Shown here one piece after another: positions 1 through 64,000 of a stretch of 64,000 bases of DNA. A program made the translations under genes and the position numbers. Source of the DNA: Tateyamaria sp. Alg231-49 (GTDB lineage Bacteria; Pseudomonadota; Alphaproteobacteria; Rhodobacterales; Rhodobacteraceae); assembly GCF_900143535.1 (NCBI RefSeq), contig NZ_FRFA01000007.1, forward strand, positions 1-64,000, read 5' to 3'. The notes below the pieces were generated by a model. It was not told the origin of the DNA. It searched no databases and worked only from the letters and a program-made list of their open reading frames with translations. The number at the start of each line of letters is the position of its first letter. Position 1 is the first letter of the stretch.

Positions 1-138
1 GTCCGCGCCCAACCATGCTGAGAGGGCACGGAAACCGGTAGGTGCATTGGGAAAGCGCGCTGTGCCTCCATCGCTTAACCGATGCGCTTCCAGAAAGTCC
101 TTCGAAATATCAATGCCTATGCTATCATCTGTCATCAT
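1..138 (-). mobile_element. IS110-family transposase (recombinase), 5' part, cut by left edge
   Basis: Read on the minus strand, the first 138 bases encode the N terminus of an IS110-type DEDD recombinase. The segment IGIDISKDFLEAHRL followed by FPNAPTGFRAL and WLGAD has the typical layout of the RuvC-like N-terminal domain, whose first catalytic Asp is the D of GID. The frame stays open to base 1, so only about 46 codons are seen. Start codons are possible at 144, 138 and 135; an AGGA box at 149-146 sits 7 nt from the ATG at 138, so I prefer that one. Members of this family insert through an RNA-guided mechanism, and the upstream region holds a candidate guide RNA. Whether the gene is intact beyond the edge is unknown. 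Confidence 0.75.
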
Positions 139-149
139 CGTCATGTCCT

Positions 150-309
150 ATGCTTGTCATGCAAGCCCATGAAAAATCCAGCTTGCGTATCCGTTCAGGC
201 CTCATGCGAAGACGGCGGCTGACCATACTCGAAAACGGTCCCTCACGACCAAGCCCAAAGCGATCCAGCCGCCACCACTGCCAGCCATAAATGGCTTGGC
301 CGGCAGTGG
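150..309 (-). ncRNA. candidate IS110 bridge RNA / structured left end of the IS
   Basis: The gene-free stretch upstream of the recombinase (minus strand, reading from 309 down) folds into ordered stems. First is a hairpin, 309-302 paired with 282-275 (CCACTGCC/GGCAGTGG), with a 5-bp inner stem at 296-292/287-283 and a 5-nt one-sided bulge. Next is an 8-bp stem, 273-266/221-214 (GGCGGCTG/CAGCCGCC), enclosing a symmetric 15/15-nt internal loop (265-251 and 236-222) capped by a 4-bp stem (250-247/240-237). Last are two short stems near 184-150 (GCAAGC/GCTTGC and GCTTG/CAAGC). A 5' hairpin followed by guide-sized internal loops upstream of the recombinase is the plan of IS110-group bridge RNAs. 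The role is inferred; ends and promoter are not defined. Confidence 0.4.
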
Positions 310-457
310 CTCAATCTTTGCAGATCGATAAGGAAAGCATAAGACAAGCCCGAAGCAGCCTTGTCGCCAAGGGTTTTCATGTTGTCATAGATCAAGGCCG
401 CTATCATGCACAAACGTCAAACTGGACCACTCTGCAGGGGCTGATCAGAATTTTTGG
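310..457. other. non-coding stretch, probable IS110 left end and junction
   Basis: I see no convincing gene between the candidate bridge RNA and the promoter at 458. An open frame on the plus strand (291-518, 75 codons) starts right after a stop codon inside the 275-309 hairpin, has no ribosome binding site and resembles nothing I know. The outer boundary of the insertion sequence should lie in or near this stretch but cannot be placed from one end only. Confidence 0.35.
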
Positions 458-486
458 TTGTGACTTCCGGACATCAAGTCTAAATT
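458..486 (+). promoter_or_regulatory. candidate promoter of the VPLPA-CTERM gene
   Basis: TTGTGA at 458-463 and TAAATT at 481-486 are separated by exactly 17 bp, and lie about 45 bp upstream of the start codon at 533. The match to a housekeeping sigma promoter is moderate and rests on sequence alone. Confidence 0.4.
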
Positions 487-532
487 ACGGCGAAAGTGTG
501 TCGGGCTTTGCCCTGTAATGAGGATTAGTTTT

Positions 533-1189
533 ATGAAAACCTTGATTATCGCAGCTATTGCAGCTGCAAACTTTGGAGCGGCAGCTCAAGCTTCTACCGT
601 GAATCTCGTCACTAACGGCAGTTTCGAAGATACTCCAGACTTCAGTGGAAGCTGGAGAGTGTTTCAGGGCGCGGAGCTGGATGGTTGGGAAGTCCAGTCC
701 GGCGCAGGCGTCGAAATCCAAACAAATTCTGTCGGCAGCGTTCTGGATACGCTCTGGGGCACGAAATACGTTGAGCTTGACAGCCACAACGGCAATGGTG
801 GTGCGACAACCGGGCCGACAAATTCGGCGATCGGGCAGGACATTTTTCTGAGCGCCGGGCACTACTTGCTGTCGTTCTACTATTCGCCCCGCGTGAACTC
901 TCTCGGAACCGATACCAATGGTATTGATTACAGCATTGCCGGCGTGAGCGGGTCCGCATCCGGCCCCAACGACGATTTCCGCTTTGGTGAGTGGACGCTA
1001 ATTGAGGAAACCGTCAAAATTGACGTGGGCGACACGTATAAGCTCCTGTTTGCGGCGACCGGTGGCGATGAAACGCTCGGTGGCCTGATTGATAACGTGT
1101 CGTTGACCGCTGTGCCACTGCCTGCTGGTATGCTTTTGCTTATGACGGCTCTCGGCGGCCTTGGCATTGCCCGCCGTCAAAAAGGCTGA
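533..1189 (+). CDS. VPLPA-CTERM sorting domain-containing exported protein
   Basis: A 218-residue exported protein of unknown function. It starts with a signal peptide (Lys-2, hydrophobic stretch, cleavage near AQAS), continues with a beta-rich NLVTNGSFED segment like those in DUF642 and related extracellular carbohydrate-binding-like domains, and ends with VPLPAG, a hydrophobic helix and a basic tail (ARRQKG). That tripartite tail is the VPLPA-CTERM signal, which in Rhodobacteraceae is processed by a dedicated exosortase, so the mature protein is probably delivered to the cell surface or exopolysaccharide matrix. The ATG at 533 is chosen over an in-frame ATG at 518 because AGGA at 521-524 lies 8 nt before it. 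No exosortase gene is in the window. A terminator follows. Confidence 0.85.
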   Translation: MKTLIIAAIAAANFGAAAQASTVNLVTNGSFEDTPDFSGSWRVFQGAELDGWEVQSGAGVEIQTNSVGSVLDTLWGTKYVELDSHNGNGGATTGPTNSAIGQDIFLSAGHYLLSFYYSPRVNSLGTDTNGIDYSIAGVSGSASGPNDDFRFGEWTLIEETVKIDVGDTYKLLFAATGGDETLGGLIDNVSLTAVPLPAGMLLLMTALGGLGIARRQKG

Positions 1190-1209
1190 ATCTGAAATCC
1201 CTGAAATTG

Positions 1210-1241
1210 AAAAGGACGGACATTTTGTTCGCCCTTTTTTT
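1210..1241 (+). terminator. rho-independent terminator after the VPLPA-CTERM gene
   Basis: A 12-position stem at 1210-1221 pairs with 1227-1238 (one mismatch, one wobble) around a 5-nt loop, and the 3' arm runs into seven T. It sits 20 bp after the stop codon. Confidence 0.7.
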
Positions 1242-1647
1242 CGTGTCATGCAGACGAGTTTGTATGGATCTAAAGAAATCGCATGCGGCGGCAAACAAGT
1301 TGTGCCTGCCGTCCTTATTTTCTTAAATCCTGCACGCCAGTGTCAGATGAGAACGATCCCTTTGTCGGTTACTGTCAGACAAACTTGGCTTGAGCTGGGG
1401 TGGAGTTCTGGTTTACGCGCGGGAACGACCAAATCGACCCTAGTACAGTCGTTCAATACTTAAACTAGGATCATTTGTCTGGCTGCGATGCTCTACGTTC
1501 TTTTTTTGCTGCGAAGATCCGCAACGCGGGCTGCGACCGCCGCAATACGGCGAGTCCGCCAATGGCAGTCATTGGCCGATCGCACTAGTTCGAATGAGGT
1601 GATTAAGCGACGGCTTCGTCCGCACAGCGGACGTTTGTGTAAACCCC
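1242..1647. other. intergenic region with inverted repeats, no gene seen
   Basis: About 400 bp between two converging units. It holds three short inverted repeats: CCTAGT/ACTAGG at 1439-1444 and 1464-1469, CCAATG/CATTGG at 1559-1575, and a perfect 7-bp stem with a 3-nt loop at 1617-1633 (CGTCCGC/GCGGACG). The last lies 15 bp beyond the end of the permease gene and could stop or stabilise its transcript, but no T-run follows on either strand. Confidence 0.4.
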
Positions 1648-2622
1648 TCAGCGTCCCCTGATCCGGGGATCAAGCGCGTCGCGCAGACCGTCGCCAAGGT
1701 AGTTTACCCCAAGCACCGTCAGCGAGATCAACAGGCCGGGCAGGATAACCCGTTCGGGGTATTGCTCCATCCGCTGGACCGAGTCCGCAAGCAACTTGCC
1801 CCATGTTGGGAAGTCGGACGGGAAGCCGACACCGAGGAAGGACAACGCACTTTCGGTGATGATCGCAGTGGCGAGACCCAAGGTGGCCGACACCATGATT
1901 GGTGAGATCACGTTGGGCAGCAGGTGGCGCAGAATGATCGACCCGGATGTGGTACCGATTGAGCGGGCGGCGAGGATGAACTCGCGCTCTTTCAGCGCGA
2001 GGATGTCACCGCGCACGATACGCGCAGTCTGCATCCATGAGGTCAGGCCAATCACGCCAACGATCAGGATAAACATGCCCCCCTCAGGGCCGAAGTTGGC
2101 GCGCAGGGGTTGGCGGAACAGGGTTACGGCGACCAAAAGCAGGGGCAGGATAGGCAATGACAGAACAAGGTCCGTAAAGCGCATCAGCCAGAAGTCGGCC
2201 TTTTTGAAGTAGCCCGAGACAACGCCCACGGCCGTGCCGATCAAAAGGGCGAGCACCATCGCAGCCCAACCCACTGCCATGGAGGCGCGCCCGCCCGCAA
2301 TCAGGTTGGCGAGGATGTCGCGCCCCAGATTGTCGGTGCCTAACGGATTGCCCCAACGCACGGCGGCCGTGCTGTCCCAGATCGCCGTATAGATCGGGCG
2401 CAGGTCCTTGTTGCGGATATCCAGCTTTTGCGGATCAACCTGCCACACCCATGGGCCGACAAGCACCGCAAGCGTGATGAAGATCAGAAAACCGCCGCCA
2501 AACAACGCACCCTTGTGGTGTTTGAACTGGTCCCAGACGTCTTTCCACTGGCTGCGCGGCGCCTTGGGGGGCTCTTTGTCCTGAAGGGCCGCATATGGGT
2601 CGATTGGGGCGGTATCAGTCAT
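1648..2622 (-). CDS. ABC transporter permease, dipeptide/oligopeptide type (DppC/OppC)
   Basis: Inner-membrane permease of 324 residues forming half of the channel of a peptide-type importer. It has the cytoplasmic N-terminal arm and single helix of OppC proteins, then the conserved transport domain; the EAA loop that contacts the ATPase reads EFILAARSIG...ILRHLLPN. The C terminus GDGLRDALDPRIRGR is typical of this subunit. I take the ATG at 2622 because AGGA lies 6 nt before it; it overlaps the end of the upstream permease gene by 8 bp, so the two are translationally coupled. It is last in the minus-strand unit binding protein - permease B - permease C. Confidence 0.93.
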   Translation of the reverse strand: MTDTAPIDPYAALQDKEPPKAPRSQWKDVWDQFKHHKGALFGGGFLIFITLAVLVGPWVWQVDPQKLDIRNKDLRPIYTAIWDSTAAVRWGNPLGTDNLGRDILANLIAGGRASMAVGWAAMVLALLIGTAVGVVSGYFKKADFWLMRFTDLVLSLPILPLLLVAVTLFRQPLRANFGPEGGMFILIVGVIGLTSWMQTARIVRGDILALKEREFILAARSIGTTSGSIILRHLLPNVISPIMVSATLGLATAIITESALSFLGVGFPSDFPTWGKLLADSVQRMEQYPERVILPGLLISLTVLGVNYLGDGLRDALDPRIRGR

Positions 2623-3622
2623 AGCGGATCCTCGGATCGAGCACGCCATAGAGCACGTCTGCGATCAGGTTGAAGAGCACAATCAGGATGGCGAAAATAA
2701 AGGTCAGCGTCATCACCATGGGGATGTCATTTGCAAAGAGCGCGGTGAGCAGCAGTTGCCCGATCCCGTTCACTTTGAACACATTTTCGGTGATGATAGC
2801 GCCGCCGAAGATGGCTGGGATGCCCAGGGCAATAACCGTGATCACCGGGATCATCGAATTGCGCAGAACGTGCTGCATAACTACGACGCCTTCTTTCAAG
2901 CCCTTGGCGCGGGCCGTGCGCACATAGTCCTGCCCAAGATTGTCGAGCATGGAAGAGCGCATATAGCGAGAGATCTGTGCCGTGGTTTGCAGCGCGAGGA
3001 CCATCACAGGCATCACCATCTGCATGAACTGGATTTTAAAGCTGGCCCAATCCGTCACGACGTGGGTGGTGTCGTAGATCGACGGCAGCCATCCCAGTTG
3101 CACGGAAAAGACCACGATCAACAGTGGCCCGGTAAAGAAGGGCGGGATCGAAAAGCCGATCATGGTGATGAACGTGCCGGCCTGATCGAAGACGGAATAC
3201 TGTTTGTAGGCCGAATAGATGCCGATCGGCAGAGCGATCAGAATACCCACGATGTATGAAAGCCCCACAACCCACAGAGTTTGCGGGATACGCTGCACTA
3301 CGATGTCCATCACGGGGCTGCGTGTCTGCCACGAGATCACGCGCTGCTTGCCTTCGGCGAAGGTCGTGCCAAACCAGTGATCGATCAGAACCTGCGGTTC
3401 GATCCAGAAGAACTGTACAATCCATTTCCAGTATTGGACGTGGATGGGTTGGCCAAGGCCAAGAGCCTCGCGCATCTTTTCTTTGACTTCGGGCGGGACC
3501 GTAAGGGGCACTTGGGCCATTGGGTCGCCGGGGGCGAGCTGCAAGAGCAGGAAAATCACAAGGCTGATGAACAAAAGCGTCGGGATCGATAGGATCAACC
3601 GGCGGATTGTGAAGGTCAGCAT
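2615..3622 (-). CDS. ABC transporter permease, dipeptide/oligopeptide type (DppB/OppB)
   Basis: Partner permease of 335 residues. The N terminus (FTIRRLILSIPTLLFISLVI) and the LAPGDP segment are hallmarks of the OppB/DppB subunit; the EAA loop reads DYVRTARAKG...VLRNSMIPV and the protein ends in LDPRIRYD. The reading frame is open 64 codons further upstream, through an inverted repeat, but homology begins at the ATG at 3622, which has AGGA 11 nt before it. About 150 bp containing a long hairpin separate it from the binding-protein gene, which suggests that the permeases are made in smaller amounts from the same transcript. Confidence 0.93.
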   Translation of the reverse strand: MLTFTIRRLILSIPTLLFISLVIFLLLQLAPGDPMAQVPLTVPPEVKEKMREALGLGQPIHVQYWKWIVQFFWIEPQVLIDHWFGTTFAEGKQRVISWQTRSPVMDIVVQRIPQTLWVVGLSYIVGILIALPIGIYSAYKQYSVFDQAGTFITMIGFSIPPFFTGPLLIVVFSVQLGWLPSIYDTTHVVTDWASFKIQFMQMVMPVMVLALQTTAQISRYMRSSMLDNLGQDYVRTARAKGLKEGVVVMQHVLRNSMIPVITVIALGIPAIFGGAIITENVFKVNGIGQLLLTALFANDIPMVMTLTFIFAILIVLFNLIADVLYGVLDPRIRYD

Positions 3623-3678
3623 AGTCAGGCCAGTCCTTTGTCGGAGGTCTTGTTGTTGCTTGGCGGTGGGCGGAGGTT

Positions 3679-3753
3679 CGTCCGCCTTACGGGGTGGGTG
3701 CCCTCTGGCAGGCGTTACGAGGCAGCCTGCCAGAAGGGAGGGTAAGGCGGACG
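3679..3753 (-). repeat. long imperfect hairpin between binding-protein and permease genes
   Basis: Arms 3679-3690 and 3742-3753 are a perfect 12-bp inverted repeat (CGTCCGCCTTAC). Inside it, 3701-3713 pairs with 3725-3738 with one bulged base. The hairpin starts 20 bp after the stop codon of the binding-protein gene. In ABC importers such elements often protect the upstream mRNA from 3' decay or attenuate read-through, giving excess binding protein; that role here is inferred. Confidence 0.65.
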
Positions 3754-3773
3754 TGTTGCCCGCCTTGCCTTGA

Positions 3774-5477
3774 TTAGTCGACGCGGTACCAGTCGGCCAC
3801 GTTCCACAATTCACTGTCCCAGACGTTCAGCTTTACGCCACCAAGGGAGTTGGCGTGTGCCGATACACGACCACGGTGCACAAGTGGCACGATGGTATAG
3901 GTGTCTTTGGTCAGCATGTTGTTCATCTTGATCGCGATTTCGGCGCGTTTCTCGATTTCACCGGTGCGACCCAGTTCGTCGATCAAAGCGTCATACTCTG
4001 GATCACAGAAGCGGTTGATGTTCTCACCCTGCCACTGGCTGGAAGGCTTGGGTTCGTTGCCACAACGGTAGGCCGACAGGTACGCCTGTGGGTCTGTTCC
4101 GTCGAAGGTGTTGGCATACATCTCTACGTCCGCATAGAACTTCTGGAACGTGTCAGGCGAACCTGGGTCACCACCAAAGAACACGGATGCATCAAGGTTA
4201 CGCAGTTCGGTTTCAACACCGATCTCGCTCCACCACTGCTTGATCAGGGCTTGGAAGTCCTGACGCACAGCGTTGGTCGATGTCTGATAAAGGATCGACA
4301 GTTTCACGCCGTCCTTGTCACGTACACCATCACCATCGCTGTCGGTCCAGCCGGCTTCGTCCAGCAGGGCCTTGGCGCCTTCAATGTCCTGGGTTGCACA
4401 GTGCATGTCGCCGGAGGCGAACATTGCTGGGGCAGGGACCAGATCGCAGGACACTTTACCAGCCTGACCATAGCCGACTTCAACCAACAGGGGGCGGTCG
4501 ATCGCGAGCGACAGCGCTTTGCGCACGTTGATATCCGTCAGGAACGGGTGGGGTTCGGCAACCGTGGCGCGTGTTTCGGCCGGCAGGTCTGGTGACGGGT
4601 TCGTCATGTTCATTTCCAGACGTTCGATCAGCGGGCCAAAGCCTGCAATCGCCACACCTTTGCCTGCCGCTTCCATACGCGCGATCACGTCGGGCGCAAG
4701 CTGCAGGTTCCAAGCGTAGTCAAACTCGCCCGTTTCCAGAACGGAGCGGCCTGCCGCTGCGGCATCGCCACCACCTTTGAACGTCAGCGACGCAAATGCG
4801 GGTTTCGCCGGGTCACGGTAGTTCGGGTTGGCCGACATCTGGATCACGTCGTTGGGGCGGAATTCGTCCACAACAAATGGGCCGGTACCGATCGGGCCAA
4901 AGTTCGCGTCCGTGCACTCGGGCGCTTTGGCACCTGTGCAATCAGCAAACTGAGCGGCTTGAATGATCGGGGACTGACCGCCGACAAATGGGCCATATGG
5001 GTTGGGCTTGGGCTGGTTGAAGGTGACGACGATGGTTTGCGCATCTGGCGTCTCGACGTTTTCAACACCGTCGAATTTGGCCAGCTGTGCACAACCGCCT
5101 TCGGGGTTCATGCAGTAGTCAGCAGTGAATTTCACATCAGCCGACGTCACGGGCGAGCCATCAGACCAGACAAGGCCATCTTTCAGCTTCCATGTGATGG
5201 TCGTGAGGTCTTCGCTCACGCCGCCATTGCCGACGGTCGGGATTTCTGCGGCCAGCCATGCTGTCAGTTCACCGACTTCGTTGTAACGCGCAAGCGGTTC
5301 GATCACGAGGCTGGAGGATTCGATGTCCTTGGTGCCGCCTGACAGGTAAGGGTTCAGGATCGACGGGGCTTGCCAGTAGATGATGCTGACTTCGCCATCT
5401 GATCCGCGTTCAGCAAATGCTGCAGGCGCAAGCGCCGCTGTCGCGACAGCACCCATAAGCAGGGATTTGAGGGTCAT
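3774..5477 (-). CDS. ABC transporter substrate-binding protein, peptide family (SBP_bac_5)
   Basis: Periplasmic solute receptor of 567 residues. It has a clear signal peptide (MTLKSLLMGAVATAALAPAAFA, cleaved near residue 22) and the family-5 solute-binding fold: YWQAPSILNPYLSGG near the N terminus, WKLKDGLVWSDGSPVTSADV, and DINVRKALSLAIDR in the second lobe. It is likely to bind a di- or oligopeptide or a related amino compound; the ligand cannot be read from the sequence. The ATG at 5477 has AAGGAG 6 nt upstream. It is the first gene of the minus-strand importer unit and faces the ATPase gene across about 300 bp. A segment DSDGDGVRDKDG resembles a calcium-binding loop. Confidence 0.93.
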   Translation of the reverse strand: MTLKSLLMGAVATAALAPAAFAERGSDGEVSIIYWQAPSILNPYLSGGTKDIESSSLVIEPLARYNEVGELTAWLAAEIPTVGNGGVSEDLTTITWKLKDGLVWSDGSPVTSADVKFTADYCMNPEGGCAQLAKFDGVENVETPDAQTIVVTFNQPKPNPYGPFVGGQSPIIQAAQFADCTGAKAPECTDANFGPIGTGPFVVDEFRPNDVIQMSANPNYRDPAKPAFASLTFKGGGDAAAAGRSVLETGEFDYAWNLQLAPDVIARMEAAGKGVAIAGFGPLIERLEMNMTNPSPDLPAETRATVAEPHPFLTDINVRKALSLAIDRPLLVEVGYGQAGKVSCDLVPAPAMFASGDMHCATQDIEGAKALLDEAGWTDSDGDGVRDKDGVKLSILYQTSTNAVRQDFQALIKQWWSEIGVETELRNLDASVFFGGDPGSPDTFQKFYADVEMYANTFDGTDPQAYLSAYRCGNEPKPSSQWQGENINRFCDPEYDALIDELGRTGEIEKRAEIAIKMNNMLTKDTYTIVPLVHRGRVSAHANSLGGVKLNVWDSELWNVADWYRVD

Positions 5478-5773
5478 GTGTTACTCCTTGTTGGACGGCA
5501 TGGGCGCACCCAAAACCATCAATCGCGTGCCGCGTTGACCGCCGCACATTTTTCGACGCTTGAGAATAAGTGGCGCAATCATCGGTGTAACCCACGGTTC
5601 GTCCGACATTTTTACCTATTGCCCCCAAGCACACTTGAACATCGAAACAGAACTTGGCGAAATTGCAAGCCTTGCGTGCCGTCAATGGACCATTTTGGGC
5701 ATCTAAAGTTTGACAGTGCCTTAAGGTTCGACCACTCTTTTTGAAACTGCGCTAATGCTGGCGCACTGCGGGG
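5478..5773. other. divergent intergenic region between importer receptor and ATPase
   Basis: This 296-bp region should carry the promoters of both importer units. A TTGACA at 5710-5715 points towards the ATPase gene, but the hexamer 17 bp downstream is poor. A small odd palindrome lies at 5665-5675 (GCAAG/CTTGC). I see no gene here and no clear operator. Confidence 0.35.
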
Positions 5774-7612
5774 ATGCACATGCTAGATCACACCGAAAAA
5801 ACGCCCATTGCCGACATTCAGGAATTGCGCGTTGCCTTTCAAACAAAGGATGGTCCGGTGCTGGGGGTCGAGGACGTTTCGTTCTCCATAAACGCAGGCG
5901 AAACCGTCTGTGTGGTCGGGGAATCTGGATCCGGCAAATCCGTGTCGTCGTTGTCTTTGATGCGTTTGGTGGAGTTTGGCGGGGGCGAAATCGCTGGCGG
6001 GCGCCTCATTTTTAATCGCAAGGATGCCGATCCGATCGATCTTGCGGACGCAGAACAAGAGTTGATGCGCACGATCCGCGGAAACGAGATTGGGATGATC
6101 TTTCAGGAGCCCATGACTGCGCTGAATCCGGTGTTCACCGTGGGGCGTCAATTGACCGAAGGGCTGCGCCTGCATCGCGGAATGAGCAAGAGCGAAGCCG
6201 AAGCGCGTGCGCTTGAGTTGATGAATCAGGTCCGAATCCCGGAACCGGAGCGTCGCCTTAAACAGTATCCACATGAACTGTCAGGCGGCATGCGCCAGCG
6301 TGTGGTCATCGCGATGGCGCTTGCGTGCAAGCCGCGCCTGCTGATTGCGGATGAACCCACGACGGCATTGGACGTGACCATTCAGGCGGAAATTCTTGCC
6401 CTTATGGATCGTCTCAAACGCGAAACAGGCACGGCAGTGATGTTTATCACCCATGATATGGCGGTGGTTGCGCAGATGGCTGACCGCGTGGTCGTCATGT
6501 TCCGCGGCAACAAGGTAGAAGAGGGAACGGTCGAGGAAATCTTTGAAAATCCTCAGCACGCTTACACCAAGGCACTGCTGGCCGCTGTCCCGAAGCTGGG
6601 CGAAATGCGCGGCAAGGCAGCCCCCGAGCCGATGAAGCTGATGGGCCGGGACCAGGCCGAGATCAAACCGATCCCCGGCACGGACGAACCCCTTCTCAAA
6701 GTTAAGAACCTGACGACTCGATTCCCGGTGCGCGGCGGATTTTTCCGCCGCCTCGTGGCGAACGTCCACGCCGTGGAGGATCTGTCCTTCACCATCAACA
6801 AAGGCCAGACGCTCAGCCTTGTGGGTGAAAGCGGGTGCGGCAAATCCTCGGCTGGTCGCTCGATTTTGCGATTGGTCGAACCGCAATCAGGCGAAGTGGT
6901 GCTGGATGGCAAGGACATCATGGCTCTGAATGATCGCGATTTGCGCACTGCTCGGCTCGACATGCAGATGATCTTTCAGGATCCATTTGCCTCGCTCAAT
7001 CCACAGATGCAGCTTGCTGATCAAGTGGCCGAACCGATGCAGAACTTTGGCATGTTCAAAGGCGAAGAGGGTCGCAAGCGAGTTGAGATGCTTTTTGACC
7101 GGGTCGAGTTACCGCGCAGTTTCATGCGACGCTTTCCCCACGAACTGTCCGGCGGGCAGCGCCAGAGGGTTGCCATCGCACGCGCGCTGGCCCTCAACCC
7201 CAAACTGATCATCGCGGATGAGGCTGTGTCTGCGCTGGATGTTTCGGTGCAGGCACAGGTGTTGAACCTGATGATGGAGTTGCAGGCCGAGCTGGGCCTG
7301 TCCTTCCTGTTCATCAGCCACGACATGGCAGTTGTTGAGCGGGTCAGCCACCATGTGGGCGTCATGTATCTGGGCCGGATCGTCGAAATGGGCCCGCGCG
7401 CCCGCGTTTTCGAAAACCCGCAGCACCCCTATACGCAGGCATTGATGAAGGCCGTGCCAATCGCCGACCCGCGACAGCGCAAGGACGAAAAAGACCTGAA
7501 CTTCAAACCCATCCCATCGCCGATCCATCCGGTGACCTATACGCCCGAACCCTCGGCCTATAACGAGGTCGAGCCGGGGCACTTTGTGCTGACGACAGAC
7601 AGCGGGTATTGA
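5774..7612 (+). CDS. fused double ATPase of a peptide-type ABC transporter (DppD-DppF fusion)
   Basis: Cytoplasmic ATPase of 612 residues carrying two complete nucleotide-binding domains in one chain. Domain 1: Walker A GESGSGKS at 49-56, signature LSGGM at 169-173, Walker B LLIADEP at 189-195, switch His in FITHD near 227. Domain 2: Walker A GESGCGKS at 351-358, signature LSGGQRQR and Walker B LIIADEA further on. Each is followed by the oligopeptide-transporter C-terminal segment ([22 protein letters not shown]). It should power the permeases encoded on the opposite strand. Starts at 5774 and 5780 are both possible; GGGGA is better spaced for 5780. The second Walker B has Ala instead of Pro after DE, a variant common in OppF-type domains. 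Confidence 0.93.
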
Positions 7613-7618
7613 TCCATT

Positions 7619-8317
7619 GTGACTGGCAAGGAACGGCGCAAAACGGTTCTGGTCACAGGGGGCGCGCGTGGGATTGGTGCGGGTATCGTCGCTGCTTTGC
7701 GCGACACCCATGACGTCATGGTGCACTACAACACAACGATCCCTATTCATGATGCGGTTGTGCAGGGGGATCTGACCGATCCCGAAACGCCCGCCCGTTT
7801 AATTGCGGCAACCATGGAACGGTTTGGCCGACTGGACGGTGTGGTGCACAATGCAGGCGACATTTCAGTGTCTCCGCTGGATGCATTCACGCCAAAGGCT
7901 TATCACGAGATGTTCGATGTGAACCTGTTTTCAGCCCAGGGTCTGCTGTCTGCCGCAATGCCCCATTTGTCGCGCGGTGCGGCCATGGTGAACATCTCGT
8001 CTGTGAATGCTGTATTGCCGCCCAAAGGGGCCGCAATGTACGGCGCCAGCAAGGCGGCCCTTGATTTGTGGACCCGAGGAGCGGCCAAAGAGCTGGGCCC
8101 TCGGGGCATCCGGATCAACGCGGTGGCGCCCGGCGCAATTGATGTCCCAGATGCGGGGCGAGATGATGATCTGAAACAAGCATTTGTTGATATGACCGCA
8201 TTGGGGCGCATGGGCACACCTGCGGACATTGCCGGTGTTGTGGCCTTTCTGCTGAGCGATGCGGCATCGTATATCACGGGCGAAGTTCTGACCGTATCGG
8301 GAGGATATCGGTTGTGA
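7619..8317 (+). CDS. SDR family NAD(P)-dependent oxidoreductase
   Basis: Short-chain dehydrogenase of 232 residues with the full set of classical motifs: the cofactor loop TGGARGIG at 13-20, NAG at 78-80, ISS near 127 and the catalytic YGASK (Tyr-141, Lys-145). The substrate is unknown. It starts with GTG at 7619, 6 bp after the ATPase gene, and its stop overlaps the next start by 4 bp. That makes it part of one transcript with the importer ATPase and the downstream catabolic genes, so it may act on a compound brought in by the transporter. Confidence 0.88.
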   Translation: MTGKERRKTVLVTGGARGIGAGIVAALRDTHDVMVHYNTTIPIHDAVVQGDLTDPETPARLIAATMERFGRLDGVVHNAGDISVSPLDAFTPKAYHEMFDVNLFSAQGLLSAAMPHLSRGAAMVNISSVNAVLPPKGAAMYGASKAALDLWTRGAAKELGPRGIRINAVAPGAIDVPDAGRDDDLKQAFVDMTALGRMGTPADIAGVVAFLLSDAASYITGEVLTVSGGYRL

Positions 8318-8688
8318 GCGCGCGTTTAACCCAAGTCACACCTTTTGTGCCCTGCACATCGCTTCAGCAGCAAATTGGGTTTTACAGGGATATTCTGGGT
8401 TTTTCGGTGGGATTTCAGGCGGAGAACTACGCTTTCGTTCGTCGTGACGATGTGGCCTTGCGGCTTGTCGAAGTCTGGGAAACGGTGGACCTGTCGCATC
8501 CCGAACGAGAGAACTCGTTTTATGTGGATGTGGTGGGGCTTGATGATCTTTTTGCTTTGATGAAGCCAAAACTCGACACGCTTGCCGACGGCCGGGTGCG
8601 CGCGCCTTTTGATCAAGACTATGGCCAGCGTGAGTTTCACGTCAAAGATGAGGACTGCACATTGATATTCTTTGGAGAAGCGTTGTGA
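8314..8688 (+). CDS. VOC family protein (glyoxalase/bleomycin-resistance fold)
   Basis: A 124-residue protein of the vicinal oxygen chelate superfamily, with the pattern TPFVPCTSLQQQIGFYRDILGF at the N terminus and a C-terminal GQREFHVKDEDCTLIFF strand pair. Members include glyoxalases, dioxygenases and resistance proteins that sequester drugs; nothing here fixes the activity. It starts with GTG, overlaps the SDR gene by 4 bp, and is itself overlapped by 4 bp by the deacetylase gene, so the three are translationally coupled. Confidence 0.8.
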   Translation: MSARLTQVTPFVPCTSLQQQIGFYRDILGFSVGFQAENYAFVRRDDVALRLVEVWETVDLSHPERENSFYVDVVGLDDLFALMKPKLDTLADGRVRAPFDQDYGQREFHVKDEDCTLIFFGEAL

Positions 8689-9836
8689 CCACCCGCCTTA
8701 CACCACTGCAGTTGATGACCAAGCTCATCAGCTTTCCGACGGTCAGCCGTGACACAAATCTGCCGTTGGTGGATTGGGTTGAGGAATACCTGAGCGGCCA
8801 CGGGATAACCTGCCACCGGTATTATCATCCTGACCAACCCAAGGCCGCGCTTTTTGCTCATGTGGGTCCCGAGGTTGAGGGTGCGGTTGTGCTGTCTGGG
8901 CATACGGACGTTGTGCCTGTTGATGGCCAGCCGTGGGATACGGACCCGTTTGTCGTCACCGAAGTTGGTGGCAAATATTTCGGGCGTGGCACCTGCGACA
9001 TGAAGGGCTTTGATGGGCTCGCCATCTGGGCGCTGGTCGAGGCGCATTATGCGGGCAAGGCGATGCAAATTGCGCTGAGTTTTGATGAAGAGATTGGGTG
9101 TCTTGGTGCCCCGCCAATGATTGAAGCCATGCAAGGGGTGGTGCCCAAGGGCGGGCCAGTGATTGTGGGCGAGCCCTCGATGATGAAAGCAGTGACAGGC
9201 CACAAGGGCGGGCAGGGCTTTGACACCCATGTGGTGGGATTCGAGGTGCATTCCTCGCTATTGCCCACGGGGGTCAGTGCCATTTTGGAAGGTGCAAAGA
9301 TCATCGACTTTGCCAATCACCGCAACGCCGAAAATATGGCCGCCATACCTTCGCCGCTGGCTGCGATGTTCGATCCGCCTTTTACCACATGGCATGTGGG
9401 GCAAGTGTCGGGGGGGACCGCCCACAACATCACGGCCAAGGATTGCCGGTTTTCCATGGATTTCCGCGCCGTGCCGGGGGACGATGTTGTCGCGCTGAAA
9501 GAGGCCTATATGGCCCATGTGGCTGGGATCGAGGCGGGGATGCAGGCGATACACCCTGACACACGCGTCGAGATTGAGACCCGCTTTGATGTGCCTCCGT
9601 TGAAGCCGGAAGCCGATGGCGTTGCCGAGGCATTGGTGCGTGGCATTACGGGGGACAATGCAGGTCACGTGGTAAGTTATGGAACCGAGGCCGGACAGTT
9701 TCAGGCGGCGGGATATTCTGCGGTTGTCTGCGGTCCCGGCGACATTGCCCAGGCACACCAGCCCAACGAATTCATCACTGTGGCGCAATTCGAGGCGGGA
9801 CACACCTTTATGCGGGATTTGGTGGCGCGGTTGTGA
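8685..9836 (+). CDS. M20 family metallohydrolase, acetylornithine deacetylase-like (ArgE type)
   Basis: A 383-residue zinc amidohydrolase of the ArgE/DapE group. Metal-site motifs are all present: SGHTDVVP (His-73), GTCDMKG (Asp-105), the catalytic DEEIG (Glu-135, metal ligand Glu-136) and GEPS (Glu-163). The lid domain follows and a final His lies in IAQAHQPNE. ArgE removes the acetyl group from N-acetylornithine, but in this catabolic setting another N-acyl amino acid is equally likely. It starts with GTG and overlaps the VOC gene by 4 bp. Confidence 0.88.
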   Translation: MTTRLTPLQLMTKLISFPTVSRDTNLPLVDWVEEYLSGHGITCHRYYHPDQPKAALFAHVGPEVEGAVVLSGHTDVVPVDGQPWDTDPFVVTEVGGKYFGRGTCDMKGFDGLAIWALVEAHYAGKAMQIALSFDEEIGCLGAPPMIEAMQGVVPKGGPVIVGEPSMMKAVTGHKGGQGFDTHVVGFEVHSSLLPTGVSAILEGAKIIDFANHRNAENMAAIPSPLAAMFDPPFTTWHVGQVSGGTAHNITAKDCRFSMDFRAVPGDDVVALKEAYMAHVAGIEAGMQAIHPDTRVEIETRFDVPPLKPEADGVAEALVRGITGDNAGHVVSYGTEAGQFQAAGYSAVVCGPGDIAQAHQPNEFITVAQFEAGHTFMRDLVARL

Positions 9837-9864
9837 TTGTCGTCGTGCGGGACTGTTTTGAGCA

Positions 9865-11265
9865 ATGCTCAAAAGGCGCACGCCCACCGGCACGCCTGTC
9901 GCCCCGCCAGTCTCGGAGATGATGAGGTTTCCGATCCACGAGGGGACACCTATTTCATGGCCGGGCCCACATCCCACTGAAGCCGATGTGGTTGTCATTG
10001 GAGGCGGTGTGATCGGTGTGTGCTCGGCTTTGTACCTCGCGCGGAGCGGCCTGCGTGTCGTTTTGCTGGAGAAAGGCCGGATCGCGGGCGAACAGTCTTC
10101 ACGCAACTGGGGCTGGATTCGTCAGCAGGGACGCGATCCAGACGAGTTGCCGATCATGGTCGAAGCCAACCGCCTGTGGCGTGAACTGGCCAGTGAGACA
10201 AATGTGGACATCGGTCTGAAAACCGGAGGCGTCACGTATCTGGCCAGCACCGAAAAGGCGATGGCAGATTACGAAGATTGGCTGCCCCATGCGCAGGTGA
10301 ATGGGGTGGACAGCCGCCTTTTGACCCGAGCCGCAACAGCTGAACTGATCCCGGGAATGTCCCGCACATATGTGGGGGCGCTGCATACAGCTTCGGATAT
10401 GCGGGCCGAACCGTGGGTGGCGGTGCCTGCTCTTGCCGGAATTGCCGCGCGCGCAGGTGTTTCGATTGTTGAAAACTGTGCTGTGCGCGAGCTGGACATT
10501 GCCGCAGGCCGTGTGATCGGAGTGATCAGCGAACATGGGCGCATAAAAGCACCCGAGGTGGTTCTGGCTGGAGGCGCTTGGTCGAGCCTGTTGTTACGAC
10601 GGCACGGCGTGGCGCTGCCTCAGCTGTCGGTACGTGCAACCGCGGCCGCAACCGAGGCCTTGCCTATGGTCTATCCCGGTGGCGCCGCAGATGACGAGAT
10701 CGCATTTCGCCCGCGTGCGGACGGGGGATATTCGCTAGCGGCAGGCGGATTTCATGAGCTTTTTGTGGGCCCGGATGCCTTTCGTGCGTTGCCAAATTTT
10801 CTGACCCAATTGCGCGCTGATCCATTTGGGACGCGATTCTTGCCCGGTGCCCCGCATGGATTTCCCGACGCTTGGGGCACGCCGCGCAGCTGGACAGCCG
10901 ACGACATCAGCCCGTTTGAGAAAATGCGCGTGCTGAACCCCAAACCGAACAAGGGAAAGCTCAAAGCGCTCACTCGCGATTTCGCCGCACTGTTTCCCAA
11001 CATCGGGCCTGTTCGAATCAAGGCCGCGTGGGCGGGCATGATCGACACGATGCCAGACGTGGTGCCTGTGGTGGACCGGGTTGCGGCCTTGCCCGGACTA
11101 ACGGTTGGCACAGGCATGAGCGGCCACGGCTTTGGCATCGGTCCGGGTATGGGAAAGGTGCTGGCTGCTCTGGTCACTGGCGCGGAGGTGGGGCATGATC
11201 TGGCACGCTTCCGCCTCGCTCGGTTTTCGGACGGTTCGCCTATGCGACTCGGTCCTGCCCTTTGA
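9865..11265 (+). CDS. FAD-dependent oxidoreductase, DAO family (D-amino acid dehydrogenase-like)
   Basis: A 466-residue flavoprotein. The dinucleotide-binding motif VVVIGGGVIGVCSALYLARSG spans about 43-62, followed by LLEKGRIAGEQSSRNWGWIR, which is the FAD-binding pattern of the amino acid/sarcosine oxidase-like subfamily. The C terminus GTGMSGHGFGIGPGMGK closes the FAD site. It probably oxidises an amino acid or secondary amine; the substrate is not evident. It begins 28 bp after the deacetylase gene and is followed 19 bp later by the first M20D hydrolase gene, so it belongs to the same catabolic run. Confidence 0.88.
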   Translation: MLKRRTPTGTPVAPPVSEMMRFPIHEGTPISWPGPHPTEADVVVIGGGVIGVCSALYLARSGLRVVLLEKGRIAGEQSSRNWGWIRQQGRDPDELPIMVEANRLWRELASETNVDIGLKTGGVTYLASTEKAMADYEDWLPHAQVNGVDSRLLTRAATAELIPGMSRTYVGALHTASDMRAEPWVAVPALAGIAARAGVSIVENCAVRELDIAAGRVIGVISEHGRIKAPEVVLAGGAWSSLLLRRHGVALPQLSVRATAAATEALPMVYPGGAADDEIAFRPRADGGYSLAAGGFHELFVGPDAFRALPNFLTQLRADPFGTRFLPGAPHGFPDAWGTPRSWTADDISPFEKMRVLNPKPNKGKLKALTRDFAALFPNIGPVRIKAAWAGMIDTMPDVVPVVDRVAALPGLTVGTGMSGHGFGIGPGMGKVLAALVTGAEVGHDLARFRLARFSDGSPMRLGPAL

Positions 11266-11284
11266 CATCCAGAAAGGATATGTG

Positions 11285-12451
11285 ATGCCGATCAAGAACC
11301 GCCTTGCTGAGACCCACGCCGAAATCATCGGCTGGCGCCATCACCTGCATGCCCATCCCGAACTGGGTTTTGAAGAGCATGAGACAGCCGCCTTTGTGGC
11401 GAAAAAGCTGGGTGAGATTGGTGCAGACAAGGTCGAGACAGGCGTGGCCCAAACCGGCGTCGTTGCGGTGATCAAAGGACGCACGGACAGCAAAGGTCGC
11501 GTGATTGGCCTGCGTGCAGACATGGATGCCTTGCCCATTCTTGAGGCCAGCGGCGTGGATTACCCATCGCAAAACGCCGGTGTGATGCACGCGTGCGGCC
11601 ACGATGGGCATACTTCAATTCTACTGGGGGCCGCACAATATCTGGCCGAGACGCGCAATTTTGACGGTACGGTGGTGCTGCTGTTCCAACCTGCCGAAGA
11701 AGGCGGCGGGGGCGGCCGCGTCATGGTCGAAGAAGGCGTACTAGACCGCTACGGTGTGCAAGAGGTTTATGGATTGCACAATATGCCGGGCTTTCCCACG
11801 GGGCAGTTCGCGATCCGGCCCGGCGCATTGATGGCGTCGGCGGACGAATTTTACATCACCGTGACGGGCAAGGGCGGGCATGGCGCCGCACCGCACCAGT
11901 CGATCGATCCCAACATCACGGCTGCACACATCATTCTGGGGCTGCAAAGCATCGCCAGCCGCAATGTGGACCCGCTCGAATCAACCGTTGTGTCGGTCTG
12001 CGCGCTGCATTCTGATGTGGATACGCACAACGTAATCCCGCAGCAAACGCGTATGACTGGTACTGTACGCGCACTGAATTCAGACGTGCGCGATATGGTT
12101 GAGGCTCGGGTCATATCCATCGCCAAAACCATTGCAGAAGCCTATGATTGCGTCGCCGAGGTGGATTATCGGATCGGGTATCCGGTGACCGTAAACGATC
12201 CTACACATACCGAATTTGCCGCTGCTGCCGCCCGCGCTGTGGCGGGGGACGTGGACATGGAAACGCCGCCCATTATGGCTGCCGAAGATTTCTCCTTCAT
12301 GCTGAACGAACGGCCCGGCGCGTACATCTTTTTGGGCAATGGAGACGGCCCCATGGTGCATCACCCCGCCTACGTCTTTGACGATGATGCCATTCCTGCC
12401 GGGTGCAGTTGGTTCGTGGAACTTGTCGAACAACGTATGCCAGCCCAATAA
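11285..12451 (+). CDS. M20D family amidohydrolase (hippurate hydrolase-like), copy 1
   Basis: A 388-residue metal-dependent amidohydrolase. The dinuclear metal site is complete: MHACGHDGH (His-102, Cys-104, His-106), QPAEEG (Glu-138, Glu-139) and GLHN (His-165), with the last His in MVHHP. Family members split N-acyl or aryl-acyl amino acids such as hippurate or indole-3-acetyl conjugates. The ATG at 11285 is used because AAGGA lies just upstream and the paralogue starts with the same MPIKNR; the frame is open further back inside the flavoprotein gene. It is the first of two adjacent copies. Confidence 0.9.
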   Translation: MPIKNRLAETHAEIIGWRHHLHAHPELGFEEHETAAFVAKKLGEIGADKVETGVAQTGVVAVIKGRTDSKGRVIGLRADMDALPILEASGVDYPSQNAGVMHACGHDGHTSILLGAAQYLAETRNFDGTVVLLFQPAEEGGGGGRVMVEEGVLDRYGVQEVYGLHNMPGFPTGQFAIRPGALMASADEFYITVTGKGGHGAAPHQSIDPNITAAHIILGLQSIASRNVDPLESTVVSVCALHSDVDTHNVIPQQTRMTGTVRALNSDVRDMVEARVISIAKTIAEAYDCVAEVDYRIGYPVTVNDPTHTEFAAAAARAVAGDVDMETPPIMAAEDFSFMLNERPGAYIFLGNGDGPMVHHPAYVFDDDAIPAGCSWFVELVEQRMPAQ

Positions 12452-12549
12452 CTTAATAACCACGACCTGCATGCTGGTCCGGTCTGGACATTCCGCCCGA
12501 TTGGCACAGTTTCATCGCAACAAACCCACATCCCGGACAGGAGTTCCCG

Positions 12550-13716
12550 ATGCCGATCAAAAACCGTTTTGCCGAAATGCAGGCCGATATCACTGAATGG
12601 CGCCGCGATATCCACGAACACCCGGAAATCCTGTTCGAAACCCACCGCACCAGCGCGTTGGTGGCCGAAAAACTACAGGCATTCGGCTGTGACGAAGTGG
12701 TGACCGGGATTGGTCGCACAGGGGTCGTTGGCGTGATCAAGGGCCGCGGCGCTGGATCCGGCAAGGTGATCGGTTTGCGCGCCGATATGGACGCGCTGCC
12801 CATCCATGAACAGACAGGGCTCGACTACGCCTCCAAAACGCCAGATGCGATGCACGCCTGCGGGCATGATGGACATACCGCGATGCTGCTGGGAGCTGCG
12901 AAATATCTGGCAGAGACGCGCAATTTCGACGGTACTGTTGTGGTCATCTTTCAACCCGCTGAAGAAGGTGGAGGCGGCGGACGAGAGATGTGCAATGACG
13001 GGATGATGGAACGCTGGGGCATTGATGAGGTCTATGGAATGCACAACTGGCCCGGCAAACCCGTGGGCGAGTTTGCGATCCGGTCGGGTCCCTTCTTTGC
13101 GGCTACAGACCTGCTGAATATCGAATTTGAGGGCTTGGGCGGGCACGCGGCCAAGCCGCAGGAAACCATCGACACGACTTTGATGGCGTCTCACGCCGTC
13201 ACGGCGCTGCAATCCATCGTCAGCCGCAATGCCGATCCTATTGACCGCATCGTGGTATCGATCACCTCGTTCGAGACATCGTCAAAAGCCTTTAACGTGA
13301 TCCCGCAGAAGGTTCAGATTTATGGCACTGTGCGCACCATGTCGGCGGAGATGCGTGATTTGGCGGAAAAGCGGGTTATTGAGATTTGCAACGGCGTCGC
13401 GGCCACCTTTGGCGGCGTTGCTCGTGTGGAGTACCAGCGCAACTACCCGGTGATGGTCAATCACGACGAACAGACTGCATTTGCGGCCGAGGTTGCCCGG
13501 TCCGTGTCCGGGCAGTGCGAAGAAGCGCCGCTTGTGATGGGGGGCGAGGACTTCGCCTTCATGCTGGAAGAGCGCCCCGGGGCCTATATTCTGGTTGGCA
13601 ATGGCGACACAGCCATGGTGCACCACCCCGAGTATAACTTTAATGACGAGGCGATCCCGGCGGGCTGTTCGTGGTGGGCGGAAATTGTTGAGCAAAGGAT
13701 GCCTTTGGCCGGCTGA
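12550..13716 (+). CDS. M20D family amidohydrolase (hippurate hydrolase-like), copy 2
   Basis: Also 388 residues, collinear with its upstream neighbour: same MPIKNR start, same metal-site positions (His-102, Cys-104, His-106, Glu-138, Glu-139, His-165) and same ending EQRMP. It is clearly a tandem duplicate that has diverged, for example in the dimerisation domain (KPQETIDTTLM against PHQSIDPNIT in copy 1), so the two may differ in substrate. GGACAGGAG lies upstream of the ATG at 12550. The 98 bp between the copies hold no obvious promoter. This is the last gene of the plus-strand run; a hairpin follows. Confidence 0.9.
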   Translation: MPIKNRFAEMQADITEWRRDIHEHPEILFETHRTSALVAEKLQAFGCDEVVTGIGRTGVVGVIKGRGAGSGKVIGLRADMDALPIHEQTGLDYASKTPDAMHACGHDGHTAMLLGAAKYLAETRNFDGTVVVIFQPAEEGGGGGREMCNDGMMERWGIDEVYGMHNWPGKPVGEFAIRSGPFFAATDLLNIEFEGLGGHAAKPQETIDTTLMASHAVTALQSIVSRNADPIDRIVVSITSFETSSKAFNVIPQKVQIYGTVRTMSAEMRDLAEKRVIEICNGVAATFGGVARVEYQRNYPVMVNHDEQTAFAAEVARSVSGQCEEAPLVMGGEDFAFMLEERPGAYILVGNGDTAMVHHPEYNFNDEAIPAGCSWWAEIVEQRMPLAG

Positions 13717-13736
13717 CGTTCCTGCCGTTGGCAGAT

Positions 13737-13788
13737 CGCTCCTCCCGACGTCCCTCAAACCATGGTTGGGATTGGCCGGGCGGGAGCG
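13737..13788. repeat. inverted repeat between convergent genes, possible two-way terminator
   Basis: Arms 13737-13747 and 13777-13788 pair over about 11 bp with one bulge, and the loop contains the perfect palindrome AACCATGGTT. It fills the gap between a plus-strand and a minus-strand gene. There is no T-run, so termination is only a guess. Confidence 0.4.
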
Positions 13789-13790
13789 GC

Positions 13791-14519
13791 TCAACGCATA
13801 ACGTCAACCGCGTGATCGTTCGCCAATGCAAACAGGCGGCTGGCAAGCGGCCGTCTGGTTTTGCCCTGCATCTTTGGGTCAGAAAGTGTCTTTGGGTCAC
13901 TCATCCGGGCCAACTCCAGCCCCATATCGCGCAGATGATTTCTGCTGGCCATGTCGCGGCACTCGGCCATAATGATGCCACGCAAAACGTAAGATGCGGT
14001 GGTAGGAAATCGTTTCCAACCTTGCGCGCTGGCGTCCGCCAGATGCACATCCAGCAAAGCAACAGGAACGCCTGCATGTGCGCAGCGATCCAACAGGTTT
14101 GGCCATAGATCTGAGTTCACAAGAACACAAAGGTCGGGCCGCCAGTGCCGCAAAAAGCGGTCAATTGGTCCTGTTCCTTCTAGAGGGCTGAACTGGTGCA
14201 CGGCGCGTGCGTTTGACTGTCCAGCCGCCGCCTGTGCAGCGGCAGCGGTGTTAGAGGTGAGCAACAGCATGGCGTCCGGGTGGGTACGGGTAATGTCCGT
14301 GATCAGAGGCAGAACCGAAGTGACATCATCTTCATCCGCTGCATAGATCCAGATCATTGGGCCGGCGCGCCTATCTGCCGTGGCGTGCCCGAGGCGTTCA
14401 TGCGCCCGGTCCACGGAAACGCCAGCACGTCGCAATGCATTAACTGATGCACTCGCCATGAAGGGCAGGGCAAGGGTGGTGGCAGCCCTGTAAAGGTAGA
14501 ACAGGGCGGTGGGGCGCAT
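13791..14519 (-). CDS. Kdo-transferase N-terminal-domain-like protein (short)
   Basis: A 242-residue protein resembling the N-terminal half of 3-deoxy-D-manno-octulosonate transferases (WaaA/KdtA): an N-terminal hydrophobic segment, then IWIYAADEDDVTSVLPLI, LLLTSNT, and PLEGTGPIDRFLRHWRPDLCVLVNSDLWPNLL, which recall the acceptor-side GT-B domain. Full WaaA is about 420-430 residues; the C-terminal nucleotide-sugar-binding domain is absent and the following gene is moaA, so this is not a simple frameshift. It may assist lipid A or capsule glycosylation or have lost transferase activity. It starts 6 bp after moaA ends and is probably co-transcribed with it. Confidence 0.6.
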   Translation of the reverse strand: MRPTALFYLYRAATTLALPFMASASVNALRRAGVSVDRAHERLGHATADRRAGPMIWIYAADEDDVTSVLPLITDITRTHPDAMLLLTSNTAAAAQAAAGQSNARAVHQFSPLEGTGPIDRFLRHWRPDLCVLVNSDLWPNLLDRCAHAGVPVALLDVHLADASAQGWKRFPTTASYVLRGIIMAECRDMASRNHLRDMGLELARMSDPKTLSDPKMQGKTRRPLASRLFALANDHAVDVMR

Positions 14520-14524
14520 ATTGG

Positions 14525-15532
14525 CTATCCGCCTGTATGGCTCATATGGCGCGGCATCTGGCCATCAAGGCGCTGGCGCGAATAGTCAAAGTCATGCCCT
14601 TTGGGCTTGGCCCCGATGGCGGCGCGGATGGCGTTTTCCAGCGGCACATCGTCATCGGGATGCGCACGCAACGGAGCACGCAGGTCAGCCATGTCTTCTT
14701 GACCCAAACACATATAAATCTCGCCCGTGCAGGTCAGGCGCACGCGGTTGCAGCTTTCGCAGAAATTGTGGCTGAGGGGGGTGATGAACCCAATTTTTTG
14801 GTCCGTCTCTTCCAAACGGACATAGCGGGCGGGGCCGCCGGTGCGTTCGGCCAGATCGGTGACGGTGTAGTGATCTGCATAGCGCGCGCGTACATCTTTG
14901 AGCGACCAGTACTGGCCCAGACGGTCCTCGTTCCCAAGATCGCCCATCGGCATGACTTCGATCCAGGTGAGGTCCATGGATCGCTCAGCACACCAACGCG
15001 TTATCGTCTCCAATTCGTCTTCGTTGAAGTCTTTGAGGGCAACGGCGTTGATTTTAACTTTCAGACCAGCGGCCAGCGCCGCATCTACGCCACGCAGCAC
15101 TTGGGGCAGACGGCCCCAACGGGTGATATCCGCGAATTTCTGCTCGTCCAGCGTATCAAGCGAGATGTTCACGCGACGCACGCCTGCGGAATAAAGTTGA
15201 TCCGCAAAGCGCTCAAGCTGGCTGCCATTGGTGGTCAGCGTCAGTTCTTTGAGTGTACCCGCTTCGAGATGCCGGCCCATCGCGTTGAAAAAGGTCATGA
15301 TGTCACGACGCACCAGAGGCTCGCCGCCCGTTATCCGCAGCTTTTCCACGCCCAGACCGATAAAGGTCGAGCACATGCGGTCCAGCTCTTCGAGGGTCAG
15401 CAGTTCTTTCTTTGGCAGAAAGGTCATGTTTTCCGACATGCAGTACACACAGCGGAAATCGCATCGGTCGGTTACAGAAACGCGCAAGTATGTGATGGCG
15501 CGGGCAAAGGGATCAATCAACGGAGCATTCAT
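14525..15532 (-). CDS. moaA: GTP 3',8-cyclase MoaA (molybdenum cofactor biosynthesis)
   Basis: Radical SAM enzyme of 335 residues making the first step of molybdopterin synthesis, GTP to 3',8-cyclo-GTP. The SAM cluster motif is CDFRCVYC (Cys-24, 28, 31). The second 4Fe-4S cluster that binds GTP uses CESC and a third Cys in GEIYMC, and the chain ends in the conserved Gly-Gly pair required for activity. The ATG at 15532 (MNAPLIDPF) is preferred over an in-frame ATG 18 codons upstream because homologues begin there and the length then fits. No clear Shine-Dalgarno precedes it. A lipoprotein gene is divergent. Confidence 0.96.
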
Positions 15533-15608
15533 GTGAATATTGGTAGGTGCGCGCAAGAGTGTCTGCAAGGGGCATTGCGTCAACAATTGCGTGCTCTATG
15601 GTTGGATC

Positions 15609-16043
15609 ATGCGACGAATGATTATGATTGTGCTGTGTGTTTCGGGATGTGGGACCTTGCCGGGGCAGCTCGAAACCGCATCCGGTACCGCGAATGTATC
15701 CTCGGCATCCGGTGATGTGCAGCGCCCCGTCGCTCGTTCGGACGGCGTCGTTGCGACCGAAGCATCTGTCAGTGGCACGCCCGAAGTCTCGGTTGGCACT
15801 CTGGGTCGTACGATTGCCTCTCTTGGTAATCCGGGCGAGCCAGGATTGTGGCTGAAGACCCCGTTGGTGTCCGCCGAACGGAAAGCACGTGTTTCCAACC
15901 CAGCGACAGGTCAGGCCGTTGAGGTCACGTTGATTCCAATTGAGGGGCCGCGGACAGCGGGCAGTCGAATGTCATTGGCAGCCATGCAGGCGCTTGGCGC
16001 GCCGCTGGGTGATCTGGTCGAAGTCGACGTGTTCGGGTTTTAG
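15609..16043 (+). CDS. putative lipoprotein of unknown function
   Basis: A 144-residue protein with a short lipoprotein signal (MRRMIMIVLCVSGC, lipobox VSGC, lipidated Cys at 14). A Ser/Thr/Val-rich linker follows, and then a C-terminal domain of about 60 residues (RKARVSNPATGQAVEVTLIP ... LGDLVEVDVFGF) that resembles a small double-psi-like beta fold. I cannot name its function. The frame is open back to 15540, but the ATG at 15609 gives the clean lipoprotein signal. It is divergent from moaA and ends 4 bp before the converging AlkD-like gene. Confidence 0.65.
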   Translation: MRRMIMIVLCVSGCGTLPGQLETASGTANVSSASGDVQRPVARSDGVVATEASVSGTPEVSVGTLGRTIASLGNPGEPGLWLKTPLVSAERKARVSNPATGQAVEVTLIPIEGPRTAGSRMSLAAMQALGAPLGDLVEVDVFGF

Positions 16044-16047
16044 CGCG

Positions 16048-16725
16048 TCAATCGAGGTACTTGCCCGCCTCTTTGGCGGCAAAAGGCTTCATTGCGCTCC
16101 CATGTTCCTCAAGAAATGCGCGCGCACGCGGGGCGTCATGCTTGCCCAATTCACGTATCCACCATGCAATTGCCTTTTGGATGAACCATTGTTGATCCGG
16201 GACATAAGAGGCAGCCCAGCCCAGCACCCGTTCGCGTGCGGCAACTTCTTCGGGCTTGGGGAAGTTCTGTTTGGTCCAAGGCAATGTCATCACAAGAGCG
16301 GCGCGGCGCGTCCACATGTGTTCGGATGTCGTCCACGTCTCAACCAGATCAAGGCGGGCCGGGTCGGCCGCAACACGGCGTTGCCCCGCCATGCAGGCGT
16401 GATCGGCGATGGCCCAACCGTCAAATTGCGGCACCCATGATGTGATCAAATCCCATGCCGCATCGTCTGGCCGGATACGGGCCTGCGTCAACAGCTTGGC
16501 CGCCGCCAGTCGTGCCTCGAAAATATCCGTTTGCCACAGCCCGTCTGCAAGGGTGACGCGTGCAGGCACGTCCAGTTCCTTGCGCCAGGCTTGGGTCAAA
16601 TCATTCAGGACCGGATTGGGTACGCCCAGATGAACACGCTTTGACTTGTGATAGGCTTTGGCACCGGCTGCACGGGTCTCATCGCCATGGGTTGCGATCT
16701 GCGCCAGCGCGTCTTCTGGGCTCAT
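16048..16725 (-). CDS. DNA alkylation repair protein, HEAT-repeat glycosylase-like (AlkD type)
   Basis: An all-helical 225-residue protein of the AlkD-like HEAT-repeat family, whose well-studied members excise positively charged alkylated bases such as 3- and 7-methylpurines. Features seen: YHKSKRVHLGVPNPVLNDL near the N terminus, ARLAAAKLL, the central TSWVPQFDGWAIADH, and QWFIQKAIAWWIREL near the C terminus, all matching the repeat framework that wraps DNA. Its start overlaps the last 4 bases of glmS, so it is translated from the glmU-glmS transcript. Confidence 0.85.
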   Translation of the reverse strand: MSPEDALAQIATHGDETRAAGAKAYHKSKRVHLGVPNPVLNDLTQAWRKELDVPARVTLADGLWQTDIFEARLAAAKLLTQARIRPDDAAWDLITSWVPQFDGWAIADHACMAGQRRVAADPARLDLVETWTTSEHMWTRRAALVMTLPWTKQNFPKPEEVAARERVLGWAASYVPDQQWFIQKAIAWWIRELGKHDAPRARAFLEEHGSAMKPFAAKEAGKYLD

Positions 16726-18542
16726 TCTACCGTCACAGACTTGGCAAGGTTGCGGGGTTGATCAACGTCGGTGCCCTTGGCCACGGCCGTATGATAGGCG
16801 AGCAGTTGCGCAGGCACGGCATAGAGGATCGGAGCAATGATATCCGGGCAATCGGGCATCGCGATCTTTGCCCACGTACCGTCTCCGGCCTCTTTAAGCC
16901 CGACTGAATTCGAGATTAGGGCGACCTTGCCCTTGCGTGCCATGATCTCTTGCATGTTGGACACTGTCTTGTCGAACAACGCGTCGCGGGGCGCCATGAC
17001 CACGACGGGCACGGATTTGTCGATCAGGGCGATGGGGCCATGTTTCAACTCGCCAGACGCATAGGCTTCGGCATGTATATAGCTGATTTCCTTGAGTTTC
17101 AGGGCGCCTTCCAAGGCCAGCGGATACATCACGCCACGTCCTAGAAACAGAATATCGCGTGCCTCGGCCAGCTTGCGAGCGGTGGATTTCATCGCGCTGC
17201 TCTGCTCAATGGCATGGTTCATCAGGGCAGGCAGGCTGCGCAATGATGCAATGTGTTCGGCCATCTGCTCATCTGTGATGGTTTCGCGTGCACGCGCCGC
17301 CTTGAGCACCAGCATCAAAAGCACGGTCAACTGGCAGGTGAACGCCTTGGTCGAAGCCACCCCAACTTCGACGCCCGCAAAGATCGGCAATGCCAGATCG
17401 CTTTCCCGTGCGATTGAGCTTTCGGGGACGTTGATCACGGATGCGATCTTGTCCGCCTTGCCTTCGCAATAGCGCAGGGCGGCCAGCGTATCCGCGGTCT
17501 CGCCAGACTGGCTGACGAAAAGGGCCAGCGTACGCGCCGGTATGGGTGGTTCGCGATAGCGGAATTCTGACGCAACATCGACCTCGACGGGCAGACGCGC
17601 GATCTGTTCGAACCAATACTTCGCTGTCAGGCAGGCATAATATGCCGTGCCGCACGCGACCATGGTCAGCCGGTCGATCGCAGTGAAGTCGATACCGGGG
17701 TCGGGCAGGGTGATCTCGCCCTCCGCACTCAGGTAGTTTGCCAGCGTATTGGCCAACACCACCGGCTGTTCGGCAATTTCCTTGGCCATGAAGTGTTTGT
17801 GCCCGGCCTTGTCTATGCGCGTGGAATCCATCTGGACCTGGCGCATCGCGCGGTTGGCCAATGCGCCATTTGCGTCCCGAATTTCAACACCTGCGCGGGT
17901 CACAACGGCGCGGTCGCCTTCTTCCAGATAGGTGATGCGATCCGTCATGGGGGCCAAAGCGATGGCGTCCGAACCCACAAACATCTCGCCATCGCCATGG
18001 CCTATGGCCAGCGGAGAGCCCTTGCGCGCGGCCACGATCAAATCGCCCTGACCCTGAAACAAAAAGGCCAGCGCAAACGCTCCCTCTAGACGGTCGAGCG
18101 CGGCAAAGGCAGCGTCCACCGGGCTCATTCCGCCATCCATGTAGTGTTGCGTGAGCAGAGAAACCGTCTCGGTGTCCGTCTCTGTCTGGGATTTAAGCCC
18201 CGCCGCATCCAATTCTGCGCGCAAGTCGCGGAAATTCTCGATAATGCCATTGTGCACCACGGCAACAGGGCCGGACTGGTGGGGATGGGCATTGCCTTCT
18301 GTCGGCGCACCATGCGTGGCCCAGCGGGTGTGCCCGATGCCAGCCTTACCAGCGAGCGGTTCATGCACAAGCCGGTCGCTGAGGTTCACCAGCTTGCCCA
18401 CAGCGCGCCGCCGTTCCAGCACACCATTGTTTACCGTAGCGATCCCGGCACTGTCATAGCCGCGATATTCCAGCCGTTTGAGCGCCTCAACCAGCATTGG
18501 AGCAACTTCGTGATCGCCCAAGACCCCTACAATTCCACACAT
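16722..18542 (-). CDS. glmS: glutamine--fructose-6-phosphate aminotransferase
   Basis: A 606-residue enzyme converting fructose-6-phosphate and glutamine to glucosamine-6-phosphate, the entry to peptidoglycan and lipopolysaccharide amino sugars. The N-terminal glutaminase domain begins with the nucleophile Cys-2 (MCGIVGVLGDH), with HTRWATHG and the ammonia-handling loop following. Two SIS domains (SQSGETADT, STKAFTCQL) bind the sugar phosphate, and the conserved C terminus reads PRNLAKSVTVE. It starts one base after glmU stops and overlaps the AlkD-like gene by 4 bp. No glmS ribozyme is present, as expected outside Firmicutes. Confidence 0.97.
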   Translation of the reverse strand: MCGIVGVLGDHEVAPMLVEALKRLEYRGYDSAGIATVNNGVLERRRAVGKLVNLSDRLVHEPLAGKAGIGHTRWATHGAPTEGNAHPHQSGPVAVVHNGIIENFRDLRAELDAAGLKSQTETDTETVSLLTQHYMDGGMSPVDAAFAALDRLEGAFALAFLFQGQGDLIVAARKGSPLAIGHGDGEMFVGSDAIALAPMTDRITYLEEGDRAVVTRAGVEIRDANGALANRAMRQVQMDSTRIDKAGHKHFMAKEIAEQPVVLANTLANYLSAEGEITLPDPGIDFTAIDRLTMVACGTAYYACLTAKYWFEQIARLPVEVDVASEFRYREPPIPARTLALFVSQSGETADTLAALRYCEGKADKIASVINVPESSIARESDLALPIFAGVEVGVASTKAFTCQLTVLLMLVLKAARARETITDEQMAEHIASLRSLPALMNHAIEQSSAMKSTARKLAEARDILFLGRGVMYPLALEGALKLKEISYIHAEAYASGELKHGPIALIDKSVPVVVMAPRDALFDKTVSNMQEIMARKGKVALISNSVGLKEAGDGTWAKIAMPDCPDIIAPILYAVPAQLLAYHTAVAKGTDVDQPRNLAKSVTVE

Positions 18543-18543
18543 G

Positions 18544-19899
18544 TTAGCTGCCCCTGTGCATTCTGGCCTTTTTGGCCTTTAACATTTCGAATAATTTTCG
18601 CGCCATGCCGGGCTTTTCCACCTGTGGTGCGCGCGCCAACGCAAGCGCGCCCGCTTCCACGTCGGATGTGATGACAGAACCGGACCCCGTCATCGCCTCG
18701 TCCCCGATGGAGACCGGGGCCACGAGCATAGTGTTGGACCCGATAAAGGCACGTTCGCCGATATGGGTGAAATGCTTCATCACGCCATCGTAGTTGCAGG
18801 TGATGGTGCCTGCGCCGATGTTGCTGGCCGCACCAATGGACGCATCGCCAATGTAACTGAGATGGTTGACTTTGGATCCCTCTGCCAGCGTCGCATTCTT
18901 GACCTCGACAAAGTTGCCGATGCGCACATCCTCGGCCAGTTCCGTACCCGGACGCAGGCGGGCGTAAGGACCAACAATAGCACCACGCGCGACATGACAC
19001 CCTTCAAGGTGGGAAAATGCGCGGATGGTGGCACCGGATTCGACGCTTACGCCGGGCCCGAACACGACATTTGGTTCGATCACGGCATCCCTTCCGATCA
19101 CCGTATCAAGGGAAAGATAGACCGTGTCGGGCGCGACCAAAGTCACGCCGTCGCCCAGCAATTCGGCGCGTGCCTTCGTCTGAAACAACGCATCCGCCGC
19201 TGCCAGATCGGTACGCGAATCCACGCCTAACGTCTCGGCTTGGTCACAGGCGATGGCCGTCACCGACAGACCCCGTCGGTTGGCCAGTTCGGCGACTTCG
19301 GTCAGGTAGTATTCACCTGATGCGTTGTCATTGCTCGTCTCACTCAGCATTTCAAACAATGTCTTTGCGTCGCAAGCCAGCAAGCCGCTGTTGGTAAAAC
19401 GAATAGTCTGCTCGTCCTCGCTGGCATCCTTGTACTCGACAATTTTAACCAAGCGGTCGCCGTCCATCACCAAACGGCCATAGCGCGGCTGAAGTTCGGC
19501 AATTTCGAACCCCAGCACCACCACATCGTGGGTTTGACGGGTCGCAATCATGCGCTCCAGCGTTTCAGGGCGCAAAAACGGCGTGTCACCAAACAGCACG
19601 ACAATGTCGCCGTCGAAGCCTTTCAGCACCTCGCGCGCCTGATCCACAGCATGACCTGTGCCTAGTTGCTCTTCTTGCAGAACAACTTCGGCGTTTTCGT
19701 CATAGGCGAGGGCGGCCGCGCGCACTTGGTCTGCTCCGTGCCCGGCCACAACGATCACATGTTCCGGATCTAGCGCCGCACCAGCACGCATCGCGTGGTG
19801 CAGCATGGGGGCACCGCCAATGGGATGCAGTACCTTGGGCAGTTCCGAATTCATCCGGGTGCCCTTGCCTGCGGCAAGAATGATCAATGCAGCGCTCAT
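18544..19899 (-). CDS. glmU: bifunctional UDP-GlcNAc pyrophosphorylase / GlcN-1-P acetyltransferase
   Basis: A 451-residue enzyme doing the last two steps to UDP-N-acetylglucosamine. The N-terminal uridyltransferase domain has LAAGKGTRMNSELPKVLHPI. The C-terminal half is a left-handed beta helix of hexapeptide repeats with the acetyltransferase residues in HLSYIGDASIG and GAGTITCNYDG. It is the first gene of a tight minus-strand unit glmU-glmS-AlkD-like. A weak promoter-like pair (TTGCGC, 16 bp, TAAACA) lies in the 140-bp divergent spacer with the HAD phosphatase gene. Confidence 0.97.
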   Translation of the reverse strand: MSAALIILAAGKGTRMNSELPKVLHPIGGAPMLHHAMRAGAALDPEHVIVVAGHGADQVRAAALAYDENAEVVLQEEQLGTGHAVDQAREVLKGFDGDIVVLFGDTPFLRPETLERMIATRQTHDVVVLGFEIAELQPRYGRLVMDGDRLVKIVEYKDASEDEQTIRFTNSGLLACDAKTLFEMLSETSNDNASGEYYLTEVAELANRRGLSVTAIACDQAETLGVDSRTDLAAADALFQTKARAELLGDGVTLVAPDTVYLSLDTVIGRDAVIEPNVVFGPGVSVESGATIRAFSHLEGCHVARGAIVGPYARLRPGTELAEDVRIGNFVEVKNATLAEGSKVNHLSYIGDASIGAASNIGAGTITCNYDGVMKHFTHIGERAFIGSNTMLVAPVSIGDEAMTGSGSVITSDVEAGALALARAPQVEKPGMARKLFEMLKAKKARMHRGS

Positions 19900-20040
19900 G
19901 AAATGCCTCTTTGCCCAATTCTCTTTGTCTTTTTGTTGCGCCCTGTTTATCGCCTATTGCGATGCGCGCAAGCGGGCTGGCCATCAAACAAGATTGCGGC
20001 TTGCAACAACTGAGACCAGCAAGGGCGATGGAGAACAGAT

Positions 20041-20703
20041 ATGACAGCGGTGATTTTCGATCTTGACGGGACGCTTGCCGACACCAGTGGTGATCTTTTG
20101 GCGGCTGCAAATATCTGCTTTCGCGATATGGGATATGGCGATGTGCTGGGGGCAGGGGACGCAGGTGTCGCTTTGCGCGGCGGACGCGCCATGCTGCGTG
20201 CTGGGCTGACCCGGGTGGATCAGTTGGATGAGCGCACGATCGATCTGTACTACCCCGTATTGCTTGAGGCATACGGCGCTGCGATCAGCACCCACACGCG
20301 CCTTTATCCCGGCGCAATGGAGGCCATCGAAACCCTTAAATCCCATGGCCACGCCATAGGCATCTGCACCAACAAACCCGAAGGGCTGGCCGAACAGCTG
20401 ATGCGCGATCTGGGTGTGCGCGACGTCTTTGGCAGTCTTGTTGGTGCCGACACTCTGCCTGTGCGCAAACCGGATCCGGAGCCACTCTTTGAAGCGACTC
20501 GCCGTTTGGGCGTTGATCCAAATGCCTGCCTTCTGGTCGGCGACAGTGACACGGATCGCAACACTGCGCGTGCGGCGGGCGTGCCTTCTGTGCTTGTCAC
20601 ATTCGGACCGTCAGGCGAGGATATGGCGGCGCTGGAACCCGAGGCATTGCTGGACGATTACGCCGCCTTACCATCAGTAGCCGCCGCTCTGTTGGCGCGC
20701 TAG
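20041..20703 (+). CDS. HAD family hydrolase, phosphoglycolate phosphatase-like
   Basis: A 220-residue haloacid-dehalogenase phosphatase. Motif I is FDLDGTLADTS (Asp-7 and Asp-9), motif II lies in GICTNKPEG, the Lys is in PVRKPDP, and motif IV is LLVGDSDTDRNTARAAGV. The arrangement, with a helical cap between motifs I and II, fits phosphoglycolate phosphatase (Gph), which clears 2-phosphoglycolate from DNA repair or photorespiration; other small phosphates cannot be excluded. It is divergent from glmU across 141 bp. Confidence 0.88.
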   Translation: MTAVIFDLDGTLADTSGDLLAAANICFRDMGYGDVLGAGDAGVALRGGRAMLRAGLTRVDQLDERTIDLYYPVLLEAYGAAISTHTRLYPGAMEAIETLKSHGHAIGICTNKPEGLAEQLMRDLGVRDVFGSLVGADTLPVRKPDPEPLFEATRRLGVDPNACLLVGDSDTDRNTARAAGVPSVLVTFGPSGEDMAALEPEALLDDYAALPSVAAALLAR

Positions 20704-20734
20704 AAACTCTGCATCCGCCCTTTGATATTTTGAA

Positions 20735-21982
20735 ATGGCAATGCACCGCATTGACGGTTGGCGCGTCTACTATCAAAACGAGATTATGAAAGAGCAATTC
20801 ACCGGTAGTTTCACCCAACAAGAACCAATCCCCGAAGCCGGGATCGATGCGGCACTTGCCGTTCTGCGGCACGGGCGGCTTCACCGTTACAACACCGTTC
20901 CTGACGAGATGTGTGAAACCGCGTTGCTGGAACAGGAGTTCGCGGACGTTGTCGGCGCGCCATATTGTCTGGCCGTAGCTTCGGGTGGGTATGCAATGGC
21001 GACGGCCCTGCGTGCTGTTGGGGTTGAGGCCGGAGACAAAGTTCTCTCAAACGCATTTACCCTCGCGCCCGTGCCGGGTGCCATTGCCTCGGTCGGCGCA
21101 ACTCCTGTGTTCGTCGGTGTTACTGAAAGCCTCACAATCGACCTTGATGATCTTGAGGCCAAACTGGATCAGGCCCGTGTCCTGCTGCTGAGCCATATGC
21201 GCGGTCATATCTGTGACATGGATCGTCTGATGGCCATGTGCGATGCCGCCGGTGTCACTGTGATTGAGGATTGCGCGCACACGATGGGGGCCGCGTGGAA
21301 TGGTGTGCCTTCGGGTCGCCACGGAACGGTGGGCTGCTATTCCTGCCAGACTTATAAACATGTGAACTCGGGAGAGGGCGGATTCCTCGTTACCGATGAT
21401 CCTTATGTTGCCGCCAAAGCGGTCATGCTGTCCGGCAGTTATATGCTTTATGAACGGCACAGCGCAGCGCCACCCAAAGAAGCGTTTGAAGACATCAAAT
21501 ACACGACCCCGAACATCTCGGGCCGGATGGACAACCTGCGCGCTGCGATCCTGCGCCCACAAGTGGCTGACCTGGCCACACAATGCGCGCGCTGGAACGA
21601 CCGCTACTATGCGCTTGAAGCCGGTTTGCGCGACACACCCGGCCTGACGGTCATTGAGCGACCTAACCAAGAGACAATCGTTGGCTCCTCCATTCAGTTC
21701 TTGCTGCTCGACTGGGCTGCTGCTGCGGTGCAGGACGTGGTGGCCCGGTGCGGGGCACGTGGGGTCGAACTCAAGTGGTTTGGTGCCCCTGAGCCGGTCG
21801 CCTTCACCAGCAAGTATGACAGTTGGAAGTATGCGCCGTCAGCACCTATGGCGGCCAGCGATCGCGTGCTGGCCGGGATTGTCGATATGCGGGTGCCTCT
21901 GACCTTCAGCCTCGATGATTGCGCCCTGATCGCGCGGATCATCCGAGCGGAAGTCAGTGCGGTGTATCAGGCAGGTTCTTAA
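20735..21982 (+). CDS. DegT/DnrJ/EryC1/StrS family aminotransferase
   Basis: A 415-residue PLP enzyme of the sugar-aminotransferase fold. The PLP lysine is Lys-208 in QTYKHVNSGEGG, the ring-stacking Asp is Asp-179 in VIEDCAHTMGA, and the N-terminal GGYAMATALRAVGVEAGD matches the phosphate-binding loop. Relatives make amino sugars for surface polysaccharides, but in this subgroup the substrate need not be a nucleotide sugar and no sugar-nucleotide genes flank it. Starts at 20735 and 20786 are possible; neither has a strong ribosome binding site. It follows the HAD gene by 31 bp. Confidence 0.82.
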   Translation: MAMHRIDGWRVYYQNEIMKEQFTGSFTQQEPIPEAGIDAALAVLRHGRLHRYNTVPDEMCETALLEQEFADVVGAPYCLAVASGGYAMATALRAVGVEAGDKVLSNAFTLAPVPGAIASVGATPVFVGVTESLTIDLDDLEAKLDQARVLLLSHMRGHICDMDRLMAMCDAAGVTVIEDCAHTMGAAWNGVPSGRHGTVGCYSCQTYKHVNSGEGGFLVTDDPYVAAKAVMLSGSYMLYERHSAAPPKEAFEDIKYTTPNISGRMDNLRAAILRPQVADLATQCARWNDRYYALEAGLRDTPGLTVIERPNQETIVGSSIQFLLLDWAAAAVQDVVARCGARGVELKWFGAPEPVAFTSKYDSWKYAPSAPMAASDRVLAGIVDMRVPLTFSLDDCALIARIIRAEVSAVYQAGS

Positions 21983-22036
21983 AAAGCTGACGTTCTTGAT
22001 CTGATGGCTGACAAACCTCGAAACGCAGCGCTTACG

Positions 22037-22076
22037 AGCTAGGATCAAACGCTTACAGGCAACAAAGGTCCTAGCT
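22037..22076 (+). promoter_or_regulatory. inverted repeat next to the DJ-1/PfpI ribosome binding site
   Basis: AGCTAGGA at 22037-22044 and TCCTAGCT at 22069-22076 form a perfect 8-bp inverted repeat around 24 nt. The loop ends with the likely Shine-Dalgarno AAAGG and the 3' arm ends 1 nt before the ATG at 22078. CGCTTAC also occurs twice, at 22029-22035 and 22050-22056. It could be an operator or an RNA hairpin that limits translation. Confidence 0.4.
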
Positions 22077-22077
22077 T

Positions 22078-22686
22078 ATGAAATCTCTCGCTGCCCTCGT
22101 CTTTCCCGGATTCGAAACGCTCGACTATTTTGGCCCCATCGAGATGCTGGGCGGATACGGAGAAGAGACCGAGATTGTCACCGTCGCCAAGCATGCAGAC
22201 CCTGTGGCCAGCGTTCACGGTCAACGGATCGTCATCGACCAGACTCTTGCGGAAAAGAACGACTATGATCTGCTGTTGGTCCCGGGGGGAGACTCGGCCC
22301 TCGACGCAGCCAAAGATGAAGAAATGCTCGACTGGTTGCGCGCAGTTTCCAAAAATGCAGAACGGGTGATGACCGTGTGCACCGGCTCGATCCTTTTGGG
22401 AATGAGCGGGGTTCTTGATGGGCGCAAGGCGACCACGAACAAAATCGACTTTACCAGCACCGTACACCTCGCGCCCAGAGTTGATTGGGTGAAAGAGGCG
22501 CGATGGGTGCGCGATGATAAGTTTTATACGTCATCAGGCGTTTCGGCGGGCATGGATATGGCGTTGGCCGTTATGGCCGATCTTTTCGGGATGGAGATGG
22601 CTGATAGGCTGGCTCTCGGCAGCGAATATGAATGGCACAAAGACGCGAGCCGCGATCCTTTTGCAAAACTGGCCGGGTTGGTTTGA
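22078..22686 (+). CDS. DJ-1/PfpI family protein (glutamine amidotransferase-like fold)
   Basis: A 202-residue protein of the DJ-1/PfpI superfamily. The nucleophile elbow is VMTVCTGS with Cys-101, and the N-terminal strand VFPGFETLDYFGPIEML matches the isonitrile hydratase and AraC-sensor branch (FxGFxxLDxxGPxEvL). KIDFTSTVHL and TSSGVSAGMDMAL complete the fold. It may be a hydratase, hydrolase or chaperone; no C-terminal DNA-binding domain follows, so it is not an AraC-type regulator. It stands alone between the aminotransferase gene and the leucine operon. Confidence 0.82.
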   Translation: MKSLAALVFPGFETLDYFGPIEMLGGYGEETEIVTVAKHADPVASVHGQRIVIDQTLAEKNDYDLLLVPGGDSALDAAKDEEMLDWLRAVSKNAERVMTVCTGSILLGMSGVLDGRKATTNKIDFTSTVHLAPRVDWVKEARWVRDDKFYTSSGVSAGMDMALAVMADLFGMEMADRLALGSEYEWHKDASRDPFAKLAGLV

Positions 22687-22720
22687 AGGCAGGCGTTTCG
22701 CTCAGTTTGCATCACAGTGC

Positions 22721-22749
22721 TGGACAGACGCAGGACTTAACCCTATTAT
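22721..22749 (+). promoter_or_regulatory. promoter of the leucine/isovalerate degradation operon
   Basis: TGGACA at 22721-22726 and TATTAT at 22744-22749, separated by 17 bp, each match the housekeeping consensus in 5 of 6 positions. The expected start site lies about 25 bp before the ATG of ivd. Confidence 0.6.
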
Positions 22750-22763
22750 TGAACAAGTGTTCA
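22750..22763. promoter_or_regulatory. candidate operator TGAACA-AG-TGTTCA upstream of ivd
   Basis: A perfect 6+2+6 inverted repeat beginning directly after the -10 box, so it covers the likely start site. The layout suits repression by a dimeric regulator; TetR-type regulators of branched-chain and fatty acid breakdown use comparable short palindromes. No regulator gene is present in this neighbourhood. Confidence 0.5.
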
Positions 22764-22782
22764 TTTAGGCGGGAGGCTGCAC

Positions 22783-23946
22783 ATGTTCACCCATTCTATG
22801 ACCTTTGATCTCGGCGAGGATGTAAATGCCTTGCGCGACATGGTGCACCGTTGGGCTCAAGACCGGGTCAAGCCGATGGCGGCTGAGATCGACCGAACCA
22901 ACACCTTCCCACCCGAACTCTGGACCGAGATGGGCGAACTTGGCCTTCTCGGCATCACGGTGGACGAAGAATATGGTGGAGCAAACATGTCCTACCTCGC
23001 CCACACGGTTGCTGTTGAAGAAGTGGCACGGGCGAGTGCCTCGGTTTCATTAAGCTATGGGGCGCACTCCAACCTCTGTGTGAACCAGATCAAATTGAAC
23101 GGCACACCTGAGCAAAAGGCCAAATACCTGCCAGGCTTGATTAGCGGGCAACATGTCGGCGCGCTTGCCATGTCCGAAGCGAGTGCTGGATCCGATGTCG
23201 TGTCGATGAAGCTGGCGGCTGAAAAGCGTAACGACCGCTACATCCTGAATGGCACCAAATACTGGATCACCAACGGGCCTGACGCTGACACGCTGGTGGT
23301 CTATGCAAAAACAGACCCGGACGCAGGCCCCAAAGGCATCACCGCCTTCCTCATCGAAAAGTCGATGACAGGATTCTCCACCTCGCCGCACTTCGACAAG
23401 CTAGGCATGCGCGGCTCGAACACCGCCGAACTGATCTTCGAAGATGTCGAGGTGCCCTTCGACAACGTATTGGGTGAAGAGGGGCGCGGGGTGGCCGTGC
23501 TGATGTCCGGCCTTGATTACGAGCGCGTGGTGCTCGCAGGCATCGGTCTTGGGATCATGGCCGCCTGCATGGACGAAGTCATGCCTTACATGGCCGAGCG
23601 CAAGCAATTCGGCCAGCCCATCGGGTCCTTCCAGCTGATGCAGGGAAAAATTGCGGATATGTATACAGCCATGAATTCGGCGCGGGCCTACGTCTATGAA
23701 GTGGCCAAGGCGTGCGACCGCGGGACAGTGACCCGACAGGACGCCGCAGCCTGTTGCCTTTACGCCTCTGAGGAAGCGATGAAACAGGCCCATCAGGCAG
23801 TGCAAGCCATGGGCGGTGCCGGGTTCCTGAACGACGCGCCGGTTGCGCGCATCTTCCGCGATGCCAAGCTGATGGAGATCGGGGCAGGGACCTCTGAAAT
23901 CCGCCGCATGCTGGTGGGCCGCGAACTGGTCACGGCGATGGGGTGA
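22783..23946 (+). CDS. ivd: isovaleryl-CoA dehydrogenase
   Basis: A 387-residue flavoenzyme oxidising isovaleryl-CoA to 3-methylcrotonyl-CoA in leucine breakdown, passing electrons to ETF. It has the acyl-CoA dehydrogenase signatures: [34 protein letters not shown], and the C-terminal [33 protein letters not shown] region. [14 protein letters not shown] corresponds to the helix that carries the catalytic Glu in isovaleryl-CoA dehydrogenases (the E of YER). A good ribosome binding site (GGGAGG) precedes the ATG. It is first in a complete pathway operon, which supports the specific call. Confidence 0.93.
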
Positions 23947-24218
23947 TGAAACGCACCGTGCTCATCACGACATCAGTGCTGGTGGTGCTGGCCGGGTTTG
24001 CCGGGTTCTGGCTGGGGCAGCGACAAGTCACTCTGGATGCGACCGGGATCATCAACGCAGTTGCCACACAGCACGTTGCGGAACACGGGGGCGATACCTC
24101 CGCGTGCCTTGGCTGGGCGGGCAAGGACACGTCGGTGTTTCAGGTCAAATGTGGCGAAATCACGTATCTGGTTGACCGTTTTGGCAACGTCACGAATGCC
24201 CCGGAAGACGAGCTGTGA
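23946..24218 (+). CDS. small membrane-anchored protein of unknown function
   Basis: A 90-residue protein whose ATG shares a base with the ivd stop (TGATG), so it is coupled to ivd. Residues 4-24 form one hydrophobic helix (ITTSVLVVLAGFAGFWLG), and the remaining 65 residues probably lie in the periplasm. That part has two cysteines (SACLGW and VKCGE), suggesting a disulfide, and an aromatic ITYLVDRFGN strand. I do not recognise a family. Placement between ivd and mccB is the only clue to its job. Confidence 0.65.
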   Translation: MKRTVLITTSVLVVLAGFAGFWLGQRQVTLDATGIINAVATQHVAEHGGDTSACLGWAGKDTSVFQVKCGEITYLVDRFGNVTNAPEDEL

Positions 24219-24363
24219 AGGCAGGCGGCAGCATACACGACGCGGCACGCACACGCCGATGGACCCATATATCGGGTGCGCTTTTGCAATCAGGCGCACT
24301 GCCTCGTTCTCACACAGTGCCCACAAGTACTGAGCGCACAGTCGCAACATCAAAGGCCTCTCC

Positions 24364-25968
24364 ATGAAACTTAACTCACAAGCTCTGCCTTCGTCGCAAA
24401 CCTTTAAAGACAATCGGGCCATTCATCTCGAGGCTCTCGATGTCGTTCAAAGTGCTGCCCAAGCCGCTGCGGCAGGCGGCGGAGAAGCCTCTCGGGAGCG
24501 TCACCTTTCGCGCGGCAAGATGTTGCCACGTGACCGTGTCGCAAACCTGCTCGACCCCGGCTCGCCCTTTCTTGAGGTCGGAGCGACGGCCGCGCACGGG
24601 CTTTATGATGGCGCAGCACCTTGCGCAGGGGTCATCGCAGGCGTCGGTCAGGTGATGGGCCATGACGTCATGGTCATTTGTAACGATGCGACAGTAAAGG
24701 GCGGCACTTACTATCCGATGACCGTCAAGAAGCACCTGCGTGCACAGGAAATCGCTGAGCAGAACCACTTGCCCTGCATTTATCTTGTCGACAGCGGGGG
24801 TGCGAACCTTCCCAATCAGGACGAGGTGTTCCCTGATCGCGACCACTTTGGGCGCATTTTTTACAATCAGGCGCAGATGTCGGCCAAGGGTATCGCGCAG
24901 ATCGCCGTCGTTATGGGGTCCTGCACGGCAGGCGGGGCCTATGTCCCGGCCATGTCAGACGTCACCATCATTGTGCGTGACCAAGGCACGATATTCCTGG
25001 CCGGTCCTCCACTTGTCAACGCGGCGACGGGCGAGGTCGTCAGCGCCGAAGATCTTGGCGGCGGCGATGTGCACACACGACTGTCGGGTGTTGCCGACTA
25101 TCTGGCCGAGGATGACGCTCACGCGTTGGCGCTGGCACGCAGAAGTGTCGCAAACCTTAACCTTTGCAATGCAAACAACGTCACTTTGCAGAGCTCCGAA
25201 GAACCCGCCTATGACCCGGATGAAATCCTTGGGGTTGTCCCCGGTGATCTGCGTACACCCTATGATATTCACGAGGTGATCGCCCGGATCGTGGATGGAT
25301 CGCGCTTTGATGCGTTCAAGGCACGATTTGGGGAAACACTCGTTTGTGGTTTTGCTCACATCAAGGGCTGCCCAGTCGGCATCATCGCCAACAACGGTGT
25401 GTTGTTTTCTGAGTCCGCACAGAAGGGAGCGCATTTCGTCGAGCTGTGCAGCCAGCGCCGTATCCCATTGGTTTTCCTGCAAAACATCACCGGCTTCATG
25501 GTCGGCCAAAAATACGAAAACGAAGGGATCGCGCGGCATGGGGCCAAGATGGTCACGGCCGTCGCCACGACTTCTGTCCCAAAGATCACAATGCTTGTGG
25601 GCGGGTCATTCGGCGCAGGCAACTACGGTATGGCAGGGCGGGCCAATTCCCCGCGTTTCCTTTGGTCTTGGCCCAACTCCCGCATTTCCGTTATGGGTGG
25701 CGCGCAGGCGGCAGGGGTGCTGGCGACCGTCAAGCGTGACGCGATTGAGCGCAAAGGTGGGGCTTGGTCGGTCGAGGAAGAAGCGGCCTTCAAACAACCA
25801 ACCATCGACATGTTCGAGGAACAGTCTCATCCGCTTTATGCCTCTGCCCGACTGTGGGACGACGGCGTAATCGATCCCCGCAAAGCCCGCGATGTGCTGC
25901 ACTTGTCCTTACGCGCCGCACTCAACGCCCCGATAGAGGAGACGCGCTTTGGCCTGTTCCGCATGTGA
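24364..25968 (+). CDS. mccB: methylcrotonoyl-CoA carboxylase beta (carboxyltransferase) subunit
   Basis: A 534-residue carboxyltransferase transferring CO2 from carboxybiotin to 3-methylcrotonyl-CoA. It has the two crotonase-like halves of the acyl-CoA carboxylase beta family: [27 protein letters not shown] and [16 protein letters not shown] in the first half, [13 protein letters not shown] and [14 protein letters not shown] in the second. LPNQ and the long [15 protein letters not shown] segment favour methylcrotonyl-CoA over propionyl-CoA. The neighbours ivd, HMG-CoA lyase and the hydratase confirm the pathway. Confidence 0.93.
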
Positions 25969-25972
25969 TCAA

Positions 25973-26004
25973 CTTTGCAAAGGAATCCGTACGGTTTTGC
26001 AAAG
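25973..26004 (+). repeat. symmetric inverted repeat between mccB and mccA
   Basis: CTTTGCAAA at 25973-25981 pairs perfectly with TTTGCAAAG at 25996-26004, and between them lies the palindrome CCGTACGG (25987-25994). The two TTTGCAAAG boxes are 22 bp apart, two helical turns. As RNA it makes a hairpin ending just before the mccA ribosome binding site; as DNA it looks like a paired operator. Confidence 0.55.
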
Positions 26005-26019
26005 CTTAGGAGAGTGTTC

Positions 26020-27957
26020 ATGTTTGAAAAAATCCTGATCGCCAATCGCGGGGAAATCGCCTGCCGCGTCATTGAGACTGCCCAATCCATGGGCGTGTCG
26101 TGCGTGGCCGTCTACTCGGATGCCGACGCATCGTCCAAACATGTCGCCATGGCAGACAAGGCTGTTCATATCGGCGGCAGCGCCCCGGCGGACAGCTACC
26201 TGCGTGGCGATGTAATTGTTCAGGCGGCGCTGGATACTGGCGCACAGGCGATCCATCCCGGCTACGGCTTTCTCTCCGAAAACCCCGATTTTGTTGAGGC
26301 TGTCGAGGCCGCCGGTCTTACCTTCATCGGTCCCAGCGCAGATGCCATCCGTGCCATGGGTCTCAAGGACGCGGCCAAGGCGTTGATGGTTGAGGCGGGT
26401 GTGCCAGTTGTTCCGGGCTACCATGGAAGCGATCAGGCAGACACGACCCTTAAGGCCGAAGCCGATCAAATGGGTTACCCGGTTTTGATCAAGGCCGTCG
26501 CTGGCGGTGGCGGTAAGGGCATGCGATTGGTCGAGAACCAAAATGACTTTGCGGACGCCCTCGCCAGTGCCCGTAGTGAGGCACAAACGGCCTTTGGCAA
26601 TCCCGACGTGCTGGTTGAAAAATTTGTCACTCATCCACGCCATATCGAAGTGCAGATCTTTGGCGATGGGACCCGCGCCGTGCATCTGTTTGAGCGCGAC
26701 TGCTCCCTTCAGCGTCGCCATCAAAAAGTGATCGAAGAAGCCCCTGCACCGGGCATGACCCCGGACATGCGCGCGGCCATGGGCGATGCGGCAGTCAAGG
26801 CCGCCGAGGCGATTGGGTACAAAGGTGCAGGCACAGTTGAATTCATCGTGGATGGTTCCGGCCCGCTGCGTCCGGATGGGTTTTTCTTCATGGAAATGAA
26901 CACGCGCCTGCAGGTCGAACACCCGGTGACCGAGGCGATCACCGGCGTGGATTTGGTCGAATGGCAATTGCGGGTCGCTGCAGGCGCACCTTTGCCCATG
27001 ACCCAAGATGAGCTGTCGATCACTGGCCACGCTTTTGAAGCGCGTCTTTATGCTGAGGATGTGCCGGCAGGCTTCCTGCCTGCGACTGGCACTCTCACGC
27101 ACCTGCGCTTTCCGGAGCAGGCTCGCGCGGACAGTGGCGTGCGGGCAGGGCACGCGATTAGTCCCTTCTATGACCCGATGATTGCAAAGGTGATCACCTA
27201 CGGTCCGACCCGTGACACTGCTTTGAGCCGACTGTCGCAAGCGCTCGCCGGAACAGAAGTGGCGGGAACAGTGACAAACCTCGCCTTTTTGGGCGCTCTG
27301 TCAGGTCATGACGGGTTCCAGCGCGGAGAGGTCGACACGGGTCTTATCGGGCGCGATCTGGAAACTTTGACATTGCCACCGTCCCCTGAACCGCGTCACG
27401 CTGTTGCGGCCGCAATGGCTTTAGTGGGTCTTGCAGATGGTGGTGCTGCGACCGGGTTCTCGCTTTGGGCTCCCTTGCGTCGCGCTGTGCCGCTGGCACT
27501 AGGGGAAGACAGGCTGGACATCCATGTCGAGGTTCTGGGACCGAATGCGCAGGCCTGGACAGTGGATGGAACCACCGTTCAAGCCGACTGGCACCAGGGC
27601 AATTGGATCATAGACGGATCGCCCGCGCCCCGATGCAGCATCTCTAACAACATCATCACCGTTTTTGATCACTACGGAATCGCATATCGCGCCATTGACC
27701 TGCTCGATGTCACGGCGGGTGCCATGGGCGACGGCAACCTGATTGAGGCCCCGATGCCGGGTCTTGTCAAAGCCGTGTTTGCCACCCCCGGCGCAAAGGT
27801 TGCAAAGGGCGACAGATTGGCCATGCTGGAGGCGATGAAGATGGAACATGCTCTTTTGGCTTTGCGCGACGGCACCGTGGCCGAAGTGTTGGTGTCGCAA
27901 GGCGATCAGGTCAGCGCAGGGGCTGCGCTTGTTCGGCTTGAGGATGCTGATACGTGA
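26020..27957 (+). CDS. mccA: methylcrotonoyl-CoA carboxylase alpha subunit (biotin carboxylase + BCCP)
   Basis: A 645-residue biotin-dependent carboxylase subunit. The biotin carboxylase domain runs from MFEKILIANRGEIACRV to about 450, with the ATP-grasp glycine loop AVAGGGGKGMR and the catalytic EMNTRLQVEHPVTE. The C-terminal biotin carrier domain holds EAMKMEH, whose Lys, about 39 residues from the end, is biotinylated (BirA is encoded at 52.3 kb). The ATG at 26020 has AGGAG a few bases upstream; an earlier in-frame ATG at 25975 would put the inverted repeat into the coding region. It pairs with the beta subunit encoded just upstream. Confidence 0.93.
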   Translation: MFEKILIANRGEIACRVIETAQSMGVSCVAVYSDADASSKHVAMADKAVHIGGSAPADSYLRGDVIVQAALDTGAQAIHPGYGFLSENPDFVEAVEAAGLTFIGPSADAIRAMGLKDAAKALMVEAGVPVVPGYHGSDQADTTLKAEADQMGYPVLIKAVAGGGGKGMRLVENQNDFADALASARSEAQTAFGNPDVLVEKFVTHPRHIEVQIFGDGTRAVHLFERDCSLQRRHQKVIEEAPAPGMTPDMRAAMGDAAVKAAEAIGYKGAGTVEFIVDGSGPLRPDGFFFMEMNTRLQVEHPVTEAITGVDLVEWQLRVAAGAPLPMTQDELSITGHAFEARLYAEDVPAGFLPATGTLTHLRFPEQARADSGVRAGHAISPFYDPMIAKVITYGPTRDTALSRLSQALAGTEVAGTVTNLAFLGALSGHDGFQRGEVDTGLIGRDLETLTLPPSPEPRHAVAAAMALVGLADGGAATGFSLWAPLRRAVPLALGEDRLDIHVEVLGPNAQAWTVDGTTVQADWHQGNWIIDGSPAPRCSISNNIITVFDHYGIAYRAIDLLDVTAGAMGDGNLIEAPMPGLVKAVFATPGAKVAKGDRLAMLEAMKMEHALLALRDGTVAEVLVSQGDQVSAGAALVRLEDADT

Positions 27958-28619
27958 TTACCCTGCATCATTGCCCCCAGACCCGCTCGATGCGCACGCT
28001 CTGGCTGCTGCATGAATTGGAGATTCCCTTTCGCCTCGTCGTGCACCCGTTTGACAAGTCTTTGCGTCGTCCCGAGTTCCTTTCGCTCAGCCCCGCAGGT
28101 CGGGTGCCCGCACTGGAAATCGATGGTGAGCGGATGTTTGAAACGGGGGCGATCACGGAATACCTTTGCGAACGTTTCAGCCCCGAGGCGATGGGTCGCG
28201 GTGCAAATAGTCTGGATCGTATGGCTTGGCTTGTCTGGGTGCATTTTGCCGAAACGGTCAGCCAGCATGCCGCCGCTCTGACCCAACAGCACGTGGTGCT
28301 TTATGAGGATGCCATGCGCAGCCCCATAGTGATGAAGCTTGAGGCCGCACGGCTCAGAAAATGCTATGATGCGATTGAGGCGCGGTTGTCCACGCCGTTG
28401 GAAAATCGCGACTATTTACTGACCTCGGGCTTTTCTGCCGCCGACGTGTCGGTCGGGCAGGCCGTCTATATGGCACGTCATTTCGCGGCCTTGGACCAGT
28501 ATCCCGAAACAACAAAGTGGTACGCACGGATCACCGAGCGTCCCGCATTCAAGGCCAGTCTGCCCGAAAGTGGCGGTGGCCTTTACGACAAGGATTTCTA
28601 TCCAGCTTGGGAGGGTTAG
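27954..28619 (+). CDS. glutathione S-transferase family protein
   Basis: A 221-residue protein with an N-terminal thioredoxin-like domain (ITLHHCPQTRSMRTLWLLHEL, then GRVPALEIDG and the gamma-glutamyl-binding ETGAITEYL) and a helical C-terminal domain. Residues in CPQTRS are candidates for the glutathione-activating position. It starts with GTG overlapping mccA by 4 bp, and HMG-CoA lyase begins in the next base after its stop. The tight coupling suggests a role in the operon, perhaps handling reactive acyl intermediates, but that is inference. Confidence 0.85.
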   Translation: MITLHHCPQTRSMRTLWLLHELEIPFRLVVHPFDKSLRRPEFLSLSPAGRVPALEIDGERMFETGAITEYLCERFSPEAMGRGANSLDRMAWLVWVHFAETVSQHAAALTQQHVVLYEDAMRSPIVMKLEAARLRKCYDAIEARLSTPLENRDYLLTSGFSAADVSVGQAVYMARHFAALDQYPETTKWYARITERPAFKASLPESGGGLYDKDFYPAWEG

Positions 28620-29471
28620 GTGGCGGAAGCAGTTGAAATTTACGAGGTGGGCCCGCGCGATGGCCTGCAAAACGAAGCTGGCGAGATTTCGGTGGCCGAT
28701 AAGGTCGCGCTGATCGACCATTTGAGTAGTGCGGGTTTTCGCAGGATTGAGGCAGGCAGTTTTGTCAGCCCCAAGTGGGTGCCGCAAATGGCCGGTACAG
28801 CAGAGGTATTTGCTGGAATCGAGCGCGCGCCCGATGTCCGCTATTCGGCGCTGACACCCAACTTGAAAGGGTTTGATGCCGCCATTGAGGCCACGGTTGA
28901 TGAGATCGCGGTGTTCGGCTCGGCCAGCGAAGGGTTCAGCAAGGCCAATATCAACGCCTCGATTGACGAATCCCTTGAACGGTTTGCCCCCGTCATCGAA
29001 GCCGCGCGGATGATCGATCTGCCGGTGCGCGGATATGTATCCTGTGTGGTGGACTGCCCACATGATGGTCCCGTTGATCCCGGTGCTGTGGCGCGCGTGG
29101 CAGATCGGCTTTTTGCCCTTGGATGTTACGAGATCAGTCTGGGGGACACGCTGGGCCACGGCACACCCGAGACAATCGCGCGGATGCTGCTCGCCGTGCG
29201 AGATGTGGTGCCCGTGGGCCGGCTTGCTGGGCACTATCACGACACAGGTGGGCGGGCGATGGACAACATCGATGCGTCGCTGAGCCTTGGGGTGCGCGTG
29301 TTTGACGCCGCCGTTGGCGGATTGGGTGGCTGTCCGTATGCGCCGGGTGCGGCCGGAAACGTCGCGACCGAAGCCGTGGCCGAGCATCTGGACCGGCTGG
29401 GCTATTACACCGGTCTTGATCTGGATGTGGTACGCGCCTGTGCTGCGCGCGCCCAAGCCATGCGCAGCTGA
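28620..29471 (+). CDS. hydroxymethylglutaryl-CoA lyase
   Basis: A 283-residue TIM-barrel lyase cleaving HMG-CoA to acetyl-CoA and acetoacetate, the last step of leucine breakdown. The signature EVGPRDGLQNE at 9-19 carries the catalytic Arg and Asp. LAGHYHDTGG holds the metal-binding His pair, and GGLGGCPYAPGAAGN contains the flexible-loop Cys. It starts with GTG directly after the GST stop codon. The gene is often called mvaB or liuE in other bacteria. Confidence 0.93.
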   Translation: MAEAVEIYEVGPRDGLQNEAGEISVADKVALIDHLSSAGFRRIEAGSFVSPKWVPQMAGTAEVFAGIERAPDVRYSALTPNLKGFDAAIEATVDEIAVFGSASEGFSKANINASIDESLERFAPVIEAARMIDLPVRGYVSCVVDCPHDGPVDPGAVARVADRLFALGCYEISLGDTLGHGTPETIARMLLAVRDVVPVGRLAGHYHDTGGRAMDNIDASLSLGVRVFDAAVGGLGGCPYAPGAAGNVATEAVAEHLDRLGYYTGLDLDVVRACAARAQAMRS

Positions 29472-29472
29472 C

Positions 29473-30261
29473 ATGAGCCACGAGACCATTTCGATCGCGC
29501 TGGATCCGCGCGGCGTGGCGACAGTGACGCTTAATCGCCCGGAAAAGCACAACGCGCTGAGTGCGCAAATGTTGGCCGAGTTGACGCAAGCCGCCGCAGA
29601 TCTCGGCGCAGATAAATCTGTGCGTGTGGTGGTTCTGACCGGGGCAGGCAAAAGCTTTTGCGCGGGTGGTGATTTGGAATGGATGCGTGCGCAAATGCAG
29701 GCGGACGCAGAGACACGGGCGCGCGAGGCGGCCAAGCTCGCGTATATGCTTCAGGCGCTCAACACACTGGCCAAGCCGCTGATCGGTGCAGTGCAGGGCA
29801 ACGCCTTTGGTGGCGGGGTGGGAATGGCATCGGTGTGTGATGTGGCCATCGGTGTTGATCACCTCAAAATGGGGCTGACCGAAACTCGCCTGGGCATTAT
29901 CCCAGCCACCATCGGCCCCTATGTACTGGCCCGGATGGGGGAGGGACGGGCGCGCCGCGTGTTTATGTCCGCCCGCCTGTTTGGCGCGGAAGAAGCGGTG
30001 TCTCTTGGGCTGTTGGCGCGTGCCGTTCCGCAAGCTGACCTCGCACAGGCGATCGAAGCCGAAGTTGCGCCTTACCTGTCGTGCGCGCCGGGGGCGGTCG
30101 CGGAGGCCAAGGCACTGGCGCGTCGATTGGGGCCACGGATTGATGCTGAAACGATTGAAATGACGGTCCAAGCGCTCAAATCCCGTTGGGAAACGGATGA
30201 GGCGGCCGAGGGAATCGGTGCCTTTTTCGACAAGCGACAGGCGACCTGGACGTACAAGTGA
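29473..30261 (+). CDS. enoyl-CoA hydratase family protein, probable methylglutaconyl-CoA hydratase
   Basis: A 262-residue crotonase-fold protein. VTLNRPEKHNALSAQM, GAGKSFCAGGDLEWM and GAVQGNAFGGGVGMASVCD form the CoA pocket and oxyanion hole. By position it should hydrate 3-methylglutaconyl-CoA to HMG-CoA, the only step of the pathway not covered by its neighbours; DLEWM is also seen in that subfamily. The true start is the ATG at 29473, one base after the lyase stop; the frame is open further back inside the lyase gene. It is the last gene of the leucine operon. Confidence 0.88.
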   Translation: MSHETISIALDPRGVATVTLNRPEKHNALSAQMLAELTQAAADLGADKSVRVVVLTGAGKSFCAGGDLEWMRAQMQADAETRAREAAKLAYMLQALNTLAKPLIGAVQGNAFGGGVGMASVCDVAIGVDHLKMGLTETRLGIIPATIGPYVLARMGEGRARRVFMSARLFGAEEAVSLGLLARAVPQADLAQAIEAEVAPYLSCAPGAVAEAKALARRLGPRIDAETIEMTVQALKSRWETDEAAEGIGAFFDKRQATWTYK

Positions 30262-30364
30262 ATCCAGAAAGACGGCGCGCGAGCGAGTTTTCTGGAGAAT
30301 GGCGTAGCGGCGCGTAAGAACAATTGGTGCCGCCGTTCAATCTTGAGTTGAGAGTTGTTTTTGG
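30262..30364. other. 3' region of the leucine operon, weak inverted repeat
   Basis: CCAGAAA at 30264-30270 and TTTCTGG at 30289-30295 form a 7-bp stem with an 18-nt GC-rich loop just after the hydratase stop. There is no T-run, so it is a doubtful terminator. Nothing else is seen up to the promoter at 30367. Confidence 0.3.
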
Positions 30365-30395
30365 CATTGGCGCAAACCCGCCAATGGGGTAGATT
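30365..30395 (+). promoter_or_regulatory. promoter with overlapping inverted repeat, GAF protein gene
   Basis: TTGGCG at 30367-30372 and TAGATT at 30390-30395 are 17 bp apart. A perfect 8-bp inverted repeat, CATTGGCG/CGCCAATG (30365-30372 and 30379-30386), covers the -35 box and the front of the spacer. This is a typical place for an operator. Confidence 0.5.
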
Positions 30396-30458
30396 CGTTT
30401 TGTAAACTGAGGATTTTCAGATATTTCTGCCGATCAGCAGGAGTTGGTGAGTTTTTTG

Positions 30459-31283
30459 ATGCGTACTCAGGTAAAAAACAAGAACGTCGATCAGACGGAT
30501 CATTCAAATGATATCAGCAACATGGCTGAATTTGATGCGTTAGCGCAATCCATAACGGCCAAGCTGAATTGCGAGATGAGTCTGATCAGCATCGTGAATG
30601 CCGATGCTTTGGTCGCGCTTGGGTACTCCGGCGATGATCCAGCGGCGACAGGACGCTCTTTCCAATTACGCGACACGATCTGTTCAAAAACTGTGCAAGT
30701 CGGGCGACCTTTGCGCATTGCAGATGCCCAGATTGATCCAATGATTTGTGATATGCCGGCGGTCGTGGCGCATGGTATTGGGGCATACATTGGCGCGCCT
30801 TTGCGGCTGGACGGGTACGGTATCATCGGGGCCGTCTGTGCTGTGTCGAAGTCGGCGCGTTTGTGGCAGGACGGCGAGGTTGATTATCTGATCGCCGTCG
30901 GTGATCTGGTTGAAAGCAAGATCGAACGGCAACTGCTGCGCTATGAACAAAAGGCGCTGAGCGTCGCTCTCGCCGAGAGTGACGCCATCCTGACGATTCT
31001 GTCAGAGCTGGAAGGCAAACCGCTCACCGTGCACAATGAGGCAGGCGATCTGGTTTTCGCAAATTCTGCGCTGCGCACCGATCTGCGTCTGAACACCCAT
31101 GAGGTGCTGAGCCTGTCAAAAGTGGCAAGCGATCTAGTACCTGAGGTGACGCAGAATGGCGGCGTCAATGTGGCACTGCCTGTGCCGGGACAAACAGCAT
31201 TGAACGTGCATGTGTCGGCCATTCAAAATGGGTTGACCCTCGCCCAGTGGTCGCGCGCGGATTCTGAACTCGATTCCAACTAA
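30459..31283 (+). CDS. GAF domain-containing protein
   Basis: A 274-residue cytoplasmic protein with one GAF domain over roughly the first 160 residues: CEMSLISIVNADALVALGY, RDTICSKTVQVGRPLRIADAQIDP and the closing IGAPLRLDGYGIIGAVCAVS. About 100 further residues could be a weak PAS-like segment (LTVHNEAGDLVFANSAL). There is no output domain, so it may sense a small molecule and act through a partner. Start codons TTG 30444, GTG 30447 and ATG 30459 are all possible; I use the ATG, which has GGTGA 8 nt upstream. The gene stands alone between the leucine and nuo operons. Confidence 0.75.
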   Translation: MRTQVKNKNVDQTDHSNDISNMAEFDALAQSITAKLNCEMSLISIVNADALVALGYSGDDPAATGRSFQLRDTICSKTVQVGRPLRIADAQIDPMICDMPAVVAHGIGAYIGAPLRLDGYGIIGAVCAVSKSARLWQDGEVDYLIAVGDLVESKIERQLLRYEQKALSVALAESDAILTILSELEGKPLTVHNEAGDLVFANSALRTDLRLNTHEVLSLSKVASDLVPEVTQNGGVNVALPVPGQTALNVHVSAIQNGLTLAQWSRADSELDSN

Positions 31284-31341
31284 GCTGCCCTCCTGCATCA
31301 AAATCACGCGGATTCAGGGGGTGATAGGTCATTTGCCTTTA

Positions 31342-31370
31342 TTGACGCTTCGAAAGTGCGCGCGTAGATA
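31342..31370 (+). promoter_or_regulatory. promoter upstream of nuoA
   Basis: TTGACG at 31342-31347 and TAGATA at 31365-31370, with a 17-bp spacer, make a strong match. The transcript would start about 55 bp before the nuoA start codon. Confidence 0.65.
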
Positions 31371-31430
31371 GGGGCTCAACCACCGCGCCGAAAAGATCGG
31401 CACCGGGCGGCAGACCAAAGGAGCAAGACT

Positions 31431-31796
31431 GTGGACGGCATGTTGCGGGAATATCTTCCCATTCTGGTGTTTCTGGCCGTGGCCATTGGACTTGGCCTTG
31501 TTTTGATGCTGTCTGCTGTTGTGATCGCGGTGCGCAATCCCGATCCTGAAAAGGTTTCGGCTTATGAATGTGGATTTAACGCCTTTGATGACGCTCGGAT
31601 GAAATTCGACGTTCGTTTTTATCTGGTATCGATCCTTTTCATCATCTTTGACCTCGAAATTGCCTTTCTGTTCCCATGGGCGGTGGCCTTCAAGGACGTC
31701 AGCATGGTCGGATTTTGGTCGATGATGGTTTTCCTTGGAGTTCTCACCATTGGCTTTGCCTATGAGTGGAAAAAAGGTGCGCTCGAGTGGCAATGA
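31431..31796 (+). CDS. nuoA: NADH-quinone oxidoreductase subunit A
   Basis: A 121-residue membrane subunit of complex I with three helices. The long loop after the first helix contains the family signature [16 protein letters not shown] with the quinone-channel Cys, followed by [25 protein letters not shown] at 31431 is chosen because AGGAG lies 7 nt upstream; an ATG at 31440 also exists. Unlike most nuo loci, it is cut off from nuoB by about 400 bp. Confidence 0.97.
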
Positions 31797-32193
31797 GCCC
31801 TACCTAGGCTTGTTAACGTCGCACGACCTATCCCTAGGGAACTAATGCCAAGCCAGTATCAGGCATCCTGAGCCTGTAATTCGTGTCGTTTTGCGTGCGA
31901 GCTTCAGTTTCTGTGCCGGTCGGTAGATTCGGTAATCCCATAGTCGGAAAAACGTTGAAGCATTGGTCCCCGGCAGGGGGCCGACATGTGTGATATATCG
32001 TTGATTGTTTTGGACCAAATGCGAAATCAGTTTGCGCGTTTGTTGCGAAAGGTAGCTTTGCTAAAAAGAGGATGCGACAAGCCGCCTTTCCATGTGCATG
32101 TCGCGTTGACCGCCTTGGGGTGCTAGGTTAGACGGGAACGGTATGACGATACGGGGTTTGCAACCCCGTTCGAGCGCAGGAGCCAGAGCACTT
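31797..32193 (+). other. long nuoA-nuoB spacer without a recognisable gene
   Basis: About 400 bp with no supported reading frame on either strand except a possible N-terminal extension of NuoB from 32143. It contains the palindromes CCTAGG near its left end, a GC-rich 7-bp hairpin with a 4-nt loop at 31965-31982 (GGTCCCC/GGGGGCC, one wobble) without a T-run, and promoter-like pairs: TTGTTG-16 bp-TAAAAA around 32040-32070 and TTGACC at 32106-32111 with a weak -10. Confidence 0.4.
32106..32134 (+). promoter_or_regulatory. possible second nuo promoter, upstream of nuoB
   Basis: TTGACC at 32106-32111 is a good -35 box. The best -10 candidates are TTAGAC (16-bp spacer) or TAGACG (17-bp spacer), both imperfect. 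It would drive nuoB to nuoN independently of nuoA. Confidence 0.3.
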
Positions 32194-32727
32194 ATGTCGA
32201 TCGCCACTTCGCCGAACGCCGCGGGTATGGACCGCGACGTGGCCGCGCAAAATCTGAACGAAGCCTTGCAGGACAAGGGGTTCCTGCTGACCTCGACCGA
32301 TGACCTGATCAACTGGGCGCGCACAGGCTCGCTGCACTGGATGACGTTCGGGCTGGCCTGCTGTGCGGTTGAGATGATGCACACCTCGATGCCGCGCTAT
32401 GACCTTGAACGTTTCGGCACAGCGCCGCGCGCCTCGCCCCGCCAATCCGACCTGATGATCGTGGCCGGCACTCTGACCAACAAGATGGCCCCAGCTTTGC
32501 GCAAGGTTTACGACCAGATGCCAGAGCCGCGCTACGTGATCTCGATGGGGTCCTGCGCCAATGGCGGCGGGTATTACCACTACAGCTATTCCGTGGTTCG
32601 CGGTTGCGACCGGATTGTGCCCGTGGATGTGTACGTCCCGGGCTGTCCGCCCACTGCCGAGGCGCTGCTGTATGGCATCATGCAATTGCAGCGCAAGATG
32701 CGCCGAACCGGAACGATTGTCCGCTAA
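32194..32727 (+). CDS. nuoB: NADH-quinone oxidoreductase subunit B
   Basis: A 177-residue peripheral subunit holding the N2 4Fe-4S cluster, the electron donor to quinone. The four ligands are all present: the adjacent pair Cys-56 and Cys-57 in LACCAVEMM, Cys-121 in MGSCANGGG and Cys-151 in VPGCPPT. The ATG at 32194 gives the usual length; the frame is open from 32143, adding 17 residues that look unlike homologues. It is the first gene of the continuous nuoB-nuoN block. Confidence 0.97.
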
Positions 32728-32778
32728 CCTTTTGATACCGCGTGCATTGTCGCGCAGACCACCTCCGGCTAGGAGCCT

Positions 32779-33390
32779 ATGATGACCGAAGCCCTGAACG
32801 AACTTGGCGCCTACCTTGAGGCCAAGCGCACCGATTGCGTGCTGGCCTGGGATGTCACCCATGACGAGTTGAACGTGGATGTGACGCCGTCGAACATCGT
32901 CGGCTTTGTGGAGTTTCTGAAGGCAGACTCGACCTGCAAGTTCTCAAGCCTCGTGGACATTACGGCGGTGGACTACCCCGGCCGGGCCAAACGGTTCGAC
33001 GTCGTCTATCATTTCCTGAGCATGTACCAGAACCAGCGCATCCGTTTGCGCGTGTCGATCCGTGAGGATCAAATGGTGCCATCGGTGACAGACGTGCACC
33101 CGTCGGCCAACTGGTTCGAGCGCGAAGTGTTCGATATGTTTGGCATTCTGTTCTCAGGCCATCCGGACCTGCGCCGCATCCTCACCGACTACGGGTTCCG
33201 CGGTTATCCACTGCGCAAGGATTTCCCGACCACGGGCTATACCGAGGTGCGCTATGACGACATGGAAAAGCGTGTTGTGTACGAGCCCGTCAGCCTTGTG
33301 CAGGAATACCGCCAGTTTGATTTCATGAGCCCATGGGAAGGTGCCGAATACATCCTGCCCGGGGACGAGAAAGAGCAAGAGGGGGCGTGA
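32779..33390 (+). CDS. nuoC: NADH-quinone oxidoreductase subunit C
   Basis: A 203-residue peripheral-arm subunit (30-kDa type). Signatures are [39 protein letters not shown], the 30-kDa signature region, and [16 protein letters not shown]. It is not fused to NuoD, unlike in enterobacteria. AGGAG is close to the first ATG (3 nt) and better spaced for the next codon, an ATG at 32782. Confidence 0.97.
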
Positions 33391-33391
33391 T

Positions 33392-33565
33392 GTGGAGATG
33401 ATTGTTTGGCTTGTCATCGCCGCGCTGACCATCATCCCGATGTTCAAGCTGCTGCCTCATTTCGGCATCAACGCCTATTGGGCGTTTGTCTGCGTGATTC
33501 CAATCGGAACGATCGCGCTGCTTTGGTTTATGGCGCTCAAGTTGCAAGAACTGGAGAAGCGGTGA
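33392..33565 (+). CDS. small membrane protein in the nuo operon
   Basis: A 57-residue protein with two hydrophobic stretches (IVWLVIAALTIIPMF and AFVCVIPIGTIALLWFMAL) and a charged tail KLQELEKR, so probably a helical hairpin in the inner membrane. It starts 1 bp after nuoC; GTG at 33392 has GGGG 7 nt upstream, and ATG at 33398 is an alternative. Its stop shares a base with the next start (TGATG). I know no function; its position suggests a role linked to complex I or its assembly. Confidence 0.7.
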   Translation: MEMIVWLVIAALTIIPMFKLLPHFGINAYWAFVCVIPIGTIALLWFMALKLQELEKR

Positions 33566-33948
33566 TGGACGGGCAAATGGATACAAACAGCGATCTACAT
33601 GCCGCCGCTCTCGCTTATTGCGACGCGGTGTATTTTGCGAAAGCGGATGTGTTTGAAGACCTGTGCCATGAAAAGTTTCAGATGACGCTGATCGAAGATG
33701 GGGCAGCGACGTTTTGGGACAAGGCGTCTTACCTCGAGCGTGTGCACGGCCGTGAACCTTTCCCGGCGCCTGCCACCTATGACCTGCTCGGTATGGACAG
33801 TGCGGGCGACGAAATTGCGCGGGTTCACCTGACTGTGGATGTGCCGCCCTTACGGTACGAAGATCACTTGGGGTTTGTCCGTGTGGACGGCTCTTGGAAA
33901 CTGTTGACCAAGGTGTTCCGCGTAAGCGCGCGCCTGAGCGAGGAGTAA
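33565..33948 (+). CDS. NTF2-like (SnoaL/lumazine-binding-like) protein in the nuo operon
   Basis: A 127-residue cone-shaped NTF2-fold protein. An N-terminal helix with [24 protein letters not shown] is followed by beta strands, ending with [17 protein letters not shown], which is typical of the putative lumazine-binding subgroup. No catalytic residues can be assigned. It overlaps the preceding small membrane protein gene by one base and lies 4 bp before nuoD, so it is made with complex I subunits. A role as ligand-binding or assembly factor is speculative. Confidence 0.75.
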
Positions 33949-33952
33949 AGCC

Positions 33953-35167
33953 ATGATGGACGGCTCCAAATTCGACGACGCCCTCACAGGCGAACAAAAA
34001 ATCCGCAACTTCAACATCAATTTTGGTCCGCAACACCCTGCTGCACATGGTGTTTTGCGTCTTGTGCTTGAGTTGGACGGTGAAGTGGTCGAACGCTGCG
34101 ATCCGCATATCGGCCTGCTGCACCGTGGCACTGAAAAGCTGATGGAAAGCCGGACGTACCTGCAAAACCTGCCGTATTTCGACCGCCTCGACTATGTCGC
34201 CCCGATGAATCAGGAGCACGCGTGGTGCCTGGCCATCGAAAAGTTGACCGGGGTTGAAGTGCCGCGCCGTGCTTCGCTGATCCGAGTGCTTTACTCAGAG
34301 ATTGGGCGCATCCTGTCTCACCTGCTGAACGTCACCACGCAAGCCATGGATGTGGGCGCGCTCACTCCGCCGCTTTGGGGTTTTGAAGAGCGTGAAAAGC
34401 TGATGGTGTTTTACGAGCGTGCCTGTGGCGCGCGTCTGCACGCCGCATATTTCCGTCCCGGTGGGGTGCATCTGGACCTGCCCGATGATCTGATCGACGA
34501 CATTGAACAGTGGTGTCACGAGTTCCCGGCGCTGCTCGACGATATCGACGGGCTGCTGACCGAAAACCGTATCTTCAAACAGCGCAACGCCGATATTGGC
34601 GTCGTGACAGAAGACGATATTCAACTCTACGGTTTCTCTGGCGTGATGGTGCGGGGCAGTGGCCTGGCATGGGATCTGCGCCGCAGCCAGCCCTATGAGT
34701 GCTACGACGAGTTTGAGTTCCAGATCCCCGTGGGCAAGAACGGCGACTGCTATGATCGCTATCTGGTGCGGATGGAAGAGATGCGCCAATCGGTGTCGAT
34801 CATGAAGCAGTGCGTCGGCAAGCTGCGTGAAGCAACAGGCGACGTACTGGCCCGCGGCAAGATCACACCGCCGTCGCGTACAGACATGAAGACGTCGATG
34901 GAATCGCTGATCCATCACTTCAAGCTTTATACCGAAGGCTTCCACGTACCGGCGGGTGAAGTCTACTGCGCAGTCGAAGCGCCCAAGGGCGAGTTCGGCG
35001 TGTATTTGGTGGCTGATGGGTCCAACAAACCTTACCGCGCCAAGCTTCGCGCACCTGGCTATCTGCATTTGCAGGCAATGGATTATGTCTCCAAAGGGCA
35101 CCAACTTGCCGACGTGGCCGCAATCATCGGCACCATGGACGTGGTGTTTGGAGAGATTGACAGATGA
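33953..35167 (+). CDS. nuoD: NADH-quinone oxidoreductase subunit D
   Basis: A 404-residue 49-kDa-type subunit lining the quinone pocket with Nuo[22 protein letters not shown] carries the conserved His and the following residues that face the quinone headgroup; [18 protein letters not shown] and the C-terminal FGEIDR are also typical. It has GGAG about 10 nt upstream. Its stop overlaps the next start by 4 bp. Confidence 0.97.
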
Positions 35168-35433
35168 TGGCTTGGATCGGCATCGGCTTTTGCTTGCCGT
35201 TCGTGCTGGCCTATTTGCTGGCCGGGTGGACCGGCGCGAGGACCCAGTCTTCGATTCTGGGCGCGCTAGCTGGGATGCTTGGCTATTGCGTGTTTATGAC
35301 CATTTATGTCGGTGCACTGTTTGTTCGGATGCGGGCGCAGTTGTTCGCGTTTATCGAAAACGAAGTGCCTCTGCTGATCTCTCGGTTCTTGGGGCTTGTT
35401 GAGCAAATCGTGCAGTTTAAGGATTCGTTGTGA
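35164..35433 (+). CDS. membrane protein of unknown function in the nuo operon
   Basis: An 89-residue protein with two hydrophobic helices ([18 protein letters not shown] and [23 protein letters not shown]) and an amphipathic C-terminal part rich in Phe and Leu. Its ATG overlaps the nuoD stop by 4 bp, so it is coupled to nuoD. I do not recognise the family; it lies where Rhodobacterales nuo operons carry variable small genes. Confidence 0.7.
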
Positions 35434-35452
35434 TGTTCGGTGGAGCCTTGTC

Positions 35453-35716
35453 ATGACACGATTGGCCATGGCCCTGATGTTTTTCTGCGTTTGCTCCGCT
35501 GCGCAGGCCGATGCCCAAAAGGACGCGTTGATCCAAGTGATGCAGGCCAACGGCTGCATGATGACGACAGCGCAAGCCAATGTTCAAGTGCCACAACTTG
35601 GTATCGACCAGCCTACGGCGATCCGGTTGTCCCGCGAAATGATGGCGGAGGGTATTGCTGCCTTCGCCGCTGATGAAGAAACGCTTTTGCTCTTGCCCCC
35701 TGCGTGCAAGTCATAG
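35453..35716 (+). CDS. small exported protein in the nuo operon
   Basis: An 87-residue protein with a signal peptide ([19 protein letters not shown], cleaved near residue 19). The mature part of about 68 residues has exactly two cysteines, in ANGCMM and at the end in PPACKS, suggesting one disulfide in the periplasm. GGAG lies about 8 nt before the ATG at 35453. No family is recognised. It is one of six exported proteins encoded among the complex I genes. Confidence 0.7.
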
Positions 35717-35735
35717 TGCGACAAGGATAGAAGAC

Positions 35736-36869
35736 ATGCTCCGCCGCCTGCACCTAGACCAACCTGACAGTTTCGCCTTTACCCCTGCCAACCAGGCTTG
35801 GGCCGAAGCGCAAATCACGAAGTACCCAGAGGGGCGCCAAGCCTCGGCAATTATCCCTCTTTTGTGGCGCGCTCAGGAACAGGAGGGGTGGTTGACCCGT
35901 CCCGCGATCGAAACCGTCGCAGACATGCTCGACATGGCCTATATCCGCGCGCTCGAGGTTGCGTCTTTTTACTTTATGTTCCAGTTGCAACCGGTTGGTT
36001 CTGTTGCGCATATTCAAGTTTGCGGTACAACGTCCTGCATGATTTGTGGGGCCGAAGACCTGGTGGCCGTTTGCAAGAAAAAGATCGCCAAGAAACCGCA
36101 TCAACTGTCCGAGGATGGCAAGTTTAGCTGGGAAGAGGTCGAATGCCTCGGTTCGTGCGCGAACGCCCCTATGGCCCAGATTGGCAAGGACTATTACGAA
36201 GACCTGACCGCCGCCCGCATGGGTGAGCTGATCGACGAACTTGCGGCAGGCAAAGTGCCCACGCCGGGTCCGCAGAACGGCCGCTATGCAGCGGAACCTC
36301 TTAGTGGGCTGACAACCCTCAAGGATTTTGACAGCGGGCACACGAAATACAACGCCTCTGTTCAGTTGGCCACAGATATTGGCGATACGATCAAGCGGAT
36401 TGACGGGACCGAAGTGCCCCTGATCGCGCCGTGGCAAGGCAAGGCAGCCAATGCGGCGGCCAAGCCGAAGGCAGCGGCCAAACCGGCCAAGAAAGCGGCT
36501 CCCAAACCCAAAGCGGCCACAAAGTCCAAAGCGAAGCCAGCGGCCAAAGCAGAACCTGTTGAAACGAGCACTGGCGCCAAACCAGCCACTTTGGACAGTG
36601 CGCGTGACGGGAAGGGCGATAATCTCAAGATGATCAAAGGAGTCGGGCCCAAGTTAGAAACACTTTTGAACAGCATGGGCTTTTACCACTTTGACCAGAT
36701 CGCCGCATGGACAGGTGCCGAAGTGGCGTGGGCTGATCAGAATCTTGTTGGGTTCAAGGGCCGCGTCAGCCGGGATGACTGGGTTGGTCAATCGAAGGCA
36801 CTGGCCACAGGCGCCGAAACAGAATTTTCTCGACGTGCGAAAAAAGATGACATCTATAATGGTGAGTAA
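35736..36869 (+). CDS. nuoE: NADH-quinone oxidoreductase subunit E with C-terminal HhH extension
   Basis: A 377-residue protein, about twice the usual NuoE. Residues 1-175 are the normal thioredoxin-like 2Fe-2S subunit with ligands Cys-96, Cys-101, Cys-137 and Cys-141 (VCGTTSC, ECLGSC). Then come a linker, an Ala/Lys/Pro-rich low-complexity stretch (about 240-285), and a C-terminal helix-hairpin-helix-type domain with [17 protein letters not shown] and [18 protein letters not shown]. The same domain ends the protein encoded next. The ATG at 35736 is used; the frame is open 27 codons upstream into the preceding gene. The extension may help assembly or bind nucleic acid or protein; its role is unknown. 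Confidence 0.93.
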
Positions 36870-36896
36870 CGTTTGGGTTTCAGGGGACTGCGCATC

Positions 36897-37634
36897 ATGA
36901 CCAATGAAAATGGATCTATAAGCTGCACTTTGGGCTGTTGGTTGGTGGCCCTGTTTGGCGGCGTCCTGGCGGCAATCTTGCTGTTGCTTTTGGGGACATG
37001 GACGTTCGTACCAGCCGTCTTTGCTGGTCTGGTCATCGCGGGCATTGCCGGAGTGTTGCTGAGCCGGATCATGTGCAAGCCTCTGCCGGCTGTGAATGCC
37101 GCGAGCGAGGCCGCGCCATCTGATGCCGAGGCGAAAGCCGCAGCAGCAGAAGCCGAAGCAAAAGCGAAATCCGAAGCAGTTACGACGCCCCCACCGGTTG
37201 CCGCCCAAACCGAGGCAGCCGTTAAATCCAAGGCCAAAACGGGCCCCGCCGCCAAGCCAGCCGTCAAACCCGCCGCCAAGCCCGCGGCAAAACCAAAAGC
37301 CGCAAAAGCGGCCAAGGCTGTAACCAACCCGACGCCTTCAAGCGGCGGCAGCAAACCCGAAACCCTGAGTGCCGCGCGTGATGGTGTCCCCGACAATCTC
37401 AAGCAGATCAAGGGCGTGGGTCCCAAGCTCGAAGGCGTCTTGCATTCCATGGGCTTTTACCACTTTGACCAGATTGCCGCGTGGGGTGCAGACGAGATCG
37501 CATGGGCGGATCAGAACCTTGTTGGCTTCAAGGGCCGTGTGAGCCGTGATGACTGGGTGTCGCAGGCCAAGACATTGGCCGAGGGTGGCACAACCGAGTT
37601 TTCCAAGAAGGTCAAGAAGGGCGGCGTTTACTAG
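36897..37634 (+). CDS. membrane protein with Ala/Lys linker and NuoE-like HhH domain
   Basis: A 245-residue protein with two close membrane helices (about 11-55), a long low-complexity linker rich in Ala, Lys and Pro (about 65-150), and a C-terminal domain of about 90 residues ([35 protein letters not shown]) nearly identical to the end of NuoE. GGGGA lies 9 nt before the ATG at 36897. The duplication suggests that the two tails work together, for example anchoring NuoE-containing modules at the membrane during assembly. That is inference; the protein has no known function to me. Confidence 0.8.
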   Translation: MTNENGSISCTLGCWLVALFGGVLAAILLLLLGTWTFVPAVFAGLVIAGIAGVLLSRIMCKPLPAVNAASEAAPSDAEAKAAAAEAEAKAKSEAVTTPPPVAAQTEAAVKSKAKTGPAAKPAVKPAAKPAAKPKAAKAAKAVTNPTPSSGGSKPETLSAARDGVPDNLKQIKGVGPKLEGVLHSMGFYHFDQIAAWGADEIAWADQNLVGFKGRVSRDDWVSQAKTLAEGGTTEFSKKVKKGGVY

Positions 37635-37637
37635 GCC

Positions 37638-37856
37638 GTGTCTGACCGACTTGATCCGAAACTGGCTCGACAGGGTCGTATAGCGGCCCTCGTCATCGCG
37701 GGGGCCGCTTTGCTGTCCATATTTGCGCCCGTTATTGTGTCCGCTCTCGGGCTTCCTGCGCGGTTCGAGATACTTTTGCTGCTTTTTGCGCTGGCTGCGT
37801 TCATTTGGGCACTGGTGGTGGCCCTCAGGATTTGGCAAAACAGCCGGGACACATAA
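37638..37856 (+). CDS. DUF5337-like small membrane protein
   Basis: A 72-residue protein starting with GTG 3 bp after the previous stop. It has two membrane helices (AALVIAGAALLSIFAPVIVSAL and EILLLLFALAAFIWALVVAL) and a basic N terminus (DPKLARQGR). From memory it fits DUF5337, a small Rhodobacterales family found beside nuoE and nuoF. Function unknown. Confidence 0.7.
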   Translation: MSDRLDPKLARQGRIAALVIAGAALLSIFAPVIVSALGLPARFEILLLLFALAAFIWALVVALRIWQNSRDT

Positions 37857-37916
37857 GCGACCGTGCGCGTCCGCCCCATGGGTGGCTTGAAAAATGGTCG
37901 ATCAAGGAGAATTGGC

Positions 37917-39194
37917 ATGCTTGCTGACAAGGATCGTATCTTTACCAACCTGTATGGGATGCATGACCGCACGCTGAAAGGCGCGCAGGCCCGTGGCCAT
38001 TGGGATGGCACCGACAAGCTGATCAAAAAGGGTCGCGACTGGGTCGTTCAAGAGATGAAGGATTCCGGTTTGCGTGGCCGTGGCGGCGCAGGTTTTCCTA
38101 CGGGCCTCAAATGGTCATTCATGCCCAAGGAAAGCGATGGTCGTCCCGCATATCTCGTTGTGAACGCGGACGAATCCGAACCAGGTACCTGCAAAGACCG
38201 CGAGATCATGCGCCATGATCCGCACACCCTGATCGAAGGCTGTTTGATCGCGTCCTTCGCGATGAATGCCAACGCCTGTTACATCTATATTCGCGGTGAA
38301 TACATCCGCGAAAAAGAAGCCCTGCAAGCCGCCATCGATGAAGCATATGAGGCGGGTCTGGTGGGCAAGAACGCGGCCAAATCGGGTTGGGATTTCGACA
38401 TTTACCTGCACCATGGTGCAGGGGCCTATATCTGCGGTGAGGAAACCGCATTGCTGGAATCGCTCGAAGGCAAAAAGGGAATGCCGCGCATGAAGCCGCC
38501 GTTCCCAGCCGGTGCTGGCCTTTACGGCTGCCCGACCACTGTGAACAACGTGGAGTCCATCGCTGTCGTACCCACGATCCTACGTCGGGGCGCGTCTTGG
38601 TTTTCGGGCTTCGGCCGTCCCAACAATGCGGGTACCAAATTGTTCGCCATCTCGGGCCATGTGAACAATCCTTGCGTGGTCGAAGAGGCGATGAGCATCC
38701 CGTTTGAGGAACTGATCGAAAAGCACTGCGGCGGCATTCGCGGCGGCTGGGATAACCTCAAGGCCGTTATTCCCGGCGGGTCGTCCGTGCCCAACGTGCG
38801 CGGCGAAGACATGCGCGATGCGATCATGGATTTCGATGCGCTCAAGGAAAAAGGGTCCTCCCTTGGTACAGCGGCGGTCATCGTGATGGACCAGAGCACT
38901 GACATCATCAAGGCGATCTGGCGTTTGTCCAAGTTCTACAAGCACGAGTCTTGCGGACAATGTACGCCTTGCCGCGAAGGCACTGGATGGATGATGCGCG
39001 TGATGGACCGTCTGGTGAAGGGCGAGGCGGAGGTCGAAGAGATCGACATGCTGCTCGATGTGACCAAACAGGTCGAGGGGCATACGATTTGCGCCCTAGG
39101 TGACGCTGCGGCGTGGCCTATTCAGGGGCTGATCAAGAACTTCCGCGACGAGATCGAAGACCGGATTGCAAGCAAGCGGATCGCGGCGGAGTGA
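37917..39194 (+). CDS. nuoF: NADH-quinone oxidoreductase subunit F
   Basis: A 425-residue 51-kDa-type subunit that binds NADH and FMN and holds the N3 4Fe-4S cluster. [16 protein letters not shown] is the nucleotide-binding loop, [16 protein letters not shown] the FMN region, and [13 protein letters not shown] supplies three cluster cysteines, with the fourth in GHTICALGD. The ATG at 37917 has AAGGAG upstream; 18 more codons upstream are open but unlike homologues. Confidence 0.97.
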
Positions 39195-39195
39195 G

Positions 39196-39381
39196 ATGCT
39201 TTGCATTGTAGGGAGTAGGTGTCCGTCTTGTGAGCATCTCCCTTACTTTGATCCTGTCGGATATAGGGCATTCTGCCATTCTATCTTGGGTGCCTTAAAC
39301 TCTTACGGAAAACGGCTGTTGATTGGAGCGTGCTTGGTGATCGTTGCAGTCGCTTTGGAATTGATCGATGCCCCTCGCTGA
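39196..39381 (+). CDS. small CPxC-motif membrane protein in the nuo operon
   Basis: A 61-residue reading frame starting 1 bp after nuoF, with GGCGGAG just upstream. The N terminus has CIVGSRCPSCEHLPYF, a zinc-ribbon-like half site, and a third Cys in AFCHS; a C-terminal hydrophobic helix follows (LLIGACLVIVAVALELI). It overlaps the next gene by 14 bp. I do not know a family. The ribosome binding site and the otherwise unexplained gap support it moderately. Confidence 0.5.
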   Translation: MLCIVGSRCPSCEHLPYFDPVGYRAFCHSILGALNSYGKRLLIGACLVIVAVALELIDAPR

Positions 39382-39862
39382 ATTCAACATTGGCACTCTC
39401 AAATACGACTGGGACGATCCGCGTGTGGCGGACTTCCAGAACAATCTCGAACCCGTCTATGACATCGCGCGCCGCAGCCCCGGCTATATCTGGCATATGG
39501 AAAACGAGGATATGGAGGCCGCCCAACGCGATGCAGGCGGCCCGTTTGGAGGCAATCCGCGCACGGCATCTACGCTTTCGGTCTGGAAAAACGTCGCCAG
39601 CTTTCGCCACTTTGTCTTTCAGACGGTGCACAAGCAGTTCTATGACCGCAAAGCGGAATGGTACGATCTGGACAGCCAAGGCACCCGCCTCGTGATGTGG
39701 CGGGTGCCGGACGGGCATATCCCTACCGTCACAGAGGCGATGGAGCGCTTTCATCATCTTGAAAACCATGGCAATACGGATCACGCCTTTGGTTGGAACC
39801 ATGTGAATGCAGCGATGTGCGGAGAAGATGATGACCAAAACCAAAACGCTGAACCGGACTAA
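39368..39862 (+). CDS. DUF3291 domain-containing protein
   Basis: A 164-residue soluble protein: LAEFNIGTLKYDWDDPRVADF at the start, then RSPGYIWHME, LSVWKNVASFRHFVFQTVHKQFY and MWRVPDGHIPTVTEAMERFHHL. These match the DUF3291 family, a ferredoxin-like alpha/beta fold related to monooxygenase-type dimers. Biochemical role unknown. It lies between nuoF and nuoG and its end overlaps the following lipoprotein gene by about 30 bp. Confidence 0.82.
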   Translation: MPLAEFNIGTLKYDWDDPRVADFQNNLEPVYDIARRSPGYIWHMENEDMEAAQRDAGGPFGGNPRTASTLSVWKNVASFRHFVFQTVHKQFYDRKAEWYDLDSQGTRLVMWRVPDGHIPTVTEAMERFHHLENHGNTDHAFGWNHVNAAMCGEDDDQNQNAEPD

Positions 39863-40208
39863 CCTGAGCCCTGTCTTTCTGATGGGCCTGATGCTGATCG
39901 CAACTGTTTTGCTGACTGCATGCGGTAACGAACGGCGCGCGGACCGCATCGCCTTTGATGGCCAGTACTTTCGCACTGATGCCAAAAAACTGGACAAGCG
40001 ACGCCTCGACTTTGAGGTAACGGTGCGCCCGGTTTCTGCCTCTTTGAATGGCGCGTTGGAGGCTGGTCTGCATGAGGGTATCCGCTACTGCATTGGCAAT
40101 TTTGGCAGCTCCGATATTCGTTGGGCGAATGGTCCGGAATCTGAGAATGGTCAGGTGCCAATTTCCAACGACCGCCTCGTGTTGCAGGGTACCTGCACAG
40201 GTCTGTGA
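39831..40208 (+). CDS. putative lipoprotein in the nuo operon
   Basis: A 125-residue protein with a lipoprotein signal (hydrophobic VFLMGLMLIATVLLTAC, lipobox LTAC). The mature part has two further cysteines, in RYCIGN and in QGTCTGL at the end, and alternating beta-type segments (LDFEVTVRPVSAS). ATGs at 39828 and 39831 are possible; GGAG is better spaced for 39831. No known family. Together with the neighbouring exported proteins it points to an envelope-side function in this operon. Confidence 0.65.
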   Translation: MTKTKTLNRTNLSPVFLMGLMLIATVLLTACGNERRADRIAFDGQYFRTDAKKLDKRRLDFEVTVRPVSASLNGALEAGLHEGIRYCIGNFGSSDIRWANGPESENGQVPISNDRLVLQGTCTGL

Positions 40209-40329
40209 CTTCATGCCCCGAATTGGCGACAATTTGCGTGCTAACGGGTTGTGAAACCCTGTGATATTGCATAGCAACGAGGTGCTTTCCCATCTTGCGT
40301 CAGCACGACGCGATCAGAGGAGAGAAACG

Positions 40330-40728
40330 ATGCGCGCAATGACCATGGCCCTAATTTTTTGCCTGTCCGCCGGAGCGATTTCGGCCAAGCCTCATTTGAG
40401 GGAAGTGTCCAAGGTGGATGATACCCTTTTGGCTGTCGGTATTGCTGACGAAATTCGCAAGAACTGCCCGGATATTTCAGCCCGTATGATCAAAGCCGTT
40501 GGCCTGATCCGAGGAGTTGCTGCACACGCACGCGGTCTGGGCTATACGTCCGAAGAAATTGACCTGTACCGCAAATCCGACACCGAAAAGGCGCGGTTGA
40601 AAGCCAAGCGTGACGCCTATCTGGCGGCGGGTGGTGCACAGGCCGGGAATAACCAGAGTTATTGCCAGCTTGGGCGTCAAGAGATCGAAAAAGGCAGCCT
40701 GATTGGCGCCGTGTTGAGGATGAACTGA
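40330..40728 (+). CDS. DUF5333-like exported protein
   Basis: A 132-residue protein with a signal peptide (MRAMTMALIFCLSAGAISA, cleaved near residue 19). The mature part is helical (KVDDTLLAVGIADEIRKNCPDISARMIKAVGLI) and carries two cysteines, in NCPD and SYCQLG. It matches my memory of DUF5333, a Rhodobacteraceae family encoded beside nuoG. GAGGAG lies 8 nt before the ATG at 40330. Its job is unknown. Confidence 0.75.
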   Translation: MRAMTMALIFCLSAGAISAKPHLREVSKVDDTLLAVGIADEIRKNCPDISARMIKAVGLIRGVAAHARGLGYTSEEIDLYRKSDTEKARLKAKRDAYLAAGGAQAGNNQSYCQLGRQEIEKGSLIGAVLRMN

Positions 40729-40731
40729 CCT

Positions 40732-42750
40732 ATGAGCACAATGCGCAAACTCGTGATTGACGGCCAAGAGGTCGAGGTCGAAGGGGCGTTGACCCTGATC
40801 CAGGCCTGCGAAGAGGTCGGGATCGAGATCCCGCGGTTCTGTTATCACGAACGTTTGTCCATCGCGGGCAACTGCCGGATGTGTCTGGTTGAGGTTGTTG
40901 GAGGCCCGCCCAAACCTGCGGCGTCGTGTGCGATGCAAGTCAAAGACATGCGTCCGGGCCGTAATGGCGAGCCGCCAGAAATCAAGACGAACTCCCCCAT
41001 GGTAAAAAAGGCGCGCGAAGGGGTGATGGAATTCTTGCTGATCAACCATCCGCTCGATTGCCCGATCTGCGATCAAGGCGGCGAGTGCGATTTGCAGGAT
41101 CAGGCGATGGCCTACGGCGTGGATTTTTCCCGCTTCCGCGAGCCCAAGCGGGCGACAGACGATCTGGATTTGGGTCCGTTGGTCGAAACCCACATGACCC
41201 GCTGTATTTCCTGCACGCGCTGTGTGCGTTTTACCACCGAGGTGGCGGGCATTGCGCAGATGGGCCAGACCGGCCGTGGAGAAGATGCAGAGATCACGTC
41301 CTATTTGGGCGAGACTTTGGATAGCAATCTACAGGGCAACATTATTGATCTGTGCCCGGTCGGAGCTTTGGTATCGAAGCCTTATGCCTTTACTGCGCGG
41401 CCTTGGGAATTGACCAAGACCGAAAGTGTGGATGTGATGGATGCCCTTGGTTCGTCCATCCGAGTGGACACGAAGGGGCGCGAAGTGATGCGGTTCCTGC
41501 CGCTGAACCACGACGGCACGAACGAGGAATGGATTTCGGACAAGACGCGCTTTGTCTGGGACGGCTTGCGCCGCCAGCGTCTGGACAAGCCCTATATCCG
41601 CGAAAACGGCAAGCTGCGTCCGGCTACGTGGCCAGAGGCGTTGGGTAAGTCGGCTGAAGCTATTAAGGGCGCGTCAAATCTGGCGGGCCTCGTGGGCGAT
41701 CTGGCCCCGGTCGAGGCCGCATATGCGCTAAAAGAGTTGGTTGAGGGGCAGGGCGGTATTGTCGAATGCCGCACCGATGGGGCGAAACTGCCCACGGGCA
41801 ACCGCGCGGCCTATGTGGGGACCGCGGCGATCGAAGACATCGACGGTGCCGAGGCGATCATGCTGATCGGTGCCAACCCCCGTGTGGAAGCCCCCGTTCT
41901 GAACGCGCGCATCCGCAAGGCTTGGGCGCGTGGAGCCAATGTGGGCGTCATTGGCGAAATGCCGGATCTCACCTACGAGGCGAACCATATTGGGACTGAC
42001 GCCACCATCATGACCGATCTGCTCAAGCGTGATCATTCGGACGTGGCTGAAAAGCCATCCGTGATTATCGTTGGCATGGGCGCGTTGACCCGCGGTGACG
42101 GGGCGGCGATTCTGGCGGCGGCCCAAGCATTGGCAGAATCGACCAAGTCGGGCCTGATGGTGTCGCACACAGCAGCAGGGCGCGTAGGTGCGATGGATGT
42201 TGGCGCAACAAACCCGGACGCCATGGCGGCGATCGGAAATGCCGATGTCATCTACAATCTCGGCGCCGATGAAGTTGAAATCGCTGATGGGGCGTTTGTG
42301 ATCTATCAAGGCAGCCACGGTGATCGCGGCGCACACCGTGCGGATGTGATTCTGCCAGGTGCTGCCTACACAGAAGAGCCGGGCTTGTTTGTAAACATGG
42401 AAGGTCGTCCACAGTTGGCTGCCCGTGCGAGCTTTGCTCCGGGTGAGGCCAAGGAAAACTGGGCCATCCTGCGCGCACTGTCGGGTGAGATGGGGGCAAC
42501 ATTGCCCTACGACAGCATCACCGCTTTGCGGAGTGCAATCGTCAAGGCACACCCACACTTGGGTGATATCGATGTCGTGGCTGAAAACACAGGTGCCGCG
42601 TTGGAACAGGGCAAGATGGAGAGCGGGGCACTGACGTCGCCGATCACCGACTTTTACCTAACCAATCCTATCGCGCGCGCCAGCCAGTTGATGGCCGAAC
42701 TTAGCGCCAACGCCAAGGCGCGCAAGACCGAGGCGCTGGCCGCTGAATGA
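40732..42750 (+). CDS. nuoG: NADH-quinone oxidoreductase subunit G
   Basis: A 672-residue 75-kDa-type subunit carrying a chain of iron-sulfur clusters. The N-terminal 2Fe-2S domain has RFCYHE and GNCRMCLVE; the second cluster uses the His/Cys set around [14 protein letters not shown]; the third uses [10 protein letters not shown] and [10 protein letters not shown]. The C-terminal molybdopterin-oxidoreductase-like domain is inactive and of the short mitochondrial kind. The ATG is 3 bp after the DUF5333-like gene, and the stop overlaps the next start by 4 bp. Confidence 0.97.
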
Positions 42751-43127
42751 AGGCCGCATGGCTCATATCACTCGCGCCCTTTGCGGGCTGCGACACGGTG
42801 CCAGTGGCAAGCCAGTTCATCCCGGATTATCGCGGAGTGGAAACAATGCTGCTGGCCGATGACCTTGTGCAGTTCAACGTGTCTATGACCAATGCGTTGA
42901 GCGCTGAGGACGTGACCAACTATGCCGAATGCGCGGCCGCGGGCTATACCCTCATCCGAGGGTGGGGATTTGCGCGCCATTTGCGTACAAATGTTGACGA
43001 AGAGGCTGGCGTGTGGACGGCGGATGCTGTTTACACCATCTCGCCTGCCTTGCCGCGTGGGATCAGTACCATCGACGCCGAAGTCGTGTCTGCTGCCTGC
43101 GCGGAAAAAGGGATACCGACGGTGTGA
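42747..43127 (+). CDS. putative lipoprotein in the nuo operon
   Basis: A 126-residue protein starting in the last bases of nuoG. A short signal ([15 protein letters not shown]) with a lipobox-like FAGC suggests lipidation at Cys-15. The mature chain has two other cysteines, in YAECAAAG and SAACAEKG, and a beta-rich middle ([25 protein letters not shown]). I do not recognise a family. It ends 6 bp before nuoH. Confidence 0.65.
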
Positions 43128-43133
43128 GGACAG

Positions 43134-44174
43134 ATGCCTGAATTTTTCACAAGCAGCCCATTGGGCATCGGACTTTTGATCGTAGGGCAGGTGCTCTTGG
43201 TGGTTGTGCCACTGCTCGTCGCGCTTGCCTTTCTGATGTATGCGGACCGCAAAATCTGGGCTGCTGTCCAGATGCGCCGGGGCCCCAACGTGGTTGGCGT
43301 CTTTGGCTTGCTGCAAAGTTTTGCGGACTTTGGCAAATATATCGTGAAAGAAGTCGTTGTGCCCGCAGGCGCCGACAAGGGCGTATTTTTTATGGCGCCC
43401 ATGGTGTCATTGGTCATGGCGCTGATCGCTTGGGCGGTTATCCCGTTCAATGACGGCTGGGTCTTGAGTGATATCAACGTCGCGATCCTGTACGTTTTCG
43501 CCGTCTCATCACTCGAAGTTTATGGCGTGATTATGGGTGGTTGGGCGTCAAACTCAAAGTACCCGTTCCTTGGTTCCTTGCGCTCTGCTGCGCAGATGAT
43601 TTCCTACGAAGTGTCCATCGGTCTGATCATCATCGGTGTGATCTTGTCGACCGGGTCGATGAACTTTGGATCAATCGTACAGGCGCAAGACGGCGATTGG
43701 GGCATCTTCAACTGGTATTGGTTACCGCATTTGCCGATGCTGTTTCTGTTCCTGATTTCGGCTCTGGCCGAAACCAATCGCCCACCGTTCGATCTGCCAG
43801 AGGCCGAATCCGAACTGGTTGCTGGTTATCAGGTCGAATACTCGTCGACGCCCTTCCTGCTGTTCATGATCGGCGAACTGGTTGCCGTGGTACTGATGTG
43901 CGCGCTCGTATCGCTCTTGTTCTTTGGTGGCTGGTTGTCGCCCGTTCCGTTCTTGCCTGACGGCATTTTCTGGATGGTTGCGAAGATGCTGTTCGTCTTC
44001 TTCATCTTCTCAATGGTGAAGGCGATCACGCCCCGCTACCGCTATGACCAGCTGATGCGTCTGGGCTGGAAAGTGTTCCTTCCATTCTCGCTGTTCTGGG
44101 TGGTGTTTGTTGCCTTCGCAGCCAAGTTTGACTGGTTCTGGGGCTTTTACGCCCGTTGGACCGTGGGGGGCTGA
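43134..44174 (+). CDS. nuoH: NADH-quinone oxidoreductase subunit H
   Basis: A 346-residue membrane subunit with about eight helices linking the quinone site to the proton pumps. Signature segments are [19 protein letters not shown] and [27 protein letters not shown], both in the loops lining the quinone tunnel. [16 protein letters not shown] is the conserved last loop. Start at 43134. Confidence 0.97.
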
Positions 44175-44177
44175 GTT

Positions 44178-44381
44178 ATGACCACACTTTCAGTTGCAGT
44201 CAGCGATGCCTCTCATCATGACCTTGCGGATATGACGACGTTCATAGTGGCCGAATGCGAGATGTGCACTCAGGACACTGATGGAAATATGATTGATATC
44301 AACGTCGATGAGGTGATTGTGGCGCTCAAGGCCTGGGCACAAATGCACCGTAGAGACAGCCACAAAGGAGGTTTGCGATGA
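44178..44381 (+). CDS. small acidic protein between nuoH and nuoI
   Basis: A 67-residue frame filling the 200-bp gap between nuoH and nuoI and overlapping nuoI by 4 bp. It contains [33 protein letters not shown], an acidic helix-forming part with a CxxC-like pair. A GGGGGCTGAG stretch upstream could act as ribosome binding site. No family known; support comes from its fit between the coupled genes. Confidence 0.5.
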
Positions 44382-44872
44382 CACAGATCGACTATGGCCG
44401 TGCGGCCAAGTACTTCCTGCTTCAGGACTTCTTTCAGGGCTTCAAACTAGGGCTGAAGTACTTTTCCCGTCCAAAGGCCACGCTGAACTATCCGCATGAA
44501 AAGGGGCCGCTGAGCCCTCGTTTTCGTGGGGAACACGCATTGCGCCGTTACCCAAATGGTGAAGAGCGCTGCATCGCTTGTAAACTGTGCGAAGCGGTGT
44601 GTCCTGCGCAGGCCATCACCATCGACGCCGAACCCCGCGAAGACGGCTCGCGTCGCACAACGCGCTATGACATCGACATGACCAAGTGCATCTACTGTGG
44701 CTTCTGCCAAGAGGCGTGCCCGGTTGATGCAATTGTCGAAGGCCCCAACTTTGAGTTCTCCACCGAGACCCGTGAAGAGCTGTACTACGACAAGGACAAG
44801 CTCCTTGAGAATGGCGACCGCTGGGAAGCCGAGATTGCACGCAATCTCGAGATTGATGCGCCGTACCGATGA
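44378..44872 (+). CDS. nuoI: NADH-quinone oxidoreductase subunit I
   Basis: A 164-residue subunit with two 4Fe-4S clusters (N6a and N6b). Ligands: [12 protein letters not shown] (Cys-65, 68, 71) with Cys-114 closing one cluster, and [12 protein letters not shown] (Cys-104, 107, 110) with Cys-75 closing the other. An N-terminal amphipathic helix ([17 protein letters not shown]) lies on the membrane. AAGGAGG precedes the ATG. Confidence 0.97.
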
Positions 44873-45288
44873 GTGATGAGACAAACCCTTTTGCCGCCAT
44901 GATGGCGCAGATGCAGGAAATGGCGAAAGCTTTTCCGCAAATGGGGGCGTTTGACCCTTCGAAAGGCTTTGATCCCAAGGCGATGGAAGCAATGTGGCCC
45001 ACCATGCCCAAAGAGGTGATGGAAACGTGGTTCGGCAATGCGCTGAATGAAAATGGACTGGATGCCAAGACCCGCCTGCTGATCACCCTTGCCGGGCTGA
45101 CCATGCAGGGTGCGCAGGCAGACAGTGCCATACGCCAGACAGTGCGCCATGCGCGCGAGGCCGGGGCCACCGACCAACAGATTTCCGAGACATTGGGCAT
45201 GATGGCGGTCTTCGCCGGGGTGCCTGCGATGACCCGCGCCATGGAATTGGCGCAAGAGGTCATGACCGACAGCGAGGACAAGACATGA
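44869..45288 (+). CDS. carboxymuconolactone decarboxylase (AhpD-fold) family protein
   Basis: A 139-residue protein overlapping nuoI and nuoJ by 4 bp on each side. [21 protein letters not shown] and [33 protein letters not shown] match the helical CMD domain, preceded by a Met-rich N terminus. It has no cysteine at all, so it cannot be an AhpD-like peroxidase and is nearer to decarboxylase-type members in sequence. The tight coupling to complex I genes is unusual and unexplained. Confidence 0.82.
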
Positions 45289-45887
45289 GCGTGTTCGCCT
45301 TTTACCTCTTTTCGATCTGCGTGATCTCGGGGGGGCTGTTCACCGTGATCAGCCGCAACCCGGTGCATTCGGTCCTGTGGTTGATCCTTGCTTTCCTGTC
45401 TTCGGCAGGGTTGTTCGTGATGCTCGGGGCTGAATTCGTCGCGATGTTGCTGATTATCGTCTACGTCGGCGCGGTCGCGGTGCTGTTCCTGTTCGTGGTC
45501 ATGATGCTCGACATCGATTTTGCCGAGCTGAAGGCCGAGATGGCCAAATACATGCCGCTGGCCCTGCTGATCGCCGTGGTGATCCTCATGCAATTTGTGA
45601 TGGCCTTTGGTGCTTGGGAAAGTAATGCCGCCGCCGAAGGGCTGCGTGCGCAGGTCACTCCAGTAGACCGCCACAACACCGAGGCGTTGGGCCTGATCTT
45701 GTATGACCAGTATTTCCTGCTGTTCCAACTGTCCGGTCTGATCCTGTTGGTCGCGATGATTGGTGCGATTGTTCTGACTCTGCGCCACCGCGAGGACGTA
45801 AAGCGGCAGGATGTCGTTGCGCAGATGATGCGCGATCCCAAGCTGGCGATGGAGCTGAAGGACGTCAAACCGGGGCAGGGGCTGTAA
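45285..45887 (+). CDS. nuoJ: NADH-quinone oxidoreductase subunit J
   Basis: A 200-residue membrane subunit with five helices. [30 protein letters not shown] and [20 protein letters not shown] form the family core, including the pi-bulge helix involved in the active/deactive transition. The C terminus [33 protein letters not shown] is the usual cytoplasmic tail in alphaproteobacteria. Confidence 0.97.
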
Positions 45888-45891
45888 GCGG

Positions 45892-46278
45892 ATGGGTATC
45901 AACTTTATGCAAATTAAGCCCATGATTTGTGCTTGTTTCGCGATCGCGATCAGCGGCGCTGCTCTCGCACAAAACGCGGGTGAGACGGCCATTGAAGGCA
46001 TCGATGACCGCTTTGCGATTGCCAGTGAGCATTACGGCGAGGGCAAAGTTCAGATTCAGTCTCGTACCAAGATTGATGACAAAGACGCTTATTCCGTCCA
46101 CGAGGTGGACTGCGTCGAAGGCAAAATGCGCGCGTTTTTCGAGAACACGGACGAAGCGAGTCCTTTACCGACATCTGACAACATTCCCGGTGATGTGCCT
46201 TTTGAGCGTACGCCCGGCCTTGGCCCCTTGGCGCGCCATGCTTGCGAGCAACATGGTTTTAACTTGGTGGAGTGGTGA
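45892..46278 (+). CDS. exported protein of unknown function in the nuo operon
   Basis: A 128-residue protein (or 123 from the ATG at 45907) with a signal peptide ending AISGAALAQ. The mature chain has two cysteines, in EVDCVEGK and RHACEQHG, and is otherwise polar. No family is recognised. It starts 4 bp after nuoJ, so it is in the same transcript. Confidence 0.65.
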   Translation: MGINFMQIKPMICACFAIAISGAALAQNAGETAIEGIDDRFAIASEHYGEGKVQIQSRTKIDDKDAYSVHEVDCVEGKMRAFFENTDEASPLPTSDNIPGDVPFERTPGLGPLARHACEQHGFNLVEW

Positions 46279-46319
46279 CGCATGTGTCTGGTCACGCAAA
46301 ATCGCAGGTTTGCTGCTGA

Positions 46320-46793
46320 ATGAAGAGGCTTCTGCATATCGTCTGTGTCTGTATGGCATTTGGTACGGTTGACGCGGCGGCGTTGACGTTGGCCGATTGC
46401 GAACGGACCACTCACATCTCTCATGGCGGAGAGGCGGATCACCGCGATCTTGGCGACGCCCGCGTGATGTGGCGCGATTGGTGGAGCCAGGAAGGTAGTG
46501 CAACGTCCTTCTCCGTCGTGGATTGCGGACCGGGTGCAGTACTGACCTTTTTGAGCCAAGAAGAAAACATGGGCGCGCGCCTGCCCTTTGATCGCACCGA
46601 CAAAGCCTTGGCCATTATTGCCCGTCACGAAGACGGCGCACGGGCCTTTGCGACATTTGACCGGATAGCTGCCGACCTCAACGGGATCGCGCGCGATATC
46701 ACGATAACCATCCTTGATGCAGAGCCTTGCGCCTGCGCCGCCCTCTATCCAGAGGCGCGGGGGGACAAGACAGAATTCAAGCTGGCGGGTTGA
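46320..46793 (+). CDS. exported cysteine-containing protein of unknown function in the nuo operon
   Basis: A 157-residue protein with a signal peptide (MKRLLHIVCVCMAFGTVDAAA). The mature part has four cysteines (LADCERT, VVDCGPG, EPCACAAL), consistent with two disulfides, and mixed alpha/beta segments such as LAIIARHEDGARAFATFDRIAADL. Family unknown. It lies 28 bp before nuoK. Its ribosome binding site is weak. Confidence 0.6.
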   Translation: MKRLLHIVCVCMAFGTVDAAALTLADCERTTHISHGGEADHRDLGDARVMWRDWWSQEGSATSFSVVDCGPGAVLTFLSQEENMGARLPFDRTDKALAIIARHEDGARAFATFDRIAADLNGIARDITITILDAEPCACAALYPEARGDKTEFKLAG

Positions 46794-46821
46794 TCCGCAC
46801 AAGCCAGATTAGGAAAGACCG

Positions 46822-47127
46822 ATGATCGGACTAGAACACTACCTCACTGTCGCGGCGACCTTGTTCGTCATTGGCATTTTCGGGCTGTTTTTGAACCGCA
46901 AGAACGTGATCATCCTGCTGATGAGCATCGAATTGATGCTCTTGGCAGTGAATATCAACCTTGTGGCGTTCTCATCTTTCCTCGGGGATTTGGTGGGGCA
47001 GGTGTTCACTTTGTTCGTTCTGACCGTCGCCGCTGCTGAGGCGGCGATTGGCTTGGCCATTCTGGTCTGTTTCTTCCGCAACCGTGGCACCATCGCGGTT
47101 GAAGACGTCAACGTGATGAAGGGCTAA
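46822..47127 (+). CDS. nuoK: NADH-quinone oxidoreductase subunit K
   Basis: A 101-residue membrane subunit with three helices, homologous to MrpC. The two buried glutamates of the proton path are present: [13 protein letters not shown] in helix 2 and [13 protein letters not shown] in helix 3. AGGAAAG lies upstream of the ATG. Confidence 0.97.
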
Positions 47128-47133
47128 GACATC

Positions 47134-49233
47134 ATGGAAACTATCCTCCTCTTTGCCCCTCTTGTTGGCGCTCTACTGTGTGGGTTTGGCTGGCGCATCT
47201 TTGGTGAGGCTGCGGCCTGCTGGATTGCGACGGGCCTTTTGTTCCTGTCCGCCATCCTGTCGTGGATCACCTTCCTGACCTTTGACGGCACGACCGAAAG
47301 CATTCAGATTCTGCGTTGGATCGAAAGCGGTACCCTCAGTACAGATTGGGCCATTCGCCTTGATCGACTGACCTGCATCATGCTGATCGTGATCACGACG
47401 GTTTCAAGCCTCGTGCACCTTTATTCGTTTGGATACATGGCCCACGATCCTCAGTGGAAAGAGGGCGAAAGCTACAAACCCCGCTTCTTTGCCTATCTCA
47501 GCTTCTTCACCTTCACGATGTTGATGCTGGTGACAGCCGACAACCTTGTGCAGATGTTCTTTGGTTGGGAAGGGGTTGGCGTCGCCTCGTACCTCCTGAT
47601 CGGGTTCTACTATCGCAAGCCCACTGCGAACGCCGCTGCGATCAAGGCTTTTGTGGTGAACCGCGTTGGTGACTTTGGGTTCCTGCTGGGCATCTTTAGC
47701 CTCTACTTCCTTGTCGACAGCATCCGTCTGGATGATATCTTTGCCGCCGCACCAACGCTGGCAGAGACGCAGTTGACCTTCCTGTGGTCCGAATGGAACG
47801 CGGCCAATCTGATCGCCTTCCTGCTGTTCATTGGTGCGATGGGAAAATCGGCGCAACTGTTCCTGCACACATGGTTGCCCGACGCGATGGAGGGGCCGAC
47901 CCCTGTGTCTGCCCTGATCCACGCTGCGACCATGGTGACGGCAGGTGTGTTCCTTGTTTGCCGTATGTCCCCGCTGATGGAATTTGCGCCAGAGGCGATG
48001 ATGTTTGTCACCTTCATTGGCGCCACCACTGCGTTCTTTGCAGCCACCGTGGGTTTGGTGCAGACCGACATCAAACGTGTGATCGCCTATTCGACCTGTT
48101 CACAGCTGGGCTATATGTTCGTGGCCGCAGGCGTCGGCATGTATTCGGCGGCGATGTTCCATCTGCTGACGCACGCGTTCTTCAAGGCGATGTTGTTCCT
48201 TGGGGCCGGATCAGTCATCCACGCAATGCACCACGAACAGGACATGACCAACTATGGCGGCCTGCGCAAAAAGATCCCCTATACCTTCATGGCGATGATG
48301 ATCGGCACATTAGCCATCACCGGTGTGGGTATTCCAGTTTGGATCTTAACGCTGGGTGAAATTCCCATCGGCTTCGCGGGCTTCCAGTCCAAAGACGCCA
48401 TCGTCGAAAGCGCCTATGCCGCTGGAACAGGGTACAGCTTTTGGATGCTGGTCATTGCGGCGCTGTTCACCAGTTTCTACAGCTGGCGTCTGATGTTCCT
48501 CACCTTCTACGGTGAGCCGCGCGGGGACAAGCACACCCACGATCACGCTCATGAAAGCCCAATGACAATGCTCGTCCCTCTGGGCGTGCTCAGCCTTGGC
48601 GCGATCTTTGCGGGCATGGTCTGGTACGGATCTTTCTTCGGACACGTGGACAAAGTCGCCAAGTTCTACGGCATCCCTTATGCCGAAGCGGGCGAAGATC
48701 ATTCGGCCATCGTTACCCCACGCGATAAGGCGGCAGGGAAGAAAGACGGCGAACATCACTATGTGTTTGCGGGCGAGCCGGGGCAGGGCGCTCTTTACAT
48801 GGCGCCTGACAACACGGTTCTGGATGACGCGCACAAGGTGCCGTATTGGGTTAAAACCTCGCCCTTTGCAGCGATGCTTCTGGGTTTCCTGACCGCCTAT
48901 TGGTTCTACATCAAAAACCCCAGCCTGCCGGGTCGTCTGGCCGAAAACCAACGTCCGCTTTACCTGTTCCTCAAGAACAAGTGGTACTTTGACGAGCTGT
49001 ATCACTACATCTTTATCGTTCCGGCGATGTGGATCGGTAAGCAGCTGTGGAAAAAGGGTGACGGCAAGGTCATTGACGGGTCGATCAACGGTGTGTCCAT
49101 GGGGCTCGTGCCCTTTATCACCCGCCTCGCTGGCCGTGCGCAGTCCGGCTATATCTTTACCTATGCCTTCGCCATGGTGATCGGGATCGCGGTTCTGATC
49201 ACGTGGATGACGCTCAGCGGAGGAGCGAACTGA
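47134..49233 (+). CDS. nuoL: NADH-quinone oxidoreductase subunit L
   Basis: A 699-residue antiporter-like subunit, the distal proton pump with the long lateral helix at its C-terminal end. [20 protein letters not shown] carries the key Glu, [33 protein letters not shown] the Lys-helix region, and [16 protein letters not shown] the next conserved part. The extra cytoplasmic loop around [10 protein letters not shown] is typical for alphaproteobacteria. Its stop shares one base with the nuoM start. Confidence 0.97.
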
Positions 49234-50774
49234 TGGACAACCTTCTTTCCATCGTAACCTTCTTGCCCGCGGTTGCGGCGTTCATCCTTGCGATTTTCCT
49301 GCGCGGTGATGATGAGGCGGCCAATCGCAATGCAAAGTGGGTGGCCATGGCCACCACCTCCATTACCTTCATCGTGTCATTGTTCATCCTTGTTGAGTTT
49401 GATCGCAACGACACCGGCTTTCAGTTCGTGGAAGAGGGCGCGTGGATCATGGGCCTGTCTTACAAGATGGGTGTGGACGGGATTTCGGTTCTGTTTGTGA
49501 TGCTAACCACCTTCATGATGCCGCTGGTCATCGCAGCGTCGTGGAATGTGGAAACACGGGTCAAGGAATACATGATCGCGTTCCTGATGCTGGAAACGCT
49601 GATGCTTGGCGTATTCATGGCGCTGGATCTGGTGTTGTTCTACCTGTTCTTCGAGGCCGGGCTGATCCCAATGTTCCTGATCATCGGTATCTGGGGGGGG
49701 GCGAACCGGATCTATGCGTCGTTCAAGTTCTTCCTCTACACGTTCCTCGGCTCGGTTCTGATGCTGGTGGCAATGGTGGGGATGTATGCGGACGCGGGCA
49801 CCACCGATATCGAACAGCTTCTGACACACAATTTTGACTTTGCCACGTTTGAGTTGCTGGGCATTCAGGTTGTTGGTGGCTTGCAGACGCTGCTGTTCCT
49901 TGCCTTCTTTGCGAGCTTTGCGGTCAAGATGCCGATGTGGCCTGTGCACACATGGCTACCGGATGCGCACGTACAGGCCCCGACGGCTGGCTCTGTCGTT
50001 CTGGCTGCGATCTTGTTGAAGCTGGGCGGCTACGGGTTCATCCGCTTTTCCTTGCCGATGTTCCCCGTTGGGGCTGAGGTGCTGACGCCGCTGGTCTTGT
50101 GGATGTCTGCGATTGCGGTTGTCTACACATCGCTCGTGGCACTGGTGCAAGAAGACATGAAGAAGCTGATTGCCTATTCGTCTGTGGCCCACATGGGTTT
50201 TGTCACTATGGGCATCTTTGCGGCCAACCAGCAGGGGGTTGATGGGGCCATCTTTCAGATGATCAGCCACGGCTTTATCTCGGGCGCACTCTTTTTGTGT
50301 GTTGGCGTGATCTATGACCGGATGCACACGCGGGACATCGACGCCTATGGCGGTCTTGCGAACCGGATGCCGGCCTACGCGATGATCTTCATGCTATTCA
50401 CGATGGCCAACGTTGGCCTTCCGGGCACCTCGGGTTTTGTGGGTGAATTCCTGACGCTGATGGCGGTGTTCCAGGTCAACACATGGGTTGCGCTTGTCGC
50501 GACGTCTGGTGTGATCTTCTCTGCCGCTTATGCGCTCTGGCTCTATCGTCGGGTCGTGATGGGCGATCTGATCAAGGAAAGCCTCAAGTCGATCACCGAT
50601 ATGACACGGCGCGAGCGTGCGATCTTTGCCCCGCTGGTGGTGATGACGATCCTTCTGGGGGTCTACCCATCGCTGATCCTCGACATTACCGGGCCGTCAG
50701 TCGCGGCCCTGGTAAGCAACTACGACACGGCACTTGCGGCGGCTGAAGCTGCAACGCAGCTGGCTGCGAATTAA
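49233..50774 (+). CDS. nuoM: NADH-quinone oxidoreductase subunit M
   Basis: A 513-residue antiporter-like proton-pumping subunit. [22 protein letters not shown] contains the conserved Glu, [22 protein letters not shown] the central Lys-helix region, and [16 protein letters not shown] the following motif. The ATG at 49233 overlaps the nuoL stop (TGATGG); a further ten codons upstream are open only by chance. Confidence 0.97.
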
Positions 50775-50787
50775 GGACTGAATTGAT

Positions 50788-52227
50788 ATGATCTCCGCTG
50801 ATCTGAACATCATCCTACCTGAAATCCTGCTGGCCGTTTTTGCCATGCTCGGGCTGCTGGGCGCGGTATACTCGTCAAAAGACGGGCTGGCCTCGCCGCT
50901 GCTATGGGCGACGTCTGCGGTGTTTTTGGCCGTTGCCGCGTGGATCGGATTTACGGGCGAAGGAGTGAACATCGCCTTTAACGGCATGTTCGTCGATGAC
51001 GCCTTTTCCCGCTTTGCCAAAGTGGCGATCCTTGTCTCTGCCGCTGCGGTCCTGTTGATGAGCGAAGCCTATATGTCGTCGCGCGGCATCTTGCGTTTTG
51101 AGTACCCTGTACTGGTCGTGTTGGCCGTGGTTGGCATGATGATGATGGTGTCTGCGGGCGATTTGATGGCGCTTTACATGGGGCTCGAGTTGCAGTCGCT
51201 GGCGCTCTACGTGGTCGCCTCATTGCGCCGGGACTCGGTAAAATCGACCGAAGCGGGCCTAAAGTACTTTGTGCTTGGCGCTTTGTCCTCTGGCTTGCTG
51301 CTTTATGGTGCGTCGTTGGTCTATGGCTATGCTGGCACAACGCTGTTCTCTGGCATCGTTCAAGTGGCCGAAGAGGGTGTTTCTCTGGGTCTATTGTTTG
51401 GCCTTGTGTTCCTCATGGCTGGCCTTGCCTTCAAAGTTTCTGCTGTGCCGTTCCATATGTGGACGCCTGATGTCTACGAAGGGTCGCCCACGCCGATCAC
51501 AGCCTTCTTTGCGACAGCGCCAAAGGTTGCGGCGATGGCCCTGTTTGCACGCGTGATGCATGACGCCTTTGGCGGCGCAGTTGCAGACTGGCAGCAGATC
51601 ATGGCCCTTTTGTCGGTCCTGTCCATGTTCCTTGGCGCCTTTGCGGCCATTGGGCAGACCAATATCAAACGACTGATGGCGTTTTCGTCTATCGCCCACA
51701 TGGGATATGCACTGATGGGCTTGGCCGCTGGCACTGTTCTGGGTGTACAGGCGATGCTGGTCTATATGGCCATCTACGTCACCATGAATGTCGGCACCTT
51801 TGCGTTCATCCTGATGATGGAGAAAGACGGGCAACCCATCACCGACATCGGGTCACTGAACATGTATGCCAAGCGGGAACCCACCCGGGCACTGGCCATG
51901 CTGGTGCTGTTGTTCTCTCTGGCGGGTGTCCCGCCAATGCTGGGCTTTTTTGGCAAGCTGTACGTGCTGCGCGCGGCCTATGAGGCAGATTTGATCTGGC
52001 TGGCGGTTGCTGGCGTGATCGCGTCGGTCATCGGGGCCTACTACTACCTGCGCATCGTCTTCTTCATGTATTTCGGCGAAGAGCCAGAAGAAGGATTGAA
52101 CGGCGGCAAATCAGTGATCCTGTCAGCAATGCTGCTCGGATCTGCGGCTGTGATGGTCTTTGGTATCGTCAACATGTTCGGGGTCGAAGGTGCGGCAGCG
52201 ATGGCAGCACAGACACTGGTCAACTAA
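50788..52227 (+). CDS. nuoN: NADH-quinone oxidoreductase subunit N
   Basis: A 479-residue antiporter-like subunit, last of the complex I genes. [20 protein letters not shown] has the conserved Glu, [29 protein letters not shown] the Lys-helix region, and [16 protein letters not shown] the next motif. Only 37 bp separate it from birA, with no terminator, so birA, coaX and the RNase J gene are probably read through from the nuo transcript. Confidence 0.97.
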
Positions 52228-52264
52228 GCGCTTGGTGGCCGATTGACCCTTTGGGGGTGAAGCC

Positions 52265-53032
52265 TTGAATTCAAAGCCGGCAGGAACGCTTTGGCCCAGA
52301 GGATATGGGCGGATTGTGTTGTCCGCCGTGGATTCGACGCTAAGCGAAGCGGCGCGTATTGCGCCCGAGCTTGGCGGGCCGACTTGGATCATGGCATACG
52401 AACAGACAGCGGCGCGGGGCCGTCGTGGACGTGCTTGGGTGATGCCAACGGGGAACTTTGCAGCGACGCTGGTACTGCCACTGGCCGATGATCCGGGGCA
52501 GGCGGCATTGCGCTCTTTCGTCGTTTCACTCGCCTTGCATGAAGCTTTTGTAGCGGCAACGGGCCGTAGCGCCGCTTTTGCCCTGAAATGGCCCAACGAC
52601 GTCTTGCTGAACGGAGGAAAGGTGGCTGGTATTCTTCTGGAAACGATCAGCACCGGGGCGCGAATGAGCCATTTGGCGATCGGCATTGGCGTGAACCTTG
52701 CAGCGGCACCTGATCTGGCAGAAGTTGAGGCTGGTGCAGTGCGCCCGGTCGCGGTGGCATCAGACCTTGGCGTGCGCATTGATCCGGTCGACTTTCTGGA
52801 CCTGTTGGCCGCGTCCTATGCCCGTTTTGAGGATCAGTTTTCGCAGTACGGATTTGCCCCGATCCGCACGTCGTGGTTGGCGCACGCGGCCCGATTGGGC
52901 GAAAAGATCACTGCGCGCACAGTGCGGGACGAACATGTGGGCACGTTCAGGGATGTGGACGAGACCGGACAACTTGTTTTAGAGACGCAGGCAGGCCGCG
53001 TGACCATTCCTGCGGGCGACGTCTATTTCTGA
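52265..53032 (+). CDS. birA: biotin--[acetyl-CoA-carboxylase] ligase, monofunctional
   Basis: A 255-residue biotin protein ligase. The ATP/biotin loop is TAARGRRGRAWVMP, followed by ALKWPNDVLLNGGKVAGILLE with the catalytic Lys, and a small C-terminal SH3-like domain. There is no N-terminal helix-turn-helix, so it does not repress biotin synthesis. TTG at 52265 is the likely start, preceded by GGGGGTGA. Its clients include acetyl-CoA carboxylase and the methylcrotonyl-CoA carboxylase encoded at 24-28 kb. Confidence 0.93.
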   Translation: MNSKPAGTLWPRGYGRIVLSAVDSTLSEAARIAPELGGPTWIMAYEQTAARGRRGRAWVMPTGNFAATLVLPLADDPGQAALRSFVVSLALHEAFVAATGRSAAFALKWPNDVLLNGGKVAGILLETISTGARMSHLAIGIGVNLAAAPDLAEVEAGAVRPVAVASDLGVRIDPVDFLDLLAASYARFEDQFSQYGFAPIRTSWLAHAARLGEKITARTVRDEHVGTFRDVDETGQLVLETQAGRVTIPAGDVYF

Positions 53033-53044
53033 AAGGGGCACATT

Positions 53045-53818
53045 ATGCTCTTGGCCATTGACTGCGGCAACACCAACACTGTGTTTGCGATCTGGGACGG
53101 AGAAGCGTTCATCGGCACATGGCGCACCTCGACTGAGTGGCAGCGCACAGCCGATCAGTACTATGTCTGGCTGTCCACGCTGATGAAGTTTCAGCAGATT
53201 GACGTTGAGATTACGGATGTAATCGTGTCTTCCACCGTGCCGCGTGTGGTGTTTAACCTCCGCGTCTTTGCGGATCGCTACTTCAACACGCGGCCCATCG
53301 TGGTTGGTAAACCTGACTGTCTGTTGCCTGTGGATGTCCGGGTGGATGAGGGCACTCAAGTGGGTCCCGACCGGCTTGTAAACACCGTCGCCGGATACGA
53401 TCTGTTCGGCGGTGATCTGATTATGGTGGACTTTGGGACAGCCACCACCTTTGACGTGGTCGACAGCGACGGGGCCTACATCGGCGGGGTGATTTCGCCG
53501 GGTGTGAACCTGTCGCTTGAGGCGTTGCACAATGCCGCCGCCGCACTACCCCATGTAGACATCACCAAGCCACAAGCCGTGATCGGCACCAACACAGTCG
53601 CCTGTATGCAGTCTGGCGTGTTTTGGGGTTACGTCGGCCTTGTGCGTGAGATATGTGCCCGAATTAAAGCGGAACGCGCCCGCGACATGCGCGTCATCTC
53701 AACAGGGGGGCTGGCACCGCTTTTTCAGCAGTCAGAAGCCCTGTTTGACCACTTTATCGACGATTTGACGATGCATGGCCTGACGGTCATCCATCGCTAT
53801 AACAAGGAAAATAACTGA
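53045..53818 (+). CDS. coaX: type III pantothenate kinase
   Basis: A 257-residue kinase of the ASKHA fold making 4'-phosphopantothenate, the first step of coenzyme A synthesis. MLLAIDCGNTNTVFAIWDG holds the catalytic Asp-6; GPDRLVNTVAGYDLFGGDLIMVDFGTATTFDVV and GGVISPGVNLSLEAL follow as expected for the CoaX type. It lies 12 bp after birA and 4 bp before the RNase J gene, an arrangement common in alphaproteobacteria. Confidence 0.95.
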   Translation: MLLAIDCGNTNTVFAIWDGEAFIGTWRTSTEWQRTADQYYVWLSTLMKFQQIDVEITDVIVSSTVPRVVFNLRVFADRYFNTRPIVVGKPDCLLPVDVRVDEGTQVGPDRLVNTVAGYDLFGGDLIMVDFGTATTFDVVDSDGAYIGGVISPGVNLSLEALHNAAAALPHVDITKPQAVIGTNTVACMQSGVFWGYVGLVREICARIKAERARDMRVISTGGLAPLFQQSEALFDHFIDDLTMHGLTVIHRYNKENN

Positions 53819-53822
53819 CAAA

Positions 53823-55493
53823 ATGAGCAGTGAACGATTGATCTACCTGCCCCTCGGAGGGGCGGGTGAAATAGGCATGAACGCCTATGTGTATGGCTAT
53901 GGTGCCCCTGAACAAGAACGGCTGATTGTGGTTGATCTGGGCGTGGCCTTTCCGGATATGGACGGATCACCCGGTGTGGACCTGATCCTGCCGGACATCG
54001 CCTGGCTGGCGGAACGGCGTGACCGGATTGACGGGGTGTTCATCACCCACGCGCACGAAGACCATGTTGGCGCGGTCTCTCACACCTATGAACAGCTTGG
54101 TGCGCCAATCTATGCGCGCCCCTTCACGGCCAACATCGCACGGCGCAAGATGGTCGAGCGTGGGCATCCGGATGATGCAGTGACAGTTGTGGCCGGATGG
54201 CCTGATCAGGTCGAGGCTGGCCCCTTCAAGGTTGGCTTTTTGCCCATGTCCCACTCTATCCCTGAAAGTGCGGCGCTGGTCATTGATACGCCCGAGGGAC
54301 GTGTGATCCACTCTGGCGATTTCAAGCTAGATGAGACGCCATTGGTGGGTGAACCTTTTGATCCTGACCTTTGGGCTGAGGTGTCCAAGGATGGGGTGAA
54401 GGCGCTGATCTGTGACAGTACCAATGTCTTTTCTCCTAATCCCGGTCGTTCTGAGGCCAGCGTTGGGCCAGAGATTGAAAAGCTGGTACGCGCCCATGAC
54501 ACAGGCATCGTGGTCGCCACGACCTTTGCTTCCAACGTCGCACGGGTCAAAACGCTGGCCGAAGCAGGGGACCGTGCAGGCCGTTCGATCGTTCTGTTGG
54601 GGCGTGCGATGCGCCGGATGATCGAAGCCTCAATTGAAACGGGCGTGCTCAAGGACTTTCCGTCTGTGATCAGCCCCGAGGACGCGCGCAACATCCCGCG
54701 TGAAAACCTGATGCTGCTGGTCACCGGATCCCAAGGGGAACGGCGCGCGGCGTCAGCTCAACTGGCCAATGGCAAGTATATGGGGTTGGAGCTGAAAGAG
54801 GGCGACCTGTTCCTGTTCTCGTCCAAAACCATTCCCGGCAATGAACGGGGCGTGATCCGCATCATGAACCAGCTGAGCGAAAAGGGTGTGGATGTGGTCG
54901 ACGACTCGTCTGGCCTTTACCACGTTTCCGGCCACGCCAACCGGCCTGATCTGGAACGCTTGCAAGAGATCGTGAACCCGCAGGTGGTTGTGCCGATGCA
55001 CGGTGAACACCGGCATTTGCGTGAGCATGTGAAACTGACCGAGGGCAAAGGGCGCACAGGCGTTCTGGCCGTAAACGGGATGATGATCGAGCTGTCTGGC
55101 AATGCACCGCGCGTGGTTGAGTATATCGAGACCGGACGGACTTATCTGGATGGCTCTGTTCAAATCGGTGCTTTGGACGGCGTCGTACGCGACCGCATTC
55201 GCATGGCTTTGAATGGACATGTGACGGTGACACTGATCTTGGATGAAGAAGACGAACCGCTCGGTGATCCTTGGTGCGAGACTATGGGTATTGCGGAAAC
55301 GGGTCGTAGCAAAGCGGCTGTGGTCGAGGTGCTGGAGGCGGACCTGAGCCAGTTCCTCGGGCGCGCTGATGCAAAGACGTTGCGGGACGATTCCAATCTG
55401 GAAGAGGCTTTGCGCCGTGTCGTGCGCAAAACGGCGCAGGACGAGATTGGCAAGAAGCCTGAGGTGACAGTGGTGATCAGCCGGATGCACTGA
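53823..55493 (+). CDS. ribonuclease J
   Basis: A 556-residue metallo-beta-lactamase/beta-CASP ribonuclease with 5'-exo and endo activity in mRNA decay and rRNA maturation. The zinc motif is THAHEDHVGA (His-76, His-78, Asp-80, His-81); MSHSIPES and IHSGDFKLDETP supply further ligands. VTGSQGERRAA and HVSGHANRPDLERL belong to the beta-CASP part, and a C-terminal domain follows. Alphaproteobacteria have RNase J beside RNase E, so presence here is normal. The operon ends at the strong terminator just downstream. Confidence 0.93.
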   Translation: MSSERLIYLPLGGAGEIGMNAYVYGYGAPEQERLIVVDLGVAFPDMDGSPGVDLILPDIAWLAERRDRIDGVFITHAHEDHVGAVSHTYEQLGAPIYARPFTANIARRKMVERGHPDDAVTVVAGWPDQVEAGPFKVGFLPMSHSIPESAALVIDTPEGRVIHSGDFKLDETPLVGEPFDPDLWAEVSKDGVKALICDSTNVFSPNPGRSEASVGPEIEKLVRAHDTGIVVATTFASNVARVKTLAEAGDRAGRSIVLLGRAMRRMIEASIETGVLKDFPSVISPEDARNIPRENLMLLVTGSQGERRAASAQLANGKYMGLELKEGDLFLFSSKTIPGNERGVIRIMNQLSEKGVDVVDDSSGLYHVSGHANRPDLERLQEIVNPQVVVPMHGEHRHLREHVKLTEGKGRTGVLAVNGMMIELSGNAPRVVEYIETGRTYLDGSVQIGALDGVVRDRIRMALNGHVTVTLILDEEDEPLGDPWCETMGIAETGRSKAAVVEVLEADLSQFLGRADAKTLRDDSNLEEALRRVVRKTAQDEIGKKPEVTVVISRMH

Positions 55494-55513
55494 AGCGGGC
55501 TGTGATTGAACGG

Positions 55514-55543
55514 AAAAAAGGCGGGCCTCTGGCCCGCCTTTTT
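55514..55543. terminator. bidirectional rho-independent terminator
   Basis: A GC-rich perfect stem, GGCGGGCC/GGCCCGCC, with a 3-nt loop, flanked by six A on the left and five T on the right. It can stop the RNase J transcript on the plus strand and the helicase transcript on the minus strand. Confidence 0.93.
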
Positions 55544-55568
55544 GCGTCTTTGCAGTTGCGTAAGCGAG

Positions 55569-57062
55569 TTAGCTTACGCGGCGCTCTTCAAAGCTGAGTT
55601 CGATGAAGCTGGGCGTGTGATCGCCAAGACCTACGACCTTGTTGCCGCCACGGTCCTCGCGGTTTGATGACCGGTTGCGGCCCGAAGACGATCCTCGGCC
55701 ACGCCCACGGCCCGATGTGCGCTCAGGTTCAGCTTCTGTGACTGTCTCGGTTGCTGCTTCGACTGGTGCTTCTGCTTCAGGCTGCGTTTCTTCGACTTTT
55801 GGCGCGTCGGCTTTCGGTGCATCAGCCTTGGGTTTGCGCGGGGCGCGTGTGCGTTTTGGTTTTTCTGCCTTCATCGCGTCGTCTGCTTCAGCGTCGGCCG
55901 CTGGGGCAGGGGTGCCGAGTGGATTGTCGATCCGTGGAATTTCCTTTTGGATCAACCGCTCGATATCCTCGAAATTCTTTTCGTCACGCGGCACGCAGAT
56001 CATCATCGCTTTGCCATCGCGACCAGCGCGTCCTGTGCGACCGATCCGGTGAACGTAGTCTTCGGCGTGGCTTGGCACATCGAAGTTGAACACGTGACTG
56101 ACGGATGGCACGTCAAGTCCACGTGCAGCGACGTCTGAAGCGACGAGGAACCGCAGTTCTCCGTTGCGGAAGCCATCGAGTGTGCGTGTGCGTTGCGACT
56201 GGTCCAGATCACCGTGAATCGGCGCCGCGTCATATCCGTATTTTTTCAGCGACTTGGCGACGATATCCACGTCTGTCTTGCGATTGCAGAAGATGATTGC
56301 GTTTGTGCACTTCTCACCTTCGGAATCGATCAACATGCGCAACACTTTGCGCTTTTCACTGGCTTCTCGGTCCCGGCGCGATCCTTTGAACATGACCACG
56401 CCCTGCTCAATCGTCTCGGACGCTGTGGCCTGACGGGCCACTTCGATCCGTTCGGGATTGGAGAGGAACGTATTGGTGATCCGCTCAATCTCGGGGGCCA
56501 TGGTGGCAGAGAAGAACAGCGTCTGACGGGTAAACGGCGTGAGGCCAAAGATGCGTTCGATATCCGGGATAAAGCCCATGTCGAGCATGCGGTCAGCTTC
56601 GTCCACAACCATGACTTTAACGTCATTAAGGATCAGCTTGCCACGTTCGAAATGGTCCAAAAGGCGGCCCGGCGTTGCAATCAGAACATCCACGCCCTTG
56701 TCGATCAGGGTATCCTGTTCTTTGAAGCTGACGCCGCCGATCAGCAATGCTTTGCTGAGCTTTACGTACTTGGAATAGGTGTCGAAATTTTCGGCCACTT
56801 GTGCGGCCAATTCGCGTGTCGGGCACAAAACCAAGCTGCGCGGCATACGCGCACGTGCGCGACCACGGGCCAGTTGTGTGATGAGGGGCAGGGTGAAGCT
56901 GGCGGTTTTGCCGGTTCCCGTCTGGGCGATCCCCAGAACATCGCGCCCTTCAAGTGCGGGTGGAATCGCACCTTCCTGAATAGGCGTGGGGGTTTCGTAA
57001 CCGGCCTCTTCTACAGCTTTGAGGACCTTGGGGCTAAGGTTGAGATCAGAAAATTTGGTCAT
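55569..57062 (-). CDS. DEAD/DEAH box RNA helicase, RhlE type
   Basis: A 497-residue ATP-dependent RNA helicase. Q motif PTPIQEGAIPPALEGRDVLG, Walker A AQTGTGKT at 46-53, VVDEADRMLDMGF, FFSATM, then in the second RecA domain SDVAARGLDVPSVSHVFN and HRIGRTGRAGRDG. After about residue 380 comes a low-complexity tail, first Ala/Lys/Pro then Glu- and Arg/Gly-rich (TSGRGRGRGSSSGRNRSSN), a flexible RNA-binding extension. It probably works in ribosome assembly or mRNA turnover. The transcript has a leader of about 95 nt with a hairpin near the start codon. Confidence 0.92.
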   Translation of the reverse strand: MTKFSDLNLSPKVLKAVEEAGYETPTPIQEGAIPPALEGRDVLGIAQTGTGKTASFTLPLITQLARGRARARMPRSLVLCPTRELAAQVAENFDTYSKYVKLSKALLIGGVSFKEQDTLIDKGVDVLIATPGRLLDHFERGKLILNDVKVMVVDEADRMLDMGFIPDIERIFGLTPFTRQTLFFSATMAPEIERITNTFLSNPERIEVARQATASETIEQGVVMFKGSRRDREASEKRKVLRMLIDSEGEKCTNAIIFCNRKTDVDIVAKSLKKYGYDAAPIHGDLDQSQRTRTLDGFRNGELRFLVASDVAARGLDVPSVSHVFNFDVPSHAEDYVHRIGRTGRAGRDGKAMMICVPRDEKNFEDIERLIQKEIPRIDNPLGTPAPAADAEADDAMKAEKPKRTRAPRKPKADAPKADAPKVEETQPEAEAPVEAATETVTEAEPERTSGRGRGRGSSSGRNRSSNREDRGGNKVVGLGDHTPSFIELSFEERRVS

Positions 57063-57065
57063 GTA

Positions 57066-57084
57066 TGTCCGTAAGTTGCGGACA
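57066..57084 (-). promoter_or_regulatory. hairpin in the helicase mRNA leader
   Basis: TGTCCG/CGGACA, a perfect 6-bp inverted repeat with a 7-nt loop, ends 3 nt before the ATG of the helicase gene on the minus strand. No Shine-Dalgarno is visible, so the hairpin occupies the usual ribosome landing site. It could make translation temperature- or helicase-dependent. Confidence 0.4.
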
Positions 57085-57162
57085 CTGACTTGGCCCGCTG
57101 CGTATCATGATGTCGACCCGAATGGCCCAGAGTGGAGGCACCTTGCCCCGACATGCTGAGCG

Positions 57163-57191
57163 TCCATAGCAAAGGCGGTCGCGCAGGTCAA
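57163..57191 (-). promoter_or_regulatory. promoter of the RhlE-type helicase gene
   Basis: On the minus strand TTGACC (57191-57186) and TATGGA (57168-57163) are separated by 17 bp. The start site would be near 57156, giving a leader of about 95 nt. It lies in the gap after the glycosyltransferase gene. Confidence 0.55.
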
Positions 57192-57203
57192 ACGGCATTG
57201 CTT

Positions 57204-58139
57204 TCAGAACGTTACGTCCGGGAAGTGCCGCACCATCGGACTTTCATAGTCCAAAGGCACAATGCGCAGCAGGTCATGCGCCGACAGGCGGGCGCGCAAA
57301 TCGGGGCTGTCACCGATCACTTCATCGTAAAAGGCGCGCAAACCTGCCTCGCCCTCGTCAGTCTCGATCTCGCGGAACAGATCATGCAAGGACAGACCAC
57401 CCCGTTCCGGTGGGGTCGCAGGCTTTAGGTCGGCTCTGTATGATCCTCGTTCATGGCGATACCGAAAGGACGCTTGCCAGTCTTCCCACGACTTTGCATG
57501 GCAATGGGCCAGATCGACTTGGCTGATCTCGGTTGCGTTTGGGAGCATCGCATCACCCTGAAAGGCGTTGTGAATTTTGAACGTAATGTCATCCAAGCCG
57601 CTGCGAACAAATAGTTTTCCGGCAACATGGCTTAGGAAGCCGCCTGTAAGATGGGCGCCAAATCGGGGATAGATTTGGGTGACCACGCTGCGGCGCTGTC
57701 CATTGGCTGGCACGAAGGCTTTGTACGCATTCACACTGCCACCCAGCACTTCCATCGGGCGCACCCGGGCCGAGGTGACATTGGAAGGCACGGTGTCCAA
57801 AACCTGCGCCACCGGTTGTTGTGCAACAAGGAATTCATCAACGTCGATATGGATCAGCCAATCGACCTCAGTCCGCCGCTGATAGGCGTGGGTTGCATTG
57901 AGGGTTTGGCGCACTTGATGCTTGTGTGGGCGCTTGCCCGCCAAACGCTTCCAATGGCCTTCATCACAGGTCTGCACCCGGATTTTCGAATGTGCTTTTA
58001 ATGCCTCAAAAGCCGTTGGATTTTCGTCATCAAGATAGATGAACAGACGATGGGCACCCTGATCGAGATGATAGGCCGCAAAGCGCAGAATGTCGGCAGC
58101 AGGCGCTCGGATCGTGGCGGCAAGGCCCCAGGTGGTCAC
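57204..58139 (-). CDS. glycosyltransferase family 2 (Glyco_tranf_2_4-like), copy 2
   Basis: A 311-residue soluble GT-A protein. ILRFAAYHLDQGAHRLFIYLDDE is the nucleotide-binding start, and VDWLIHIDVDEFL has the DxD metal motif. Later conserved parts are FGAHLTGGFLSHVAGKLFVR and HCHAKSWEDW. The sugar and acceptor are unknown; such genes usually modify surface polysaccharide or lipopolysaccharide. It starts with GTG 3 bp after its upstream paralogue stops, so the two are one unit. Confidence 0.82.
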   Translation of the reverse strand: MTTWGLAATIRAPAADILRFAAYHLDQGAHRLFIYLDDENPTAFEALKAHSKIRVQTCDEGHWKRLAGKRPHKHQVRQTLNATHAYQRRTEVDWLIHIDVDEFLVAQQPVAQVLDTVPSNVTSARVRPMEVLGGSVNAYKAFVPANGQRRSVVTQIYPRFGAHLTGGFLSHVAGKLFVRSGLDDITFKIHNAFQGDAMLPNATEISQVDLAHCHAKSWEDWQASFRYRHERGSYRADLKPATPPERGGLSLHDLFREIETDEGEAGLRAFYDEVIGDSPDLRARLSAHDLLRIVPLDYESPMVRHFPDVTF

Positions 58140-58142
58140 GGG

Positions 58143-59093
58143 CTAGCCCTCCAGCTTGCCAAAATAGCGCGCAACCTTGGTGTCCAGATCAAGTGTGCGC
58201 GTGATCAGCATGTCATGGGCGGCCAAGACGTCAAGCCGTTCGGGGGCCGCGCTGCACAGTTCCGTGTGAAACGCGCGCAGCGCATCCGGGTCCGGATCGT
58301 CCATCAGAACGCGGATCAGATTGCCCAACTTGTTCAGCTTTCCTTTGCGGTCGTGATAGCTTCCCTTTTCGAGGCGATAGGCCATATGTTTCTGAAATGT
58401 CTCGAAATCCGGTGCATGTGCATGGCCCAGATCAAGCCCATCGATCTGTGCGCCGCCGCCTACGATCTGCCCCTTGTAACGCAAGGCATGGATGCCGAGG
58501 CGGACGTCACTAAACCCGCAACGCGCGATCACTTTGGGGCTTTGTGTGCCGATGAAACCTCCGGACACATGTGCCCCATAAGTCGGATAAATCTGACGCT
58601 TGATTGTTTTGTGAGCAGGGCGTTTGAAATGATGGGGGTCGCCTGCGCTGTTTAGCATCTCGACGGGTTGCATCGCCACAAAGGGCCCATTGGGATCAAC
58701 TTGCGCCAACAGGTCGCTCATGCGGGCAGGGGCCAGCACGAACTCATCCAAATCGATATGTGCAAGCCAGTCGAGTTGAGTGATGCGGTAGATGCGGGTG
58801 GCGTTATAGGTCTGCCGCATCTGATGCGTGCTGCGCGCGCGGCTTGGTTTGCCGTCCCAATAGGCGTCATCGCACTGTGTGAACCGCACTTTTGGATGTG
58901 AGAGACGTGTCGCAAGTTCCTGATCCGGGACGTCCAGATGGAGATGGACCCGGTTGGCTCCCAGATCGAGGTGAAAGGCGATGAAACGCGCGATCTGGCG
59001 CATGGATCCCTTGACCGTCGACACAATCCCCCAACGCAACTTGTCCGGATCGGTCTGGACAGGTTGCGGTACGGGAAGGGTCACATGGGCCAA
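58143..59093 (-). CDS. glycosyltransferase family 2 (Glyco_tranf_2_4-like), copy 1
   Basis: A 316-residue paralogue of its downstream neighbour with the same block order: IARFIAFHLDLGANRVHLHLD, RQTYNATRIYRITQLDWLAHIDLDEFVL (DxD motif), YGAHVSGGFIG and HAHAPDFETFQKH. The segments around the DxD and the YGAHV/FGAHL block are clearly homologous, the rest has drifted, so this is an old tandem duplication. It lies 4 bp after prfC in the same direction, which hints that both are read from the prfC promoter. Confidence 0.82.
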   Translation of the reverse strand: MAHVTLPVPQPVQTDPDKLRWGIVSTVKGSMRQIARFIAFHLDLGANRVHLHLDVPDQELATRLSHPKVRFTQCDDAYWDGKPSRARSTHQMRQTYNATRIYRITQLDWLAHIDLDEFVLAPARMSDLLAQVDPNGPFVAMQPVEMLNSAGDPHHFKRPAHKTIKRQIYPTYGAHVSGGFIGTQSPKVIARCGFSDVRLGIHALRYKGQIVGGGAQIDGLDLGHAHAPDFETFQKHMAYRLEKGSYHDRKGKLNKLGNLIRVLMDDPDPDALRAFHTELCSAAPERLDVLAAHDMLITRTLDLDTKVARYFGKLEG

Positions 59094-59097
59094 TGGT

Positions 59098-60708
59098 TCA
59101 GACCATCATTTCCTTGGTCGCTGTCAACGTCACGTCCGGGTAGTCGCGCGCCACGCGGTCGATGTCCCATTGCAAACGGGTGAGATAAACGATGTCTCCG
59201 TCGTGATCATAGCTGATGTGTTGTTTGTTGCTTTCCACAAATTTATCAATGGCTTGCTGTGCGCCATTCACCCAGCGGGCCGATGTGAATTGCGAGGCTT
59301 CAAACCGCACAGGCAGTCCGTATTCCAGTTCGATCCGGCTGGCCAATACCTCGAATTGCAAGGCCCCTACGACACCGACGATAAAGCCTGACCCGATGGA
59401 TGGCTTGAACACCTTGGCGGCTCCTTCTTCTGCAAACTGCATGAGAGCTTTTTCGAGGTGTTTCGATTTCAGCGGATCGCCTGCGCGCACGCCCTGCAGC
59501 AGTTCAGGGGCGAAGGAAGGGATGCCCGTGACCCGCAACGCTTCGCCTTCGGTCAGCGTGTCACCAATGCGCAATTGTCCGTGGTTCGGAATGCCCATGA
59601 TGTCGCCGGCCCACGCCTCTTCGGCCAGTTCGCGGTCAGAGGCCAGAAACATCACCGGGTTGCTGATGGCCATCGGCTTTTTGGTACGTACATGGGTCAG
59701 CTTCATGCCGCGTTTGAAATGCCCGGAGGCCATCCGCACAAAGGCGACGCGGTCGCGGTGCTTGGGGTCCATATTGGCCTGCACTTTGAAGACAAACCCA
59801 GAAACCTTTGTTTCTTCGGGTAAAATGTGGCGGGGTTCAGCCGATTGAATCTGTGGCTGTGGGCCATAGGTGGCGATGCCGTCCATCAGTTCCTTGACGC
59901 CAAAAGAGTTAATGGCGGAACCGAACCAGATCGGAGTGAGCGACCCTTCAAGCATGGCAGCCGGATCAAGCGGTGGTAGCAATTCACGCGCCATTTCAAG
60001 CTCTTCCCGCAGAGTATTCAACTGATCCTCGGGCACGTACTCAGCCAGCTTGGGATCGTCGAGCCCGTTGATCTCAACGCTTTCGGCAACCTTGTTCCGA
60101 TCGGCCCGGTCCATCAATTCGAGGCGGTCGCGCAGGATGTCGTAACAGCCGATAAAGTCGCGTCCGACCCCGATGGGCCAGCTGGCAGGCGTCACGTCAA
60201 TCGCCAGATTTTCTTGAATTTCGTCAATGATCTCAAAGGTGTCACGGCTTTCCCGATCCATCTTGTTACAGAAGGTCAGGATCGGCAGGTCGCGCATGCG
60301 GCAGACCTCGAACAGCTTTTGCGTCTGTGACTCGACCCCTTTGGCACCGTCAATCACCATGATGGCCGCATCTACTGCAGTGAGGGTTCGATAGGTGTCC
60401 TCGGAAAAGTCGGAGTGGCCGGGTGTGTCCACCAGATTGAAGCGGAAGGTATTGTGCTTGTTGGTGAAATCAAAAGACATGGCGGAGGCTGAGACCGAGA
60501 TCCCCCGGTCCTTTTCCATCGCCATAAAGTCAGATCGCGTGCGCCGCGCCTCGCCCTTGGCGCGCACCTGTCCAGCCATCTGGATGGCACCCCCAAAGAG
60601 CAGGAATTTTTCCGTCAGCGTCGTCTTACCCGCATCCGGGTGCGAGATGATCGCGAAGGTCCGGCGACGGGCAATTTCGGGGGGGAGGTCTGGGCGATTA
60701 TCGAGCAT
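59098..60708 (-). CDS. prfC: peptide chain release factor 3
   Basis: A 536-residue GTPase that removes RF1 or RF2 from ribosomes after termination. G1 SHPDAGKTTLTEKFL, the switch-I region near EKDRGISVSASAM, G3 VDTPGHSDF and G4 FCNKMDRESRD are all present, with the RF3-specific EARRTRSDFMAMEKDRGIS. The ATG at 60708 is the homologous start; 46 open codons further upstream cross a promoter and look random. No Shine-Dalgarno is found, and the promoter places the transcript start at or within a base or two of the ATG, so the mRNA seems leaderless. Confidence 0.95.
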   Translation of the reverse strand: MLDNRPDLPPEIARRRTFAIISHPDAGKTTLTEKFLLFGGAIQMAGQVRAKGEARRTRSDFMAMEKDRGISVSASAMSFDFTNKHNTFRFNLVDTPGHSDFSEDTYRTLTAVDAAIMVIDGAKGVESQTQKLFEVCRMRDLPILTFCNKMDRESRDTFEIIDEIQENLAIDVTPASWPIGVGRDFIGCYDILRDRLELMDRADRNKVAESVEINGLDDPKLAEYVPEDQLNTLREELEMARELLPPLDPAAMLEGSLTPIWFGSAINSFGVKELMDGIATYGPQPQIQSAEPRHILPEETKVSGFVFKVQANMDPKHRDRVAFVRMASGHFKRGMKLTHVRTKKPMAISNPVMFLASDRELAEEAWAGDIMGIPNHGQLRIGDTLTEGEALRVTGIPSFAPELLQGVRAGDPLKSKHLEKALMQFAEEGAAKVFKPSIGSGFIVGVVGALQFEVLASRIELEYGLPVRFEASQFTSARWVNGAQQAIDKFVESNKQHISYDHDGDIVYLTRLQWDIDRVARDYPDVTLTATKEMMV

Positions 60709-60743
60709 GCGCGGTCTATATCGGCGGTGTGATGGGGGGGCAA
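60709..60743 (-). promoter_or_regulatory. promoter giving a leaderless prfC mRNA
   Basis: On the minus strand TTGCCC (60743-60738), a 17-bp spacer and TATAGA (60720-60715) are followed by six bases and the ATG at 60708. The expected start, about 7 nt after the -10 box, is the A of the ATG. Confidence 0.55.
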
Positions 60744-60761
60744 GCGGGCGTTGAAACCGCA

Positions 60762-60802
60762 GTGCACCAAACGTGCGCCGAGAGTGCACAACTTTGGTGC
60801 AC
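60762..60802. promoter_or_regulatory. cluster of GTGCAC palindromes, candidate operator
   Basis: GTGCAC occurs three times in 42 bp, at 60762, 60784 and 60797. The outer copies extend to a perfect 10-bp inverted repeat, GTGCACCAAA/TTTGGTGCAC (60762-60771 and 60793-60802). The cluster lies between prfC and the divergent SnoaL-like gene, upstream of the prfC -35 box, so a regulator bound here could act on either gene. Confidence 0.5.
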
Positions 60803-60878
60803 GTTCGCGGAGACTGCTGCCAGAAACTGACAGGACTGCCTGACACAACTGCGCCATCAACCCGAAAGGAAAACGATC

Positions 60879-61244
60879 ATGACACTGAATGAAATTGCAA
60901 ACGCACTTGTCGCTGGTTGCCGCAGCGGAGACACCAAACCGAACCTTGACCGTTTGTATTCTGCGGATGCGGTTTCGGTCGAGCCCGTGGATTATGGCGA
61001 TGGCCGTGCCGCACAAGGTCTGGACGCGATCAAGGGCAAGCACGATTGGTGGGATAGTACATTTGAGGTGCTGGGTGGTTCGATTTCAGGTCCGATGCCA
61101 CACGGCGACGACCGTTTTGCTGTGATCTTTGAGTTGCAGACCAAGAACAAGGAAACGGGTGCCGTCGAAGACATGAAAGAGGTTGGGGTGTACCACGTCG
61201 CCGATGGCAAGATCACGCGGGAAGAGTTTTTCTATGCATCCTGA
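60879..61244 (+). CDS. SnoaL-like (NTF2-fold) protein
   Basis: A 121-residue protein of the NTF2/SnoaL fold: helix LNEIANALVAGCRSG, then the pocket-forming LDRLYSADAVSVEPVDYGDGRAAQGLDAIKGKHDWW, and the strand pair KEVGVYHVADGKITREEFFY typical of the group. Members bind or isomerise small molecules; no catalytic set is clear. AAAGGAAAA lies just upstream of the ATG. It stands alone between prfC (divergent) and the Hint gene (convergent). Confidence 0.8.
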   Translation: MTLNEIANALVAGCRSGDTKPNLDRLYSADAVSVEPVDYGDGRAAQGLDAIKGKHDWWDSTFEVLGGSISGPMPHGDDRFAVIFELQTKNKETGAVEDMKEVGVYHVADGKITREEFFYAS

Positions 61245-61269
61245 GCGCGAAAGCGGGTCGGGGGCTTGA

Positions 61270-62286
61270 CTAACGTAGAGAGGCCCGGCGCAGCAATTCT
61301 GCTGCGTCGGGTCGATCAAGCAGCGCCTCTGTTACATCCAGCCCCGAAAGCCCGGCGCTTGAATGAGTGCTTAATTGCGCGCTCACGTCATCGGGAACGG
61401 ATGATTTGGTGCGCGTATTGATCAGCATGGATTCGGCGGCGATCCCCTCGGCATAGATGATCTGATGGCTGTCAAAGAGCAGTTCGAAATAGTCGACAAA
61501 GCCGCCATCCTGCACAATCACCGACTCGCCGTTCACCAAATGTCGTGCTTTGACCAGCAGTTCTGAGCGGCCCGCGCCCAAGCGATCCTTGCGCTGGTAG
61601 ATGAACAGGCGGTGGTCAGGGGAGACGATCAGATCGCGTTCATTGTTCAGCGCGCCTGCCCGAATACAGACCGGGGCAAAATCACCGACTGCCCGCACTG
61701 TGCTTTGCCCCACCCATCGCACGGGTTGCGCCCCGTCATTGCGGGTCAGGACGCGGTCGCCGACAACAAGCGCTTCGATCGGTTTCTGAGCGCCAGATGC
61801 CAGCGTGATATGCGTGCCACGGGTAAAGCGTGCGCATGTCATTTGGGCAAATTTGGTCACCGCGTCGCTACGATCCATACCCACGAGGGCGTAAGGTGCG
61901 CGCGGGCTGAGCCGTGCCAGTGGCAAAAGGTAGACTTGGGCGATGTCACCCTCTGGGTCTGTTTCCACCAATACGATGGCGTCCGTGATTTGTCCGTCCG
62001 GTGACATCAGCGTTATCGTGCAGTCCAGATGCACTTCGGCGCCCGTCTGGCCTAGGTCACTATGGGCTGCCACGTTCAGGTGGGCAGCGGTTGTGGCTTG
62101 CAGCGTCAATCGCTGGGGAATAGCGTCAGCGCCCAGCACATATACGTCGTCGAGCATCAGGTCGTCCGCATGGGACAGGGGATCGCCCAGATTGGCACCC
62201 TGGCGGACGCGAAAACCCTCGGCCTGAAAGACGGGCAGGTTTTGCGTTGGGCCGATCGCTGGTCCACTTTTCGGGGCGGTCATCAT
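61270..62286 (-). CDS. Hint domain-containing protein
   Basis: A 338-residue protein with a Hedgehog/intein-type (Hint) domain over roughly residues 150-290. TCARFTRGTHITLASGAQKPIEALVVGDRVLTRND is the usual entry with the nucleophile Cys, PVRWVGQSTV and VSPDHRLFIYQ follow, and the domain closes with ARHLVNGESVIV and YFELLFDSHQIIYAEG. The N-terminal 140 residues have no recognised domain. Rhodobacteraceae carry many such proteins, often exported or tied to repeat-rich surface proteins; I see no signal peptide. ATGs at 62286 and 62283 are possible starts. Confidence 0.82.
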   Translation of the reverse strand: MMTAPKSGPAIGPTQNLPVFQAEGFRVRQGANLGDPLSHADDLMLDDVYVLGADAIPQRLTLQATTAAHLNVAAHSDLGQTGAEVHLDCTITLMSPDGQITDAIVLVETDPEGDIAQVYLLPLARLSPRAPYALVGMDRSDAVTKFAQMTCARFTRGTHITLASGAQKPIEALVVGDRVLTRNDGAQPVRWVGQSTVRAVGDFAPVCIRAGALNNERDLIVSPDHRLFIYQRKDRLGAGRSELLVKARHLVNGESVIVQDGGFVDYFELLFDSHQIIYAEGIAAESMLINTRTKSSVPDDVSAQLSTHSSAGLSGLDVTEALLDRPDAAELLRRASLR

Positions 62287-62421
62287 GCTTGGGTCTTGTT
62301 GGTTGTTTTGGACAGCGTACACTAGAATTGTGGCGTGCCTTGGTCAACGCAGCGGTGTTTTACTGGCGCATCTGTGAGCGCCGCGTTACCAGTTGGCCGG
62401 ACACATATGGGGAGACGACTT

Positions 62422-63201
62422 GTGGATTTAGGAATTTCGGGCAAACGGGCGGTGGTATGCGCATCGTCAAAAGGTCTTGGTTTGGGTTGTGCAGAAGCGT
62501 TGGCGCAGGCGGGTGTGAACCTTGTTATGAACGCGCGCGGTGTCGATGCGCTGGAGGCATCGGCAGAGGCGATTTCGGCGGCCTATGGCGTTAAGGTGAC
62601 CACGGTGGCCGCAGACGTGACCACGGCAAACGGGCAGGCGGCCCTGATTGAGGCCGCGGGCGATGCCGACATCTTGGTCAACAATGCAGGTGGTCCGCCC
62701 CCGGGCATGTGGACCGACTGGGACCGCGACGATTTTATTGCGGCACTGGATGCCAATATGCTGGCCCCCATCGCGCTCATCAAAGCGCTGGTGCCGGGCA
62801 TGATGGATCGTGGTTGGGGCCGGGTGGTCAACATCACCTCGCAATCGGTAAAAGCGCCGATCCCAGTGCTGGGCCTGTCGAATGCAGCGCGCACCGGGTT
62901 GACCGGTTATGTGGCTGGCACCTCTCGTCAGGTGGCCGGGTCTGGTGTGACCATCAACAACCTGCTGCCGGGCATTCACGCCACGGCGCGTGCAGATGCT
63001 TTGGATGGCGGAGTGGTCGCCGCACAAGGTATCACGCTGGAAGAGGCGCGCGCAAACCGTGCAGCCACCATCCCGGCGGGTCGCTATGGCACACGCGAAG
63101 AATTCGGGGCAGCCTGTGCTTTCCTGTGTTCAAAACACGCTGGCTTCATTGTTGGTCAGAACCTGTTGCTGGACGGTGGGGCGACGGTGGCAACCATCTG
63201 A
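62422..63201 (+). CDS. SDR family oxidoreductase lacking the usual catalytic Tyr-Lys
   Basis: A 259-residue short-chain dehydrogenase-like protein. The cofactor loop is ASSKGLGLG and NNAGGP is intact, but where YxxxK is expected the sequence reads GLSNAARTGLTGY, with Leu for Tyr and no Lys; the Ser of NITSQSV remains. This variant is a known SDR subgroup, often labelled 3-oxoacyl reductase homologue, whose chemistry is unclear. GTG at 62422 is chosen because GGGGAG lies 7 nt upstream; ATG at 62407 is an alternative. Its stop shares a base with the next start. Confidence 0.85.
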   Translation: MDLGISGKRAVVCASSKGLGLGCAEALAQAGVNLVMNARGVDALEASAEAISAAYGVKVTTVAADVTTANGQAALIEAAGDADILVNNAGGPPPGMWTDWDRDDFIAALDANMLAPIALIKALVPGMMDRGWGRVVNITSQSVKAPIPVLGLSNAARTGLTGYVAGTSRQVAGSGVTINNLLPGIHATARADALDGGVVAAQGITLEEARANRAATIPAGRYGTREEFGAACAFLCSKHAGFIVGQNLLLDGGATVATI

Positions 63202-64000
63202 TGGCCAAGGCGCCACCTACGTTTTCATTGAAGGATCAGTTGTTTAACGCGGGGTCTTTAGGTGATCTGGCGGATGAGTTCGCCACCGGAGTGCCGGGGT
63301 TTGATCGCGATGCCTTTCTTGCGGCCGCCCTGTCTGGGATCGCTGAACGGTCTTTGCTGGAGTGTCTGGACTGGTTTGCGGATTGTGCGGAGCCATATCT
63401 GGCTACGGATTTTCCGGCCATGGCAGAGCAACTGGAGGCGGCGATGCCGCCCCCACTTGATCCATCCCTGCGCGATGACGACTTTGGTCGTTTCATTCAC
63501 GCGGTGCCGGGCATTCTTGCGGTCCGCCATGGGCTGGAGGCGCATCGTGACCGTGCCCTTGATCTCCTGTGGGCGGCCACGCAGCGGTTTTCGATGGAAT
63601 TCTATATCCGCGCGTTCCTTAACCGCCGGCCTGACGAGACCCTCGCGCGCCTGAAGCAATGGGCCGAGGACGACAATTACCATGTGCGCCGTCTGGTCAG
63701 TGAGGGCACACGCCCCAAACTGCCCTGGGCGCGCAAGGTAGATGTGACACCGGCACAGGCCTTGCCCTTGCTGGATCGGTTGCAGAGAGATCCGACACGG
63801 TTTGTTACCCGTTCCGTCGCCAATCACCTCAACGATCTGGCCAAGAGTGATCCTGACGCTGTTCTGGCCCGTCTTGAGGCGTGGGAGGTGGAGGCGACGC
63901 AAGCCCCCGATGAACGCGCGTGGATGCGTCGCCATGCCTTGCGCACCTTGATCAAGGATGGCCATCCGGGCGCGATGGCGATGCTGGGCTATGCGCAGGA
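63201..64000 (+). CDS. DNA alkylation repair protein, AlkC-like HEAT-repeat type, cut by right edge
   Basis: The frame from the ATG at 63201 stays open to the window end (266 codons seen), so the 3' end is missing. The protein is helical with HEAT-like repeats: MEFYIRAFLNRRPDETLARLKQWAEDDNYHVRRLVSEGTRPKLPWARKV, PLLDRLQRDPTRFVTRSVANHLNDLAKSDPDAVL and RAWMRRHALRTLIKDGHPGA. The HVRRLVSEGTRPKLPW and RSVANHLNDLAK segments are characteristic of the AlkC-type 3-methyladenine glycosylase family. It is coupled to the SDR gene by a TGATG overlap. It differs from the AlkD-like protein encoded at 16 kb. Confidence 0.82.
   Translation, partial: MAKAPPTFSLKDQLFNAGSLGDLADEFATGVPGFDRDAFLAAALSGIAERSLLECLDWFADCAEPYLATDFPAMAEQLEAAMPPPLDPSLRDDDFGRFIHAVPGILAVRHGLEAHRDRALDLLWAATQRFSMEFYIRAFLNRRPDETLARLKQWAEDDNYHVRRLVSEGTRPKLPWARKVDVTPAQALPLLDRLQRDPTRFVTRSVANHLNDLAKSDPDAVLARLEAWEVEATQAPDERAWMRRHALRTLIKDGHPGAMAMLGYAQ

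What the first reader, a model, noticed from the sequence alone, without database searches (positions are those of the whole stretch)
1..309. IS110-family element with a candidate bridge RNA at its left end
Only the first codons of the recombinase are in the window, yet the upstream 160 nt on the same strand fold into a bridge-RNA-like order: a bulged 5' hairpin (309-275), then an 8-bp stem (273-266/221-214) enclosing a symmetric 15/15-nt internal loop capped by a 4-bp stem, then two small stems next to the start codon. IS110-group elements use such an RNA to pair with target and donor DNA. The stems and loop sizes are visible in the sequence; the function is inference. If real, GATCGCTTTGGGCTT and GTTTTCGAGTATGGT (minus strand) would be the two guide strands of the first loop.
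Basis: partly seen in the sequence, partly recalled or inferred. Interest (0 to 1): 0.75.

Follow-up and report, generated by a model that had tools for sequence, protein, structure and literature searches.

The report
IS110 jumping gene with bridge RNA

Summary
Observation confirmed, interpretation supported. The window opens inside an IS110-group insertion sequence (minus strand) with 9 left and 9 right ends in the draft genome, 2 copies complete. Its true left boundary is a CT core at 347-348, not 309. The leader folds as 5' hairpin, target loop, donor loop; across 38 related left ends, 30 of 39 pairs show two-sided changes. Between relatives, guides and insertion sites co-vary beyond all 20,000 shuffles. 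The second loop matches the element's own ends. Joined ends form a TTGACC-17-TATGCT promoter-like site. A relaxed pattern of the target, a palindrome-like repeat, finds 27 unoccupied places, reversed control 0. RNA expression and recombination are inferred. New member of a published class (bridge RNA/seekRNA). Least explored: the ribosome-binding site, and in most relatives the start codon, can pair within donor-loop stems.

The parts
1..144 (-). 5' part of the IS110 recombinase gene (first 48 of 314 codons; the rest is beyond the contig end; full copies in C12 and C20)
1..346 (-). left part of the insertion sequence; right donor sequence TGTCTTATG starts at 346
347..348 (-). CT core shared by target and element ends
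349..356 (-). left target flank of this copy, GCTTCGGG, 7 of 8 identical to the left target guide
336..341 (-). -10-like TATGCT; completed by TTGACC of the right end only when the ends are joined (17-base spacer); activity inferred
274..310 (-). 5' hairpin of the bridge RNA
214..273 (-). target-binding loop: outer stem 273-267/220-214, GATC/GGTC helix 265-262/224-221, cap 250-247/240-237
252..261 (-). left target guide GCTTTGGG plus core CT
228..236 (-). right target guide GTTTTCG plus core AG; 227 is the handshake position facing the donor A before the core
136..211 (-). donor-binding loop: outer stem 211-205/142-136, CCT/AGG helix 199-197/149-147, cap stem 186-181/166-161
187..194 (-). left donor guide ACGGATAC, identical to the right end of the element up to the core C
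153..158 (-). right donor guide GACAAG, complementary to core and left end CT-TGTC; 152 (C) is the handshake position facing target base -1 (G)
146..149 (-). AGGA, likely Shine-Dalgarno, of which AGG pairs with CCT 199-197

Best explanation
The window begins in the left end of a multicopy IS110-group element whose leader encodes a bridge RNA. Proposed cycle: the element leaves as a circle; the joined ends form a promoter that transcribes the leader; the RNA's donor loop pairs with the joined ends (ACGGATA-CT-TGTC) and its target loop pairs with both strands of a genomic site around a shared CT core; the recombinase bound to the RNA then recombines the circle into that site. The programmed site here is GCTTTGGG-CT-CGAA, part of a palindrome-like repeat of this genome. 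Shown by sequence: element ends, fold, covariation of stems, complementarity of guides to sites and to element ends, and its covariation between elements. Inferred by homology to IS621: circle, transcription, RNA-protein complex, strand exchange.
For: Nine left and nine right ends in one genome with a common CT core. Left guide: 7 of 9 flanks match at 7-8 of 8, while 9 of 6,087 CT sites of the window do; right guide: CGAA at 9 of 9, against 30 of 6,087. Between elements: right guide 104 of 189 against shuffled mean 57.5, maximum 79; left guide 128 of 200 against 76.7, maximum 103 (two registers allowed in both), 20,000 shuffles each. Stem covariation 0.437 against 0.185 shuffled. Donor guide ACGGATAC in 37 of 38, equal to the right end; L096 and L072 changed guide and end together. 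Handshake base Watson-Crick to target base -1 in 32 of 38, shuffled mean 21.4, 0 of 20,000 as high. Protein: PF01548, PF02371, NF033542, and sequence match to the solved IS621 and ISCro4 recombinases. TTG at one fixed distance from the right-end core in 33 of 33 elements.
Against: No expression or activity data. Two of nine left flanks (C21, C7) match at only 4 of 8. The flanks are not fully independent: several copies sit in similar repeats. L044 fails and L047 is partial at the right guide. L084 has guide and right end that disagree. In the fixed register the left-guide signal is weaker, 95 of 225 against a shuffled maximum of 92. Shuffles do not remove relatedness. Parts of the donor outer stem pair poorly (11, 15 and 17 unpaired of 38 at its three inner pairs). 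No exact empty site was found. The window's own copy is cut by the contig end.
Confidence: 0.95

Rival explanations
1. The leader is only a structured 5' UTR controlling recombinase translation, and the protein alone chooses sites.
For: The Shine-Dalgarno AGG faces CCU in 37 of 38 left ends and the start codon can often pair. ISPpu9, an IS110-family element, has a leader structure that limits translation (abstract).
Against: It does not predict that loop strands track each element's own flanks or that donor guide and right end change together in L096 and L072. The two roles can coexist.
Confidence: 0.03
2. The CGAA after the right core belongs to the element, not to the target, so the right-guide match in this genome is a match to the element itself.
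For: CGAA is shared by 9 of 9 right ends in this genome.
Against: In relatives the bases after ATA-CT differ and follow that element's own loop strand (CCAA, CAAA, CAGA, CACT, TTAG). Unoccupied repeats read GGG-CT-C and on to (A/G)AGC without a break.
Confidence: 0.02
3. It is an IS1111-type element with its guide RNA on the other side of the gene.
For: Same recombinase superfamily.
Against: The non-coding left end is 202 bases and the right end 12 bases from stop codon to core; all covarying structure is on the left. IS1111 has the long end on the right and long subterminal inverted repeats (passages).
Confidence: 0.005

Closest known systems
IS621 with its bridge RNA (Durrant et al. 2024, PMC11208160: abstract, sections 5-6, passages; Hiraizumi et al. 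2024, PMC11208158: passages)
   Same: Recombinase homologous over 9-305; RNA in the left end; 5' hairpin, target loop, donor loop in that order; CT core; 8-base left donor guide; handshake base; promoter across the joined ends; palindromic repeat as target.
   Different: Different target and guides; extra conserved GATC/GRTC helix closing the target loop in this clade; the pairing of Shine-Dalgarno and start codon was not mentioned in the passages I searched.
ISEc21 and other IS110-type elements with seekRNA (Siddiquee et al. 2024, PMC11187229: passages)
   Same: Non-coding region upstream of the gene, guide strands complementary to each target strand, natural reprogramming between relatives.
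   Different: The seekRNA there is a 70-100 nt processed form; RNA length here is unknown.
IS110 elements in REP sequences: ISPa11, ISPpu9, ISPpu10, ISRm19 (Tobes and Pareja is recalled as authorship; PMC1525189: passages)
   Same: Copies sit in a palindrome-like repeat.
   Different: A different repeat; I did not show it to be extragenic everywhere or a REP in the strict sense.
ISPpu9 leader (PMC8450116: abstract)
   Same: Ribosome-binding site inside a folded leader of an IS110-family element.
   Different: Here the candidate occluding stems are those of the donor-binding loop; no antisense RNA was looked for.

Membership tests
IS110 family, IS110 group | DEDD (PF01548) plus C-terminal serine domain (PF02371) recombinase of about 300-460 aa | tested here: met
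   314 aa, both Pfam domains over cut-off, NF033542 205 bits over cut-off 140
IS110 family, IS110 group | long left and short right non-coding end | tested here: met
   202 and 12 bases
IS110 family, IS110 group | leader RNA with 5' hairpin and two internal-loop stem-loops, structurally conserved | tested here: met
IS110 family, IS110 group | first loop pairs with both strands of the target around the core | tested here: met
   by complementarity and covariation; pairing itself not assayed
IS110 family, IS110 group | second loop pairs with the element's own joined ends | tested here: met
   ACGGATAC 37 of 38 and GACAAG; two joint changes, one counter-case L084
IS110 family, IS110 group | short ATA / TAT repeats flanking the donor core | tested here: met
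   ATA-CT-TGTCT-TAT; feature as described in a passage of PMC11208160
IS110 family, IS110 group | promoter formed by the joined ends | tested here: inconclusive
   TTGACC-17-TATGCT; TTG at one offset in 33 of 33; activity not testable
IS110 family, IS110 group | RNA expressed, bound by the recombinase, reprogrammable | not testable with these tools
   needs RNA sequencing and recombination assays
IS1111 group | guide RNA downstream of the gene with a long right end | tested here: not met
   right end only 12 bases

The most novel reading that the evidence does not exclude
In this alphaproteobacterial clade the bridge RNA is also a switch on its own recombinase message: its donor loop pairs the Shine-Dalgarno (AGG in 38 of 38, CCU in 37 of 38) and its outer stem takes in the first codons and usually the start codon. 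A transcript would be either guide or message, coupling recombinase dose to guide supply and limiting transposition.
Probability: 0.4. Interest if true: 0.55.

Novelty: new member of a known kind. Interest (0 to 1): 0.37.

Why it matters
The target of an unstudied insertion sequence was read from its leader and then borne out by its genomic copies and relatives. The clade gives a natural set of guide changes (25 distinct left guides; 21 distinct right guides with a right flank) over a nearly constant donor loop, and further recombinases that could be tested as programmable DNA-insertion tools. It also makes a simple question testable: does folding of the bridge RNA hold back translation of the recombinase?

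Tried and rejected
Core first placed at GC because both complete copies share ...GAAGC at the right; dropped when relatives showed the element ending at ATA-CT and unoccupied sites were found. My first target pattern, with one base too many, gave 16 hits against 8 for the reversed control, little above noise; corrected patterns gave 6 against 0 and 27 against 0. The column chosen for the left guide was off by one and corrected. Rfam gave nothing. The empty site of the window's own copy was sought in 19 congeners: only stretches of about 50 bases matched, in 2 of them. The left flank of the C12 copy is identical over at least 150 bases to the flank of an unoccupied repeat at C22, but the right flanks differ, so it is not an exact empty site. 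The three other IS110 loci of the genome tried (L015-L017) gave no hit to the RNA model.

Rows dropped before counts: of 46 distinct left ends, eight chosen by hand as near-duplicates (L057, L061, L066, L069, L072, L074, L085, L086) were left out of alignment A1, so structure and handshake counts rest on 38. Loci with cut or unrecognised ends gave no left or no right value. The shuffles use one site per distinct guide, the first met; for the guide shared by L044 and L045 this was the poorly matching L044.

Full report
What was checked. The minus strand of window 1-420 was read. The open frame from 144 runs off the contig start.

The element. The window is the start of contig C15 of a 39-contig draft genome; its first 350 or so bases recur at eight other places at 99-100% identity, and a search with the right end finds nine places. 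C12 and C20 hold complete copies, with a common block of 1,172 bases and an open frame of 314 codons. The protein matches PF01548, PF02371 and NF033542, named 'IS110 family RNA-guided transposase', and by sequence the solved IS621 and ISCro4 recombinases. The nine left and nine right junctions together with relatives put the ends at CT-TGTCTTATG and GACGGATA-CT.

The target guides. The 5' strand of the first loop reads GCTTTGGG-CT. Seven of nine left flanks match at 7 or 8 of 8 positions and two (C21, C7) at 4; of 6,087 CT sites in the window on both strands, 9 reach 7 (the element's own loop is among the sites scanned). The 3' strand reads GTTTTCG-AG; all nine right flanks begin CGAA, against 30 of 6,087 CT sites. 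Several copies sit in similar repeats, so these flanks are not nine independent draws. The stronger test is between elements. From 46 distinct left ends, the right guide matches its own flank at 104 of 189 positions over 21 distinct guides (shuffled mean 57.5, maximum 79 in 20,000), with 20, 18, 19 and 15 of 21 at the first four positions. The left guide matches at 128 of 200 over 25 guides when two registers are allowed in observed and shuffled data alike (mean 76.7, maximum 103 in 20,000); in the fixed register it is 95 of 225 against 67.4, maximum 92. Among the closest relatives (74-84% identity) with a right flank, the flank follows the guide in L043 (CCAA), L046 and L052 (CAAA), L064 (CAGA) and L045 (CACT); it fails in L044 and is partial in L047.

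The target. In the same genome, sequences of the form TTTGGGCTC.(A/G)AGC.G.C.TTCGCTGC occur at 27 places within three mismatches, against none for the reversed control; a stricter pattern gave 6 against 0. They read through the core without a break, which fixes the insertion point. The centre GCTTTG-GGCT-CGAAGC and its variants can pair with themselves, so the target is palindrome-like, as for other IS110 elements in REP sequences (PMC1525189, passages). That it is a true REP is my inference.

The donor loop. The second loop carries ACGGATAC in 37 of 38 left ends, identical to the right end ACGGATA-C, and GACAAG, complementary to CT-TGTC. The exceptional L096 has AGGGATAC in the loop and AGGGATA-CT at its end; L072 has ACAGATAC and ACAGATA-CT. 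L084 is a counter-case: loop ACGGATAC, end ACAGATA-CA. The base after the right donor guide, the handshake position of Hiraizumi et al. (passages), is Watson-Crick to target base -1 in 32 of 38 elements (shuffled mean 21.4, none of 20,000 as high).

Structure covariation. On 38 left ends, 39 named pairs form in 90.9% of cells (77.3% shuffled; 35-54% when slid by 1-3 columns); 30 pairs have two-sided changes, and 212 cells are double-changed (shuffled mean 61.4). The weak parts are the donor outer stem (78.8% paired; 11, 15 and 17 unpaired of 38 at its three inner pairs) and two pairs of the target outer stem (10 and 8 unpaired). The CCU/AGG helix hardly varies and so gives no covariation evidence. 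The named structure was drawn from the fold and the alignment, which favours it over the slid versions. A covariance model built from the alignment scores 155-198 bits at the nine left ends of this genome and 12.6 bits at the only other place listed, 150 of 1,318 first-look candidates having been scored. The window's left end is in the training set, so this shows specificity, not independent discovery. Rfam holds no matching family at the thresholds used.

Promoter. Joined ends read TTGACC-17 bases-TATGCT. In 33 of 33 distinct elements with both ends recognised, the TTG lies at the same distance from the right-end core; the TAT offset was part of how left ends were recognised and is not independent. 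A promoter rebuilt at the circle junction is the published arrangement (PMC11208160, section 5). Activity is not shown.

A less explored feature. AGG of the likely Shine-Dalgarno is present in 38 of 38 and CCU opposite it in 37 of 38. In the 32 of 38 left ends with ATG in the same columns, 21, 24 and 28 can pair the A, U and G of the start codon with the strand before the donor stem; the outermost of those partners is also used by the target-loop stem. In six single folds the region folds this way, but none of these short folds beats its shuffles clearly (z from -1.48 to +0.40). For ISPpu9, a leader structure likely including the ribosome-binding site lowers translation (abstract). In the texts of the three 2024 bridge/seekRNA papers I searched for Shine, ribosome and mRNA, and in all three for start codon, and saw no statement of this link. 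It is a hypothesis with a simple test.

Host. A congener (G411) carries an element with the same flanks as one titled uncultured Tateyamaria sp., so the host is probably a Rhodobacteraceae bacterium near Tateyamaria; this is inference. In 19 other genomes of the genus, G411 alone had a protein match at E 1e-40 or better.

Verdict. The finding is real and correctly read: an IS110-group element with a bridge RNA whose guides can be named. It is a new member of a kind described in 2024 (PMC11208160: abstract, sections 5-6 and passages; PMC11208158 and PMC11187229: passages). Whether this particular element already has an ISfinder name could not be checked here.

Noticed in passing
window 395-450: A stretch of about 50 bases beside the element matches near the ends of other contigs of this genome (C9, C14, C32) and of two congeners at 80-87%, as a repeated mobile-element end would.
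   Followed up: partly
window 518-1189: A predicted secreted protein ending in VPLPAGMLLLMTALGGLGIARRQKG, which from recall resembles a VPLPA/PEP-CTERM sorting signal.
   Followed up: no
L056, L057, L060-L062, L066-L069, L071, L072, L074: Twelve relatives in several genera share one left guide and insert at GCGGAG-CT-CGACCG-like sites; six of the twelve have the identical 16-base left flank, as if one conserved site were used across genera.
   Followed up: partly
L013 and L117: The left flank of the C12 copy is identical over at least 150 bases to the flank of an unoccupied target repeat at C22, while the right flanks differ; recombination between copies or an assembly join could explain it.
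   Followed up: partly
P0001: The recombinase also has a weak match (26.4 bits, cut-off 100) to NF052498, TIGR-Tas RNA-guided endonuclease.
   Followed up: no
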